Program-made: the position numbers and the translations under genes
Notes under the pieces: generated by a model
Told to the model about the DNA's origin: nothing
Database searches by the model: none
The model's input: only the letters and a program-made list of their open reading frames with translations
From: a virus
Strand: one strand, 5' to 3'
Length of the DNA: 45,137 bases
IMG/VR virus record: IMGVR_UViG_3300009506_000061
Location: 1-45,137 of that record
Part shown: positions 1-45,137 of the stretch, one piece after another
How positions within the stretch are numbered: position 1 is the first letter of the stretch
Layout: each line of letters starts with the position of its first letter

Positions 1-144
1 GACGCTGCAGAGCAGGCGATCAAGGACCGACGCGAAGCAGTGACGAACGCTGCTCGAGCCGATGCGGTGATCGACAAGCTGCGCACCGCGACGCTGCAGG
101 AGATCGTGGACTACGTGAACACGAACGTGACCGATCTGCAGAGT
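1..144. repeat. Left copy of 144-bp terminal redundancy
   Basis: Bases 1-144 are identical to bases 44994-45137. The repeat lies in the middle of one coding frame, and joining the two ends at the repeat restores a continuous reading frame. This fits a circular or circularly permuted map cut at an arbitrary point better than a functional fixed terminus, which would be expected between genes. Confidence 0.95.
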
Positions 145-204
145 GCGAAGGCGCTGATGGTCAAGCTCGCGGTCGGCGTGGCGTACGCGATCCGGAATGA
201 CTAG
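1..204 (+). CDS. C-terminal part of the gene that starts at 44820 (small tail-associated protein)
   Basis: Base 1 is in frame and the frame ends at TAG 202-204. Joined to 44820-45137 across the 144-bp repeat, it gives a protein of about 125 residues. This half is helical and charged (IKDRREAVTNAARADAVIDK) and probably coiled. It overlaps the next gene by ATGACTAG, so the two are likely translationally coupled. It sits between the second and third copies of the adhesin paralogues, which suggests a fibre-associated or fibre-assembly protein. The function is not established. Confidence 0.8.
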   Translation, partial: DAAEQAIKDRREAVTNAARADAVIDKLRTATLQEIVDYVNTNVTDLQSAKALMVKLAVGVAYAIRND

Positions 205-1144
205 GGCACTAGAAGCCGCACTGCTTGGCGTGGCGCTCGGTACACCGGGCGGCAGGCTCACGCTCGCCACCGGGACTCCGGTCGTCACGAGCGATCAGGC
301 ATCGAAGACGACGGTCTATTACACGCCGTACCTGCACGACCGCATCCCGCTCTACAACGGCACCGAGTGGGCGATGCGGGAGTTCACCGAACTGTCGATT
401 GCAATGGCAGGCTCGGCGAACTGGGCGGCAGACACCAACTACGATCTCTACGTCTACGACGACGCAGGCACGACCCGGCTCGTGACCGGCGCGGCCTGGA
501 CGAACGCGACGACGCGCTCGGAGTCGCTCACCAGCGTCAACGGAATCCTGACGAACAACGCTTCCATGACGGGCCGGTACGGTGCTGCATCGACAGTGAG
601 CATCGGCGCGAACCTCGCGACGTACGTTGGCACGATGCGGACCACCGGCTCGACCGGCACAACATCGTTCGTGTTCGATCCCGGCGAGGGTGCGAGCGGC
701 ACGCAAACAGTCACCGCGTATCTGTGGAATTACTACAACCGCGTCCCCTACGCGCTGAAGCTGCGCGTCAGCACGGCCACGTGGTCGTACACCACTGCAG
801 CGTATCGGCAGATGAGGGCCGACACCGGGAACTCCATCAAGTACGTCGCGGGGATCTCGCCGTTGCTCGATGTTGCGGGCGTCGGGTCGGCGGCGTGCGC
901 TGGTGCCGGTATCTACATCACCGGGATTCAGCTTGATGCCACCAGCAGCGTCGAATCCGGAACCCAGTTTTACTACAACAACTATCCCGCACAAAGCACG
1001 GCGGTTTTCGTCCAGGCGTTCCTGTCGCGCCTGAAGCCATCCGCCGGGTATCACGCGGTCAATGCCACAGAGTATGGGAACGTGAGCGGCTGCACGATAT
1101 ATGGCTCCGGCAACTACCTACTTTCAATCCGCATTGATATGTGA
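197..1144 (+). CDS. Adhesin / tail-fibre paralogue, third copy
   Basis: The 315-residue product shares its first ~150 residues with the C-terminal part of the 41557 protein and with the 43845 protein. Shared blocks include GGRLTLATGTPV, VYYTPY, ELSIAMA, SANWAA, TNYDL and TGAAWTN. The C-terminal half differs: where the other copies have a GxxHYxQ segment, this one has AGYHAVNATEYGN. It is aromatic- and Thr/Ser-rich with no signal peptide, as in beta-rich phage receptor-binding proteins. The ATG overlaps the stop of the preceding gene. The host-recognition role is inferred from position after the ejection-protein genes and from the paralogy. Confidence 0.75.
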   Translation: MTRALEAALLGVALGTPGGRLTLATGTPVVTSDQASKTTVYYTPYLHDRIPLYNGTEWAMREFTELSIAMAGSANWAADTNYDLYVYDDAGTTRLVTGAAWTNATTRSESLTSVNGILTNNASMTGRYGAASTVSIGANLATYVGTMRTTGSTGTTSFVFDPGEGASGTQTVTAYLWNYYNRVPYALKLRVSTATWSYTTAAYRQMRADTGNSIKYVAGISPLLDVAGVGSAACAGAGIYITGIQLDATSSVESGTQFYYNNYPAQSTAVFVQAFLSRLKPSAGYHAVNATEYGNVSGCTIYGSGNYLLSIRIDM

Positions 1145-1156
1145 GGAGGAGCGGCG

Positions 1157-1459
1157 ATGGACCTCAAGTACCTGTGGTGGCTGGCCGGGATCGCGGGCAC
1201 CCTCGTCGTACTCGGCTGGACGGCGCACGAGACTCTCGCGACGAAGGGCGATCTCGACAAGGTGACCGAGCGCATCGAGATCGCCGGGTATCAGGCGCAG
1301 TTCGCTCTCGATCAGCAGATCGAGGATGTCTCCGCGAAGATCGCCCGCCTCGAGGAGAAGATCAACCGTGGCGAGGGCAAAGCCGCCGACATCGAGAATC
1401 TGCGATACTGGCGGGGTGTTCTTCAGAGACTGCGGGCAATCCGTAGCGGGAAAAAATGA
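1157..1459 (+). CDS. Small membrane-anchored coiled-coil protein (lysis region)
   Basis: The 100-residue protein begins with one N-terminal membrane segment (about residues 4-21, YLWWLAGIAGTLVVLGW). A long charged, probably coiled-coil tail follows (KGDLDKVTERIE to RLEEKINRGEGK). A strong GAGGAGG ribosome-binding site lies just upstream. This is the architecture of an inner-membrane spanin or an XhlA-like small lysis protein, but no diagnostic motif was seen. It opens the block that ends with endolysin and holin-like genes. Its stop overlaps the next ATG by 4 bp. Confidence 0.65.
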   Translation: MDLKYLWWLAGIAGTLVVLGWTAHETLATKGDLDKVTERIEIAGYQAQFALDQQIEDVSAKIARLEEKINRGEGKAADIENLRYWRGVLQRLRAIRSGKK

Positions 1460-1911
1460 AAACACGACGCGCTGAACTCCTGTGGTGGCTCTGGCACTCC
1501 GAGAAACTCGGGGCGCAGGTTGCGCTGTTGCTCGCTGCGCTGGTGTGGATGATCGCGCTGCTGCTACCGCACGCGGCGCTCGACGTTCCCAACTACGAGT
1601 ACATGCGCCACTTCGGCAACGACGTCGGATGGGCCGTGGCGTGGGGTGTGAACGTGCTGCTGCAGGTGATCGCACTGCGTACACGAGCTCGCAAGTGCTT
1701 TCTCGCAGCGGGGATCTGGGCCTGCACGCTGCATTCGATCGTTGCTTATAACTTCATCACCTATCGCTTGACACGTGGTGAAGGATGGCCTGTCGGTGTG
1801 AGTTCCGAGATTGCACTGGCTCTAGTGGCGTTCGTGCTGTATGTGTTCGCCCCGAATAAACAGATTCTCACAAGGGACAGTGATGCCGGACTCCATCAAG
1901 GAACTGGTTAG
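1456..1911 (+). CDS. Polytopic membrane protein of the lysis block
   Basis: The 151-residue protein has about four hydrophobic segments: residues ~20-41, 58-75, 82-98 and 117-135. The last is followed by a short polar tail. It overlaps the upstream gene (ATGA) and the downstream gene (frame shifted, 29 bp). I do not recognise the family. Position between a coiled-coil membrane protein and the endolysin suggests holin, antiholin or another envelope function, by inference only. Confidence 0.6.
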   Translation: MKTRRAELLWWLWHSEKLGAQVALLLAALVWMIALLLPHAALDVPNYEYMRHFGNDVGWAVAWGVNVLLQVIALRTRARKCFLAAGIWACTLHSIVAYNFITYRLTRGEGWPVGVSSEIALALVAFVLYVFAPNKQILTRDSDAGLHQGTG

Positions 1912-2146
1912 CGTTCCCGGAGCGGCGATCGTCGCGGGGGTATTGCTAGTGTTGACACTCACAAGGGCCGGACTTCTCGCGCTGTTCCGCGACCGCAGGG
2001 AACTGCGCGTGGACGACGCCTATGCAGGGATCATCGAGGCGTTACGTGCCGAGGTGCTGCGGTTACGAGAGGCTGTGGACGGATTGCAGCGCGAGATCCA
2101 CCAGCTGCGGCTTGAAAACGAAGAACTGCGAAGGAAGCTTTCGTGA
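1883..2146 (+). CDS. Small TM plus coiled-coil protein, spanin-like topology
   Basis: I chose the ATG at 1883 (87 residues, MPDSIKELVSVPG) because an AAGGGACAG stretch precedes it and the protein then starts just before its membrane segment (residues ~12-29). The C-terminal half is a strong heptad-like helix (ALRAEVLRLREAVDGLQREI). The stop overlaps the GTG of the endolysin gene by GTGA. One TM plus a periplasmic-type coil resembles an Rz-type i-spanin. No lipoprotein partner was found, so the assignment is tentative. Confidence 0.6.
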   Translation: MPDSIKELVSVPGAAIVAGVLLVLTLTRAGLLALFRDRRELRVDDAYAGIIEALRAEVLRLREAVDGLQREIHQLRLENEELRRKLS

Positions 2147-2748
2147 TCCCACAGAAGGCACTCGATCTAATCCTGTCATACGAGGCCTTCGTCGGACACC
2201 CGTACTGGCCCGGAGGCGACTCGGGCATCACCCTAGACTTCGGCTACGATCTCGCGCATCACACCGAGCGCGATCTCCGGACGGACTGGCTCGAGGAAGG
2301 GCGCATTTCCCGCGCAGATGCTTCCGAGATCGCGGGGCTGCTGGCATCCTGTGGCCGGGCTGGCAAGGCAGCAGAGGCCCGCCTGCCGGGCCTGCGGCGG
2401 GTGATCATCGCTCGCGACGATGCGATGACGGTCTTCAACGAGTGCTCGATCCCGCGGTACGAGGAGATCGCCCGGAACGCCTTCCCCGGCTTCGATGATC
2501 TTCCCGAACTCGTGCGTGGGGCGCTCGTGAGTCTCGTCTATAACCGTGGCGGATCGATGGGCGTCGAAGGGCGTGACTCGTGGGATAAGCGCCGCGAAAT
2601 GCGTGAGGTGCGCGATGCGGTCGCTGATGGTGATCTGCCCGAGATCGCTGCTGCGATCCGTCGCATGAAGCGCCTGTGGGAAGGCAAGAACATGGGCGGA
2701 CTTCTGAAGCGCCGCGACGCCGAGGCGGACCTGGTCGAGGAAGCGTGA
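2143..2748 (+). CDS. Endolysin, lysozyme-like (GH24/pesticin-type)
   Basis: The 201-residue protein starts at GTG 2143. Near its N-terminus it has a Glu (SYEAF, about residue 14), then a Gly/Asp/Thr region (YWPGGDSGITLDFGYDLA). That is the E...D...T arrangement of T4-lysozyme and pesticin-type muramidases, which cleave the glycan strand of peptidoglycan. Further on, VSLVYNRGGSMG resembles the conserved Asn-Arg-Gly segment of phage lysozymes. No signal peptide is present, so a holin would be needed for export. Holin-like genes follow directly, with a 1-base TGATG overlap. Confidence 0.75.
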   Translation: MIPQKALDLILSYEAFVGHPYWPGGDSGITLDFGYDLAHHTERDLRTDWLEEGRISRADASEIAGLLASCGRAGKAAEARLPGLRRVIIARDDAMTVFNECSIPRYEEIARNAFPGFDDLPELVRGALVSLVYNRGGSMGVEGRDSWDKRREMREVRDAVADGDLPEIAAAIRRMKRLWEGKNMGGLLKRRDAEADLVEEA

Positions 2749-2990
2749 TGTGGTCTAAGGTGGTCGAGGAGTTCAGGCGGCACAAACTCTTCCGCCGCAT
2801 CCTGTTCCTGTGGATGATGGCGCTGACCTACCACGTGTTCATCTGGGCGATGGACTTCGCCTCGCACACCCAGAAGACCGGCCTTGAGGTCGCGGCGATC
2901 ATCGCAGCGATCACCGGGCCGCTGTCAGCCCTGCAGGGCTACGTGTTCAAGATGTACAACGATGCGCGGAAGGAGAAGAGCGATGCTTGA
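2748..2990 (+). CDS. Holin-like two-TM protein
   Basis: Starting at the ATG that overlaps the endolysin stop gives 80 residues. There are two hydrophobic helices (residues ~17-35, and ~47-66 with AAIIAAITGPLSALQGYVF) and a short charged C-terminus (KMYNDARKEKSDA). Size, two TM segments and a position immediately after the endolysin fit a class II holin that permeabilises the inner membrane. It overlaps the next gene by 8 bp. Confidence 0.6.
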   Translation: MWSKVVEEFRRHKLFRRILFLWMMALTYHVFIWAMDFASHTQKTGLEVAAIIAAITGPLSALQGYVFKMYNDARKEKSDA

Positions 2991-3465
2991 ATTGCTATCA
3001 CTGGTCTTCGGCGGCGCGTTGCGTCTCGTGCCGTCGATCCTCGAGCACCTCGACGCGAAGAACAAGCGCCAGCACGAGAAGGAAATGTTCGCTGCGCAGA
3101 ACGATCGGCTGAGACTGCAGGCAGATCTGAAGATGCAGATCTCCGAGCAGGACGCGATCAAGGAAGCATCGGTCGAGCAGACGAAGCGGGCGTTCGTCCC
3201 GACGGGGCGCGGGTGGATCGACTGGCTGCTGGCGTTCACCGACTTCATCAGCGCGACGGTGCGCCCGGTGCTGACCTACTGGTTCTGCGTCGCCGGTTAC
3301 GGCGCGTACAAGGTCGCGAGTTACTTGCTGATGGTGGATCAGGGCACCGACTGGAAGAACGCCGTGACGGTGCTGTGGACGCCGATCGACTACCAGATCA
3401 TGCTGTCGATCATCGGCTTCTGGTTCGTGGATCGGGCGCTGCGGAAGATTCAGCAGGGGGTGTAG
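2983..3465 (+). CDS. Holin-like protein resembling the 3-TM gene-transfer-agent holin family
   Basis: The ATG at 2983 gives 160 residues. A helical polar region (residues ~18-60, rich in K, E and Q) is followed by three hydrophobic segments around residues 73-95, 96-116 and 135-152. The segment around GWIDWLLAFTDFISATVRPV resembles the GTA_holin_3TM family as I recall it. This is the last gene of the + strand late block. Its 3' end overlaps the 3' end of the convergent zinc-ribbon gene by 56 bp. Confidence 0.6.
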   Translation: MLELLSLVFGGALRLVPSILEHLDAKNKRQHEKEMFAAQNDRLRLQADLKMQISEQDAIKEASVEQTKRAFVPTGRGWIDWLLAFTDFISATVRPVLTYWFCVAGYGAYKVASYLLMVDQGTDWKNAVTVLWTPIDYQIMLSIIGFWFVDRALRKIQQGV

Positions 3466-3646
3466 TTTGTGGCTCCCCCGCGCGATTTTTCCCACACGCC
3501 TTGCAGTGCATTGCCGGGATCACGTTAAGGTGGTAGTAATCGTCGTCATAGCCGGAAGTATTGCGCTCCGGGTTGCCGCAGTGTTCACACACCATCATCG
3601 CGGTGAAGTCATTGCGGTACTGCGAGAGAATTGTCTTGATCTTCAT
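3410..3646 (-). CDS. Small zinc-ribbon protein
   Basis: Starting at ATG 3646 (MKIKTILSQYRNDF) gives 78 residues. The start is supported by an ATGA overlap with a 30-residue membrane-peptide gene upstream. Two CxxC pairs, CEHCGN and CKACGKN, flank a tyrosine/aspartate-rich stretch (TSGYDDDYYH), the layout of a zinc ribbon. Small proteins of this type are common in phage early regions and their role is unknown. Last gene of the left - strand operon. Confidence 0.75.
   Translation of the reverse strand: MKIKTILSQYRNDFTAMMVCEHCGNPERNTSGYDDDYYHLNVIPAMHCKACGKNRAGEPQTTPPAESSAAPDPRTRSR
3456..3489 (+). terminator. Possible end-of-late-operon terminator
   Basis: GGGGG (3456-3460) can pair with CCCCC (3475-3479), followed by GCGCGATTTTT. 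The 14-base loop and short stem make it weak. Its position right at the end of the last late gene is the main support. Confidence 0.3.
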
Positions 3647-3735
3647 TCCCATATACTCGCTGCGAGCAACAACACCCCAACCGCCCAGCATACCGAGCCG
3701 ACTATCGCAAGCCAGAAAAGCATCTCCTGCGTCAT
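3643..3735 (-). CDS. 30-residue membrane micropeptide
   Basis: The frame starts at ATG 3735 and stops at 3643 (MTQEMLFWLAIVGSVCWAVG, then a short hydrophobic tail ending ASIWE). Almost the whole peptide is one membrane helix. A strong AAGGAGAGG ribosome-binding site lies upstream. Both ends show ATGA overlaps, with the upstream 90-residue gene and the downstream zinc-ribbon gene, which argues strongly that it is translated. The function is unknown. Confidence 0.7.
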   Translation of the reverse strand: MTQEMLFWLAIVGSVCWAVGVLLLAASIWE

Positions 3736-4004
3736 CCGCCCTCTCCTTCCGGCCAGTCGATTAACAGAGCGCGTTTCCATAGAATTTGCACTTCATCGCC
3801 ATACTTGCAATCCTCGCCCCGCTCGATGCGCTCCTTGAGGGTGCGGAGTTTCCAGTCGGCATCTTGCAGTTGCCGGTAGCGGCACGATGGGTCGTGGTAT
3901 CGCGCCTCTGGTGTTTTGGTCATGCACTGGCACGACGCCACGGAGAGCGCCTGTATTCCTTCGCGCCCAAGCCCCAACGCATCGCAGATCTCGCGCTTGT
4001 TCAT
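3732..4004 (-). CDS. Hypothetical early protein with Cys residues
   Basis: A 90-residue soluble protein (MNKREICDALGLGREG start) with CQC and a later Cys (DPSCRYRQLQ), followed by a helical C-terminus with a WKLRTLKERIERG heptad-like stretch. The Cys/His spacing could bind a metal but matches no family I know. ATGA overlaps on both sides place it inside a coupled operon. Confidence 0.65.
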   Translation of the reverse strand: MNKREICDALGLGREGIQALSVASCQCMTKTPEARYHDPSCRYRQLQDADWKLRTLKERIERGEDCKYGDEVQILWKRALLIDWPEGEGG

Positions 4005-4345
4005 GGCTCTACTCCTGCATTACGGAGGACTCTATCAGCGCGAAGCATGATCGCGTCTTCCGCCGCAGTCCGTCGATCTTTTACAATGCAAGCCACGTTG
4101 TTTCTAATGGCTTGCAAACCCTCCACCAGTTCCGCGTTGGATCGCTCTAGCTGGCGGGCGAAATCGGCTGGCACCATTTCAGAAATCACTCCACTGCCAT
4201 TCGCAATCATTCGGCGTTCTGTAGCGGACAGACGGGCGGCATCCGTCAGCGGTGTTGGTCTAGCGTCCACAACCTTATCCTTTCTGAGCGCCGGATCCTG
4301 CTCGCTCGGCAGCGGCTTGTAGATCACTGGCGGGTAGCGTCTCAT
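4001..4345 (-). CDS. Hypothetical early protein
   Basis: A 114-residue hydrophilic protein, rich in Arg and Ala and mostly helical by composition (SATERRMIANGSG, RQLERSNAELVEGLQAIRN). No motif recognised. The start at 4345 is preceded by GGAAAAAGC. It is coupled to the next gene by an ATGA overlap. Confidence 0.65.
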   Translation of the reverse strand: MRRYPPVIYKPLPSEQDPALRKDKVVDARPTPLTDAARLSATERRMIANGSGVISEMVPADFARQLERSNAELVEGLQAIRNNVACIVKDRRTAAEDAIMLRADRVLRNAGVEP

Positions 4346-4355
4346 GCTTTTTCCG

Positions 4356-4559
4356 TCATACTCCGACGCCTTCTCTCGTGTTGCGCTCTGGAGTGCAGCG
4401 ACCGATCACCGCGGGCAGTCCGCGCAGGCTTTCCATTTTCTTCTGCAAGGCGGCGCTGCAGTGCTGCTCTGCATTCGGGCCAGTGAACCGCAGGAAGTAG
4501 GTATCGGGGTTTCCGGGTAGCGCGACGTAGGCGGATATGATCATAACCCACACAGTCAT
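4356..4559 (-). CDS. Small exported or membrane-anchored hypothetical protein
   Basis: The 67-residue product begins with a short hydrophobic stretch (MTVWVMIISAYVAL) that could be a weak signal or anchor. A polar region with two Cys residues follows (EQHCSAALQKK, VIGRCTPERN). An AAGGAGAGAG ribosome-binding site is well placed. It is probably the first gene of the 4559 to 3410 transcription unit, because a 143-bp gap separates it from the next gene upstream. Confidence 0.65.
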   Translation of the reverse strand: MTVWVMIISAYVALPGNPDTYFLRFTGPNAEQHCSAALQKKMESLRGLPAVIGRCTPERNTREGVGV

Positions 4560-4672
4560 GGCTCTCTCCTTGAAGGGCCTCCGAGGCGATCGGCAGGGAG
4601 CACAAACCGAACGCCCCGGAGGGTACAGCAGCCGCTACAGGCCGGGTGGTGCCGTGCAGCGGTTTTCGACTA

Positions 4673-4693
4673 CCGGGAACCAGATCTTCCCGG
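4673..4693 (-). terminator. Hairpin downstream of the secreted-protein gene
   Basis: CCGGGAA (4673-4679) and TTCCCGG (4687-4693) form a perfect 7-bp stem with a 7-base loop, just past the stop of the 4703 gene. No clear U-tract follows in the - direction, so it may be a weak terminator or an mRNA-stabilising hairpin. The rest of 4560-4702 holds no gene that I can see. Confidence 0.4.
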
Positions 4694-4702
4694 CTTTACA
4701 AC

Positions 4703-5494
4703 TTACCGGCTGAAGTAATCCGCGTACGGATCCGACTTCGCGACGGTTGACGCCGTAGGGCGCTCGGCACTCACGGCCTCACGCTGGCCGCTCGCCTTGC
4801 GCTTCTCGGACTGCTTCGCCATCGTCTGCGCTTCCGCAGCCTCGGCCTGCTTCGCCTTCTTGCACGACGGGGCGTTCGCGGCGAACTCGGACTGACACCA
4901 CACCGAGATCTTGTCGGCGTCGGTCGGCGCGAGCCGGGACGTCTCCATGATCTGGCAGTTCTTGTCGGTCCACGACGTGCCGATGCCGAGCGAGAAGCCC
5001 GGCCCCGAGCCGCCGATGTTCGACGTGCCCATGCAAGGTGCGGACGGGTACAGGCCACCCAGACCGACATTCGGCGTGTTCCGGATCGTGTACTTGTCCG
5101 GAATCGGCGCAGCTTCGAAGGTGATGCTGGTGTTCTGCTTGTTCAAGGCGTTGCCGTTGACCTGACCCTGCCCTTGCAGTTGACCCTGACCCTGCCGCTG
5201 GCCTTGCTCCTGCCCCTGATGCTGGCCGTTGACGTTGGTATTGGTGTTGCGGATGTCGCTGTCGATCCCTTGATGCTGACCGTTCACGTTCCACACACCA
5301 GCATTCGCGCCTGCCGAAGCAGCAGCAGCAGCATTGCCGCCGGCGCCGCCCTGACCGCCCTGATTGGTCACGCTGTTATCTGTGACGCTCCCGGTACAGT
5401 CGTTGACGAACGCACCATTACAATCTGCGAGCGCGGAACCTGCGCTCAAGGCTGCGGCCACCGCGACCGCCGCGAGTGTGAGTAGCTTCCTCAT
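4703..5494 (-). CDS. Secreted protein with a Gln/Gly/Asn-rich repeat
   Basis: The 263-residue protein has a classical Sec signal peptide (MRKLLTL, hydrophobic core, cleavage likely after SALA). A Gly/Ala/Asn-rich segment follows, then a short low-complexity repeat of GQ units around residues 88-112 (NVNGQHQGQEQGQRQG). The C-terminal half has Cys residues (CMGTSNIGG, DKNCQIMETSRL, SVWCQSEF) and ends in a basic, Lys-rich tail. An AAGGAG ribosome-binding site lies 9 bases before the ATG. A periplasmic or surface location is inferred. The function is unknown, and an envelope role such as superinfection exclusion is only speculation. Confidence 0.75.
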   Translation of the reverse strand: MRKLLTLAAVAVAAALSAGSALADCNGAFVNDCTGSVTDNSVTNQGGQGGAGGNAAAAASAGANAGVWNVNGQHQGIDSDIRNTNTNVNGQHQGQEQGQRQGQGQLQGQGQVNGNALNKQNTSITFEAAPIPDKYTIRNTPNVGLGGLYPSAPCMGTSNIGGSGPGFSLGIGTSWTDKNCQIMETSRLAPTDADKISVWCQSEFAANAPSCKKAKQAEAAEAQTMAKQSEKRKASGQREAVSAERPTASTVAKSDPYADYFSR

Positions 5495-5551
5495 TTCTTT
5501 GACTCCTTTCGTTGTGGAGATCCCGGAACCGCCGGGGCGCGGTCCTGCCTT

Positions 5552-5971
5552 TCAAGCGTGTTGTTGTTCGTCCTGCTTTGCGAGCCACCTAAGATACGGC
5601 TCGTAAATTCCGTGAGTGAACGTGAGCGCAGCGCCGCGATGCTCGTCGAGATCAGCGCGGCTCTGGATGCCACAAAGGCTGTACAGAAACGCCGTGGCCT
5701 CTTTCTCGGTGGCCGGTAGATCCGCGACGGCGGATACCCACTCGATGAACTTCGGATCCTTGCAGAGGATCGCGGCCTCGTTCGACATCTTGCGTGCGTA
5801 GCGTTTACTGCGCTCGGCGATGGGTCCATCCGGATCGAACGTCACCCGGTACTGCATGTAGGCGAGCGGGATCGGATCGTCCGGATGGATGTAGAGCATC
5901 ACCCGCGGCGAGCCGTCGGCCTCGACGACCTGCCCGGTCATGCAGTCACAGTGAAGTTTCGGTGCTGCCAT
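5552..5971 (-). CDS. Conserved-looking hypothetical protein
   Basis: A 139-residue soluble protein (MAAPKLHCDCMTGQ start, with a CDC pair). It ends with a helical region containing ATEKEATAFLYSLCGIQSR. An AAGGAGGGAAC ribosome-binding site precedes the ATG. The same GGAGGGAAC leader appears before the 9037 gene, which suggests common operon design. The family is not recognised. It overlaps the 5946 gene by 26 bp. Confidence 0.65.
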   Translation of the reverse strand: MAAPKLHCDCMTGQVVEADGSPRVMLYIHPDDPIPLAYMQYRVTFDPDGPIAERSKRYARKMSNEAAILCKDPKFIEWVSAVADLPATEKEATAFLYSLCGIQSRADLDEHRGAALTFTHGIYEPYLRWLAKQDEQQHA

Positions 5972-6131
5972 GTTCCCTCCTTAGACGCTCGTTGTCTTCA
6001 AGTAGTACCTTGATCAACCCGCCGGCGGTGCGGATGTCGCGGACAAGAGGATGCTCGTCTTTGCGATACGGCCCGGCGATCGCGAGCAGGCGCTCGGCGA
6101 GACACTCTGCGCAGTCGCCCGGCTGGTTCAT
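5946..6131 (-). CDS. Small hypothetical protein with a CxxC pair
   Basis: I chose ATG 6131 (MNQPGDCAECLAERLL, 61 residues) because it overlaps the upstream stop as ATGA; a longer in-frame start exists at 6197. One CxxC pair lies at the N-terminus and a charged helix (VLLEDNERLRREHG) at the C-terminus. The function is unknown. Confidence 0.6.
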   Translation of the reverse strand: MNQPGDCAECLAERLLAIAGPYRKDEHPLVRDIRTAGGLIKVLLEDNERLRREHGSTETSL

Positions 6132-6337
6132 TCGACTGAGTACGGCCCGCAGATCTTGGCGAGGTGTTTCAGGATCGGAAGCGAGCAGGTGGGGCAAAGA
6201 TCAACCTCTCTGACCGCTTCAGTATGCACGTCAACTCCCATCGGACGCCCGAGATTGATGGACATTTCCTCGATGCTGATCGACTCCTTGGCATCGTCCT
6301 GATAGAACTCTCCACACCTGTCGCATTTGTAGGCCAT
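6128..6337 (-). CDS. Small zinc-ribbon-like protein
   Basis: 69 residues from ATG 6337 (MAYKCDRCGEFYQ). The GGAGG site is 6 bases from this ATG and touches the alternative ATG at 6343, so 6337 is preferred. Two CxxC pairs (CDRC and CPTC) some 40 residues apart suggest a zinc-binding fold. It lies directly downstream of recT in the recombination operon. Confidence 0.7.
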   Translation of the reverse strand: MAYKCDRCGEFYQDDAKESISIEEMSINLGRPMGVDVHTEAVREVDLCPTCSLPILKHLAKICGPYSVE

Positions 6338-6339
6338 GC

Positions 6340-7236
6340 TCATCCTCCAGCTTCCTTCCTCTCGCGCTCTAGTGCGGCCTGCTTCTCCTCATCAGTCAGG
6401 CCCCGGTCCTGATCCTTCGGGTCGACGATCGGTTCCACGTCGTCGTCGTCAGGCACGACCGTGTAGCTCGTATCGATCACGGCCTGATTCTGCTGCGGCT
6501 TCCCGGCCTCGTGGAGATCGTCCATACGCACGACCTCCTGTAGCTCGATCGAGACGGGCAGGTACTTGCACAGGCGCTTGGATACCGTCTTGCAGCCCAT
6601 CTGCACGTAGTCGGTCACCCACGGCCCATCGTCCTTCGCTCTTGACCGAGCGCGGATCTTGTCCACCTCGGCCTTCGTCATCACGTCGAACTGCGTGCCG
6701 CCGCCCTTGAACCGGGCGATGGCGTAGAAGAAAACGATGTCCTCCGGTGATCGCTCGTCGTCGGTGGCGATCGGCTTGTGCTTCAGGAACTCGTCGCTGC
6801 CGTACTGGTAGTCGAAGATGTCTTTCCTGTAGACCGGGTGCGCGGAGAACTGCGCGATCTCTCCGGAGCGCCGCGCGAGCGCGATCAGCCCGCGGTAGTC
6901 TGGGATCATCTGGACTTCGTAGCACCCGGCGCTCTTGTTGTAGAACGGCACGAGGTGGGCGTTGATCCCGATCTCTAGGCCAAGCTTCCCGGCCTGCACG
7001 AGCGCACCCATGAGCGAGGTGAAGTCCGACTGCCGCAGCCTCGGGTTGCGCTTCATTTCGGTGACCGCGAGTTCGCCGAGCCGCTCCGGCGTGATGCCGA
7101 GCGACTGCGGGATCACCCGCGAGATCCGATCCTTGTAGACGGTCAGGAACTTGGACACGCTCTTCGCGGAGTCCTCCTCCTGCTTCGCCTCGCTCTTGCC
7201 CTCCTGCAGGCGTGCCTTGACGCGCTCGGTGCTCAC
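6340..7236 (-). CDS. recT: RecT-family single-strand annealing protein
   Basis: The 298-residue protein binds and anneals single-stranded DNA during phage recombination and recombination-dependent replication. The RecT family core is clear: KLGLEIGINAHLVPF, then CYEVQMIPDYRGLIALARR, then VFFYAIARFKGG and YVQMGCKTVSKRLCKYLPVS. The acidic C-terminus (VPDDDDVEPIVDPKDQD) is typical. Translation starts at GTG 7236, overlapping the upstream stop (GTGA). Partner: the YqaJ-type exonuclease at 7444. Together they form a two-component recombinase like Red or RecET. Confidence 0.92.
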   Translation of the reverse strand: MSTERVKARLQEGKSEAKQEEDSAKSVSKFLTVYKDRISRVIPQSLGITPERLGELAVTEMKRNPRLRQSDFTSLMGALVQAGKLGLEIGINAHLVPFYNKSAGCYEVQMIPDYRGLIALARRSGEIAQFSAHPVYRKDIFDYQYGSDEFLKHKPIATDDERSPEDIVFFYAIARFKGGGTQFDVMTKAEVDKIRARSRAKDDGPWVTDYVQMGCKTVSKRLCKYLPVSIELQEVVRMDDLHEAGKPQQNQAVIDTSYTVVPDDDDVEPIVDPKDQDRGLTDEEKQAALERERKEAGG

Positions 7237-7433
7237 GACGCGATCCGCTCTACCTTGCGGCCCTTCTCCATCATCGCGACGACTTCCGGGGCCTTCAGCA
7301 GCCGGGCCTCGATCATGCCGTCGGCGACGAACCGCACCGCCTGCGACGGGTTGTCGGCCTCGACGAGGCGCACCTGCGCAATCGACTTCTCGTCCTTCGG
7401 ACCAACCTTGACGATCACTTCATAGTACGGCAT
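7233..7433 (-). CDS. Small hypothetical protein between exonuclease and RecT
   Basis: 66 residues starting at ATG 7433 (MPYYEVIVKVGPKDEK), where a GAGGAGAA ribosome-binding site is well spaced. Alternating hydrophobic residues suggest a small alpha/beta domain. It is coupled to recT by GTGA. It may act with the recombinase pair, but this rests only on position. Confidence 0.65.
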   Translation of the reverse strand: MPYYEVIVKVGPKDEKSIAQVRLVEADNPSQAVRFVADGMIEARLLKAPEVVAMMEKGRKVERIAS

Positions 7434-7443
7434 TGCGTTCTCC

Positions 7444-8301
7444 TCATTTGATCCGGAACTGCCGGATCTGTTTCTCCTGCACCATGTAGCCCTTGCGGGT
7501 GAACGACTTCCACGTCGCAAGGATGTTGCCCTCGTGGGCGAGCGCCTCTGCGTCCTTCATGTACTTCTTCAGCGCGATCTCGTAGCCTTCCTTCTCAGCG
7601 GTCAGCACCGCGATGTCGGCGTTGCACTTGCGGATCTTGTTGATCCACTCGATCTCGTCGATCTTCGCCTCGACCACCTTGCCGGTGATGTTCTCCGGGT
7701 AGGCGATCGTCAGATCCTTGGCCGTCACCGGCTCCGGCGGGACGCGGGCGACTACATGGCGCTCCCACCACTCGGTCAGAGCGGCAAGTATGTCGCGCTC
7801 GGCGTCGAGATCGCGGCGCACCTTGTAGATTTCCAGCCGTTGCCCGGCGAACAGCACGGGGCAGTGCCATGCAGGTGTACCGGCACAGGCCATTTCAACG
7901 ATCGCCTGCGCGGTGTAGTAGAGCGGCACCTCGCCAGCCTCGGGATCGCCCCAGTCGGTATCGTTGCGGGCGCACTTCGCGTTCACGGCTGCGATGGTTT
8001 CCTTCGATGCAGGGTCGAATGCGAGGCCATCAACCGTGGCCCAGAACAGCCCGTGCCCAATCTTGAACCGCTCTTGCCGCGACCCCACCGCGTACCCGGT
8101 CATCTTCTCGTACTCGCCGAGGATCACGCCCTCCAGCTGCTGGCCCCAGTACATCGGGCTGTTGGGCACCGCGTCGTGAAAGCCTTGCGGCTCGTCGGCG
8201 GTCTTGTACTGGTACACCTCCAGCGGCGACTGAAACTTCGACCACCCGAGGATGGCCGCAGCCTCGCTCGATCCGATGCCCTGCCTGCGATCGTGTTCCA
8301 T
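7444..8301 (-). CDS. YqaJ-type (lambda exonuclease fold) phage nuclease, possible altered active site
   Basis: The 285-residue protein resembles YqaJ viral recombinases, the exonucleases that resect double-stranded ends and pair with RecT. Visible features: GIGSSEAA (residues 8-15), WGQQLEGVI with E57, and ATVDGL with D91. The segment that normally reads E-x-K reads VNAKCA (N107-A-K109), followed by the usual WGDP...EVPLYYTAQAIVEM. An Asn at the ExK glutamate is unusual, so the nuclease may be altered in metal use or activity. The C-terminal ~90 residues are helical. TGATG overlap with the upstream gene. Confidence 0.85.
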   Translation of the reverse strand: MEHDRRQGIGSSEAAAILGWSKFQSPLEVYQYKTADEPQGFHDAVPNSPMYWGQQLEGVILGEYEKMTGYAVGSRQERFKIGHGLFWATVDGLAFDPASKETIAAVNAKCARNDTDWGDPEAGEVPLYYTAQAIVEMACAGTPAWHCPVLFAGQRLEIYKVRRDLDAERDILAALTEWWERHVVARVPPEPVTAKDLTIAYPENITGKVVEAKIDEIEWINKIRKCNADIAVLTAEKEGYEIALKKYMKDAEALAHEGNILATWKSFTRKGYMVQEKQIRQFRIK

Positions 8302-8651
8302 CAGGCCTTCTCCAGCATCTTCTGCAGGCGAGCGATCTGAGCGCGGATCTTCTCCTTCGCATGATCAGATCGCGCCTTTGCCTTCTCCTCGGCGTCGCGA
8401 CGCGCGGCGTGCTTATCGTGCATCTTGAGAAGCGAGGCGATGTACCTGATCGCGTCGTCAGCACTGGCGAACTCGCGCGGTACTTTCTCCGTGTAGTTCG
8501 TCGCGTCTACCACGCATCCGGGCGCAGGGTTTCGCGCGTAATCAGTGTGCGAGAGGTTGAGCGTGATCTTGATCTCGGCCCGTCCTTCTCCGATCCCGAG
8601 TGCCTGCTTGATTTGCCAGACGTGATCGCCCTCTACGTGGATCTTCGCCAT
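8301..8651 (-). CDS. Hypothetical protein of the recombination operon
   Basis: 116 residues: an N-terminal part with beta-like alternation (EGRAEIKITLNLSH) and a strongly charged C-terminal helix (ARRDAEEKAKARSDHAKEKI) that is probably coiled-coil. An AAGGAGGAAC ribosome-binding site is present. The function is unknown. It sits directly before the exonuclease gene and is coupled to it. Confidence 0.65.
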   Translation of the reverse strand: MAKIHVEGDHVWQIKQALGIGEGRAEIKITLNLSHTDYARNPAPGCVVDATNYTEKVPREFASADDAIRYIASLLKMHDKHAARRDAEEKAKARSDHAKEKIRAQIARLQKMLEKA

Positions 8652-8660
8652 TGTTCCTCC

Positions 8661-8792
8661 TTAGCCTGTGATGATGATGCAGGTTGTGATTGACAGGCCG
8701 TGCTCGCGACACTCAAGGTATGCGCCGAGCCGCGCCGACATTGCGAAGGCGAAGAGCGCCAGCACCAGAGCAGCGGCAACCCAGAGCCTCAT
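8661..8792 (-). CDS. 43-residue membrane protein
   Basis: Starts at ATG 8792 (MRLWVAAALVLALFAFAMSA), overlapping the upstream stop as ATGA, and ends at 8661. One N-terminal membrane or signal helix (residues ~3-20) is followed by a short tail with two Cys (YLECREHGLSITTC). Translational coupling is the main evidence that it is a gene. The function is unknown. Confidence 0.65.
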   Translation of the reverse strand: MRLWVAAALVLALFAFAMSARLGAYLECREHGLSITTCIIITG

Positions 8793-9037
8793 TTGGTCAG
8801 CTTCGCAAGACCTGCGACGACGTGATCGAGATCTGCGAGAAGCTTGTCCTTGCGCTCGCGATCCTTGCGCTCGATGTTCATGCGCAGGATGGAGCGTTCG
8901 CGAAGATAGTCTTCCTCGATGATCTGCTCGCGGCGGGTGGCGATGTACTCGCCCTCGATGTCGAACCCCGGCTCGCGCAAGCTCGGATCGCAGTCGTGCG
9001 GCAATCCGAGAATCTCGATGGTTGCTTCTCTGCCCAT
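8789..9037 (-). CDS. First gene of the left early operon, hypothetical
   Basis: 82 residues from ATG 9037 (MGREATIEILGLPH), with a GGAGGGAAC ribosome-binding site. The C-terminal half is a charged helix rich in Arg, Lys and Asp (RMNIERKDRERKDKLL). It directly follows the divergent promoter region and should be the first product of the 9037 to 3410 block. No family recognised. Confidence 0.65.
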   Translation of the reverse strand: MGREATIEILGLPHDCDPSLREPGFDIEGEYIATRREQIIEEDYLRERSILRMNIERKDRERKDKLLADLDHVVAGLAKLTK

Positions 9038-9062
9038 GTTCCCTCCGAGTAGTGATTTGGCG

Positions 9063-9103
9063 TTGCCAGAAGGGATTCTGGGCGCGTAACATTGCGGCGT
9101 CAA
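9063..9103. promoter_or_regulatory. Overlapping divergent promoters
   Basis: On the + strand, TTGCCA (9063-9068), an 18-base spacer and TAACAT (9087-9092) face the HTH gene at 9147. On the - strand, TTGACG (complement of 9098-9103), a 17-base spacer and CAGAAT (complement of 9075-9080) face the 9037 gene. Both match sigma-70 hexamers only partly, but the spacing is good and the two overlap around a palindrome. Confidence 0.5.
9066..9081. promoter_or_regulatory. Candidate operator palindrome
   Basis: CCAGAA-GGGA-TTCTGG is a perfect 6-bp inverted repeat with a 4-bp centre. It overlaps the -35 of the rightward promoter and the -10 of the leftward promoter, where a repressor could switch between the two operons. 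The adjacent HTH gene at 9147 is the natural candidate binder. Confidence 0.5.
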
Positions 9104-9146
9104 TACCCCCTAGTTTCGTTCCACACACCCTCGGAGGATTCATATC

Positions 9147-9425
9147 ATGCCCGGCAAGAAGATCTCGCCGTACGACGTTGACCAGGCTGCAGATGTCTCG
9201 GCGTTTGTCGAGCAGCTGCGCAAGAAACTGCACGAGCGCGTCAAGGCGACAAGCTTCGACCGCACCGGGATCTGGCTGCAGCTGCCGAGCCGGTGGGTCG
9301 TGGACTTCGTGTACGGGAAGATCCAGCGCCCCGGCCTGCACCGGTCGGTGTATGTCGCGCGATGTCTCGGGATCGAGGTGAAGTTCGCGAAGAAAAGGGC
9401 CTACCCGCCGAACGTCACGCACTGA
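9147..9425 (+). CDS. Cro/CI-like HTH regulator candidate
   Basis: 92 residues (MPGKKISPYDVDQA). The C-terminal half (WLQLPSRWVVDFVYGKIQRP, then ARCLGIEVKF) has the shape of a phage lambda-repressor-like HTH: a recognition helix with W-V-x-x-F, a Gly-Lys-Ile turn, and an LGIEV helix end. A CGGAGGA ribosome-binding site lies upstream. Being first on the right side of a divergent promoter region with an operator-like palindrome supports a regulator. The HTH call rests on pattern recognition only. Confidence 0.6.
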   Translation: MPGKKISPYDVDQAADVSAFVEQLRKKLHERVKATSFDRTGIWLQLPSRWVVDFVYGKIQRPGLHRSVYVARCLGIEVKFAKKRAYPPNVTH

Positions 9426-9434
9426 GGTGCCGTG

Positions 9435-9662
9435 ATGCAGCGGCATGAACCAGCGCAGCGCGGGATGCTGCTGGCCGAGGCCCTCTACAAAGGGCGGGCC
9501 GTCGGCGTGGCCGAGATCATGCGCCTGCTCGGGTGCTCGTACACCACGGCGAAGCGGTACCGCAGGCTCGCGCTCGACACGTTGCCCGCCGTCAGGATCA
9601 AGGGCCGCGGTCAACGGATCGCGCTAAAAGGGTCGTCCCACGGCCCCGTATTGCCGGACTGA
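9435..9662 (+). CDS. Small HTH DNA-binding protein
   Basis: 75 residues from ATG 9435 (a GTG start at 9432 is also possible). The central segment (VAEIMRLLGCSYTTAKRYRR) matches a helix-turn-helix. A basic beta-hairpin-like stretch follows (VRIKGRGQRIAL), giving a winged-HTH appearance. GAGG lies 7 bases upstream. It probably acts with the 9147 protein in controlling early transcription. Confidence 0.65.
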   Translation: MQRHEPAQRGMLLAEALYKGRAVGVAEIMRLLGCSYTTAKRYRRLALDTLPAVRIKGRGQRIALKGSSHGPVLPD

Positions 9663-9999
9663 TGCTTGCGCCGCGCGAAAGATCGGGCGTATGCTTCGCC
9701 CAGAAAGACGAAACCCGCCGAGAGGCGGGCTGGTTCGTCCGGGGTGCGACCCCCTGTTCTTGCCGAGGCAGCGGCAAAGGATGCGCGAACTCTACCGCAT
9801 CCGACACCGTCCCGACAAGTCCAGAGTCGTCCGCTCCCGGTGAGGGGGGAAGCCGGTGCGCCTGCGCTCGCGGACGCACAAGCTTCTCTTCTCTTGGCCT
9901 TTGGGCTTCCCGGCGCTCGACGTCGGCTCCCTCCGCATGGGGGGAGGGGGGGCTTGTGGGTTTCCGGGTTCTCTTCTCTTCGGACTCTGCTAAAAAACC
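9663..9999. other. 337-bp non-coding region with hairpins
   Basis: Open frames cross this stretch on both strands but have low-complexity, shadow-type composition and no ribosome-binding site. It contains the 9714-9729 hairpin, a pyrimidine-rich block repeated as TTCTCTTCTCTT near 9885 and 9970, and a G-run stretch (9940-9955). A leader, antisense or regulatory RNA is plausible. No family recognised. Confidence 0.5.
9702..9729 (-). terminator. Rho-independent terminator reading leftward
   Basis: Read on the - strand, CCCGCC-TCTC-GGCGGG (9729 down to 9714) is a perfect 6-bp stem with a tetraloop, followed by TTTCGTCTTTCT. On the + strand the stem lacks a U-tract. No clear - strand gene lies upstream, so it may end an antisense RNA or block readthrough into the regulator genes. 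Confidence 0.6.
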
Positions 10000-10368
10000 A
10001 TGAGGCTATTGACCTTCTCCGGTGACTTCGAAATAACTTCAGAACTCGTCGCCGCGTTTCAGAGCAAGTACAGGGCGATCGATGTCGTCTCGGAGTGCCA
10101 CAGGATCTGCCTGTGGTCGCAGAAAAATTCGGCGCGGCGATGGAAGCGCCCGCTCGTGGGACTCGATGCCGCCCTGAAGCGAGCGAATCAGCGTGCGCTG
10201 ACCGCCACCGGCAACATGAAGCTCAAGGGCTACGCGACGTGGCGCAACGACGACGCGCTCGCGCTGAAGAAAGCCGCCGACTTGAAGATCAGCATTCCGC
10301 CGGGCTGGTCATTCGCCGACGTGAGGCAGAAGATCAAGGATGTTCTGGAGAGCCAACATGGCCGATGA
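10000..10368 (+). CDS. Hypothetical early protein
   Basis: 122 residues (MRLLTFSGDFEITSELVAAF). The middle is basic (QKNSARRWKRPLVGLDAALK) and the end is helical (SFADVRQKIKDVLESQHG). No clear ribosome-binding site precedes the ATG; it follows CTAAAAAACC. It overlaps the next gene by 11 bp. The function is unknown. A DNA-binding or replication role is possible given the basic centre, but nothing shows it. Confidence 0.6.
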   Translation: MRLLTFSGDFEITSELVAAFQSKYRAIDVVSECHRICLWSQKNSARRWKRPLVGLDAALKRANQRALTATGNMKLKGYATWRNDDALALKKAADLKISIPPGWSFADVRQKIKDVLESQHGR

Positions 10369-10579
10369 GCACAACTTCATCAGACGCATTCACATGGCGA
10401 TCGACCTCGGGTGGTTGCCTCAGGCCGTGTACGAGACGGACATCATGCACCGCAGCTGGTGCCCGTTCCTCGAGGACGACGACGCGAAGTGCACGTGCGA
10501 CTGCATCATCAAGCTGACGATGGCCGACGGAACCGAGTTCCGCGTGGGCGAGAACGGGGAAAGGATGAATCTGCAATGA
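10358..10579 (+). CDS. Small hypothetical protein with a Cys cluster
   Basis: 73 residues from ATG 10358 with GGAGAG upstream. Cys residues occur in RSWCPFLEDDDAKCTCDC, which could bind a metal. It ends in a beta-like stretch (GTEFRVGENGERM). ATGA overlap with the next gene. Confidence 0.65.
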   Translation: MADEHNFIRRIHMAIDLGWLPQAVYETDIMHRSWCPFLEDDDAKCTCDCIIKLTMADGTEFRVGENGERMNLQ

Positions 10580-11055
10580 GCGCGGACCCGGTGCATGAGC
10601 AGTTCCTTGAAGGCGTGAAAGCGAGCCATCCGAAGGTCGAGTTCTTCGCTGATTGGTTACGACGCAAGGGCTGGCAGGTTCAGGTGATGCCGCAGCGTCT
10701 CGCTCCGACAAGGGCGCAGTGGCGCGAGTTCAGCGACAACGGCGATCTGCGCGTCTGGAAGCCCGGAGGTGATGCGGAGCGGTGGGAGGTGAAGCACCGG
10801 TCGCTTGAGTTCACGTGCGAGCGAGACTTCCCGTTCCGCACGGTCATGGTCTGCACAGTGTTCTCATTCGACAATGCGGATCCGAAGCCAACCGAGTACA
10901 TCATGTTGTCGGCTGGCCTGACCCACGGCCTGCTGATCAACGCGAAGACAAAGCACCTGTGGACGCAGCAGGATCGATCCGATCGCCGGTTCCCCGGCGA
11001 GATCCAGCGGTGCTATTACTGTCCGAAATCAGCGGCCCGATTTTTCAAGCTGTGA
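10576..11055 (+). CDS. PD-(D/E)XK nuclease-like hypothetical protein
   Basis: 159 residues. D57 (NGDLRVW) followed by E71-V-K73 (RWEVKHR) gives the D...ExK signature of PD-(D/E)XK nucleases, flanked by hydrophobic strands. A C-terminal CYYC pair could stabilise the fold or bind zinc. It lies directly upstream of a cytosine methyltransferase (GTGA overlap), a place where a nuclease or repair enzyme would make sense. Assigned by motif only. Confidence 0.5.
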   Translation: MSADPVHEQFLEGVKASHPKVEFFADWLRRKGWQVQVMPQRLAPTRAQWREFSDNGDLRVWKPGGDAERWEVKHRSLEFTCERDFPFRTVMVCTVFSFDNADPKPTEYIMLSAGLTHGLLINAKTKHLWTQQDRSDRRFPGEIQRCYYCPKSAARFFKL

Positions 11056-12182
11056 AGTACCTGAGCGTATGCAGCGGCATCGAGGCCGCGTCGGTGGCGT
11101 GGACCAGGTGGTCGCCGATCGCGTTCGCCGAGATCGAAAAGTTTCCGAGCGCGGTGCTCGCGCATCATTATCCGAACGTCCCGAACTGGGGAGACATCAA
11201 TGACTACCGCAGCTGGCCCGAAGCAACTCCCGATGTTCTCGTCGGAGGAACTCCCTGCCAGAGTTTCAGCGTCGCGGGACTCCGAAGAGGTCTGGCTGAC
11301 CCTCGTGGCAACCTCACGCTCGACTATCTTGGCATTGCTGACCGCTATCGGCCCCGGTGGGTGGTTTGGGAAAACGTCCCCGGAATTCTGTCTGAGGACA
11401 ATGGACGGACGTTTGGAACCTTCCTCGGCGGGCTGGCAGAACTCGGGTATGGGTTCGCCTACAGAGTTCTTGACGCTCAATACTTCAGATTGGCCCAACG
11501 ACGCAAGCGTGTGTTCGTTGTCGGACATCTTGGAAACTGGCGACGTGCCGCAGCGGTTCTACTTGAGCGCCAATGCCTGCGCGGGGATCCTGCGCCGAGC
11601 AGAGAAGAGGGGCCGAGTATTGCCACCGGCACTCTATCGCGTGCTGTTGGCCGTGTCGGAGGCGGCGACGATCCCGGAGCGAACAAAGGCACCGCGCTGA
11701 TCGTCACGGGGCCGGACGAGTCAGAGATCTCGCACGCCGTGAGCGCTCGTGATGCGAAGGGGCCGGACTCACTGCTCGCGCAGGCGACGCTCATCGCATT
11801 CGATACCACGCAGATCACGAGCGACGAGAACCGGTGCAACCCGCAGCCCGGAGATCCATCGCACCCGCTCGCACGTACTGGGCATCCGCCTGCGGTGGCG
11901 TTCGCCGAGCTCGCCGATCAGGTCGCAGCGAATCAAGCACGCACGTACACGCGCGAGGGCACGCACAACTTCAGAATGTCGAACGTGGCGATGCACGGCG
12001 CGGCGGTGCGCAGGCTGACGCCGCTGGAATGCGAGCGCCTGCAGGGCTTCCCGGACAATTACACGATGATCACGAAGAAGACGAAGGACACACCACGCTA
12101 CAAGGCACTCGGAAATTCGATGGCGGTGCCTGTGATGCGGTGGATCGGACAACGCATCGACCTGGTGGAGGGAATCGAATGA
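11052..12182 (+). CDS. C5-cytosine DNA methyltransferase
   Basis: The GTG at 11052 overlaps the upstream stop and gives 376 residues. The ordered motifs of DNA (cytosine-5) methyltransferases are present: motif I KYLSVCSGIEAAS, motif IV GGTPCQSFS with catalytic C69, motif VI ENV (107-109), motif VIII QRRKR (149-153), motif IX RRLTPLECERLQGFPDNYT and motif X ALGNSMAVPVM. It transfers a methyl group from SAM to cytosine, probably to shield phage DNA from host restriction. The target-recognition region (about 165-310) overlaps in part with a second gene in the +1 frame. Confidence 0.93.
   Translation: MKYLSVCSGIEAASVAWTRWSPIAFAEIEKFPSAVLAHHYPNVPNWGDINDYRSWPEATPDVLVGGTPCQSFSVAGLRRGLADPRGNLTLDYLGIADRYRPRWVVWENVPGILSEDNGRTFGTFLGGLAELGYGFAYRVLDAQYFRLAQRRKRVFVVGHLGNWRRAAAVLLERQCLRGDPAPSREEGPSIATGTLSRAVGRVGGGDDPGANKGTALIVTGPDESEISHAVSARDAKGPDSLLAQATLIAFDTTQITSDENRCNPQPGDPSHPLARTGHPPAVAFAELADQVAANQARTYTREGTHNFRMSNVAMHGAAVRRLTPLECERLQGFPDNYTMITKKTKDTPRYKALGNSMAVPVMRWIGQRIDLVEGIE
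11200..11700 (+). CDS. Overlapping gene nested in the methyltransferase gene (+1 frame)
   Basis: The 166-residue frame lies wholly inside the methyltransferase gene. GGGGAG at 11188-11193, six bases before ATG 11200, is a good ribosome-binding site. The protein looks natural rather than shadow-like. Its C-terminal part (LETGDVPQRFYLSANACAG, then ILRRAEKRGRVLPPALYR) resembles a motif I associate with phage hypothetical proteins encoded near or within cytosine methyltransferase genes. The function is unknown. Dual coding is inferred from the ribosome site, length, composition and remembered family similarity. Confidence 0.65.
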   Translation: MTTAAGPKQLPMFSSEELPARVSASRDSEEVWLTLVATSRSTILALLTAIGPGGWFGKTSPEFCLRTMDGRLEPSSAGWQNSGMGSPTEFLTLNTSDWPNDASVCSLSDILETGDVPQRFYLSANACAGILRRAEKRGRVLPPALYRVLLAVSEAATIPERTKAPR

Positions 12183-12358
12183 TGTCAGCAGCGCAACGAG
12201 TCGCGCATCACATGAACACCGCACGCGAGGCGATGGATGCCGCGCGATCTGAACTGAAGGCGAAGGACTTCAAGAAGGGCGACGAGTCTCTGCACTTCGT
12301 CGAGATCAACATCAAGATGGCGCGGCAGGCGCTCCACGATATGGGGGTGAAGAAGTGA
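12179..12358 (+). CDS. Small helical hypothetical protein
   Basis: 59 residues (MMSAAQRVAHHMNTAREAMD), almost certainly all helical and charged. The ATG overlaps the methyltransferase stop (ATGA) and the stop overlaps the NinG start (GTGA), so it is in a coupled run. An alternative start is the second ATG at 12182. The function is unknown. Confidence 0.65.
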   Translation: MMSAAQRVAHHMNTAREAMDAARSELKAKDFKKGDESLHFVEINIKMARQALHDMGVKK

Positions 12359-12918
12359 AACGTACGCCACTGCGCAGGAAGAAAAAGATGGGGGCCGGTG
12401 CTCAGGCATCGGAGCGGGTTAGTGCTTCCCGCCCTCACAACGCGGCCCCCGAGTCGCGGTCGGAGAAGAAAGGAGGATCCGCCCACGGAGGAGTGCCGCG
12501 TCAGAAACGCGGCAGGCGCAAGCCTATCACAGTCGCGGCGCTCAAGCTCAAGCTCTGGCCGATCTTCTCCGAGTACTTCCGGCGGGTTCACACGAGCAGC
12601 ACCGTCGGGCGCTGCTACACGTGCGACACGCTGCTACCGTGGCACCAGCTGCAGACCGGCCACTTCGTAGGCGGTCGGCATTCGGCGGTGCTCTTCAACG
12701 AGGAGGTGTGCCGCCTGCAGTGCGTCCGGTGCAACGTGATGCTCCGGGGCAACTATCAGATCTTCACGCTCAGGATGATCGATGAGGTGGGCAAAAAAAA
12801 GGTCGAGGAACTCCTCGACCTGAGGTGGAGAACTGTGAAGTTCACGCGGGCGGATCTCGAGGCTCTGATCCTTTACTACCGAAACCTTCTACGAGGCTTG
12901 CAATCCTCTCAGCAGTGA
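12355..12918 (+). CDS. ninG: NinG/Rap-type recombination endonuclease
   Basis: 187 residues from GTG 12355. The N-terminus is very basic (MKRTPLRRKKK, then KRGRRKP). The NinG core follows: CYTCDTLLPWHQLQTGHFVG, then CRLQCVRCNVMLRGNYQIF, with Cys pairs and a His as in lambda NinG (Rap), a structure-specific nuclease acting on recombination intermediates. It fits with the RecT and exonuclease genes of the left operon. Its 3' part carries a - strand terminator at 12793-12820 and overlaps a convergent gene by 77 bp. Confidence 0.85.
   Translation: MKRTPLRRKKKMGAGAQASERVSASRPHNAAPESRSEKKGGSAHGGVPRQKRGRRKPITVAALKLKLWPIFSEYFRRVHTSSTVGRCYTCDTLLPWHQLQTGHFVGGRHSAVLFNEEVCRLQCVRCNVMLRGNYQIFTLRMIDEVGKKKVEELLDLRWRTVKFTRADLEALILYYRNLLRGLQSSQQ
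12793..12820 (-). terminator. Strong terminator inside ninG for the rightmost - strand operon
   Basis: On the - strand GGTCGAGG-AGTT-CCTCGACC (12820 to 12801) is a perfect 8-bp stem with a 4-base loop, followed by eight T (12800-12793). It lies 22 bases past the stop of the last gene of the 17526 to 12842 operon. The same bases encode KKKVEELLDL of NinG, so this segment has two functions. Confidence 0.9.
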
Positions 12919-13078
12919 ACCGCGAGCCGCGAGAATGGAAGAGTTCGCACATTACCTTGATCACCTCGTTCTCGCTGACGACTCGGGTCAGGCGTGGCGT
13001 GGCCTTCGCCATGAAGATCTGCCACTGAATTTCGAAGTCGGCTGAGGCCTCGGCGATGCACTCCTCGATCGTCTTCAC
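12842..13078 (-). CDS. Last gene of the right - strand operon, hypothetical
   Basis: 78 residues starting at GTG 13078 (KTIEECIAEASADFEIQ follows the start), chosen because of the GTGA overlap with the upstream membrane-protein gene. Mostly helical, with FTAERIASLVEGFG near the end. It overlaps the 3' end of ninG convergently. The function is unknown. Confidence 0.65.
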   Translation of the reverse strand: MKTIEECIAEASADFEIQWQIFMAKATPRLTRVVSENEVIKVMCELFHSRGSRFTAERIASLVEGFGSKGSEPRDPPA

Positions 13079-13446
13079 CGCAGCACCCGGCCCAGTTCTT
13101 CGCGCAGCGTGCCGTTGCGACCCCACAGGATCGCGCACGTCGCGTACAGCAGCGCAGACGCGAACCACTGGCCCTCACGATAGATCGGGTCACCCATGAG
13201 GGTGTTCCAGAAGGTGTACGACCCGTCGACCACGAGCCACCCGAGGACGACCGCGATCAGGCCACCCATGAAGGTGCCCGAGCGCAGCTGGTGGTAGGAG
13301 ATCGGAGCGCAGTAGTACGTGAGCAGCCCCATCACGAGGCTCAGGCTGATCGTCCAGTCGTCCATCTGGTAGTAGAACGAGCCAGCGATCAGCAGAGCGA
13401 GGCCGACGAAGAGTGAAGCAAGCTTCCAAGGTTGCAGGTAGTTCAT
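13075..13446 (-). CDS. Four-TM membrane protein
   Basis: 123 residues with hydrophobic segments at about 9-25, 33-50, 60-80 and 95-110, short loops and a charged C-terminus (RNGTLREELGRVLR). No family recognised. Part of a run of membrane proteins (13075-14281) in the early or middle operon, outside the lysis block, which suggests a role in altering the host envelope. Confidence 0.65.
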   Translation of the reverse strand: MNYLQPWKLASLFVGLALLIAGSFYYQMDDWTISLSLVMGLLTYYCAPISYHQLRSGTFMGGLIAVVLGWLVVDGSYTFWNTLMGDPIYREGQWFASALLYATCAILWGRNGTLREELGRVLR

Positions 13447-13473
13447 GGTGTTTCCTTTCTTTGGTTGAAAAGA

Positions 13474-13848
13474 CTACTTAACTTCGGTGGAGGACTGTTC
13501 CCAGTATTTGTGCCCGTGCCACTCGCCCGCCTTGTCCAGCCCCCAGAACGCTACGCATATCGGGTGGTTGTATAGCAGCAGCATCAGGAACCGCGCCTGT
13601 TGCAGCGAGACAATGCCAGCCTGCGTGGACTTCACGAGTTCGTCCCTGTAGGTCATCACACGAAGCGATGCAGTGATCAGGACGAAGAGGGCCTGCAACG
13701 CGATGAAGAGCACCGGCCCGCCGAGGCCGATCACCGCAATCGCTGCCCATGAGACGCCGGGCACGAAGATCAGCAGCACCCCCGCGGCGAACGAAACTCC
13801 CGCCATGAACAGGAACGCCACGTCGAAAAGTTTCAGCACGTACTTCAT
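13474..13848 (-). CDS. Membrane protein with two or three TM segments
   Basis: 124 residues (MKYVLKLFDVAFLFMAGVSF). Hydrophobic segments lie at about 8-28, 31-60 and, more weakly, 84-100. It ends in a polar tail. Coupled to the upstream gene by ATGA overlap. No family recognised. Confidence 0.65.
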   Translation of the reverse strand: MKYVLKLFDVAFLFMAGVSFAAGVLLIFVPGVSWAAIAVIGLGGPVLFIALQALFVLITASLRVMTYRDELVKSTQAGIVSLQQARFLMLLLYNHPICVAFWGLDKAGEWHGHKYWEQSSTEVK

Positions 13849-14099
13849 TTGCTACCCCCGCTGCAGTTGCGAAGCAGGCGATCAGCCACCCGCTTCTGGT
13901 CACGATGCTGTGCCTGCCAGAAGTTCGTGGTCTGCTGCTCCTCGGTGACCGTGGCTCTGAGGTCTGATGTTGCCGACGACAGATCCCAGATCACGAAGAG
14001 GCAGACCATCAGCACGAACAGCAGCAGCGCGTTGAAGAACTTGTGCGCTTCCAGATGCCGCCGGAGATACTCCGGATCATTGTTGAAGATGAAGTCCAT
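13845..14099 (-). CDS. Single-TM membrane protein
   Basis: 84 residues starting at ATG 14099 (MDFIFNNDPEYLRRHLEAHK), one base overlapping the upstream stop (TGATG). A membrane segment (about 24-43, FFNALLLFVLMVCLFVIWDL) separates a short basic N-terminus from a polar helical domain (WQAQHRDQKRVADRLLRN). A longer ATG at 14114 is possible. The function is unknown. Confidence 0.6.
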   Translation of the reverse strand: MDFIFNNDPEYLRRHLEAHKFFNALLLFVLMVCLFVIWDLSSATSDLRATVTEEQQTTNFWQAQHRDQKRVADRLLRNCSGGSK

Positions 14100-14281
14100 C
14101 AGATTTTTCCCCATAATGCGAACGCGAAGAGGAGCGCGACGAACAGCCACCCGTTGATACGAGTGGCACGCTCGCCGCACTCCCGCCAGTATCTGCGATC
14201 GCTCGCGCCGCGCCCCGGCACAGTGATCCTGATGCCGCGAGCGCGAATCGGTAGACCGCAGCGCGTACGACCGTAGATCAC
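14099..14281 (-). CDS. Small tail-anchored membrane protein
   Basis: 60 residues from GTG 14281 (GTGA overlap with the upstream stop). Arg-rich, basic N-terminal part (YGRTRCGLPIRARG), then a C-terminal membrane segment (WLFVALLFAFALWG). Both ends are coupled to neighbours. The function is unknown. Confidence 0.6.
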   Translation of the reverse strand: MIYGRTRCGLPIRARGIRITVPGRGASDRRYWRECGERATRINGWLFVALLFAFALWGKI

Positions 14282-14682
14282 GATGCGGCCTTTTCTTTGG
14301 AAAAAAGACTCTTGATCGCGTCTACCTTCCACGAGTAGCGCCCGCCATCCTCGATTCCATGAGCGAGAATCTTGTGGCCCTTGGTCATGCCGTGGACCCG
14401 ATAGCGGCGACCGCGCACAGTGAACTCCCAGTTGCGCGGCGGTAAGGTGCCATCGTTGAAGTTCAGCGCGATCTCGTATCGTTCCTGATCGGCGTCAAGC
14501 CCGCCTTCCGCGATCCCCTCGATCGTGATCGAGAACCGCTGATCGCTGTAGGTGATGCGGCCAAGCTTGAAATGGATCCCGAGGCCCGCGAGGACCGGTG
14601 CGGAGAGTGCCTCTTTCACGCACTCGCGCACCGTCTCAAGGTTGCCCGGCGTGAACTTCGTGATTTTCGCCGGGTTGCCCAT
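14278..14682 (-). CDS. Hypothetical protein
   Basis: 134 residues from ATG 14682 (MGNPAKITKFTPGNLETVRE), one base overlapping the upstream stop. Mixed alpha/beta composition, with FTVRGRRYRVHGMTKGHKI in the C-terminal half. Probably cytoplasmic. No family recognised. Confidence 0.65.
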   Translation of the reverse strand: MGNPAKITKFTPGNLETVRECVKEALSAPVLAGLGIHFKLGRITYSDQRFSITIEGIAEGGLDADQERYEIALNFNDGTLPPRNWEFTVRGRRYRVHGMTKGHKILAHGIEDGGRYSWKVDAIKSLFSKEKAAS

Positions 14683-15011
14683 CACTGGCCCCGCTTCGTG
14701 GTGCGAACGCTCGGGAGCGTCGGCACGGTGCGCGTGTGGCGCTTGATCATCCCGGTGAACGCCTGATGCGATACGTGCTCCGAGAGTTCCTTCGCGATCT
14801 TCTCCCAATCGACCGTGGTGCGATCGGCGAAGGTCACGCAAGCGAAGTACTCGCTGCCCTGCAGGCGGATCGAGTTGCCCGGCTCCTGCGTCGCCGCGCT
14901 GATCAGGATGGCCTTGTAGCCCTCGGCCTCCTTCTCTTCGGCCTTGATGTGATCCTTCAACGCGCCGAGCGTGTCGACGGTGGTGGCAATCGCTGCATCG
15001 TTCATTTCCAT
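14682..15011 (-). CDS. Hypothetical protein
   Basis: 109 residues (MEMNDAAIATTVDTLGALKD). An N-terminal helix (KAEEKEAEGYKAILIS) is followed by a small mixed domain with a basic end (IKRHTRTVPTLPSVRTTKRG). The ribosome-binding site GGAGATCAAC is preceded by an AACGAGCG leader shared with other genes of this operon. The function is unknown. Confidence 0.65.
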   Translation of the reverse strand: MEMNDAAIATTVDTLGALKDHIKAEEKEAEGYKAILISAATQEPGNSIRLQGSEYFACVTFADRTTVDWEKIAKELSEHVSHQAFTGMIKRHTRTVPTLPSVRTTKRGQ

Positions 15012-15045
15012 GTTGATCTCCTATCGCTCGTTGTGGGTGCTGCTA

Positions 15046-15231
15046 CTACGCTGGAATTGTCGCCTTTCGTTCCACTGCTGGCGACGGGTTCTCGTTGCTC
15101 GGCGTGACTTTGTGCCTCGCCCGGTGCTCCCGCATGTAGACCGCGTGGCACTTGCGGCAGTACCGCTGCGTCGGACCGCGGTCGCGCTCGCCACCGCAGC
15201 CCGAGCAGGTATCGGTACGCGGGCGACCCAT
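15046..15231 (-). CDS. Small zinc-finger-like protein
   Basis: 61 residues from ATG 15231 (MGRPRTDTCSGCGGERD); a GTG three bases upstream is also possible. CSGCGG and CRKCHAVY pairs with HRARH give a zinc-ribbon look and a basic surface, so nucleic-acid binding is plausible. TGATG coupling with the upstream gene. Confidence 0.65.
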   Translation of the reverse strand: MGRPRTDTCSGCGGERDRGPTQRYCRKCHAVYMREHRARHKVTPSNENPSPAVERKATIPA

Positions 15232-15551
15232 CACGCCGCCCGCACGACCCTCAACGGCTTCAGCCCGTTGAGATCATCGAACTGCCGGATGTACTCCTCA
15301 AGCTCCGCGGCGATCGGCGGCACCTTCACCGTTGCCTTCGTGATCGCCGTTGCCATATTCGGCAGCACCTGCCGGAAGTCCGGCTTGAACGGCTCGACCC
15401 GCTGCCCGGTCAGGCGCTGGTGCTCGGTGATCCACCGCGGCTGGGTCTTCGGCACCGTGCCGTTTCTCAGGTGGCGCTTGAACACCGCCAGCTGGACGTC
15501 GGACGGCTCCGGGTTGAGGCCCTTCTTCGCTTCGAAACATTTCACGCACAT
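15231..15551 (-). CDS. Hypothetical protein with an N-terminal CxxC
   Basis: 106 residues from ATG 15551 (MCVKCFEAKKGLNPEPS), preceded by AACGAGCGAAGGGAGCG. After the CVKC pair the protein is mostly helical and basic (VQLAVFKRHLRNGTVPKTQ). No family recognised. Confidence 0.65.
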   Translation of the reverse strand: MCVKCFEAKKGLNPEPSDVQLAVFKRHLRNGTVPKTQPRWITEHQRLTGQRVEPFKPDFRQVLPNMATAITKATVKVPPIAAELEEYIRQFDDLNGLKPLRVVRAA

Positions 15552-15577
15552 GATTCGCTCCCTTCGCTCGTTGATGA

Positions 15578-16021
15578 TTACGCGCACTCGTATCCGTACT
15601 CGATCACCGGCTGGCCCTGCTTCACGGCCTTGATCACCCGGCGGCACTTCTCACTTTCCTCGCCACCCTCGACGTTGCAGCGCAGCTGCAGGCGGATCGC
15701 GCCCATCGTGAATGCCGATTCGAACTCGCGCCCGGCTGCGGTATCGTTGCTGCGGTAGAACTCGGCCACGTTGTCGAGGCGCTCGATCAGCTGCAGCAGC
15801 TTCCGATCCTTCAGCGATTCGACGTTCACCTCGATCGTCACGTGCATGACGTGTGCGTAGTAAATGACGTGCGGGTTGACGTCGCCGTATGCCTTGATCG
15901 CCCGCTGCACCGCTGCCAGTTGCTTGCGGATCTTCGGGTCGCGGGCAAACGTCCGCGCGGCCTTCAGTTCCTTCGCAATGCGCTCGATGTCCCGCTTCAT
16001 CAGTTCCTTGATCGTCTTCAT
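15578..16021 (-). CDS. Hypothetical helical protein
   Basis: 147 residues from ATG 16021 (MKTIKELMKRDIERIAKELK), with GAAGGAG ten bases upstream in the AACGAGCGAAGGAG leader. A long basic N-terminal helix is followed by a beta-like segment (HVMHVTIEVNVESLK). The function is unknown. Confidence 0.65.
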   Translation of the reverse strand: MKTIKELMKRDIERIAKELKAARTFARDPKIRKQLAAVQRAIKAYGDVNPHVIYYAHVMHVTIEVNVESLKDRKLLQLIERLDNVAEFYRSNDTAAGREFESAFTMGAIRLQLRCNVEGGEESEKCRRVIKAVKQGQPVIEYGYECA

Positions 16022-16224
16022 TCCTGTGCTCCTTCGCTCGTTGATTGAACCTTCCGCTTCTCGACGTCCCACCACTCCCCGACAGTCTCGTCCACTCGGC
16101 ACCAGAGCACCCGCTCCTCGGCCTCGCGTGCTGACTCGGTCGTGCCCTTCAACTCCACCCGCCACTTCTCGCGTGCTGCGTTGTCGTAGCAGACGAAGAA
16201 CCACGCCTTGCGACAGCGGCTCAC
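16018..16224 (-). CDS. Small hypothetical protein
   Basis: 68 residues from GTG 16224 (SRCRKAWFFVCYDNAAREKW follows the start). GTGA overlap upstream and a 4-bp overlap downstream. Trp-rich, possibly a small alpha/beta fold. No family recognised. Confidence 0.6.
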   Translation of the reverse strand: MSRCRKAWFFVCYDNAAREKWRVELKGTTESAREAEERVLWCRVDETVGEWWDVEKRKVQSTSEGAQE

Positions 16225-16607
16225 AGCGCCTCCCACTCTTCGCGCATCCGCTCGCCCTCGCCCATGATGTAGAGGACGTTGTTGTTCCACGCCTGCAGCC
16301 CGTCGTCGTCGAGGCCGAGAACCTTGACTGCGATGCACTCGTTCTCCGGGTCCATCACCACGTCGCCGATGCAGCCCTCGGGGATCAGGAACTCCGGGTA
16401 GCGGTCGACATCGCACCGCGCACGAACTCGGGTGCCCACCGCGTAGAGCGGCTTGAGGATGTAGTCGCGGGCGCTGATCGCACGCTCTGCTGCGTCCCTG
16501 CTGATCCGCTCCATCAGTTCGATGTACTCGTCCACCTCCGGACCGCCGATCTCCTCGGCAGGCTGCACGGCGTTCTGGTACGCCTTGAAGATCTCGTTCG
16601 CGTTCAT
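16221..16607 (-). CDS. Hypothetical protein
   Basis: 128 residues (MNANEIFKAYQNAVQPAEEI). A helical N-terminal half and a beta-rich C-terminal half (VGTRVRARCDVDRYPEFLIP, then AVKVLGLDDDGLQAWNN) that resembles a small barrel domain. Coupled at both ends by 4-bp overlaps. The function is unknown. Confidence 0.65.
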   Translation of the reverse strand: MNANEIFKAYQNAVQPAEEIGGPEVDEYIELMERISRDAAERAISARDYILKPLYAVGTRVRARCDVDRYPEFLIPEGCIGDVVMDPENECIAVKVLGLDDDGLQAWNNNVLYIMGEGERMREEWEAL

Positions 16608-16780
16608 ACCGGCACCTTCGCGCCGCTCCGCTCCTCGCGGAGGAGATCGGGCCTCGGGCCACCGTTGGCGACTTGCCAGTTGTTGCGGAAGTAGGCCGCT
16701 TCACGCTTCGTCGCGAACCTGTGCATCCCGGCCATGAATTTGCCTGCGGGGATACGAACAATCCATCGTTTCGTTGCCAT
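16604..16780 (-). CDS. Small basic hypothetical protein
   Basis: 58 residues from ATG 16780 (MATKRWIVRIPAGKFMAGMH), with GAGGAG eight bases upstream. Basic and compact. The function is unknown. Confidence 0.6.
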   Translation of the reverse strand: MATKRWIVRIPAGKFMAGMHRFATKREAAYFRNNWQVANGGPRPDLLREERSGAKVPV

Positions 16781-16782
16781 GA

Positions 16783-17040
16783 TTACTCCTCGTCGTTGAT
16801 TGGATATTCGTCGGTGCAGCGCCCGCCCTCGCGGAAGGCACAGCCCATGTGACCGTGCTCGCACGGCTCTTCGGGGTAGCGTTCCTCGCGCTCCTCTGTC
16901 TCAAGGATCAGGTCGTCGATCGCCTCTTGCTCGGTCGAGCCGTGACCCACGATGCTGTGCGAGTCCGGGGCACCGTCGTACGTGTCGTCGTCCACGGCGA
17001 TCCAGTAGCCGGGCACCTGCTCTTCGGTCGAGATCCGCAT
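16783..17040 (-). CDS. Acidic hypothetical protein with Cys/His motif
   Basis: 85 residues from ATG 17040 (MRISTEEQVPGYWIAVDDDT). Strongly acidic in the centre (DDLILETEEREERYPEEP), then CEHGHMGCAFREGGRC, which could hold a metal. The acidic character is like that of DNA-mimic inhibitors, but nothing else supports this. Confidence 0.6.
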   Translation of the reverse strand: MRISTEEQVPGYWIAVDDDTYDGAPDSHSIVGHGSTEQEAIDDLILETEEREERYPEEPCEHGHMGCAFREGGRCTDEYPINDEE

Positions 17041-17041
17041 C

Positions 17042-17287
17042 TCAGCAATCCTCCCCGTGAGTGAATCGGTCGAAGGCCACATTCCGGCGCTGCTGGACCG
17101 CCACCGGATCCTCGCGCACCCACCGGGTGTTAAAGCCGGTCGTCCAGCCCGAGTCGAGCGCCACGATCGCCCGTTCCGGAACCCGCAGGGTGGCGTGCTC
17201 GATCGCCACCACCGTGCCCATGCCGTAGTCGATCCCGCCATGATTCGGCTCGACGTGTACATGCACTCGCATCCCGATCGTTAGCAT
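17042..17287 (-). CDS. Hypothetical beta-rich protein
   Basis: 81 residues (MLTIGMRVHVHVEPNHGGID). The alternating hydrophobic pattern suggests a small beta barrel (GTVVAIEHATLRVPERAIVA). Its start overlaps the upstream stop (TAATG). The function is unknown. Confidence 0.6.
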   Translation of the reverse strand: MLTIGMRVHVHVEPNHGGIDYGMGTVVAIEHATLRVPERAIVALDSGWTTGFNTRWVREDPVAVQQRRNVAFDRFTHGEDC

Positions 17288-17526
17288 TAGTAGATCCTCC
17301 AGCCGAGGGGGTTGATATGGGACGGGTAGTTCATAGCCCGCTCCTGCGTGCGGCGCACCTTGTTCATCCCACGACCGCCAGCCGAGGCCGCGTTGATCAG
17401 ATCGCAGGCCTTCGCGAGCGCGTCCAGCTGCGGGGCCGAATCACCGCAGACCAGAACGATGTCGTGCAGCTGCTCGCTGTCGGCGAGTACCAGTTTGTTG
17501 CCTTCCCTGAATGCCCAGACTGCCAT
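17287..17526 (-). CDS. First gene of the right - strand operon, hypothetical
   Basis: 79 residues from ATG 17526 (MAVWAFREGNKLVLADSEQL), with GGGAG eight bases upstream. It lies directly downstream of the leftward promoter at 17563-17591. Mixed alpha/beta, no motif recognised. Confidence 0.65.
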   Translation of the reverse strand: MAVWAFREGNKLVLADSEQLHDIVLVCGDSAPQLDALAKACDLINAASAGGRGMNKVRRTQERAMNYPSHINPLGWRIY

Positions 17527-17562
17527 GCTGTTCTCCCGTTGTGTTGCGCTGTTGATGATTGA

Positions 17563-17591
17563 ATGGTAGACCCGCGTGGAACGAAACTCAA
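17563..17591 (-). promoter_or_regulatory. Promoter of the right - strand operon
   Basis: On the - strand TTGAGT, a 17-base spacer and TACCAT form a sigma-70-like promoter. Spacing is ideal; the hexamers match the consensus at 4 of 6 each. The -10 ends 37 bases before the ATG at 17526. Confidence 0.5.
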
Positions 17592-17611
17592 CCCCCCAAA
17601 GGTCAAAAAGT

Positions 17612-17633
17612 GTGAAATGTTTCACGTGGAACA
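17612..17633. promoter_or_regulatory. parS-like site with an overlapping palindrome
   Basis: TGTTTCACGTGGAACA (17618-17633) matches the ParB-binding parS consensus (TGTTNCACGTGAAACA) at all but one position and is a 16-bp palindrome with one mismatched pair. A second perfect inverted repeat, GTGAAA-TG-TTTCAC (17612-17625), overlaps its left half. The site lies in the intergenic region between the right - strand operon and the terminase genes. No parA or parB gene is in the window. Confidence 0.75.
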
Positions 17634-17648
17634 AAAGGCGGGTATATT
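17621..17648 (+). promoter_or_regulatory. Candidate promoter of the terminase genes
   Basis: TTCACG (17621-17626), 16 bases, then TATATT (17643-17648). The -35 lies within the parS-like site, so a protein bound there could block or recruit polymerase. The -10 ends only 8 bases before ATG 17657, so the transcript would be nearly leaderless, and no ribosome-binding site is visible. Confidence 0.45.
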
Positions 17649-17656
17649 CCGCACTC

Positions 17657-18085
17657 ATGGCGGGATCCCGACAGCAACCCCCTGAAACACCACGGCCTTA
17701 CAACCGGGGGTATCCCGAAGTCGGTCAGCAAGCCGCTACGCCGCTCGGGAAGGCACCGCCAAGCCGCCGCGGCAGCGTCCAGAGCCGGATCGTCAGGACG
17801 CGGGACATCACGGTCCACAACCTCCTGACGGCCCTTGCGAAGGACTTCGCGAAGCACGGTGAATCGGCGATCGTGGCGTGCCGCCTGAACAAGCCTGAGG
17901 CCTATCTCAAGCTGATCGCCGACATGATGGTGAAGCAGGTCAACATCGAGGGCACCGTCGGCCTGACCATCGTCGAGCTACTCGCCGGGGTCCAAGGCCG
18001 CACGATCGACGTGGACCCGGAAGCGCACCTTGAGCGAGTCAGAGAACGACGCCCTTCTATCCCGGTCCCGCCAGCGAATCAGTAG
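17657..18085 (+). CDS. terS: Probable terminase small subunit
   Basis: 142 residues from ATG 17657 (MAGSRQQPPETPRPYNRG). The N-terminus is proline/basic and disordered-looking, followed by a helical core (ITVHNLLTALAKDFAKHGES, then PEAYLKLIADMMVKQVNIEG). Its size and its position directly before the large terminase, with a 56-bp overlap, fit a DNA-recognition small subunit. Sequence support beyond context is weak. No ribosome-binding site precedes it. Confidence 0.6.
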   Translation: MAGSRQQPPETPRPYNRGYPEVGQQAATPLGKAPPSRRGSVQSRIVRTRDITVHNLLTALAKDFAKHGESAIVACRLNKPEAYLKLIADMMVKQVNIEGTVGLTIVELLAGVQGRTIDVDPEAHLERVRERRPSIPVPPANQ

Positions 18086-19511
18086 GTGGCGCAAGTACGG
18101 CCCCGCACTGTTCGCCGTCGAGGCGCTCGGGGTGCCGCCATCGTGGGATCCGGTCGTCCAATCAGGTGTGCTCGACTGGCAGTGGGAAGCATCGCTGCGG
18201 CTCGCTGCAGACCCTCGAGATCCCGGTGGTGATCAACGCGATGGCCGGGTAACGATCCGCTCCGGACACGGCTCGGGCAAGACGGCATTCGCGGCCTGGT
18301 CCGTGCTCTGGTTCGAAGCGTGCTGGTACCCGACGCGCATCCCGTGCACCGCTCCCACGCGCCACCAGCTGGAGGACGTGCTCTGGCCCGAGATCAACCT
18401 GTGGCACGGGAAGATGAAGCAGCACTGGCCGGAGTTCGCGGCCTGCTTCAAGTGGGGCAAGGAACGCTTCAGCCTGACCGAGGATCCCGAGGGATCGTTC
18501 GCCGCGCTGCGCACTGCACGCAAAGAGGCACCCGAGGCCCTGCAGGGCTTTCACATGGCGGCAGTCGGCGGTGGCCTGCTGCTGATCATCGACGAGGCCT
18601 CGGGCGTTCCTGAGCAGATCTTCGAATCAGGCGAGGGATCGCTCTCGCAGCCCGGCGCTAAGGTGCTGATGCTGTCCAACCCCACGCGCTTGTCCGGCTA
18701 CTTCTACGACTCGCACCACCGCATGAGGCCCTCGTGGTGGGCGATCCATGCCGACTCGATCAACTCCCCATTCCAGTCGGACATCTTCCGCAACAACGCC
18801 AAGCGCCGCTACGGTGAGCAGTCGGCGTACTACAAGGTCCGCGTCCGGGGCGACTTCCCGCCGGCGGAAGAGGACACCGTGATCCCGCTGCATCTCGCCG
18901 ACGGGGCGAAGATGCGCGACGTGATCAACTACGGCCCGAGAGTGTGGGGCTTGGACTGCGCACGCTTCGGCCACGATCGCAACGCACTGGCGAAACGATG
19001 GGGCAACTGGCAGCACGCCAAGATCGAGTCGTGGTCGAGCATGGACACGATGCAGACCGCGGGCAAGGTCTACCGCCAGTGGCAGGACACGCCGCCGCAC
19101 GAGCGCCCTGTCGCGGTGTGCGTGGACGTGATCGGTATCGGGGCCGGTGTCGCCGATCGACTCGCCGAGCTCGGCGTGCCGGTGCTCGCGGTCAACGTCG
19201 CCGAGGCTGCATCGGTATCCGATCGCTACGTGCGTCAGCGTGACGAACTCTGGTGGCTCTCGCGCGAATGGCTCGAGGCCCTGAACTCGCGGCTGCTGGA
19301 GGACGAAGACCTGATCGCCGAACTCACCTGCATCCGCTATTCGTACACGAGCGATGGGCGTATCCTTGTAGAGTCCAAAGAGGACGCGAAGAAGCGCGGC
19401 ATCGAGTCGCCCGATCTCGCGGATGCTTGGAACCTGACCTTTGCCTTTGGTGCGAACCGGGTGAAGGGTAAAAACGAAGTGCCAGACGTTGCAGAGGAGC
19501 CGGGAGATTGA
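18030..19511 (+). CDS. terL: Terminase large subunit
   Basis: 493 residues from a TTG start at 18030, inside the 3' end of the small-subunit gene. This ATPase-nuclease packages DNA into the head. Walker A SGHGSGKT is at residues 78-85, Walker B LLLIIDEA at 183-190, and the motor coupling region LMLSNPTR follows. The RNase H-like nuclease domain shows GLDCARFGHD (D309), CVDVIGIGAG (D366) and PDLADAWNL near the end. Full length for the family. The TTG start is the best in-frame choice, with GGAAG upstream. Confidence 0.93.
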   Translation: MSESENDALLSRSRQRISRWRKYGPALFAVEALGVPPSWDPVVQSGVLDWQWEASLRLAADPRDPGGDQRDGRVTIRSGHGSGKTAFAAWSVLWFEACWYPTRIPCTAPTRHQLEDVLWPEINLWHGKMKQHWPEFAACFKWGKERFSLTEDPEGSFAALRTARKEAPEALQGFHMAAVGGGLLLIIDEASGVPEQIFESGEGSLSQPGAKVLMLSNPTRLSGYFYDSHHRMRPSWWAIHADSINSPFQSDIFRNNAKRRYGEQSAYYKVRVRGDFPPAEEDTVIPLHLADGAKMRDVINYGPRVWGLDCARFGHDRNALAKRWGNWQHAKIESWSSMDTMQTAGKVYRQWQDTPPHERPVAVCVDVIGIGAGVADRLAELGVPVLAVNVAEAASVSDRYVRQRDELWWLSREWLEALNSRLLEDEDLIAELTCIRYSYTSDGRILVESKEDAKKRGIESPDLADAWNLTFAFGANRVKGKNEVPDVAEEPGD

Positions 19512-19840
19512 AGGACGAGACTCCAGAACAAAGGAAGCTTCGTCACGAGCTTGAAGATGCCCGCGTCGCAGCCGGGTGGCACGCTACGATGCCCGGTGTG
19601 CGAGCGGGGCCGATCTACATTCCTCCGCCGCCCGCGCCGCCACCTTTGTCGCCGCCATATTGGGTGGCAAGGATGGAAAAGCGTCTGGCTGCAAAGGACT
19701 CTTACATCGTCGGTTCCCTGCTGCGTGAACGGCACGGGCCATGTATCCCACCGATCGGCTATGAATCACACCGGGTGCTGTTCGACCCGGACGAGATAAA
19801 CCCCGAGGACATTGCAAGGGCACTGGAGGGCCAAGAATGA
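19508..19840 (+). CDS. Proline-rich hypothetical protein
   Basis: 110 residues from a TTG start overlapping the terminase stop (TTGA). It has a notable proline tract, YIPPPPAPPPLSPPYW (residues ~37-52). The rest is charged and helical. The function is unknown. Being in the coupled run between terminase and the Tat-signal proteins suggests late expression. Confidence 0.6.
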   Translation: MKDETPEQRKLRHELEDARVAAGWHATMPGVRAGPIYIPPPPAPPPLSPPYWVARMEKRLAAKDSYIVGSLLRERHGPCIPPIGYESHRVLFDPDEINPEDIARALEGQE

Positions 19841-20118
19841 AGAGACGCTCGTTCCTGAAGATGCTCGGGATGTCACCCGCAGCTGCCGTGTTGCCCGCAG
19901 CCGCCAAGCCGCCCGAGATCCAGCCAGTCGCAAAGCCGATCGTGCATTCGACAGGTGTTTGGTACGGGACGCTGACCGGCATCAATGCCATCCCGATCGG
20001 TGATTCGCACTTCGCCCGGATCTTGCGCCAGCAGCAGGCCGATCTCCTCAAGAGGGAGATACAGAAAGGCGTTCCGAAGTTCAAGGCGTTCTCCGATCTG
20101 AAGGACGACTACAAATGA
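19837..20118 (+). CDS. Twin-arginine (Tat) signal protein 1
   Basis: 93 residues. MKRRSFLKMLGM carries the Tat motif RRxFLK followed by an Ala-rich hydrophobic stretch (SPAAAVLPAAA), so export of a folded protein through the host Tat system is predicted. The mature part is short and polar (GTLTGINAIPIGDSHF, then helical QQADLLKREIQKG). ATGA overlaps with both neighbours. The function is unknown. Confidence 0.7.
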   Translation: MKRRSFLKMLGMSPAAAVLPAAAKPPEIQPVAKPIVHSTGVWYGTLTGINAIPIGDSHFARILRQQQADLLKREIQKGVPKFKAFSDLKDDYK

Positions 20119-20570
20119 ACAGGCGCTCATTCCTGAAAGCACTCGGCGCAGCTATAGCCGCGATCTCCGCGCCGCAGATTGCGCTCGCGACGGCTCGTGC
20201 GAGAGACCTGGTCCAGCCCCGCGATTACGTCGGCATCGTGCATCCCGACAATGAGAAGCAACTCGTCAGTGAGGTGTGGCTCAAGTTCAATCCGGCGCAC
20301 GAGTACGGCAAGGCTATCCGCTTTCCGGCACTCATGGCGAAGCGTAAGAAGTTCAAGCTTCACGACTGGGTGCGCGACGAACTGCTCGCTGACGCACGCA
20401 AGTACATCCCGCCGGGCAACGTGGTCGAGATCGTCGGCGTCGACTCGATGGACTTCGGGCGCATCCACGGCGCTGCGTGGCGCTACACGCCCGCGATCCA
20501 GACCAAGCCGCCCGCGCTCGGCATCGATCGCCAGCGCGGCGTCGAAGTGGTCGGCGTCGTCCGACTCTAG
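20115..20570 (+). CDS. Twin-arginine (Tat) signal protein 2
   Basis: 151 residues. MNRRSFLKALGAAIAAISAP is a full Tat signal peptide with probable cleavage after ALA. The mature domain (~125 residues) has mixed alpha/beta composition (YVGIVHPDNEKQLVSEVWLK, then GNVVEIVGVDSMDFG). Its first twelve residues are nearly the same as those of the preceding gene, which suggests a duplicated signal. The function is unknown; a periplasmic role is inferred. Confidence 0.75.
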   Translation: MNRRSFLKALGAAIAAISAPQIALATARARDLVQPRDYVGIVHPDNEKQLVSEVWLKFNPAHEYGKAIRFPALMAKRKKFKLHDWVRDELLADARKYIPPGNVVEIVGVDSMDFGRIHGAAWRYTPAIQTKPPALGIDRQRGVEVVGVVRL

Positions 20571-20575
20571 GGCAG

Positions 20576-20604
20576 TTGCGTTCCACGCAGCGAACGCCTA
20601 CACT
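20576..20604 (+). promoter_or_regulatory. Promoter upstream of the Acb2-like gene pair
   Basis: TTGCGT (20576-20581), exactly 17 bases, then TACACT (20599-20604): a good sigma-70-like promoter. It would drive the 20626 gene, the Acb2-like gene and those beyond, allowing expression independent of terminase transcription. Confidence 0.55.
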
Positions 20605-20625
20605 CCGCGCGAGAAGGAGGTTCAC

Positions 20626-20817
20626 ATGGCCTCAGACGCTTACAACCAGATGCTGGCCGCACAGAAGGTGCAGACGCGGCAGATCGACTACCGGGCCGAG
20701 GTGCTCAAGCAGTGGGGTCCGGAGTGGGGCAAGGACGAGGTCGTCTACCAGTTCAAGGATGGCCGCAAGTTCCTGTCCACCGATCGGCGCACGAGCGGGA
20801 TCTACAAACCCACCTGA
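20626..20817 (+). CDS. Small hypothetical protein
   Basis: 63 residues (MASDAYNQMLAAQKVQTRQI) with an excellent AAGGAGGT ribosome-binding site and a promoter 22 bases upstream of that. It ends GRKFLSTDRRTSGIYKP. No family recognised. The strong expression signals and its place just before the Acb2-like gene suggest an early or constitutive accessory function. Confidence 0.65.
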   Translation: MASDAYNQMLAAQKVQTRQIDYRAEVLKQWGPEWGKDEVVYQFKDGRKFLSTDRRTSGIYKPT

Positions 20818-20825
20818 AGGGGCGT

Positions 20826-21050
20826 ATGGACAACCAGCACCGACATATCAAGGGCTACCGCGAACTCTCGCCAGACGAGATCGCACGCATGAACGCGGTC
20901 AAGAATCTCGGCGGGGATCTCGGGATCATGGTCGCCGCGATGGAGCAAGATCCGAACTGCGACAAGCGATGGGTGGCGATCGGCAAGACGCACCTGCAGC
21001 AAGGGCTGATGGCGCTAACCCGCGCGATCGCCAAGCCGGAGTTCTTCTGA
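20826..21050 (+). CDS. acb2: Acb2-like anti-CBASS cyclic-nucleotide sponge
   Basis: 74 residues. DNQHRHIKGYRELSPDEIA at the N-terminus and DKRWVAIGKTHLQQGLMALT with RAIAKPEFF at the C-terminus match the Acb2 family as I know it. These helical hairpin proteins assemble into oligomers that bind cyclic di- and trinucleotides, depriving the host CBASS effector of its signal. An AAGGGG ribosome-binding site is present. It is placed after a strong promoter, as an early anti-defence gene should be. Confidence rests on remembered family sequence. Confidence 0.8.
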   Translation: MDNQHRHIKGYRELSPDEIARMNAVKNLGGDLGIMVAAMEQDPNCDKRWVAIGKTHLQQGLMALTRAIAKPEFF

Positions 21051-21521
21051 GTGGATGAGAGCGCCCCGGTTCCCGTGATCCTCGGTGGCGATGGCCAGCC
21101 GCTGAACTCCGCTGTGGATGTCGCTGCCCCCCTCTCGGCTCCTGCCATCCTGCGCAAGCAGTGGGGGCCGGGAGGGGCGACCGGATGGTTCAGCGACGAT
21201 CCGAAGAACGACACGCTCGGGCGCGACATCCTGAACGACCTGCATCAGGCCTACCCGCATCATCGGTGGTTCGTCCGGATCGACGGCGGCATCGTCGTGA
21301 TCTACAACTACATGATCAGCGGCAAGTGGGGCATGGTGCACCAGCTGAACGACATCATGCACGACGCCACGAAGCGCCGGCGTGACGTGCAGCGAGCCGC
21401 GGGCGAACTGCTAGAGCGTGCGAACCTGCGCCGCCAAGCGAATGACGGGATGCAGGGCGTCGAGGCGCTCGAGATCCAGCGATTTGGGAAGACCACGGTC
21501 AAGGCCGGACTTCCGATCTAG
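21051..21521 (+). CDS. Conserved-looking phage protein before portal
   Basis: 156 residues from a GTG that directly follows the Acb2-like stop. A central region (HHRWFVRIDGGIVVIYNYMI, then GKWGMVHQLNDIMHD) is followed by a basic helical tail (ATKRRRDVQRAAGELLERAN). The layout suggests a structural or assembly protein, since its gene lies next to the portal gene. The function is unknown. Confidence 0.65.
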   Translation: MDESAPVPVILGGDGQPLNSAVDVAAPLSAPAILRKQWGPGGATGWFSDDPKNDTLGRDILNDLHQAYPHHRWFVRIDGGIVVIYNYMISGKWGMVHQLNDIMHDATKRRRDVQRAAGELLERANLRRQANDGMQGVEALEIQRFGKTTVKAGLPI

Positions 21522-21540
21522 ATAACGAGGAGACGAACAA

Positions 21541-21569
21541 ATGAAGAAGGAGCGAACATGAAGAGCTAA
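21541..21569 (+). other. Two overlapping mini-ORFs upstream of portal
   Basis: ATG 21541 encodes MKKERT and stops at 21561. Its stop overlaps ATG 21558, which encodes MKS and stops at 21569. A GAGGAG ribosome site stands before the first and AAGGAG before the second, and the portal GTG follows 3 bases after the second stop. They may pass ribosomes on to the weak portal start or be accidental. Confidence 0.35.
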
Positions 21570-21572
21570 CGA

Positions 21573-23876
21573 GTGGCCTTCACCATAACCCAGAGGCACG
21601 TCGGCGACACAGCAGCCGAGAATCCCAAGGCGGAGGACAAGGATGCGCCGTGGCTCAAGCTCGCCCGTGATGCCTACACTGCGTCGACCGACTATTACAC
21701 GGCCAATCTGCAGAAGCAGGTCGACGACGCCATCCGGGCGTTCGACTCCCGGCACCCTCAGGACAGCAAGTACTACTCCGAGGCGTACAAGTACCGCAGC
21801 AAGACGTTTCGCCCGAAACCTCGCACGATGGTGCGACGTCACGAGTCTGCCGTGGACGCCGCTCTTTTCTCAGGTGAAGAGCTACTCGACGCCAAGGCTT
21901 TCGACCAGGGCGACGCGATTGCTGCGCTCGGTGCACGGGTTGGCAAGGCGCTCGTCACCTACCGGCTCAAGCACTCGATCCCGTGGTATCTGATCGCGCT
22001 CGGCGCATTTCAGGACGCGGCGAAGAGTGGCGTCTGCATCAGCTACAACTACTGGGAATACTCGTACGAGGACGAGACGGTCGAGCAGCTCGTGCAGGCG
22101 CAAGACCCTGACACGGGCGAATCCCTCGAGGTAAAGCGCGAAGAGACGCAGCGCCGCGTCAAGCAGGATCACTTCTGCATCGAACTGATGCCGGTTGATC
22201 AAGTGCGGTTCAGCCCGGCTGCGAAGTGGTACGATGTGATCGGCACGTCGCCGTACGTGATCCGCATCGTGCCGATGTACCTGTGCGACGTCGAGGAGCG
22301 GATGGACGATCCACCGCCGAACTCGCCGAAGTGGCGCAAGTACACGCGCAACGAGATTCTCAAGGCTGGCGTCGACAACGACTCGGCGACACAGCGGCAG
22401 GCCCGCAACGAGAAGAAGCAGGACCCATACACCGAGCACGTCGAGGACGAGAACGACTTCACCATCGTGTTCCTGCGCGAGTATTTCGTGAAGCGCAAGG
22501 GCAAGAAGATGGTGTACTGGACGATCGGCGACGAGCTCATGCTCTCCGATCCCGAGCCGCTCGGCGACGTTTACCTGCACGGCGAGATCCCGATCACGAT
22601 GGGGATCTGCGCGATCGAGACACACCGGGTGGTGCCGAAAGGACTCACGGGCATGTCAATGCCGATAACCCGTGAGTCCAACGAGGTCGCGAACCAGCGT
22701 CTCGACAACGTCAAGCTCGTGCTGAACAAGCAGTACCTGACCCGCTCGGGCGCGAACATCGACACGTCGAACCTGCGCAACAACATCCCCGGTGCAACGA
22801 CTGCGGTCGGCAACGTCGAGGCCGACGTGAAGGTGCTCGAGTTCACCGACGTCACCGGCTCAAGCTTCCAAGAGCAGGACAGGCTCAACGCCGAGTTCGA
22901 CGAACTCACCGGCTCGTTCTCCGCATCCTCGATCAACAGCAACCGCAACCTGAACGAGACGGTAGGCGGGCTGCAGCTGCTCAATGCCGGGGCCTCGGCG
23001 ATCACTGAGTACACGGTCAAGACGTGGGTGCAGACGTGGGTTATCCCGACGCTGAACCAGTGCCTGCTGCTGGAGAAGGAATACGAGACGGATCAGGAGG
23101 TGATCACGGCTGCGCTCAACGCCGCGGGCCTCGGGGCGCTCATGCAGCAGCAGCAACTGACCCTCGATCAGCTGCTCGGGACGAAGATGTACGCGACGAT
23201 CAACGTGGGTCAGGCCGCGACCGATCCGAACCTGCGCCTGATGCGGTTCACGACCGGCATGAACATGCTGACCGCGATGACGCAGAAGCCGCTGCCCGGC
23301 GCGAACATTCAGGAGATCTCGACCGAGCTATTCAGCATCCTCGGATACGCTGACGGTCGCCGGTTCTTCAGCGCACAGGACTTCCAGAAGCAGGTGCTGG
23401 ACAACGCGCAGCAGCTGGCCCAGAAGATCGTGCAGGAAGCAGAGCAGAACGCGCAGACCATGTTCAAGGCCGCGAGCGATGCCGTCGAGCACGCGATGTC
23501 CAAGCGCACGCAGGCCCAGAACGAGCAGATGCAGCTACTGCGTGAGGAGATGGCGCTCCTGCAGCGGGCTGTGGCGCAGGCGATCCGCGAACTCGCATTC
23601 GAACGCGATCACATTGGTGCCGCTCCACCTGGTTTGACCACGACGCTCAAGTCACAGACCGACAGCCAGCACAAGGGGCACGTCAACGCAGCACCGGGAG
23701 CCGAACCACGCCTGAGCGAACTGCAGGCCGCTGCGGAGGAACTGCAGCGCAAGGCCGCAGCCCTCGACCCGCTTGGCCGCGAGGCCGACGTGGCCGCGGT
23801 GGTGCAGAACGCGCAGGACATCGCGAGCCAGATCGATGCCGCGATGAAGAACCTCGGAGCAACGACCAATGGCTGA
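21573..23876 (+). CDS. Portal protein (podovirus type)
   Basis: 767 residues from GTG 21573. The portal forms the DNA-passage ring at one head vertex. The size, the region after the terminase, and blocks such as YKYRSKTFRPKPRTMVRRHE, LIALGAFQDAAKSGVCISYN and GLTGMSMPITRESNEVANQR fit P22-like or N4-like portals. The C-terminal ~150 residues are a long helical barrel-like stretch rich in Gln and Ala (QQLAQKIVQEAEQNAQTMFK). The start codon is the only uncertain point, since the next ATG would remove conserved sequence. Confidence 0.85.
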   Translation: MAFTITQRHVGDTAAENPKAEDKDAPWLKLARDAYTASTDYYTANLQKQVDDAIRAFDSRHPQDSKYYSEAYKYRSKTFRPKPRTMVRRHESAVDAALFSGEELLDAKAFDQGDAIAALGARVGKALVTYRLKHSIPWYLIALGAFQDAAKSGVCISYNYWEYSYEDETVEQLVQAQDPDTGESLEVKREETQRRVKQDHFCIELMPVDQVRFSPAAKWYDVIGTSPYVIRIVPMYLCDVEERMDDPPPNSPKWRKYTRNEILKAGVDNDSATQRQARNEKKQDPYTEHVEDENDFTIVFLREYFVKRKGKKMVYWTIGDELMLSDPEPLGDVYLHGEIPITMGICAIETHRVVPKGLTGMSMPITRESNEVANQRLDNVKLVLNKQYLTRSGANIDTSNLRNNIPGATTAVGNVEADVKVLEFTDVTGSSFQEQDRLNAEFDELTGSFSASSINSNRNLNETVGGLQLLNAGASAITEYTVKTWVQTWVIPTLNQCLLLEKEYETDQEVITAALNAAGLGALMQQQQLTLDQLLGTKMYATINVGQAATDPNLRLMRFTTGMNMLTAMTQKPLPGANIQEISTELFSILGYADGRRFFSAQDFQKQVLDNAQQLAQKIVQEAEQNAQTMFKAASDAVEHAMSKRTQAQNEQMQLLREEMALLQRAVAQAIRELAFERDHIGAAPPGLTTTLKSQTDSQHKGHVNAAPGAEPRLSELQAAAEELQRKAAALDPLGREADVAAVVQNAQDIASQIDAAMKNLGATTNG

Positions 23877-24159
23877 CGAGACACTGCAAGCTGAAGCGAT
23901 CATCGGATTCGACGCCGAGCGCCTGATCAACAGCGAACTCGGTCAGGTGATGATCGGGATCTGCAAGCAGAAGGAGCAGGAAGCCACCGAGGCCCTGCTG
24001 GTAAGTGATCCGAACGACGCGGCGAAGGGCGCATTCCTGCGCTCCGAGATCCGCCGATACCGCGAGTTTCCCGGGCTGCTGCGTTACCTGTACGTGCAGG
24101 GCAAGAACGCTGTGGCCGAACTCGACGTACGACAAGCCGAAGCACCGGAGGACGCATGA
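23869..24159 (+). CDS. Small hypothetical structural or assembly protein
   Basis: 96 residues (MADETLQAEAIIGFDAERLI), mostly helical, with acidic ends. It overlaps portal by 8 bp and the scaffold gene by 4 bp (ATGA). A head-assembly role is inferred from position only. Confidence 0.65.
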   Translation: MADETLQAEAIIGFDAERLINSELGQVMIGICKQKEQEATEALLVSDPNDAAKGAFLRSEIRRYREFPGLLRYLYVQGKNAVAELDVRQAEAPEDA

Positions 24160-25352
24160 GCAAACGCAAGCAGAAAGATCTGCCCGAATCGGGCGGCGCA
24201 CCCGCTGAGACTCAACTGAGCGGGGCCACGAACATGAACCCGGAGCCGACGAGCACGCCGCTCCCGGAGAACGACGAGCCGAACCCGCTTGAGGGCAAGG
24301 ACTTCCACTACCACCAGCGGTCGCAGCTGCTCAAGGAGATCGCACGCTCCGCAGCCGAGCGTGAGGAAACCACGGCAGGAGACATCGGGACCGATGAAGC
24401 GGGGAACGAGGTATTCATTCCAGCAGACGCAGGCGAGGCTGGCGCAAAACCGGCGGCGGCTGGCGAATCTGCAGACGGCGAAGAACAAGGGACTGAGGGA
24501 GATGGTGAGGAGGGTGCTCAAGCACCTGCGGGAGGCGATGCGCAGCAAGGCTCCGCTGCCCCCGCGCCGGTAGACGAGCACGCCGATCCGAACAAGTTCC
24601 GCCGTGTGGTGATCAACGGTCAGGAGCAGTTCGTCCCGATCGACAAGGTGATCGAGCGCGGCATCGCTGCGTACCAGAAGGAAACCGCAGCCGACGTGAA
24701 CCTCGGACTCGCGGCGCAGATCCTCGAGCAGGCCAAGGCGCTGCAGCAGCCGCAGCACCGCGAGGCCCCGCCGAAGAGTCAAGAGCAGAACGCGATGGAC
24801 AACCTCATCGTGGAGACTGCGAAACGGATTCAGTATGGGACGCCTGAAGATGCACAGCAGGCGCTCGTGGACTTTCGCAACATCATCGCTCAGGACGTGG
24901 CGACGACGGTGGCATCCCAAGCGCGGACCCACACGATCGCCGTCATTGACCAGCGAGACGCTGCGAAGCAATTCGGGGAGAAGTATCCCGACGTGGTGAG
25001 CGATCCGAACCTGCTTGAACTTGCCTTCTCGATGGAGGACCGGATGCGCCGCATGGGTGATCAACGCCCGTGGGGCACGGTCTACAACGAGATCGGCAAG
25101 GAACTGCGGGAACGGTACGTGCCGAAAGAGAAGTGGCCTGCTACCGCCGGCGGCGGCGCAGCGCCTGCTCAAGGCGCTCCACAGGGTGGATCGATGGCCC
25201 CGAGCCAAGCGCGGGTTCAGCGCAAGGAGAACGCAACTGCTGCCGTTGCAGGCACGGGCGGCGGCGCACCTCCGAAGGCCGAACCCAAACCACTCACGAC
25301 GGCCCAAGCCATCGCGAAGATGGCGAAGGCCCGAGGGCAACAGATCGATTAA
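24156..25352 (+). CDS. Probable scaffolding protein
   Basis: 398 residues. The N-terminal ~140 residues are acidic, Ala/Gly-rich and disordered-looking (GEEQGTEGDGEEGAQAPAGG). The middle has helical segments (KVIERGIAAYQKETAADVNL). The end is Ala/Pro/Lys-rich with a basic tail (TTAQAIAKMAKARGQQ). This composition and the position between portal and capsid are typical of scaffolds that shape the procapsid. Confidence 0.75.
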   Translation: MSKRKQKDLPESGGAPAETQLSGATNMNPEPTSTPLPENDEPNPLEGKDFHYHQRSQLLKEIARSAAEREETTAGDIGTDEAGNEVFIPADAGEAGAKPAAAGESADGEEQGTEGDGEEGAQAPAGGDAQQGSAAPAPVDEHADPNKFRRVVINGQEQFVPIDKVIERGIAAYQKETAADVNLGLAAQILEQAKALQQPQHREAPPKSQEQNAMDNLIVETAKRIQYGTPEDAQQALVDFRNIIAQDVATTVASQARTHTIAVIDQRDAAKQFGEKYPDVVSDPNLLELAFSMEDRMRRMGDQRPWGTVYNEIGKELRERYVPKEKWPATAGGGAAPAQGAPQGGSMAPSQARVQRKENATAAVAGTGGGAPPKAEPKPLTTAQAIAKMAKARGQQID

Positions 25353-25364
25353 GGAGCATTCAAC

Positions 25365-26363
25365 ATGGCAGGTCAACTGTGGAGCGTCAACTCGCTCGGG
25401 GGCTTTCTCTATGCCCTGAACTTGAGCGATGAACTCCGCGATTCGGTTCAACCGATGACCAAGTTCCGTCAACTGTGCGACGTGAAAGATGCGTCGATGC
25501 AGGGGATGCACAAGGGTCAGTCTTTCACGTGGGACGTCGTGTCCAACGTGCAGACGCGCGGACGGACGATGCAAGAAACCAACACCATGCCGGAAACCAA
25601 CTTCACGATCATTCAGGGCACCCTGACGATCACTGAGGCTGGCAATTCGGTTCCCTACTCGGGCAAGCTCGAGGCGCTCGCGAAGCAGAGCGTGCGGCGT
25701 CCGGTGATGAAGGCACTGCGCAACGACGCAGCGAAGGTCTTCGACATCTTGGCGCACGCGCAATTCAACGCGACGCTGCTGCGGTACACCCCGAACGGCT
25801 CGGCCACGAGCGGCACCTATGTGCTCGTGACGACCGGGACGGCGACTACCACCAGCACCCGCGTCTGGGACGTCGGCGACAGCCGAGCGATGGCGGACGT
25901 GATGAAGGAGCGGAACATCCCCGCTTACGTCGCGGACGACTACTACGCAATCGCGTGGCCCACCACGCTGCGCAGCCTGAAGAACTATCTTGAGACGCTG
26001 TTCCAGTACACGGAGCGCGGCATCGGGATGGTGATGAACGGCGAGCGCGGTCGGTACGAGAACACCCGCTACATCGAGCAGACCAACATCCCGAAAGGCG
26101 GTGCGGTCGATACGACCACGTGGGATCCGTACACCGACACGGCGGATGCGTGGGACACCGCTGGCGACTGGATTTTCTTCTGCGGTGAAGACACGGTGGC
26201 GGAAGCCATCAACACCCCGGAAGAGATCCGAGCCAAGATCCCCACCGACTACGGTCGGAGCAAGGGGGTTGCGTGGTACTACCTCGGCGGCTTCGGCATC
26301 GTTCACTACTCGACTACCGATCCCGCGCAGGTGCGCGTGCTCAAGGTCGATTCGGCATCGTAA
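25365..26363 (+). CDS. Major capsid protein (N4-gp56-like)
   Basis: 332 residues (MAGQLWSVNSLGGFLYALNL). GTLTITEAGNSVPYSGKLEA, followed by helical VRRPVMKALRNDAAKVFDIL and ending GVAWYYLGGFGIVHYSTTD, matches the HK97-fold capsids of the N4-gp56 type as I recall them. An AAGGAG ribosome-binding site stands 8 bases upstream. Terminator-like hairpins follow it. Confidence 0.8.
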   Translation: MAGQLWSVNSLGGFLYALNLSDELRDSVQPMTKFRQLCDVKDASMQGMHKGQSFTWDVVSNVQTRGRTMQETNTMPETNFTIIQGTLTITEAGNSVPYSGKLEALAKQSVRRPVMKALRNDAAKVFDILAHAQFNATLLRYTPNGSATSGTYVLVTTGTATTTSTRVWDVGDSRAMADVMKERNIPAYVADDYYAIAWPTTLRSLKNYLETLFQYTERGIGMVMNGERGRYENTRYIEQTNIPKGGAVDTTTWDPYTDTADAWDTAGDWIFFCGEDTVAEAINTPEEIRAKIPTDYGRSKGVAWYYLGGFGIVHYSTTDPAQVRVLKVDSAS

Positions 26364-26398
26364 GGGCCGGGCGGGGCATCTCCGCGTAGAGCATCAAC

Positions 26399-26454
26399 CG
26401 TCGGTGAGTGTCCGCCGACGTTAAACGGAGGCCTTCCCCTCCACCTGGTTTTAA
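26399..26454 (+). terminator. Hairpins after the capsid gene
   Basis: CGTCGG (26399-26404) pairs with CCGACG (26415-26420). GGAGG (26427-26431) pairs with CCTCC (26438-26442), followed shortly by GGTTTT. They occupy the 127-bp gap between the capsid and decoration genes and may reduce readthrough so that capsid is made in excess. The U-tract is weak. Confidence 0.4.
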
Positions 26455-26490
26455 GTCCGCGTCGGGAGGCGACAAGGGCAGGAGCATCAC

Positions 26491-26898
26491 ATGGCATCAA
26501 TCAGCAATCGTTACGATCACCCGAACTACACGCAGATTCGGCAGGAGTACAAGCAGCACTCTGTCAGCGCGACGGGGAAACTCGCCGGGCTGGCGTTCCG
26601 GACTCGTGTAGCGGCGGTGGTGACCGGCATCACTGCGGTGCTGGCGTCGATCGCAACGACAGGCTCGCTCATCCTCACGCTGCTCATCAACGGCAGCGTG
26701 GCGGCGATCCTGACGTTGTCGAACTCGGCGAACGAGGTGGCACGTGCATTCACGCTCACCGTGAACCGCACGCTCACCGGCATCACTGACCGAATCGAGA
26801 TCGGCACTCCGACTCACACGACCGGCAAGGTCGGCGTGGTCTACGAGTACCGAATCGTGCCGGGATCGACCTACTCGCTATTCGGCTCGCTCGGCTAA
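26491..26898 (+). CDS. Capsid-associated or decoration-type protein
   Basis: 135 residues (MASISNRYDHPNYTQIRQEY). After a polar start, the rest is rich in Thr, Val, Ile and Ala (VVTGITAVLASIATTGSLIL, VARAFTLTVNRTLTGITDRI), more like beta-rich head protein than membrane segments. It lies alone between two terminators after the capsid gene, as a decoration or head-fibre protein would. Confidence 0.55.
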   Translation: MASISNRYDHPNYTQIRQEYKQHSVSATGKLAGLAFRTRVAAVVTGITAVLASIATTGSLILTLLINGSVAAILTLSNSANEVARAFTLTVNRTLTGITDRIEIGTPTHTTGKVGVVYEYRIVPGSTYSLFGSLG

Positions 26899-26921
26899 GG
26901 AGCTAACAGCGTGATCCACGG

Positions 26922-26955
26922 GGGGCCGGGGTGACTCGGCCCCTCTTTCCTATCT
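26922..26955 (+). terminator. Terminator after the decoration-type gene
   Basis: GGGGCCG (26922-26928) pairs perfectly with CGGCCCC (26937-26943), loop of 8, then TCTTTCCTATCT. A 7-bp GC stem with a T-rich tail is a fair intrinsic terminator. It separates the head genes from the enzyme cassette. Confidence 0.6.
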
Positions 26956-26964
26956 GAGGACGCA

Positions 26965-28470
26965 ATGAGCGCAGTAGCAGCTGAGATCGCACGACCCACC
27001 ACTCCCGAGGCGCTCGAGAAGTGGTACGCGAAGCACGGCATCACGCCCGACTCCGAGGGCTGGATAGACGACCTTCCATACGGGCCGTCTCCGGTCGAGA
27101 AGGACGAGATCGTCGAGCACGTGCGTGTGAACGCTGCGCGTCACGAGGTCCGGAATCTGACCGGTCATAAGTACATCGCAGAGACGTTCGTCTTCGTCTG
27201 CGGTGGCCCATCGGTCGCCGATCACCTCGACGAGATCAAGCAGAAGAGTCTCGACCCGAACTATCACGTGTACACGTCCAACGCGACGTGCCGCTACCTG
27301 CTGTCCAAGGGCATCGTGCCGATGTTTCAGGTGATCATCGACCCGAAACCTTCGAAGGTGCACGATCTGAAGTACGACGCGCCGGCGGGCAAGCCGACGC
27401 TGCTCCTCGGGCTGCAGTGCCATCCTGATCTGTTCGACGCCGCGGCGAAGACCGGGCGTCCCACGTTCAAGTTCCTCGCGGCCTCGGCCACCGATCGCAC
27501 GCCGTCGGACATCGAGGTCGCCCGCGCGGCCCTGACCGAGCAGGATCCCGAACTGATCGGCATCGGCGGCGGATCGATGATGGGCACCCGCGCCCTCTTC
27601 CTCGCCGAGTCGCTCGGGTATCGCAAGGTCGAGTTCTACGGCCTAGACGGCTCGATCACGGTCAAGGACGGTAACGTCGTCAACTACTACTCGTACAACA
27701 AGCCGCGCGGCGAGAGCGTGCTCGAGTGCGTCATGGCAGACGGGCGCAAGTTCAACTCGACGATGGCCTTTGCCCGGCAGTCGCACGAGATCGTCGCGCT
27801 GCTCGACAAGCTACCCGGCATGGACATGCTCTTCCACGGCGAAGGGATGATCCAGCATCAAGTCGGGCTGTGGGCGCAGGCCAATCCGCACTACAGGATC
27901 CGCATCACGCCGGAGTACGCCGCGCAGATGGCGCAGATGCACGACGTGAAGAAAACCTTCGGGCGCTCCGGCCACGCGCACGCCGCGCGTGTGTTCGTCG
28001 GAGCCGCGCAGCTGCTGAAGCGCAACGGCTCGTGCCGCGTGCTCGACTATGGCTGCGGCAAGGAAACGCTCAAGTACGCGCTGGAGCAGAGTTTCCCGGA
28101 CATCGGCATGGAGGTCGTGGGCTACGACCCCGGAATCCCCGGCCTCGATCAGGAGCCGGAGAAGGCCGACATGGTGGTGTGCGGAGACGTGATGGAGCAC
28201 GTCGAGCGCCCGTGCGTGAGCGCCGTGATCGATCATATCGCCGAGCTCACGAAGCACGTGGCGATCTTCGTGGTGAGCCTCGTGCCTGCCCAGAAGGTTC
28301 TGCCGGACGGGCGGAACGCGCATATCACGCTGGAACATCCCGACTGGTGGCGCTCGCACCTGAAGCGCCGCTTCGTGATCGTCGAGGATTACAACGCGGG
28401 CCACGAGGTCACCTTCGTGGGGATCCCGATCGAAAGGTGGCAATCAATCAACGAGCCGGAGGACAAATGA
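26965..28470 (+). CDS. MptE/DUF115-like plus SAM methyltransferase fusion
   Basis: 501 residues with two domains. The N-terminal one (about 65-290) resembles the DUF115/MptE-like family: FVFVCGGPSVADHLDEIK (75-92), then HVYTSNATCRYLLSKGIVP, IGIGGGSMMGTRALFLAESL and YRKVEFYGLDGS. That family occurs with flagellin or surface-sugar modification and in pterin synthesis. The C-terminal domain is a class I methyltransferase with motif I VLDYGCGKETL (359-369), VVGYDPG (384-390) and VVCGDVMEHVE (404-414). The substrate is unknown, probably a sugar or glycan. A terminator precedes it and two coupled genes follow. Confidence 0.75.
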   Translation: MSAVAAEIARPTTPEALEKWYAKHGITPDSEGWIDDLPYGPSPVEKDEIVEHVRVNAARHEVRNLTGHKYIAETFVFVCGGPSVADHLDEIKQKSLDPNYHVYTSNATCRYLLSKGIVPMFQVIIDPKPSKVHDLKYDAPAGKPTLLLGLQCHPDLFDAAAKTGRPTFKFLAASATDRTPSDIEVARAALTEQDPELIGIGGGSMMGTRALFLAESLGYRKVEFYGLDGSITVKDGNVVNYYSYNKPRGESVLECVMADGRKFNSTMAFARQSHEIVALLDKLPGMDMLFHGEGMIQHQVGLWAQANPHYRIRITPEYAAQMAQMHDVKKTFGRSGHAHAARVFVGAAQLLKRNGSCRVLDYGCGKETLKYALEQSFPDIGMEVVGYDPGIPGLDQEPEKADMVVCGDVMEHVERPCVSAVIDHIAELTKHVAIFVVSLVPAQKVLPDGRNAHITLEHPDWWRSHLKRRFVIVEDYNAGHEVTFVGIPIERWQSINEPEDK

Positions 28471-28748
28471 CCGAGCAACAAGTACCGATCGCAGAAACCG
28501 AAGACAGGCTGCAGGATGTCACGCCGCCCGAGATCCCGAACCAAGAGGCGCTGCTCGCCGAGGTGGAGGAACTCGCTGCGAAGATGCGTGATCTGATCGT
28601 CCGCGCCAAGCCGCTCAAGCTCCTCGACGTGGGCACTACGCGCCAGCCGCATCTTGAGTCGAAGCGGTCGCTCGGCCTCGCGCAGGATTATCTGCAGACG
28701 GGGTTCCTGTGGCTGCGCCGTGCAATCCAACGCCCGCAGGTGTTCTGA
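28467..28748 (+). CDS. Small hairpin protein, possible Acb2/Tad1-type domain
   Basis: 93 residues (MTEQQVPIAETEDRLQDVTP). The N-terminus is acidic. It ends KRSLGLAQDYLQTGFLWLRR then AIQRPQVF, which can be aligned with the end of the 20826 Acb2-like protein (KRWVAIGKTHLQQGLMALTR then AIAKPEFF). A nucleotide-sponge role is therefore possible but uncertain. It is coupled to both enzyme genes (ATGA before, TGATG after), so a role in that cassette is an alternative. Confidence 0.6.
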   Translation: MTEQQVPIAETEDRLQDVTPPEIPNQEALLAEVEELAAKMRDLIVRAKPLKLLDVGTTRQPHLESKRSLGLAQDYLQTGFLWLRRAIQRPQVF

Positions 28749-30340
28749 TGTCGTGGGATATTGAAACGTCGTGCGGCGAAGAGAACGCCAAGATCATGTG
28801 GGAGATCGTGCCCTACACGCGCGGTCTGGTGCTCGATGTCGGCTGCGGCCCGCACAAGACCTTCCCGCACTTCATCGGCATCGACAACCGGAAGGACACC
28901 GCGCTCTTCGGCGTGCAGATGGATCCGGATCTGACGATCCCGGATGCCACCGAGCTACGCCTGATCGCGAGCCGGTCTGTGGACGCCGTCTTCTCCTCGC
29001 ACCTGCTCGAGCACATTACCGATTACAAGAAGGCGCTCAGGGAGTGGTGGCGCGTGATCAAGCCGGGAGGGCACCTCGTGCTCTATCTGCCGCACGCTGA
29101 TCTGTATCCGCGCATCGGGACGAAAGGCGCGAATCCGGATCATAAGCACGACTTCATGCCGCACGACATCGAGCACGCGATGGCAGAGATCGCGAAGGAT
29201 TCGAACGGCTACGACAAGCTGCGCGACGAGAACCGCAACGAGACGAACGAATACTCGTTCTTTCAGGTGTACCGGAAGCGGGAAGACAAGCAGTGCATCG
29301 GCAAAGTTCCGCCCGCCCGCAAGACCGCATGGGTGGTGCGCTACGGCGCATTCGGCGATGCGATCCAGACCGCACCGGTCTTCGCGGCGCTCAAGCGTCA
29401 GGGCTACTACGTGAAGGCGAACGTGAGCACGATGGCGCACGAGGCGCTGCTGCACGACCCGAACATCGACGAGTTCATCGTACAGGACCGCGACCAGGTG
29501 CCGAATCACTGGCTCGACTTCTACTTCGAATACCTGTCGAAGCACAACGACAAGTTCATTAACCTATCTGCAGTGGTGGAGCAGAACCTGCTCGCGACGA
29601 TCGATCGTCCGCACTTCCGGTGGACGAAGGAAGCGCGGCACGCGCTGTGCAATCACAACTATGTCGAGATGATGGGCAAGGTCGCGGGTGTGCCGATCCG
29701 CGCGGTCGACCAGAGATTCTGGCCGTCTCTGGAGGAAGCGAACTGGGCGCACCAGCAGCTGGACAAGATCACCGGCACCGGGAAGCTCGTGATGATCTCG
29801 ATGTCAGGCTCTGCGGTCCACAAGGCGTGGCCTCACATGGACACGCTCATCGGACGGATCCTGCTGGAGTTCCCGAAGTGGCAAATCGCGCTCGTGGGCG
29901 GCGAGTACGACCAGATCCTTGAGACTGGGTGGGAGAAAGAACCGCGGGTATGGAAGCTGGCCGGGCGGATCTCGATCAGGCAGGCGATGGCGCTGGCGCA
30001 GGTTGCAGCGGTGGCGATAGGGGCAGAGACTGGAACCATGAACTCTGTCGCCATGAACGAGAAGGTCGCCAAGATCCTGTTCCTGTCGCACTCGACGATC
30101 GAGAACTTGCCGCGCGACTGGCTGAACACGTGCGCGATGGTGCCGCCCAAGGGCGTGCACTGCTATCCGTGCCACATGCTGCACACTGGCTTCAATTCGT
30201 GCTGGCGCGATGAAGTCACGGGGGTTGCAATGTGTCAGGCAGCGATCGATCCTGACGACGTATGGCAGGCTTTTCTAGTCGCCACCGGGCGACAACGGAG
30301 GGAGCATGGACAACCTGAGAAGCTACTTCTCGCAGGCTGA
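28748..30340 (+). CDS. SAM methyltransferase plus GT9 (heptosyltransferase-like) fusion
   Basis: 530 residues. The N-terminal domain (1-180) is a Methyltransf_11-type enzyme: LVLDVGCGPHKTFP (27-40), then AVFSSHLLEHITDYKKALRE and VIKPGGHLVLYLPHAD. The C-terminal domain (about 193-500) looks like glycosyltransferase family 9, the ADP-heptose:LPS heptosyltransferases: VVRYGAFGDAIQTAPVFAAL, later MSGSAVHKAWP and IGAETGTMNSVAMNEKVAKI. Together it could add and methylate a sugar on LPS or on a virion protein. The fusion with the 26965 gene as neighbour implies a sugar-modification pathway. Confidence 0.8.
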   Translation: MSWDIETSCGEENAKIMWEIVPYTRGLVLDVGCGPHKTFPHFIGIDNRKDTALFGVQMDPDLTIPDATELRLIASRSVDAVFSSHLLEHITDYKKALREWWRVIKPGGHLVLYLPHADLYPRIGTKGANPDHKHDFMPHDIEHAMAEIAKDSNGYDKLRDENRNETNEYSFFQVYRKREDKQCIGKVPPARKTAWVVRYGAFGDAIQTAPVFAALKRQGYYVKANVSTMAHEALLHDPNIDEFIVQDRDQVPNHWLDFYFEYLSKHNDKFINLSAVVEQNLLATIDRPHFRWTKEARHALCNHNYVEMMGKVAGVPIRAVDQRFWPSLEEANWAHQQLDKITGTGKLVMISMSGSAVHKAWPHMDTLIGRILLEFPKWQIALVGGEYDQILETGWEKEPRVWKLAGRISIRQAMALAQVAAVAIGAETGTMNSVAMNEKVAKILFLSHSTIENLPRDWLNTCAMVPPKGVHCYPCHMLHTGFNSCWRDEVTGVAMCQAAIDPDDVWQAFLVATGRQRREHGQPEKLLLAG

Positions 30341-30902
30341 CATCGATCAGGCCTCGCCGGAGCAGCTGTACCGGATGCGGGTCGCTCTTGCGGCCCGAGA
30401 TCCCGCTGCTGCTTCCGCGTTCGCTCCGATCGAGCATCAGGGCGCGATGCGCTCCGGTGTCGGCATCGGTGGAGTGCCGGCGGCGATCGGTCTCGGGGCG
30501 CTCACGGCGGGCTACACACCGGCCAAGTTCGCCGCTCAGAACCCGCAGCTGATGATGGCGATGCCCGGCGGGCAGGCCATGACGCAGTTCGCGCAGTGGC
30601 TCCTGAGCAAAGCTGACGAGCAGGGCGGCAACGCCGGAGCGCAGTCTCCGGCAAGCTTCGAAGAACTCGCCCGCGGCTTCAGGGGCATCGGGCAAGGGTT
30701 GCGCGACTACTTCACCGGCAACAAGCCGCAGGACAACGCAGGCGTCGAGCGCCAGATCCAGCAGCTGCAGAATCCCGAGCAGGTGATCAGCCCGGCTGGA
30801 CAGGAAACGATCCGGCGGCTCAACCTGCAGCCGGGGCCGGAGTTCAACCCGGCGACGTGGGAAACCGCGCCCGACATCATGCGCAGGAAGATGGGGTATT
30901 GA
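30306..30902 (+). CDS. Hypothetical virion-region protein
   Basis: 198 residues (MDNLRSYFSQADIDQASPEQ) with a GGAGGGAGC ribosome-binding site. The centre is Gly/Ala-rich and hydrophobic (VGIGGVPAAIGLGALTAGY). The C-terminal half is Gln/Asn-rich. Probably a minor structural or ejected protein. It overlaps the preceding enzyme gene by 35 bp. Confidence 0.6.
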   Translation: MDNLRSYFSQADIDQASPEQLYRMRVALAARDPAAASAFAPIEHQGAMRSGVGIGGVPAAIGLGALTAGYTPAKFAAQNPQLMMAMPGGQAMTQFAQWLLSKADEQGGNAGAQSPASFEELARGFRGIGQGLRDYFTGNKPQDNAGVERQIQQLQNPEQVISPAGQETIRRLNLQPGPEFNPATWETAPDIMRRKMGY

Positions 30903-32465
30903 GTGGACCCGCTCGAGCAGCTGCTGGCGTCTCAGGGTGTGCGCTCCGGCATCGGTGGTGTCATTGACGCCATCAAGCAGATGTACGGCCAGCACGCCGC
31001 TGTCACGCCGAGTAGCCTCGACCAGGCCGTGCTCGCGGCACAAGGGCCTCGTGCGCCCACGCCGTCGGAGCTTGAGTCGGCGAACGCGATGCGCAATTCC
31101 GTCTTCGGCGAGCAGTGGGCCGCGGAGGATCCGCGCAACGCGAACGCGATGTCGGCGATAGAGCGCATGGCCCAGATGCAGGAGACTGCTGACCCTGCGA
31201 ACTGGCTCGGCGCTGGCGTGATCGGGAAAGCAGGACGCGCAGCGAAGACCGCTGACTCGATGCTCGATCGCATGGCGAAGCCTGAACTCAGGCCAGAGGA
31301 TCAACTCTTCGGCGGTGGCCCGCAGAGTCTTCTCCCTGAAGGTCTGCAGCGCAAATTGCGCACCGAATACCCGGAGGTCGATCCCGCCGGGCAGTGGCTG
31401 GTGGACAAGACGTCGGGCAAGAAATATCTCGGCAAGAAACCCACTGCCGAAGCGGAACTCGTAGCAGAGGCTCGCAAGAAGGCGCAGGCGGCAATCGATC
31501 GCGGGGAATACACGCCCTACTTCGATGTGAGCAAACGCGAGTACGTCGACCCTTCGCTGTATGACTTCCCGGTCGAGACACGCACGCAAGCTCTGCCGAA
31601 GAAGGAAGCGACGATCCAGAAGTACCGCGAGATGGCCGACACTCCGGAGACTCGCGCTCGTCTGGAGACTGCATACGCACGCGGTGCCGAGGATCCCGGC
31701 GCATTCCGCTGGTACGCGATGAAGCAGTTGTTCGATAAGTATGTCGAGCACCTCGGCCCAGAAGAGGGGGCGCGGGCGTTCAAGGAACGCTTTGCTGACG
31801 CGATGGCCGCGACAACCGGCGGAGCGGCTCCGCAGGAAAACTGGCTGATGGCCCACTACGCGAACACGCGACGCGCACAGGGACTTGGACTCCCGCCGAC
31901 GCATCAGCTTCCGTTCCCGATCGGCGGACGATACGCAGCCGGGAACCTCGATATGTACAACAAGATCATCAACGAGGGTCGAGGCCTCGGACTCGACGCG
32001 CCGAAGCGGTACAACTTCTCCGGCAATTTCCTCGGCAACGTCAAGCCGGGCACGATCGATGAGCAGATGATGGGCCTGTTCGATGAAACCGGGAAACTAA
32101 AGGCCCCGCCCGGAGACTCCTACGGCGCATACGAGGACGTGGTGGCGCAACTTGGCGAGAAACGCGGCATCCCGACTGCAGAGTTTCAGGACGTAGCGTG
32201 GGCTGGAGCTAAATCGCTGAAGGAGGAAGCCAAGGCGGCGGCAAAGGGCAAGCCCTACAAGCGAGAGGCTGCGAAGCCGATGATTCAGAACATCAACGAG
32301 ATCCTCGCACGCACATCGATGATAACCGGCGAGACGCAGGAGCAGGTGCTCCGGCGCATGATCGAGGCCAAGGGTCCGCTGTTCAATATCGGCGCGGGCG
32401 CTGTTGCTACTGGTGGGGCGGCGCTATCGTTGCGTGATTACTTCGGATCCGAAGGGGACATCTAA
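30903..32465 (+). CDS. Large virion-region protein with a polyvalent-type domain
   Basis: 520 residues from GTG 30903, directly after the previous stop. Residues about 300-440 (NWLMAHYANTRRAQGLGLPP, NMYNKI-type helix, KRYNFSGNFLGNVKPGTIDE, then PTAEFQDVAWAGAKSLKEEA) resemble DUF7178-like domains seen in large phage polyvalent or injected proteins, as far as I recall. A Gly/Ala hydrophobic end (NIGAGAVATGGAALSLRDYF) closes it. Internal virion or injected protein inferred. Confidence 0.55.
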   Translation: MDPLEQLLASQGVRSGIGGVIDAIKQMYGQHAAVTPSSLDQAVLAAQGPRAPTPSELESANAMRNSVFGEQWAAEDPRNANAMSAIERMAQMQETADPANWLGAGVIGKAGRAAKTADSMLDRMAKPELRPEDQLFGGGPQSLLPEGLQRKLRTEYPEVDPAGQWLVDKTSGKKYLGKKPTAEAELVAEARKKAQAAIDRGEYTPYFDVSKREYVDPSLYDFPVETRTQALPKKEATIQKYREMADTPETRARLETAYARGAEDPGAFRWYAMKQLFDKYVEHLGPEEGARAFKERFADAMAATTGGAAPQENWLMAHYANTRRAQGLGLPPTHQLPFPIGGRYAAGNLDMYNKIINEGRGLGLDAPKRYNFSGNFLGNVKPGTIDEQMMGLFDETGKLKAPPGDSYGAYEDVVAQLGEKRGIPTAEFQDVAWAGAKSLKEEAKAAAKGKPYKREAAKPMIQNINEILARTSMITGETQEQVLRRMIEAKGPLFNIGAGAVATGGAALSLRDYFGSEGDI

Positions 32466-33445
32466 TGGCACAGTCCGGATCTTTCGATTACATCGTCACG
32501 GCAAACGACGTGATGACCGACGCGCTGGAGAACATCCAAGTGCTCGAGGCTGGCGAATCTATTGCGGCGGATGATTCGACCGTCGCGCTTCGCACGCTCA
32601 ACCTGCTCGTGAAGCAGTGGTCGTCGCTCGGCGACCAGATGCCCGGCATGAAAGTGTGGCTGCGCAAAGAGGTGTTCCTCTTCCCGCAGAAGAGCCAGTA
32701 CAAGTACACGCTCGGCCCGTCGGCGCAGACCTCAGATCATGCGACAGAGAGCTATGTGCGCGACACGCTGAACGGTGCGCTGGCTGCAAGCGCGACCGCT
32801 GTCACGGTGGACGACGGCACCAGCACAACGAATGGCGACGTGATCGGCATTGTTCTCTCAGATGGCACAGTCCACTGGAGCACGATCTCCTCGGGCGGCG
32901 GCACGAGCTCGTTGGTGATCGCAACTGGCGTCGCGAGCGCCGCAGCGGACGGGGCTTATGTCTACACGTACACCACGCCGCTAGCGTTCAAGCCTCTTGA
33001 AGTGCTTCATGCATCGCTGCGCGACCCGAACAACATCGACCGGCTATCGCTCGTGATCCCGCGCGACATCGACATCTACAACGCGATCGCCGACAAGACT
33101 CAGGTCGGCCTGCCGGGAATGTGCTGGTATGAGCCGAAGATCCTCACGGGGATCCTGACGTTCGATCGCGCGTTCGATTCGTTCTACGACATCGTGCGGA
33201 TGCTCGTGCTCTCGCCTGCAGACGATCTGGACGCTAGCACCGATAACCTTGCGTTCCCTGCCGAAGCCTTCGCTGCGCTTGGGTGGGAACTCGGGATGCG
33301 TCTCGCGCCAAAATTCGGCAAAGCGTGGACGCAGGACATGCAGAAAGCGTACGACGTGGCGGTGGGCACGTTCCGGTACATCAACCTGCCCGGCGCTGGT
33401 CCGGGCTATAACGCTGACGACAGCGGAAACACTGACTCTCTCTGA
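32465..33445 (+). CDS. P22 gp4-like head-completion / tail-accessory protein
   Basis: 326 residues; the ATG overlaps the previous stop (TAATG). ANDVMTDALENIQVLEAGES, TLNLLVKQWSSLG and FAALGWELGMRLAPKFG match the helical gp4-type adaptor that attaches under the portal and stabilises packaged DNA. The middle section (residues ~95-165, Thr/Ser/Gly-rich) looks like an inserted beta domain. Confidence 0.78.
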   Translation: MAQSGSFDYIVTANDVMTDALENIQVLEAGESIAADDSTVALRTLNLLVKQWSSLGDQMPGMKVWLRKEVFLFPQKSQYKYTLGPSAQTSDHATESYVRDTLNGALAASATAVTVDDGTSTTNGDVIGIVLSDGTVHWSTISSGGGTSSLVIATGVASAAADGAYVYTYTTPLAFKPLEVLHASLRDPNNIDRLSLVIPRDIDIYNAIADKTQVGLPGMCWYEPKILTGILTFDRAFDSFYDIVRMLVLSPADDLDASTDNLAFPAEAFAALGWELGMRLAPKFGKAWTQDMQKAYDVAVGTFRYINLPGAGPGYNADDSGNTDSL

Positions 33446-33446
33446 C

Positions 33447-36089
33447 ATGGGTCAACCGATCATTCCATTCGCCCCACTTCAGTCTCGCGACGGCACGATC
33501 GCGAAGGATGCCCTGTTGCGCAATGGCTTTGTCGAGGTGAACGGCAAGGAACTCAGCGTCTTCAAGCGTCCGGGGCTGTATCTCTGGGGCACTGGCACCG
33601 GCACCGGTGCTGGACAGGGGATGACCGACTTCATCGATGCAGATGGTCAGCAGCGATTGTTCGTCGCGCAGGGTGGAACACTCTTCGCCGGAGCGGGCCT
33701 CGTGCCGAGCGCCACGGTCAGCAACGTCTTCGGGTCCGGAAGTTACGGAGATCTGCAGTCTGGTAGTGGTGGTTCAAGCCCGTTGATCCGTTCGAACCTT
33801 TTCCAGTTTGGCGGGAAGTTGTGGTCGATCGGATCTCAGGCCCAAGCATCGAACTCGCGGTTCACGGTCCATTACACAGACGACGGGACGAACTGGACAC
33901 TGCACACTGACGTCGCGGTGAACACGACCGGGTATCCGTATAGCGGCGCTGGTATAAGCGTCTGCGTCCACAAGGTCAGCGGAGTGCCTCGGGTCTACGT
34001 GATCGGCCCTGACAGCAGCATCACAGGCACCGGGCAGGACAAGGTCTGGTACACCGAGGACATGGTCACGTGGACGCTCGCGACCTCGAGCGCCGGGCTG
34101 GAGATCGCAAACCGTGGCACGCGCCCGATGGTGGTCAGTCACACCGACGGCAAGATGTACGCTTTCCACTACAACACGGCGGGGACGCAGGACCAGATCT
34201 TCTCCTCCACAGACGGCGTGACGTGGACTAGCGTTTTTAACGGGTTCATCAACGGCGGTGCCGCGCGGCAGATTCGCTATATCCCGATCAGCCTAAACGG
34301 GAACCTGTACACCGTCGCCGGATACGACGCGACCGTCACGTACCACACGAAGATCTTCTACTCGCAGGACAACGGCGTGACGTGGGGCGAACTTGGCACT
34401 AACGTGCTTCCTGAGAACATCCACGATCACAACGTCGTGGTCATTGCAGGGATCCCGTATATCGTCGGCTACCTCAACGGCTCGTCTCCGAACTACAGGC
34501 AGCGGATCTATCGTGGATCAGCAGATCTCACCACGTGGACGCTGATCACAACGTGGACTGCCCCGCCGACGCTCGGCGCATCTTGGAATCCGAACGGCGG
34601 CCTGTCGAGCACACAGCCGGAGAAGTCCGTCGCCTATTTCAAGGGCGCGTTTTATTTCTTCTACTTCGAATCCGGTGGCGGCTGGACGATATGGAAGTTC
34701 AGCAGCGAGGGTGCCTACGCAAACGTCACGCTAGACAACGTCGTCGGCAACTTTTTCGACTTCGGTCAGAACTACGGGCGCACGCAGCTTGTCGCGCACT
34801 CCGAGCAGGCGCTCTACGTCTTCACCGTTGCCACGAGCACTCTGGCAGAGGTGACGGATGCCAACTATCCGGGATACACGACACCTGGTTTTGTCGTGCT
34901 TGACGATTACGGGTTCGTCATGGACCCGGACGGCAATATCTACAACTCGGCGAACGCGGACTTCACCACATGGCCGGGTGACTACATCGCAGCGCAGTTC
35001 GAAAACGACGGCGGCGTTGCACTCGCAAAGCAGGGCCTCTATATCGTCGCGCTCGGCTACTACACCACCGAGCTATTCTTCGACGCGGGCAACGCGACCG
35101 GAAGCCCGCTGTCGCCGGTACAGCAGGGCGTGTTCAACATCGGCTGCGCACATGGCCGCAGCATCGGTCAGGTCGAGAACAGCCTGATATGGGTTGCCCA
35201 GAGCAAAGGGCAGGGACAGGCCACGACGAAAGGCCGATTCATCGCCAAGCTCGACGGCACCAGCTACGCGAAGATCTCGACGCCGGACATCGACCGGATC
35301 CTCGATGCTGACCCGTTCGTCACGATCTATGCGTCGGTCTACAAGATCAACGGCCACTCCTACTACCACCTGATGCTGAAGAGTTCCGGGATCTCGCTCG
35401 TGTTCGATTTGAACACCGAGCAGTGGTATGTATGGAGCACGCGACGCGATTCTGCGACCGTCACACCGTCCAACGTGGTCACCGCCAACGGCACCGCCAC
35501 GGCGACGATCACCCACTCCTATGCCGATGGAGACGTGGGTGTGATCACAGGCTTCACCGGCACCCACACGAACCTGAACGGCACTTTCAACATGATCGTG
35601 CCATCGGCATCGCTACTTCACTGGAAACCGGCGGACTCGAGCTACTCCGGCACGGCGACAGGTACCGGCACGGCGACCAGTTGGGCAGAGAGTTACTTCC
35701 CTGTCGTCGGGAGCGCGAATTACGAGAATGCACAGCTGCTGCAAGACATCGACAACGGCAACCTGTACGAACTCGACCCGTCAACCTATCAGGACAACTC
35801 TATCTGGCTCGACTTCAAGGTGCGCCTGAACCGCAACAACTTCGGCAGCAACAATCCGAAGTTTATGGCGTGGGCGGACTTCGTATGTGATCGGAACTCT
35901 GGAAATCTTCTTTATCGTCACAGCGACGATGACTGCCAGACGTTCACATATTGGAAGAAGAAGACGATGGATCAGGAGCGCACGAGATTCAACCGTCTGG
36001 GGCGGTTCCACGGGCGCACGATCGAGTACCGCGTTACCGACAACGTCGCCGCGCGGATCAAGACGCTTGAGACACAGTTGGGGCCATAG
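33447..36089 (+). CDS. P22 gp10-like stabilisation protein with BNR-type repeats
   Basis: 880 residues from ATG 33447 (MGQPIIPFAPLQSRDGTIAK). The start fits the P22 gp10-like packaged-DNA stabilisation proteins, which form the tail hub. Unusually, residues ~130-400 contain several Asp-box-like repeats (TDDGTNWTLH, TEDMVTWTL, STDGVTWTS, SQDNGVTWG), suggesting an inserted or embedded beta-propeller. The C-terminal ~350 residues are aromatic and beta-rich. Flanked by the gp4-like gene and virion genes. Confidence 0.75.
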   Translation: MGQPIIPFAPLQSRDGTIAKDALLRNGFVEVNGKELSVFKRPGLYLWGTGTGTGAGQGMTDFIDADGQQRLFVAQGGTLFAGAGLVPSATVSNVFGSGSYGDLQSGSGGSSPLIRSNLFQFGGKLWSIGSQAQASNSRFTVHYTDDGTNWTLHTDVAVNTTGYPYSGAGISVCVHKVSGVPRVYVIGPDSSITGTGQDKVWYTEDMVTWTLATSSAGLEIANRGTRPMVVSHTDGKMYAFHYNTAGTQDQIFSSTDGVTWTSVFNGFINGGAARQIRYIPISLNGNLYTVAGYDATVTYHTKIFYSQDNGVTWGELGTNVLPENIHDHNVVVIAGIPYIVGYLNGSSPNYRQRIYRGSADLTTWTLITTWTAPPTLGASWNPNGGLSSTQPEKSVAYFKGAFYFFYFESGGGWTIWKFSSEGAYANVTLDNVVGNFFDFGQNYGRTQLVAHSEQALYVFTVATSTLAEVTDANYPGYTTPGFVVLDDYGFVMDPDGNIYNSANADFTTWPGDYIAAQFENDGGVALAKQGLYIVALGYYTTELFFDAGNATGSPLSPVQQGVFNIGCAHGRSIGQVENSLIWVAQSKGQGQATTKGRFIAKLDGTSYAKISTPDIDRILDADPFVTIYASVYKINGHSYYHLMLKSSGISLVFDLNTEQWYVWSTRRDSATVTPSNVVTANGTATATITHSYADGDVGVITGFTGTHTNLNGTFNMIVPSASLLHWKPADSSYSGTATGTGTATSWAESYFPVVGSANYENAQLLQDIDNGNLYELDPSTYQDNSIWLDFKVRLNRNNFGSNNPKFMAWADFVCDRNSGNLLYRHSDDDCQTFTYWKKKTMDQERTRFNRLGRFHGRTIEYRVTDNVAARIKTLETQLGP

Positions 36090-37295
36090 ATGCCGTGGTG
36101 TTCTGGATACTCGTCGAGCGGCGTAAGCTACTACAGCTACGTGAGCAGCTGCGCGGAGTGCGGCACGGGGAAGTGCGTCTCCGATGCGGAGAAAGGCGGC
36201 GGCCCGAACATCACTGGCGGCAAGGTCGACCTGAACTTCTCTGGCGACAACATCAATGACACCGCGGGCACTGTCTGGGGATCATTCGGAGATGCGTCTG
36301 GCGGCGCGGGCGGCGGCGGCGCTGGCAGCAATGTCCCGCGCACTGGCGGTGGTCAGCCCGCCGGCGGTGGAAACTACAATTACGACGCGGCGACGTACGC
36401 TCAAGGATTCGGTCAAGGCATGGCTGGCGCGAACCCGAATACATCGTACGGCGGATGGGAGCAGCAATATCCGGGGTTGGGCGCTGGCGTCAATTCGCCT
36501 ACTCCCGGAGCGCGTAACTGGAACGAGTTCAACACGTCCAACGCTTGGACATCGCCGACGCCCGGATACACTCCGGCACAATCGGTGCCTTACACGAACG
36601 CGGCGCGACCGGCCACAAATGCAGCACAACCGGGGGGCAACATGGTCCCGATAACTTATGGACAGCCGGGAGTCGGTACGCCGATGCCCGGATACAGCAA
36701 TGCCACAACCTATGCCACGCCGACGAGGGTTGGTGGTGACATCTGGGGATCGAACATCAATCAGGCCGGGCCACAAGGAGCGGCAGCGAATGCTGCAGCG
36801 ACGAACCCGCAGATCGGCGCTGCCCCGAACGAACTGTACAGCGCCTTTCAGGATCTGACCGGCAACCCGCTTTCGCTGCGATCGTCTCCGCTGTATCAGG
36901 CTTCGCGGCGTCAGGCGTTGCAGGCAACCGATCGTATGCTCGCGGCCAGCCGCATGTCGAAGTCCAGCAACGCGGCCTATGCCCGCGCCGGGGCAGAGCA
37001 GGACGTGATGTCTCAGGTACTCGGGCAACTCGGTAGCACGTACGGGGCCGGATCACAGCAGGAGTTCCAGAACTGGCAGCAGCCTCAGCAGCTGGCGCTC
37101 AACGATCAGGCGCTTCGCCTGAGTGCAGTGCTCGGACAGGGGCAACTCGGGAACGCGGCAAACGCCAACATACTGCAGGCGCAGAAGGCGGACATCGCGC
37201 GGGCGGTTGGCGCGACCGGTGCCCCGGTGCTCGGCCAACTTGGCATTGGGCCGAACTCGCTCAACGCCTACAATCAGGGCAACTACTACGGGTGA
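36090..37295 (+). CDS. Gly/Asn/Ala-rich virion protein
   Basis: 401 residues starting directly after the previous stop. It begins with a Cys-rich segment (SSCAECGTGKC), then a long Gly/Asn/Thr-rich stretch, then a helical Gln-rich part (YARAGAEQDVMSQVLGQLGS). It ends with NAYNQGNYYG, an ending partly shared with the next protein. Probably an internal or ejected protein. Confidence 0.65.
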   Translation: MPWCSGYSSSGVSYYSYVSSCAECGTGKCVSDAEKGGGPNITGGKVDLNFSGDNINDTAGTVWGSFGDASGGAGGGGAGSNVPRTGGGQPAGGGNYNYDAATYAQGFGQGMAGANPNTSYGGWEQQYPGLGAGVNSPTPGARNWNEFNTSNAWTSPTPGYTPAQSVPYTNAARPATNAAQPGGNMVPITYGQPGVGTPMPGYSNATTYATPTRVGGDIWGSNINQAGPQGAAANAAATNPQIGAAPNELYSAFQDLTGNPLSLRSSPLYQASRRQALQATDRMLAASRMSKSSNAAYARAGAEQDVMSQVLGQLGSTYGAGSQQEFQNWQQPQQLALNDQALRLSAVLGQGQLGNAANANILQAQKADIARAVGATGAPVLGQLGIGPNSLNAYNQGNYYG

Positions 37296-37299
37296 CCCT

Positions 37300-38046
37300 A
37301 TGGACTTCGCCACTGCTCAACCGTTCTTGAATAACAACGCGCTCGTCGCGCAGTACGCGAACCAGGCGGGCGCATTCCAGCCAACGCCGGTATCTCAGCC
37401 GAACGCGGCGAATCTTCGCTTGCGTGACGTGCTGATGTCGCAGGGGACTGCATCGCCGTATGTCGGCGCGAGCACCGGGGCAGGCACCGCTGGTGCCGAA
37501 GCGGCCATCGCCGGACAATCGCCGATCGCGGTGCGTAACGCTGGCCGGACGGTTGGCAATATGCAGCAGAACCTGCAGGACCGCGCACTCACCTCGATGT
37601 TCCCCGTAGTTTCTCAGCTTGCGCTCAGTGGGGCACAGCAGGAACTTGGGCGATACACGGGCACCAAAGGGCTGCAGCAGACGGCAGATCAGCTGCGTCT
37701 CAAGGGAATTCTCGGCGCTGGAGAGATCGCGAGCAAGGCCGCGAACATCGGCAGCGAAGCGATCGGCGTCGACGCATCACGCATGGCGAACGCTGTCGCG
37801 ACACCGCTCGAGGCGCTGCAGGCTGAATATGCGAAGGCTCAGGGCCTGCAGAACATCGGTGAGACGCAATACGGCAACACGTGGTATCCGGGCGGCGTTG
37901 CGCCGCGTGGCGGGATGGATCAATTCACAGCTGCGCAGCGACTGCAGGCCGGGCGGGAAAATCTTGGCAACCTGACCACTCAACTCAACGCCTACGGCGG
38001 CGGCGGATACGTGAACATGCCGGGGCTGCGAAACTATTACGGGTGA
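37300..38046 (+). CDS. Probable ejection / internal virion protein
   Basis: 248 residues from ATG 37300 (MDFATAQPFLNNNALVAQYA). Ala/Gln-rich helical composition (LQQTADQLRLKGILGAGEIA) resembling podovirus ejected proteins (gp7-like). It ends MPGLRNYYG, with the same final four residues as the previous protein. Tightly packed between its neighbours. Confidence 0.6.
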   Translation: MDFATAQPFLNNNALVAQYANQAGAFQPTPVSQPNAANLRLRDVLMSQGTASPYVGASTGAGTAGAEAAIAGQSPIAVRNAGRTVGNMQQNLQDRALTSMFPVVSQLALSGAQQELGRYTGTKGLQQTADQLRLKGILGAGEIASKAANIGSEAIGVDASRMANAVATPLEALQAEYAKAQGLQNIGETQYGNTWYPGGVAPRGGMDQFTAAQRLQAGRENLGNLTTQLNAYGGGGYVNMPGLRNYYG

Positions 38047-38050
38047 TGCG

Positions 38051-39367
38051 ATGGCAGAGTTCATTCCAGCTGGTGGTGCCTATACTCCTCCGGGACAGCC
38101 TGAGGGCCTGAGTCCGCTGCGTCGGTATCTGCTGTATCTGCAGCAGCGCGGCGTCGCGGCCCCGACTGGCTACGACATGACGCAGGTCGGCGCGGCTCCG
38201 AACGTGGAAGCGATGACGCCGCCGGCGGATACCGAACTCGCGCGGCTGCAGAATCGCGCCGCGGTGATGTCGCAGCCATCGCTGCGCGATACCTACGGAA
38301 GCCCGGGCGATGTCGGCCTCGGTGTGCCGCCTGTGGAAGGCCCCGGTACGCAAGCCGGTGGGCAGGGGCAGAGCCTGCCGCTTCCTGCGCCCGGCACGGG
38401 CTACATCACGAACAATCAGACGGGCAAGACGACGTTCCTCGGCGGGAACCAGTACGACCAAGGCGCGGGGCAGCCGAGCGATCAACTACCGGGAGGGCTT
38501 CCGGCGTGGGCCTATCCGCTGAAGACGACGCGCTACCGGCGCTCTGGACAGCCAGATCTGGAGGTGGTGCAGGCGCAGGTCCCCGGCAATTCACTGCAGG
38601 ACATCGCGATCCTCGACAAGACCGCGAGCGCGTTCAAGGATCCGGAATCACAATCGCGCTGGTTCGAACAGACCTACGGGCGCAAGCCGCCAGCCGGTTA
38701 TGAGGCGCAAGCCTTCCGCACCGAGAGACGCGCGGAGGAAGCGGCGAAAGCGATTGGCACCGAGCGCGAATTGTCGCTCGCAAGACGTAACGAGGAGCTC
38801 GCCGCAAAGCGGCAGAAGGTGCGCGAAGAGGGCATCGCGATCGATAAGTCATTCGATACCGCGATGGCGGGCCTCAATGAACGCATGACGGCTGCTAACA
38901 ACCTGCTGACGAATCGCTTTGGCCTGTGGCAGATCACTGGCGCGATCGGTGGACAGGACATCCCCGAGGTGCTTCGCACCGACTCGGCGCGACGTGCACT
39001 CGCCGATTATGAGCAGGTGCAGGCGCAGACCTTCGTGCAGGCGCTCGAGAATCTGAAGAACGCATCGAAGAGCGGCGCGACCGGCCTCGGTCAGCTGACA
39101 GAAGTCGAGGGCAAGAAGATCCAGACGGCCATTGCCGCACTGAAGCGCACCCTGTCGTACGAGGACTTCGCCGCGAAGCTGCAGGCCTACGAGAAGCAGC
39201 TGCAGGCGAGTCAGGAGAAGCTCCTGCTCGGCTATCAGGCGCACCGCTACGGGTTCCCGAGTATTCGGGCCTATGAGGCGGCGAGGCAGGCCGAGATCGC
39301 GCGTCGCACCGCCGAGCGCGGGGCGCAGGGTGGGACACAGGGCGGGGGTGCTTCGGGAGCCTACTGA
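38051..39367 (+). CDS. Probable ejection / internal virion protein
   Basis: 438 residues (MAEFIPAGGAYTPPGQPEGL). The N-terminal third is Pro/Gly-rich. The C-terminal half is a long charged helical region (ERRAEEAAKAIGTERELSLA, then KLQAYEKQLQASQEKLLLGY). Such length and coil content fit proteins injected with the DNA. One-base overlap with the next gene. Confidence 0.6.
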   Translation: MAEFIPAGGAYTPPGQPEGLSPLRRYLLYLQQRGVAAPTGYDMTQVGAAPNVEAMTPPADTELARLQNRAAVMSQPSLRDTYGSPGDVGLGVPPVEGPGTQAGGQGQSLPLPAPGTGYITNNQTGKTTFLGGNQYDQGAGQPSDQLPGGLPAWAYPLKTTRYRRSGQPDLEVVQAQVPGNSLQDIAILDKTASAFKDPESQSRWFEQTYGRKPPAGYEAQAFRTERRAEEAAKAIGTERELSLARRNEELAAKRQKVREEGIAIDKSFDTAMAGLNERMTAANNLLTNRFGLWQITGAIGGQDIPEVLRTDSARRALADYEQVQAQTFVQALENLKNASKSGATGLGQLTEVEGKKIQTAIAALKRTLSYEDFAAKLQAYEKQLQASQEKLLLGYQAHRYGFPSIRAYEAARQAEIARRTAERGAQGGTQGGGASGAY

Positions 39368-41328
39368 TGCCAGTCGATCTTTCGACACTATCTGACGAAG
39401 AACTCGGGCTGGCCCCGTCTGGCGGGGCACCGTCCGGATTCGGTCCTGTGGCCCCTGTAGCGCCCGCAGTGGCACCGAACAACGGGCCGGGCGCAGACTT
39501 CATGCAGCGGCTCGGGGCGGCGTTCAAGGCCGGTCCTGAGGGCGCTGTGAACTTCTACAGGGAAACCCTCGGCGAGGCGAACGTCCGGAAGACGCCACAG
39601 GGCGACGTCGAGATCTTCGATCCCCAGACCGGCCAGTGGGGCCCGGCGAATCCGGCAGGGCTGGACTGGGGCGATTTGGCCGATCTCATCGCGGCGGCCC
39701 CTGAGGCCATCGGAGCGGGCCTAGGAGCCGTCGCTGGCGGAACGGCGGGTAGCGTTGTCCCCGGAGCCGGGACCGCGGCAGGGGCCGTTGCGGGCACGGC
39801 AGCGGGCAGCGCGGTCGGGAACATCATCAAGCAGATAATCGGGGCGGCCCTGCCGGGTGCTGAGAACGCTTCTCTGGGCGAGCGGGCGGCGGATGTCGGA
39901 ATCGCGACAGCCTTCGGGGCGGGTGCCGGGGCGCTCGGGCCTGTAGCTCGGGCAGCTGGCCGGGCGATCTCCGGGGGTGCCGCAGGAGCCGCGCGGGCCG
40001 CTGAAGCGGACGCGATCGAGGCGGCGACCGGGATGCGGCTCGCGGCTGGCGATCGCGCCGGGGGCATGGCCAAGAGCGTGCAGGACTGGACGGGTCGGTC
40101 GCTGCTCGGCTCGCGCCAGCAGGAAGCCTACCTCGCGAAGAACCTAGAACTCGCCGATCGGAAGATGAACGATCTGGTGGCTGGCATGGGGAAGTCTCCG
40201 GCCACCGACGCCGAACTCGGCGAGAAGATGCGCAACCTGCTCGTGCAGGAGGAGGACAAGCTCCGGCTCGCGCGGCAGACCGATGCCGGGACACTCTTCG
40301 CGAAGGTGGACAGCGAACTCGGGAACACGCCGTCGGTCAGCCCAACCGAGTTCCGCAAGACGCTGGAGTCGATGGTGCGTGAGGGCACGCTTTCGAATGG
40401 CACGATGACCGCGAAAGCGGAAGGCGCGAAGGCAATCCTGAAGAGCACACCGAGGATGCTCACGGCCCGCGACACGCAGACGCTGCTCGAGGAGTACGGG
40501 CGCATCGGCTACGCGAGCGGATCGACCGACATCCTTCCCAAGCTCGGGATCACCGAGCGCGTGGGCATCGCGCGTCGGCTTTTCAAGATGCTCAACAACG
40601 ACCTCGACACGAGCATCGCGCAATACAAGGAAGTGATCGGACCTGGTGGACCGGGCGAATCGCTGCGCATCGCGCGTGACACGTACGCAAAGCACATGGC
40701 CGCGGCGAAGCAGCTGCGCGGATCCACTCTCGCCAAAGTGATTGGCAGGGTGACCGAGGCAGATTATCCGGCGATCCCGGATCGGATTCTCAAGCGGCTC
40801 CGGAACCCCGAGCAGATCGAGGCCCTGATGAAGCAGGTGCACGGCATCGATCAGGTGGCCCACGCGCAGATCCAGCAGCACACTCTCGCGCAGGCGCTCG
40901 AGGCCGCACGCGCAGCTGCTGCGGCACCGGCAGCCGGTGGTGGCGAATACGCGATCCGTGGCGTCACGCTCGCCAAGGCGCTACGTGATCCACGCATCGC
41001 CCGGATGTTCTGGAATAAGCCGAACATCGCTCACGATCTCGACATGGTTCAGAGAGGCCTCGCCCGGCTTGCCATGAACTCGTCGTCAGGATCGCCGACT
41101 GCAATCAACATCGAGAGAATGCTCACGCTTGGGGCGGCGACCAATCCCGCGCTGTGGGTCAAGGCCGGGATGTATCACGGCAGCAACTGGCTGGTCGCGC
41201 GAATCATGTTCAACCCTGAGGCGCTCGCCGCGGCGAAGAAGCTCGCATCAGTGCGGGTGATGAGTCCGGAATATCGCTCCGCGCTCGCTGTGCTCACGGC
41301 GACCCTCGCGAAACCTGACGAGGAGTAG
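39367..41328 (+). CDS. Probable ejection protein with glycine-zipper region (gp16-like)
   Basis: 653 residues. Residues ~110-230 are Gly/Ala-rich hydrophobic (AGLGAVAGGTAGSVVPGAG, then AGAVAGTAAGSAVGNIIKQI), as in membrane-inserting ejection proteins such as P22 gp16. The rest is helical and charged (LKRLRNPEQIEALMKQVHGI). It is the last large protein before the fibre genes. Assignment by architecture and order. Confidence 0.65.
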   Translation: MPVDLSTLSDEELGLAPSGGAPSGFGPVAPVAPAVAPNNGPGADFMQRLGAAFKAGPEGAVNFYRETLGEANVRKTPQGDVEIFDPQTGQWGPANPAGLDWGDLADLIAAAPEAIGAGLGAVAGGTAGSVVPGAGTAAGAVAGTAAGSAVGNIIKQIIGAALPGAENASLGERAADVGIATAFGAGAGALGPVARAAGRAISGGAAGAARAAEADAIEAATGMRLAAGDRAGGMAKSVQDWTGRSLLGSRQQEAYLAKNLELADRKMNDLVAGMGKSPATDAELGEKMRNLLVQEEDKLRLARQTDAGTLFAKVDSELGNTPSVSPTEFRKTLESMVREGTLSNGTMTAKAEGAKAILKSTPRMLTARDTQTLLEEYGRIGYASGSTDILPKLGITERVGIARRLFKMLNNDLDTSIAQYKEVIGPGGPGESLRIARDTYAKHMAAAKQLRGSTLAKVIGRVTEADYPAIPDRILKRLRNPEQIEALMKQVHGIDQVAHAQIQQHTLAQALEAARAAAAAPAAGGGEYAIRGVTLAKALRDPRIARMFWNKPNIAHDLDMVQRGLARLAMNSSSGSPTAINIERMLTLGAATNPALWVKAGMYHGSNWLVARIMFNPEALAAAKKLASVRVMSPEYRSALAVLTATLAKPDEE

Positions 41329-41331
41329 ATC

Positions 41332-41556
41332 ATGGCGAAGACCAAAGTCGAGAAGGCATTCCACGAGGTGATGCACAACAAGCCGAAGATCGTCGCGCAC
41401 ACCGAGAAGAAGTACGGTGCGGAACGCGCACACAAGCAGGAGGTCGCCATCGCGCTCGCGAAGGCCCGCCGGGCTGGCGCGAAGATCCCCGGCCCGAACT
41501 CGCCCTGCACCGCGGAGGATCTTGCTCGCGGGTACGGAATCGCGAAAGAGGACTAA
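41332..41556 (+). CDS. Small conserved phage protein (DUF6496-like)
   Basis: 74 residues, basic (MAKTKVEKAFHEVMHNKPKI). EVAIALAKARRAGAKIPG resembles small proteins placed between ejection and fibre genes in other podophages. The role is unknown. Confidence 0.65.
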   Translation: MAKTKVEKAFHEVMHNKPKIVAHTEKKYGAERAHKQEVAIALAKARRAGAKIPGPNSPCTAEDLARGYGIAKED

Positions 41557-43845
41557 ATGTCGCAGCGGCCCGGCCCGCCTCAGGGAGTCAAGTCGCCGGG
41601 CATCGACGACTGGCTGTTTCTGCTCTGGAAGTACATCGTTGACTTCGCGCTCAACAATCTCGCGGACGTCACGATCACCTCGGCAGCGTCGGGCGACTAC
41701 CTGCGCTACAACGGCACCGTCTGGGTCAATGTAGCGAAGGCGACACTGCTCTCGGACATCGAGGCGGCGATCCTCGCCGATGGATTCCTCGACGTCAACG
41801 GCGCGATCAACCTCACCGAGATCGCGGATCCGGGACTCGCTGGCGCGAATCAGGTGTGGCTGCACGCCGAGGACGTTGCTGGCATCACGCAGCTTCACTA
41901 CAACAACAGCGACAACAAGTGGATCCTCGCGCAAGACAACTGGATTGTCGCGCGGAACACGACCGGGGGTGCGCTAACGAAGGGGCAGGTGGTCACCGTC
42001 AGCGGAACCACCGGAGCACGCCCGGAGATCGCGCTCGCGGATGCTGACACCGATCACACGGTGCTCGGGATCCTGCAGGACAGCCTCGCCAACAACGCCT
42101 ACGGCGCAGTCGTCGTCTTCGGCTACGCGAAAGGCCTCGACACCAGCAGCTTCGTGGCGGGCGACGTGCTCTACCTGTCGCAGACCGCCGGGGCGCTCAC
42201 CACGACGGCACCGACGTCGCCGGCCTTCGCGGTGGAAGTCGGCACGGTGATCAACGCGCACGCGACGCAGGGGATCATCCTCGTCCGGCAGCACGAGCAC
42301 ATTACCGCTGCGAGCGCGAACGCGAACACGCTGGATGTCACGCAGACGACCCACGGGTTCTCGGTTCAGGACGTCGTGTACTACACCGGCTCGACGTGGG
42401 CCAAGGCGCAGGCCGATACGGCGGCGAAGGCCGAGGCGCTCGGCATCGTGACCACGGTGACCGACGCCGACAACTTCACCATCACGCTCGCCGGGTATGT
42501 GAGCGGGCTATCGGGCCTGACGGCAGGATCTGTCTACTTCCTCGACCCATCGACTGCGGGTGCTCTGACTACCACCGAGCCGACGACCGCGGACCAGGTG
42601 AGCAAGCCGCTCCTCGTTGCGATCAGCACGACCGAGGGCATCTTCATCAACATGCGCGGCAAGATCGTTGCCGATGCGACCACGGTGCTCTACAGCAAGT
42701 ACTCGGGCACCGCGACTGCAGGACAGACTTCGCTCACCGCTACCTATACGCCGGGGGCGGTCGATGTCTTCGTGAACGGCGGCAAGCTCGACGCGACCGA
42801 CTACACGGCCACGAGCGGCACGGCGGTGGTGTTGAATGTGGCGCTGTCCGCTGGTGACCAGTGGGAAGTGCAGGCGTGGGTGGTCGGCGTCAATTACGTG
42901 AGCAGTACACAGCCCGTCACGCCGCAGGGCCGACTCACGCTGGCGACCGGCACCCCGGTCATGGCGACCGAGCAGGCCAACAAGACCACGGTGTACTACA
43001 CGCCGTATCGTGGCGACACGATCCCGATCTGGAGCGGCACCGAGTGGGGCAATCACTCATTCAGCGAACTCTCGATCGCGATGGCCGCGAGCGCGAATTG
43101 GGCGGCGGCGAGCAACTACGATCTGTTCGTGATCAACGACGCTGGCACGTTGCGGCTCGTCACAGGAGCTGCGTGGACGAACGACACGACGCGCAGCGAA
43201 GGCATCGAACTCAAGAACGGGATCTACGTCAACTCGAGCGCGTTCACCGGGCGCTATGGCGCGGCGAGCACGACGTCGGTTGCGCAGTACGCAGCCACCT
43301 ACGTCGGCACGATGCGAACGACCGCGAGCACTGGCACAACGACATGGGAACTTGGCGGAAACGCGACTTCTGGTGATCCGGGCTACCTCTACCTGTGGAA
43401 CTGCTACAACAGAGTCCGCGTTGATGTCACAGTCTCCGATAACGATGGATCCACAACGCGAACTTGGACATATAACTCGACGACGTTCAGGGGCGCGGAC
43501 TTGGGGTCCACGACCAATCGCGTCAGCTTCGTGCGTGGCCTCAATGAAGACGGGATGTATGCCGAGTACGAATGCGGAATCGCTGCAACGGAGTCCACAA
43601 ACTTCGCGGCTGTTGGCATCGGGCTAGATAGCACGAGTCAGGCGGTTGCCGGATCATCCTCGTTTCCTACCAACTTCGACCCGACATTCGCTGGCGTTCA
43701 TGCTGCGTACGCCGGTCGCCCCGGTCTTGGACACCATTATCTTCAGGCGCTGGAAATGGCCTCAACGACTGTCACCTTCTACGGCCTCTATAACTCCGGT
43801 GCCGGGTTGATCTTTGGTGGTCTACACGTCAACGGGATGTTCTGA
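41557..43845 (+). CDS. Tail fibre / spike with C-terminal adhesin module, first copy
   Basis: 762 residues. The N-terminal part (about 1-130, PPQGVKSPGIDDWLFLLWKY) probably attaches to the tail. Thr/Ala/Gly-rich beta repeats follow (residues ~130-450). From residue ~460 comes a ~300-residue module shared with the 43845 and 197 proteins (GRLTLATGTPVMATEQANKT, VYYTPYRGDTIPIW, ELSIAMAASANWAA). It ends GLGHHYLQALEMASTTV and then INGMF-type residues. It likely binds the host receptor. Confidence 0.75.
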   Translation: MSQRPGPPQGVKSPGIDDWLFLLWKYIVDFALNNLADVTITSAASGDYLRYNGTVWVNVAKATLLSDIEAAILADGFLDVNGAINLTEIADPGLAGANQVWLHAEDVAGITQLHYNNSDNKWILAQDNWIVARNTTGGALTKGQVVTVSGTTGARPEIALADADTDHTVLGILQDSLANNAYGAVVVFGYAKGLDTSSFVAGDVLYLSQTAGALTTTAPTSPAFAVEVGTVINAHATQGIILVRQHEHITAASANANTLDVTQTTHGFSVQDVVYYTGSTWAKAQADTAAKAEALGIVTTVTDADNFTITLAGYVSGLSGLTAGSVYFLDPSTAGALTTTEPTTADQVSKPLLVAISTTEGIFINMRGKIVADATTVLYSKYSGTATAGQTSLTATYTPGAVDVFVNGGKLDATDYTATSGTAVVLNVALSAGDQWEVQAWVVGVNYVSSTQPVTPQGRLTLATGTPVMATEQANKTTVYYTPYRGDTIPIWSGTEWGNHSFSELSIAMAASANWAAASNYDLFVINDAGTLRLVTGAAWTNDTTRSEGIELKNGIYVNSSAFTGRYGAASTTSVAQYAATYVGTMRTTASTGTTTWELGGNATSGDPGYLYLWNCYNRVRVDVTVSDNDGSTTRTWTYNSTTFRGADLGSTTNRVSFVRGLNEDGMYAEYECGIAATESTNFAAVGIGLDSTSQAVAGSSSFPTNFDPTFAGVHAAYAGRPGLGHHYLQALEMASTTVTFYGLYNSGAGLIFGGLHVNGMF

Positions 43846-44810
43846 TGGGCAACTCCGCATTCAATCAGCAGACGCCCCTGACGCAGCAGCCGCGCACGCC
43901 CGGCGGTCGGCTGACGCTCACGACCGGCACGCCCGTGATGACGGCGGAAGCCGCCGCGCAGACGACGATCTACTACACCCCCTACGTCAACGATCAGATC
44001 CCGATCTACGACGGCTCGGGGTGGGTGAACAAGACCTTCACCGAGCTCAGCCTCGCGATGGCGGCATCCGCGAATTGGGCTGCGGACACGAACTACGATC
44101 TGTACGTCGTGAACGATGGCGGGACGCTGCGCTTGGGCACGGGTGCCGCATGGACGAACGCCACCACGCGCTCCGAATCCCTCACGCGGGTGAATGGGAT
44201 CCTCACCAATGCCGCGAGCATGACGCTTCGCTATGCGGCGGCATCGACGCTCGTCGCTGCGGCGAACACCGCGACCTACGTCGGCACCTTCCGCACCACT
44301 GCGTCCACGGGCACGACGACGTGGGAGATCGGCGGGGAAGCATCAACCGGCGACCCGGTGAAGTTTTTCCTCTGGAATGCTTACAACCGTGTGCGGGCTT
44401 CTGGCAGATCTTCGGACACCACCGACTCATGGACGTATGCCACTGCGACTTGGCGCTCCGCAAACAATAGCACCAACAACAGGGTGTCATGGGTGCAGGG
44501 GCTTAACGAGGATTGCATCGAAGCGGTCTACACTTGCGGCGTCCTGTGTGGCGATGGCGACCAAGGCGACATCGGCGTTGGGATTGATACGACATCAGCG
44601 AAGACGCAGATCGCGCAGGGGTTCATCGTGTCGTCTACCGGCGGCGCGGTTTATAACGGGGTGGTTGCGTCGTATGCAGGGAATCCGGGCATCGGCTACC
44701 ACTACGGGCAAGCTGTCGAGATCGACGTCAATGCTTCGACCACTTCGTTCTACGGTGACGCCGCTGGCGCGAATCTAATGGGTGGCATTCGTCTTCTGGG
44801 GATGTTCTAA
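43845..44810 (+). CDS. Adhesin paralogue, second copy
   Basis: 321 residues with a one-base overlap after the first fibre gene (TGATG). It lacks the long anchor and consists almost only of the shared module (GGRLTLTTGTPVMTAEAAAQ, ELSLAMAASANWAADTNYDL), with its own C-terminal half, ending GIGYHYGQAVEIDVNASTTS and a GMF terminus like the first copy. Likely co-assembles with the first fibre or serves as an alternative tip. Confidence 0.75.
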   Translation: MGNSAFNQQTPLTQQPRTPGGRLTLTTGTPVMTAEAAAQTTIYYTPYVNDQIPIYDGSGWVNKTFTELSLAMAASANWAADTNYDLYVVNDGGTLRLGTGAAWTNATTRSESLTRVNGILTNAASMTLRYAAASTLVAAANTATYVGTFRTTASTGTTTWEIGGEASTGDPVKFFLWNAYNRVRASGRSSDTTDSWTYATATWRSANNSTNNRVSWVQGLNEDCIEAVYTCGVLCGDGDQGDIGVGIDTTSAKTQIAQGFIVSSTGGAVYNGVVASYAGNPGIGYHYGQAVEIDVNASTTSFYGDAAGANLMGGIRLLGMF

Positions 44811-44819
44811 GGAGCAACT

Positions 44820-45137
44820 ATGGACGCAGGGAAACTTCACGAAGCAATCGCCAAGGTCTGCCCGATCACGGGCGTGAGCATCGGCAACGTCAACAACAAG
44901 GGCACGTGGCGGATCGACTTCGATCAGGCGGCGACGCAGCAGCAGAAGGATGCGGCGCAGGCGGCGCTCGCGGCGTTCGATGTCGCAGCCGCCGACGCTG
45001 CAGAGCAGGCGATCAAGGACCGACGCGAAGCAGTGACGAACGCTGCTCGAGCCGATGCGGTGATCGACAAGCTGCGCACCGCGACGCTGCAGGAGATCGT
45101 GGACTACGTGAACACGAACGTGACCGATCTGCAGAGT
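44820..45137 (+). CDS. N-terminal part of the small tail-associated protein that continues at base 1
   Basis: The frame is open to the end of the window and continues at bases 145-204 to a stop at 204 (about 125 residues in all). MDAGKLHEAIAKVCPITGVS begins it, then GTWRIDFDQAATQQQKDAAQ, a pattern I associate with small phage tail proteins encoded next to fibre genes. A GGAG ribosome-binding site is 5 bases before the ATG. Confidence 0.75.
   Translation, partial: MDAGKLHEAIAKVCPITGVSIGNVNNKGTWRIDFDQAATQQQKDAAQAALAAFDVAAADAAEQAIKDRREAVTNAARADAVIDKLRTATLQEIVDYVNTNVTDLQS
44994..45137. repeat. Right copy of 144-bp terminal redundancy
   Basis: Identical to bases 1-144; see that entry. Removing one copy gives a 44,993-bp circle in which every gene at the junction is intact. 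Confidence 0.95.

Follow-up and report, generated by a model that had tools for sequence, protein, structure and literature searches.

The locus described here raises the question of whether an open reading frame lying wholly inside the cytosine methyltransferase gene of a virus encodes a protein of its own and, if so, what such a protein does. The window, which is the whole stretch of 45,137 nucleotides analysed, is a 45-kb virus record in which genes for RecE/RecT, terminase and head closure are found. The outer gene, termed alpha here, lies at 11052..12182 (+) and begins with a GTG codon that overlaps the stop of the upstream gene by four bases (GTGA, 11052-11055). Its product matches PF00145 (E 2.9e-53) and TIGR00675 (E 4.7e-52), and phmmer aligns it to M.HhaI up to motif VIII and then over motifs IX-X; motifs I, IV, VI, VIII, IX and X are all found, which identifies alpha as a C5-cytosine DNA methyltransferase (C5 MTase). 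The catalytic PCQ of motif IV occupies alpha residues 68-70, and the invariant residues are P68, C69 and Q70; E107, N108 and V109 (ENV, motif VI); Q149, R150 and R151; and G354, N355 and S356. Alpha has its own motif IX, RRLTPLECERLQGFPDNY, which aligns to HhaI 267-318. In the structure model of alpha the catalytic domain is well formed, and the chain is poorly predicted from residue 188 on.

The nested gene, termed beta, was confirmed on the sequence as a 166-codon ATG frame (166 aa) at 11200..11700 (+), in +1 relative to alpha, and the Shine-Dalgarno-like (SD) GGGGAG proposed for it was found at 11188..11193 (+), separated from the ATG by six bases (ACATCA); the assignment of beta draws on the list of open reading frames, on selection tests and on homology to the nested ORF of streptococcal phage MM1. 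A previous sequence-only reading had placed this frame over motifs VI to VIII and the start of the target-recognition region; that coverage holds, but motif IV also lies inside, and the overlap spans alpha residues ~50-216. The same reading took YLSANACAGILRRAEKRG for the C-terminus of beta, whereas these are nested residues 121-138 and 28 residues more come after them. When synonymous codons were shuffled, with the amino acids of alpha kept and codons drawn from alpha's own usage, the nested frame of this gene alone was open by chance with P = 0.035 to 0.083; therefore, the single sequence proves nothing, and it is the comparative evidence that convinces.

The comparison took in more than 150 relatives. 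The loci fetched were 80 viral loci obtained with the nested protein (L007-L086), 80 viral loci fetched with alpha only, 7 loci from bacterial genomes, 80 viral loci fetched with the MM1 nested protein, and a number of named phages and plasmids. The set fetched with the nested protein (L007-L086) is biased, so the principal conclusions are drawn from the 55 non-redundant homologues of the alpha-fetched set. All of these (55/55) lack a +1 stop between alpha residues 60 and 190, against 2.9 expected, while the other four frames (+2 and three antisense) hold stops at roughly null rates; stop-free stretches of more than 130 codons occur in +1 only. Similarly, AT-rich phages of Streptococcus, Brochothrix, Weissella and Enterococcus and a Listeria plasmid have 0 stops in the overlap where 7-9 are expected, and in a negative control of 28 ordinary C5 MTases the +1 stops occur at about the null rate. 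Antisense ORFs, including the 170-codon frame of the window at 11016-11528 (-) over the same DNA, were rejected as candidates because they are not conserved in relatives. The nested frame is spread over P1-like, Vibrio, Caulobacter, mycobacterial, cyanobacterial and Akkermansia phages, and in the annotated phage records that were opened, a small sample, only one gene is given at the overlap in all but the MM1 entries. A stand-alone nested protein was found neither in the 7 bacterial-genome loci nor in 398 Pseudomonadota genomes; with the exception of L185, apparently the remnant of a broken MTase, every genome match of the nested protein sits over an alpha in the +1 frame. A link to phage hypothetical proteins had been suggested for this frame; the family is indeed widespread, but every site checked is the same overlap with alpha. 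The lack of homologues outside the overlap, which had been expected to count against the frame, is correct as a fact and does not refute a nested gene, because a gene that arose by overprinting may have no counterpart at other sites.

In a +1 overlap the third base of an alpha codon is the second base of a nested codon, and the first base of an alpha codon is the nested third base. Among alpha pairs at least 70% identical, the third-base difference at four-fold sites outside the overlap is 0.62 (alpha 1-45), 0.59 (210-310) and 0.60 (315-376), whereas along the overlap it is 0.33 (alpha 50-100), 0.23 (101-140), 0.06 (141-165) and 0.08 (166-195). At alpha 171-190, variability is among the lowest at position 3 (0.16) and is highest at position 1 (0.33-0.47), which serves as the nested third base. 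The stretch at alpha 166-200, that is 11547..11651 (+), has a third codon position less variable than the first, and the nested frame dominates there. This codon-position flip recurs with the alpha-fetched set alone and with a divergent set; it is seen again in low-GC Firmicutes at alpha 166-180 (position variabilities 0.39, 0.24 and 0.19), where the four-fold sites give 0.12, with 0.09 at 136-150, against ~0.6 outside. In addition, the nested similarity to the window was compared with a null in which the synonymous codons of the second sequence were randomised; over alpha 141-190 it lies at z 7-8 above this null for P1-like Dmt, Vibrio K453, CobraSix and an Oscillospiraceae phage, the alpha proteins of which are 30-50% identical to that of the window, and z is ~0 outside the overlap. 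For the first 90 nested residues, like constraint is seen only among nearer relatives, and conservation of the nested frame is confined to its C-terminal part in the P1-like, Vibrio and CobraSix phages.

On this evidence, all of it from sequence, the nested frame is almost certainly a real gene under selection. A long dual-coding segment with both frames conserved, as had been suggested for this locus, is borne out by the openness of the frame, the synonymous constraint, the codon-position flip, the nested similarity beyond the synonymous null and the start with its SD; purifying selection on the nested frame, the absence of which had been named as the outcome that would speak against it, is clearly present.

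The initiation signals were compared in the same relatives. An SD followed by a start codon is present in 49/55 of the alpha-fetched homologues, compared with 16% in shuffles. In most relatives an in-frame TGA (within alpha's Met-Thr) is followed by AAGGAG or a variant of it, ~7 bases, and ATG or TTG, and alpha reads this SD/start stretch as Lys-Glu-Trp-Pro. By DNA comparison, the start-codon place of most relatives corresponds to 11221..11223 (+), which is AAG here and not ATG; in the window the SD of the relatives is lost, the upstream in-frame TGA is lost too, and the window has its own SD and ATG 7 codons upstream. The initiation site of the window therefore appears to have moved and yet to have been kept.

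As for the family of the nested protein, it matches phrog_16143 ("DNA methyltransferase", the nested family of streptococcal phage MM1) with E 4.9e-7, and this family is matched by 68/71 nested members, that of MM1 among them. By tblastn the nested protein reaches MM1 with E 3e-4, and the similarity between the nested frames of the window and MM1 exceeds the synonymous null with z 2.9 (alpha 101-140) and 3.6 (141-190). Pfam and NCBIfam gave no credible match for any nested member, no HNH domain was found by Pfam among the 71 members, and searches of the PDB by sequence and by the fold of the nested model returned nothing. The only PHROGs matches of nested members are phrog_16143 and a weak phrog_1008; the latter is a 329-residue "DNA methyltransferase" that 20 nested proteins match weakly over ~36-137 (best E 2.7e-5), the match sits where alpha would align, and this family perhaps holds mixed frames. 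The most conserved part is a small helical domain at nested residues 107-155, that is 11518..11664 (+), which reads LSDILE..VPQRFYLS..ACAGILRRAEKRG..LPPAL and is predicted confidently by AlphaFold2 (pLDDT 93-97 at residues 121-150), with low confidence outside ~107-155.

The start of this helical domain (LSDILE..VPQRFYLS) is similar to a segment found in frame behind motif VIII in ordinary C5 MTases, for instance LADILENDEDVPESYFLSAE (L290) and a 30-letter segment in L294. A profile of the post-VIII segment scores the nested frames at a median of 9.2 bits in the GC-rich group and 18.0 bits in Firmicutes, against about -2 and -1 bits, respectively, for synonymous shuffles; it gives 67-83 bits on left-out ordinary MTases of the segment type, and on alpha's own frame it gives -3.9 bits, which indicates that the segment is missing in frame. 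Alignment of the full profiles with hhalign chose the same place at E 0.009, with a probability of only 4%. The likeness is short (20-40 residues), its L.DIL part is the natural +1 reading of motif VIII, and the segment type is lacking in some ordinary C5 MTases. Judged by these profiles, the likeness is specific and goes beyond what the sequence of alpha forces; homology or convergence would both fit. A simple frameshift was also weighed as the source of the segment, but it fails to explain that the nested segment overlaps motif VIII itself.

The small subunit of M.EcoHK31I is encoded within the gene of the large one, in a different reading frame. Both polypeptides of this enzyme are reportedly needed in vitro (Lee et al. 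1995). It has been reported that M.EcoHK31I (YGGCCR) is a two-polypeptide C5 MTase in which the larger polypeptide carries motifs I-VIII and X and the TRD, and that M.AquI occurs naturally as a C5 MTase of two subunits, with the split in the variable region (PMC3404938). The locus described here differs from M.EcoHK31I, in which only motif IX is on the small subunit, as alpha keeps motif IX. It resembles M.AquI in that a C5 MTase is proposed to consist of two polypeptides, but the subunits of M.AquI are different halves, whereas here the small protein is nested within a full-length alpha. A hidden HNH endonuclease out of frame in a phage methylase gene, on a mobile insertion, has been described in ShiLan (PMC11855218); here, too, a phage DNA methylase gene contains a second frame for another protein, but this frame lies on the conserved MTase core, with no insertion and no HNH.

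The closest known system is streptococcal. In 5093-group phages two C5 MTase products overlap completely, which has been called "striking", and the same overlap was noted in MM1 and Tn5252, citing Obregon 2003 and Sampath and Vijayakumar 1998 (PMC5601072). The MM1 records annotate the nested ORF as a putative methyltransferase (AJ302074) and as "C5 methyltransferase beta subunit" (DQ113772). As in MM1, 5093 and Tn5252, the nested +1 ORF of the window lies wholly inside the C5 MTase and in the same place (motifs IV-VIII), and the nested protein is homologous to MM1 ORF14. Unlike the streptococcal forms, which mostly lack it, the window and its GC-rich relatives have an extended C-terminal domain, ACxGILRRAxKRGKxLPxxLxxAL. 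In an unrooted catalytic-domain tree, the alphas of the window and of the MM1 type are split by a 100/100 branch, and the GC-rich and Firmicute nested groups fall on opposite sides of a strong branch, so that the tree does not unite them. The pair in the window is a member of the streptococcal overlap kind; by this tree its alpha would sit on a different C5 lineage, and an ancient origin shared by the two alphas may still apply. The overlap itself is known in streptococci, and what is new is its breadth, the quantified selection and the clue to mechanism given by the segment likeness; a literature search found no paper on the breadth, selection or role of the overlap. Meanwhile, the m5C MTase of pneumococcal phage SpSL1 has been reported to methylate 102/113 of its sites in the phage genome (PMC6755750), and its gene (L389:828-1910) contains an unannotated 165-codon nested +1 frame that matches the nested profile with E 2.4e-40. 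This shows that an enzyme of the overlap type works in its native context; a need for the nested protein does not follow from it.

The reading to which we give a little better than an even chance is that beta is an obligately overlapping gene for an accessory subunit of alpha that supplies the post-VIII segment in trans. Beta would be translated from its own internal ribosome-binding site; its N-terminal part of ~100 residues would be an overprinted, mostly disordered arm, and its C-terminal helical domain of ~50 residues would correspond to the segment between motif VIII and the target-recognition region. Beta may dock on alpha, which would carry out catalysis and target recognition, and may give in trans the joining segment that alpha lacks in frame and would need for activity; the alpha-beta enzyme would then methylate phage DNA against host restriction. 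The two-subunit reading is the most economical, and M.AquI and M.EcoHK31I are natural two-polypeptide precedents. The nested protein may also be real with a function of its own (antirestriction, or regulation of the methylase or the host) and resemble the segment by chance or convergence; this is doubtful but has considerable weight, as the likeness is weak and partly forced by motif VIII, the N-terminal half of the nested protein is without a known relative, and its own start and SD fit an independent product. However, no copy of the nested protein turned up apart from alpha, as would be expected of its partner, and the likeness stands far above synonymous shuffles of the same alpha for a segment that alpha's frame is missing.

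The other two explanations deny a nested product with its own start or any product at all. Ribosomes could shift +1 near motif VIII and fuse the catalytic domain of alpha to the nested C-terminal domain, leaving the upstream frame incidental; conservation is best in the final third of the nested frame, right at motif VIII, and distant relatives keep only this part, but the upstream part is constrained in near relatives (0.33 and 0.23 against 0.60 at four-fold sites) and the internal SD and start are conserved, and this explanation is improbable. It is still harder to credit that no protein is made and that a DNA or RNA element, an antisense gene or codon bias accounts for the constraint, with the open frame as a by-product. 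The weak chance estimate for the window alone and the antisense ORF over the same DNA would suit such an origin, but the constraint is three-periodic in the nested frame, the codon-position flip largely refutes it, long stop-free stretches are confined to +1 with the other four frames near the null, and the pattern is repeated in low-GC phages, where the frame should hold several stops. Beyond the accessory-subunit reading, it is tentatively proposed that a widespread and mostly unannotated class of phage C5 MTases, P1-like Dmt included, is two-subunit with the second subunit written over the first, and that the frames exchanged roles: alpha's would be the older up to motif VIII and the nested one the older just after it, keeping the joining segment that alpha gave up in frame.

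In phages of several bacterial phyla, two proteins under selection share a stretch of about 500 bases. Should the nested protein be a required subunit, codon-optimised C5 MTases cloned or recoded from such phages would lose activity, and studies of P1-like methylases and those of other phages would have to be reinterpreted. Long same-strand overlaps could also be studied unusually cleanly in this system, which offers many natural variants and an easy assay (restriction protection).

Several further observations were made at related loci. In a Bifidobacterium longum plasmid (L271; NZ_CP146883, reverse strand, ~192.8-193.4 kb) a C5 MTase of this type seems to be interrupted by an intein, the C-terminus of which (..VYNLEVEDDHSYVAAGIAVHN) abuts the motif IV catalytic Cys; the PF14890 match (E 2.4e-4) is below the curated cut-off. 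In a Parvibaculum MAG (L173/L180) the nested frame continues into methylase motifs IX and X (..RRLTPEECESLQGFP..), and the presence of motif IX in the small frame either parallels the arrangement reported for M.EcoHK31I or results from a sequencing error. The annotation of Mycobacterium phage Dove splits the C5 MTase (L273:1784-2902) into two adjacent genes, after which comes an HNH endonuclease, and the nested frame lies in the first C5 MTase piece. Elsewhere in the window, antisense open frames of 740 and 562 codons at 24084-26306 (-) and 30216-31904 (-) lie over plus-strand frames and are perhaps only mirror frames of GC-rich genes. In PLSDB (e.g., H63-H119), the conserved nested C-terminal domain occurs in 530 plasmid records, mostly from E. 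coli and apparently P1-like, and it mostly lies under a gene named "Dam family" methyltransferase.

Follow-up and report, generated by a model that had tools for sequence, protein, structure and literature searches.

A methyltransferase-GT9 fusion gene following the capsid gene in phages of two unrelated capsid lineages, probably encoding a virion-modifying enzyme

Maf flagellin glycosyltransferases belong to the MptE-like family PF01973. One gene of the locus described here carries such a domain, but it is fused to a methyltransferase, and the Maf structure 5mu5 matches it only at E 0.7 over ~54 residues. Mycobacteriophages Che8, Corndog and Myrna are described as encoding glycosyltransferases that add sugars to capsid and tail-tube proteins (PMC12363180). 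Phage virion glycosylation as such is already known, and the system presented here would be a new variant: the hosts are others, and in two phage lineages the capsid gene has as its neighbour a gene that fuses a GT9 domain to a methyltransferase. The protein heptosyltransferase TibC carries cysteines C339, C342, C358 and C370 (PMC4358343). Like TibC and AAH (BAHT), the fusion protein, here denoted MT-GT9, has a GT-B fold (Z 18.9 against TibC), a catalytic-type Asp and Lys and four C-terminal cysteines, whereas its N-terminus is a methyltransferase instead of the TibC beta-barrel, its gene neighbours a capsid gene, the cysteine spacing differs from that of the four-cysteine iron finger of BAHT enzymes and the Cys cluster includes a conserved His. 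As the beta-barrel is missing, we did not adopt full BAHT membership. The LPS heptosyltransferases WaaC and WaaF, also GT9 enzymes, share the fold (Z 20.0 and 23.1, respectively), but MT-GT9 scores far below the NCBIfam equivalog cut-offs, has a fused methyltransferase and is encoded in a phage head operon.

The locus occupies positions 26,965-30,340 of the window, the whole stretch of 45,137 nt that was analysed, taken from IMG/VR record IMGVR_UViG_3300009506_000061 (Table 1). A first-pass annotation of this DNA had described three genes, encoding an MptE/DUF115-methyltransferase fusion (MptE-MT), a small hairpin protein and MT-GT9; all three ORFs are open on the plus strand, and the two fusions have the domains claimed. 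Translational coupling, also claimed, is plausible because stop and start codons overlap at both junctions, as ATGA between MptE-MT and the small gene (28467-28470) and as TGATG between the small gene and MT-GT9 (28746-28750). A longer MT-GT9 starting at a GTG at 28709 is possible, and the 3' end of the gene overlaps the next gene (start 30306) by 35 nt. Homologues of the adaptor-like gene lie downstream of MT-GT9 in L002-L008 and L012 (L numbers denote loci compared). Elsewhere, the window encodes a cytosine DNA methylase.

Table 1. Features at the MT-GT9 locus, in window coordinates
Feature	Coordinates	Strand	Evidence
Major capsid protein, phrog_1357 type	25365..26363	+	phrog_1357 major head protein 3.2e-13
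Candidate head decoration protein, Ser/Thr-rich	26491..26898	+	small-gap-ORF clustering, S+T content, structure model
Intrinsic-terminator-like hairpin with T-rich tail	26920..26945	+	-24.5 kcal/mol; 3' of capsid/decoration genes
MptE/DUF115-like + SAM methyltransferase fusion, 501 aa	26965..28470	+	PF01973, Methyltransf_23
Acb2/Tad1-hairpin-like protein, 93 aa	28467..28748	+	PF24729 below cut-off; phrog_717 C-terminus 7.6e-5
MT-GT9 (SAM methyltransferase + GT9), 530 aa from ATG	28748..30340	+	Pfam, AlphaFold model, fold matches, invariant residues
Head-tail adaptor-like structural gene, 3' of MT-GT9	32465..33445	+	phrog_12985 (unknown function) 1.3e-15; phrog_637 adaptor 0.0018

MT-GT9 is linked to the capsid type of the window (lineage 1). 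A scan seeded with the window capsid (best 80 of >560 matches) showed MT and GT9 to follow the capsid gene, on its own strand, in 30/30 loci with at least 7 kb of downstream sequence; with at least 3 kb, GT9 was found in 45 of 49 loci and not seen in 4. GT9-seeded scans, each giving the best 80 of >540 matches, detected a lineage 1 capsid gene on the same fragment in 79 of 88 loci. Once identical loci were dropped by a 60-nt signature, at least 124 dereplicated lineage 1 loci had GT9 3' of the capsid gene; in a few, MT and GT9 are encoded separately or GT9 stands alone. These loci are not all mutually independent, each alignment scan giving the best 80 of >540 matches. Capsid and GT9 have correlated pairwise distances (r = 0.69), a value reached by 0/2000 permutations. 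Relatives of the capsid include the annotated PTXU04 capsid protein. GT9 was not detectable in the cultured relatives examined, though they have the same capsid type, indicating that GT9 is dispensable for this capsid type as such; no GT9 relative was found among 50,697 phage records. MT-GT9 also occurs in genomes of named isolates, with strong matches in Paraburkholderia, Aromatoleum and Pseudothauera; prophages of this type lie in Paraburkholderia rhynchosiae WSM 3937 (locus L172) and Aromatoleum anaerobium LuFRes1 (L173), and MT-GT9 copies in bacterial genomes are mostly on contigs assigned to Proteobacteria. Relatives in other viral fragments and in isolate genomes contradict a recent host-derived acquisition of MT-GT9 by this genome alone, a possibility raised by the first-pass annotation that is nearly true of MptE-MT and the small gene.

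The second capsid lineage is of the phrog_617 capsid-protease type and has no detectable sequence relation to the first (hhalign probability 2.4%). Among the matches listed, MT-GT9 lies immediately 3' of the lineage 2 capsid gene in 76/83 loci, with a median gap of 12 nt, measured from the capsid stop to the preceding stop in the GT9 frame. L274 and L280, in which the capsid ORF overlaps the stop-to-stop GT9 ORF, are classed as lying elsewhere and stand outside the 76; the 83 exclude L016 and L017, lineage 1 loci matched in the same scan. In L011, L272 and L275, MT-GT9 is present with no capsid gene directly upstream. A scan seeded with the lineage 2 capsid (best 80 of >540) showed a sharp division: at capsid identity of at least 51%, MT-GT9 was found in 28/28 loci that extend at least 2 kb beyond the capsid gene (33 positives when five with less than 2 kb are counted), and below 51% in 0/34 loci with 2 kb downstream. 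Another 13 of the 80 loci were classed as too short; among these, L308 (48% capsid identity) and L288 and L292 (59-60%) show the start of MT-GT9 or its MT. The tree separates sequences by capsid lineage (support 100/99). Across the ~200 fragments examined (at least 124 lineage 1 and at least 76 lineage 2 loci), MT-GT9 behaves as a head-module gene with two unrelated capsid types.

Pfam detects Methyltransf_11 (1.4e-11) and Glyco_transf_9 (PF01075; 3.2e-5, 23.8 bits, above the gathering cut-off of 22) in MT-GT9, giving a SAM methyltransferase at about residues 1-180, a GT9 heptosyltransferase-fold domain at about 190-515 and a C-terminal Cys/His cluster. The AlphaFold model (pLDDT 84.7) shows a methyltransferase fold at residues 4-180 and a two-lobed GT-B heptosyltransferase fold at 190-528. 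The latter resembles the GT9 structure 3tov best (Z 24.2, 299 aligned, rmsd 4.2), ahead of WaaF, WaaC and TibC. GD of the N-lobe and K and ET of the C-lobe are invariant in lineage 1 GT9, as are the final three Cys in the C-terminal cluster (105/105 sequences with a residue in the column), and the R.G..GD motif is present in 69/69 lineage 2 proteins; GD aligns to 3tov, and the Lys and Glu to Lys and Asp of 1psw. The cysteines of the window protein are C472, C475, C485 and C496, and the strict pattern C.PCH..H occurs in 84/129 lineage 1 and 66/69 lineage 2 proteins. Comparison with the nearest relative gave dN 0.065 and dS 0.41, demonstrating purifying selection on a coding sequence that is not a chance ORF. 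Sequence matches of the GT9 part in the PDB are a GT9 of unstated acceptor (0.0023), LPS heptosyltransferase II (0.044) and one chance-level match. Against the NCBIfam LPS heptosyltransferase equivalogs, the window GT9 part reached 14 bits (cut-off 170.2, TIGR02201) and that of L007 23.1 bits (cut-off 134.6, TIGR02195), and we did not adopt assignment as an LPS-core equivalog. Protein-directed and LPS-directed GT9 enzymes cannot be told apart by sequence alone; by fold, GT9 and WaaF/WaaC outrank TibC. The sole PADLOC result for MT-GT9 is a weak methyltransferase match to mad2 (2.6e-4).

Among the small gap ORFs that separate the capsid gene from MT-GT9, homologues of the candidate decoration gene make up the biggest cluster (66/336). 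The protein is modelled as all-beta and jelly-roll-like (pLDDT 77.9), with weak and mixed fold matches among which C1q domains recur. Its S+T content is 23%; other virion genes of the window reach 16-20%, so Ser/Thr richness is not special to it, and in the 26-row alignment the L188 row looks misread (5% S+T). The lineage 1 capsid protein is the probable target or anchor of modification, and the decoration-size protein a candidate acceptor. The ~12-nt gap in lineage 2 leaves no space for a decoration gene, hence either the capsid or some protein encoded elsewhere would serve as acceptor there. Terminator-like sites follow the decoration-size gene in 26/90 loci, compared with 0/90 single-base shuffles (one shuffle per locus). 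The upstream hairpin noticed in the first pass does exist, T-rich tail included; since such sites recur behind the decoration-size gene, it more likely ends the capsid/decoration unit, and we rejected it as a cassette boundary.

We propose that MT-GT9 is probably a late-expressed enzyme that glycosylates a virion protein, either capsid or decoration, which its methyltransferase domain also methylates. The data establish the protein fold, the conserved residues, the link to the capsid gene, purifying selection and the correlated distances of capsid and GT9; late expression, donor, acceptor, methylation target and benefit are inferred. As the fusion follows the capsid gene in ~200 phage fragments of two unrelated types, its most likely role is to coat the particle itself with sugar, although its fixed position could reflect operon timing in part. 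The GT9 domain would use a nucleotide-activated sugar (ADP-heptose of the host being the most likely donor) to modify Ser/Thr residues in a head protein, either the capsid itself or the adjoining decoration protein, and the methyltransferase domain may add methyl caps to that sugar or to the acceptor. Between the capsid gene and MT-GT9 lies a slot that holds MptE-MT here and GT2, TylF-type, FkbM, GT4-type, sulfotransferase or MptE genes elsewhere (counted with no background rate for comparison); these genes may lengthen the glycan or vary it between strains. Capsid stability, shielding or surface binding might be the benefit. More tentatively, and on balance doubtfully, the two unrelated capsid lineages may each have gained MT-GT9 beside the capsid gene and kept it because assembly, stability or shielding of their capsids came to depend on covalent methyl-heptose decoration. 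Glycosylation would then be an obligate post-translational step of head morphogenesis in tailed phages, overlooked until now because the searched phage records contain no such gene. The presence of MT-GT9 in named isolates makes the question directly testable. If virion glycosylation is confirmed, capsid sugar coating would be widespread among environmental phages, with a bearing on particle stability, surface adsorption and immune recognition, and a compact protein-heptosylating enzyme would become available.

MT-GT9 might instead alter the LPS core of the host at a late stage of infection; a receptor masked in this way would keep progeny from adhering to debris or shut out other phages. GT9 is the LPS heptosyltransferase family, and the named isolates with strong matches are Gram-negative. 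In addition, a table of anti-CRISPR and defence-related proteins in PMC10449497 lists three Pseudomonas aeruginosa prophages with GT9 and SAM methyltransferase genes. Nevertheless, we consider LPS remodelling unlikely: it accounts less well than virion modification for the capsid-gene linkage that two unrelated lineages share, a late-operon position would give no expression in lysogens, and the LPS heptosyltransferase models score far under their cut-offs. Far less probable still is modification of phage DNA or of a nucleotide, evading restriction. Phage glycosyltransferases that act on DNA are known, the window has its cytosine DNA methylase, and 6/122 gap ORFs weakly match phrog_2675, named as a DNA methyltransferase (best 3.5e-6), yet MT-GT9 sits in a head operon and has the fold of LPS- or protein-modifying enzymes.

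Virion modification is supported for MT-GT9, but a functional cassette of three genes, as proposed in the first pass, is not. MptE-MT (PF01973 6.8e-15, 55.7 bits against a cut-off of 34.6; Methyltransf_23 8.3e-8) has one full-length relative among the viral contigs scanned, in L002, at ~46-47% identity. A single-sequence scan of viral contigs with MptE-MT gave nothing, a two-row alignment scan again L002 only, and tblastn in phage records 21 records matching the methyltransferase part only, none over 80%. The 93-aa protein has no match among the loci compared, L002 included, where an FkbM methyltransferase protein takes its place; tblastn gave one weak match and phmmer against the PDB none. 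We therefore rejected the three genes as one evolutionary unit. The gene order recurs in other phages as capsid followed by MT-GT9, in both lineages, with the small gene unmatched even in L002. MptE-MT is an accessory gene, swapped in the slot. The gap-gene set comes from greedy calling of the longest ORFs, so that some entries are spurious and the small gene of the window itself was overlooked; Pfam, applied to 69 of 92 cluster representatives of small gap ORFs, gave one match, LAGLIDADG, and four gap-gene methyltransferase matches (L115, L126, L135, L161) probably represent the MT of the family encoded on its own.

There is a substantial, if slightly less than even, chance that MptE-MT and the small gene are unrelated passengers, the former recently swapped and the latter a cyclic-oligonucleotide sponge of Acb2/Tad1 type, with no role tied to MT-GT9. 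Between window and L002, MptE-MT is about 47% identical, compared with 96% for the capsid and 90% for MT-GT9. The 93-aa protein resembles the hairpin of the Acb2/Tad1 anti-CBASS/anti-Thoeris sponges (PF24729, 2.7e-5, 24.7 bits, just under the Pfam cut-off of 27), which makes anti-defence more likely, and judged from its sequence it is probably an anti-defence passenger. For MptE-MT, in contrast, the flagellin glycosyltransferases among MptE-like proteins and the sugar and methyl genes that often occupy the slot suggest that it may well act on the same glycan. A distant match to the MptE domain precedes the capsid gene in L012.

The window spans a virus record of 45,137 bases. The three adjoining genes of the first-pass annotation, with the domains it claimed, were confirmed: all are open on the plus strand and overlap at ATGA (genes 1 and 2) and TGATG (genes 2 and 3). 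Gene 3 encodes a SAM methyltransferase (MT) fused to a GT9 domain, here denoted MT-GT9. The resemblance of gene 2 to the Acb2/Tad1 hairpin is below the cut-off (E 2.7e-5; 24.7 bits, cut-off 27), and gene 2 is probably a separate counter-defence gene.

Features of the window and of related loci (L-numbers)
Feature	Position	Strand	Basis or remark
YqaJ-type recombinase	7444-8301	-	8.6e-20; outside structural module
C5 cytosine DNA methylase	10815-12182	+	5.9e-53; outside structural module
Portal gene, SU10-type	21573-23876	+	domain match
Gene in scaffold position	between portal and major capsid genes	+	position
Major capsid gene	25365-26363	+	phrog_1357
135-aa gene	26491-26898	+	3' of capsid gene
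Hairpin with T-rich tail	26920-26945	+	just 5' of gene 1
Gene 1, MptE-like/DUF115 domain + SAM methyltransferase	26965-28470	+	domain matches
Gene 2, 93 aa	28467-28748	+	Acb2/Tad1 hairpin resemblance
Gene 3 (MT-GT9), SAM methyltransferase + GT9 domain	28748-30340	+	domain matches
Split or MT-less GT9 loci	L013:4470-5564, L014:7908-9002, L115, L126, L135, L161, L109		
Intron-split capsid loci	L044, L173 (Aromatoleum anaerobium), L193, L194		
57-member cluster, examples	L021:1211-1438, L030:7729-8001		
47-member cluster, examples	L073:5273-5686, L085:1195-1635, L100:9729-10085, others		
Lyase/tailspike-like gap proteins	L142:5137-6441, L126:7548-9209		

Our initial search, with gene 3 as query, yielded 13 viral loci. 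The annotation had grouped the three genes as one cassette; in other phages a capsid gene followed by MT-GT9 recurs, even where the capsid is only ~50% identical to that of the window, while gene 1 is replaced elsewhere. An alignment-based scan for MT-GT9 relatives (best 80 of at least 570 kept) was complemented by a capsid-seeded scan, a fairer test than seeding with GT9. Among the best 80 capsid matches, MT and GT9 follow the capsid gene on its own strand in all 30 loci with at least 7 kb of sequence downstream, fused in 26 of them; with at least 3 kb downstream, GT9 is present in 45/49 and both domains in 44/49. The four loci lacking GT9 extend 4.1 to 6.4 kb downstream, and capsid-GT9 gaps elsewhere reach 4.7 kb. 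Conversely, 79 of 88 loci found through GT9 carry this capsid type (lineage 1) on the fragment. In a minority of relatives MT and GT9 are two genes, or MT is missing, which gives a natural series of fissions or fusions. Four relatives have a group I intron (RF00028, 54-69 bits) between two pieces of the major capsid gene.

Some GT9 matches have no phrog_1357-type capsid gene nearby. In loci L176 and L190 the gene directly 5' of MT-GT9 encodes a phrog_617 major capsid protein with a protease part (E-values 1.9e-114 and 1.4e-112, respectively); L176 also differs in its portal and carries a tail terminator gene downstream, and L011 has a portal gene upstream of MT-GT9. Comparison of the two capsid profiles detected no relation (hhalign probability 2.4%); the two may still share an HK97 fold. 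In a scan of this GT9 subgroup, a phrog_617-type capsid gene lies directly 5' of MT-GT9 in 76/83 loci (median gap 12 nt); of the other seven, two overlap the capsid gene (stop-to-stop coordinates), two are cut off upstream and three have no capsid gene there. Seeding with the lineage 2 capsid (best 80 matches kept, 13 too short) placed MT-GT9 behind the capsid gene in 33/33 long-enough loci at capsid identity of at least 51%, including 28/28 with at least 2 kb downstream, and in 0/34 loci with at least 2 kb downstream at lower identity. One too-short locus with 48% capsid identity shows the start of MT-GT9.

In a maximum-likelihood tree built from 72 MT-GT9 sequences, a branch with support 100/99 separates the 38 lineage 1 rows from the 29 phrog_617 rows and five others. 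Capsid distances in lineage 1 are correlated with those of GT9 (r = 0.69, n = 102; none of 2000 permutations as high). The simplest reading would be that each capsid lineage acquired MT-GT9 once, at its capsid gene, and has kept it.

The slot between the capsid gene and MT-GT9 is variable. Compared with the window, the viral locus L002 shows protein identities of 96% (portal), 96% (capsid) and 90% (MT-GT9; dN 0.065, dS 0.41), of 53% for the 135-aa gene and 47% for the MptE-MT gene, and where the window has gene 2 it encodes an FkbM methyltransferase protein. In other loci, raw Pfam counts for the 122 gap ORFs that reach 150 aa included TylF-type methyltransferase (14), GT2 (8), HNH endonuclease (6), and GT4-type, FkbM, sulfotransferase and MptE-like (1-2 each). 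This variation between loci indicates that gene 1 belongs to a set of genes of different kinds that are swapped here. The product of the 135-aa gene is predicted to be all-beta, and its fold matches are weak and mixed, with C1q domains appearing repeatedly; its Ser/Thr content averages 22% (26 relatives) against 16% for the capsid, other virion genes of the window reaching 16-20%. It may plausibly be an exposed decoration protein and acceptor. One cluster of small proteins encoded in the lineage 1 gap has 57 members (LDK..PYG...YEQDG...); several lie directly 5' of MT-GT9, and the one representative scanned had no Pfam match. A second gap cluster comprises 47 short proteins, several with an LPPGMDI.NQ motif; in some loci two members lie side by side. 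In this gap, two relatives encode polysaccharide-lyase or tailspike-like proteins (K1-lyase C-terminal domain; pectate-lyase-like).

The AlphaFold model of MT-GT9 (pLDDT 84.7) has an N-terminal methyltransferase fold followed by a GT-B fold, which matches GT9 3tov (Z 24.2), WaaF (23.1), WaaC (20.0) and TibC (18.9). Across 105 lineage 1 loci, wherever the residue is present, there is no exception to the GD motif, a Lys, the ET motif and the final three Cys of a C-terminal cluster; R.G..GD occurs in 69/69 lineage 2 proteins. Strict patterns recovered the Cys/His cluster (C.PCH..H) in 84/129 lineage 1 and 66/69 lineage 2 proteins, and SAM motif I in 101/112 and 67/69. TibC is a protein heptosyltransferase; Asp-110 is its candidate base, Lys-230 lies at the donor phosphate, and Cys 339, 342, 358 and 370 are iron ligands (PMC4358343). 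The phage enzyme is TibC-like in plan but is not placed in the TibC family, since the phage proteins lack the beta-barrel; their Cys cluster, with an added His, is similar to that of TibC, not identical.

MT-GT9 probably modifies a virion protein, as argued by its linkage to capsid genes of two unrelated types, its place in the head operon, the GT fold it has in common with a known protein heptosyltransferase, and the sugar- and methyl-transfer genes of the adjoining slot. The donor would be ADP-heptose; we infer this, and likewise the acceptor and the methylation target. The main rival, late modification of LPS, seems rather unlikely to us, as it leaves the tracking of the capsid by MT-GT9 unexplained. 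Virion-protein modification has precedent in mycobacteriophages, whose capsid and tail-tube proteins are glycosylated by phage-encoded enzymes (PMC12363180). Among the open-licence papers that our searches listed, no title or abstract concerns a capsid-linked GT9 in phages; a table in the anti-CRISPR protein section of PMC10449497 lists three Pseudomonas aeruginosa prophages with 'Glycosyltransferase family 9' and a SAM methyltransferase, which may be relatives.

In 50,697 phage records, tblastn with three family members as queries found no match to the GT9 part; the MT part alone matched in 2, 4 and 3 records (E limits 1e-5, 1e-4 and 1e-3, respectively). Relatives of the lineage 1 capsid occur in 33 phage records, mostly from Vibrio phages and from E. 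coli phages PTXU04 and HelliStehle (identity ~45-46% in the listed rows, one exception at 25%); in three regions inspected, the genes that come after the capsid gene are short and carry hypothetical-protein annotations. VP882 and phiHAP-1 are among the relatives of the lineage 2 capsid. Named bacterial isolates whose genomes carry MT-GT9 copies are Paraburkholderia sp. C35, P. rhynchosiae and Aromatoleum anaerobium, and the Pseudothauera rhizosphaerae genome holds a further copy with a divergent MT part.
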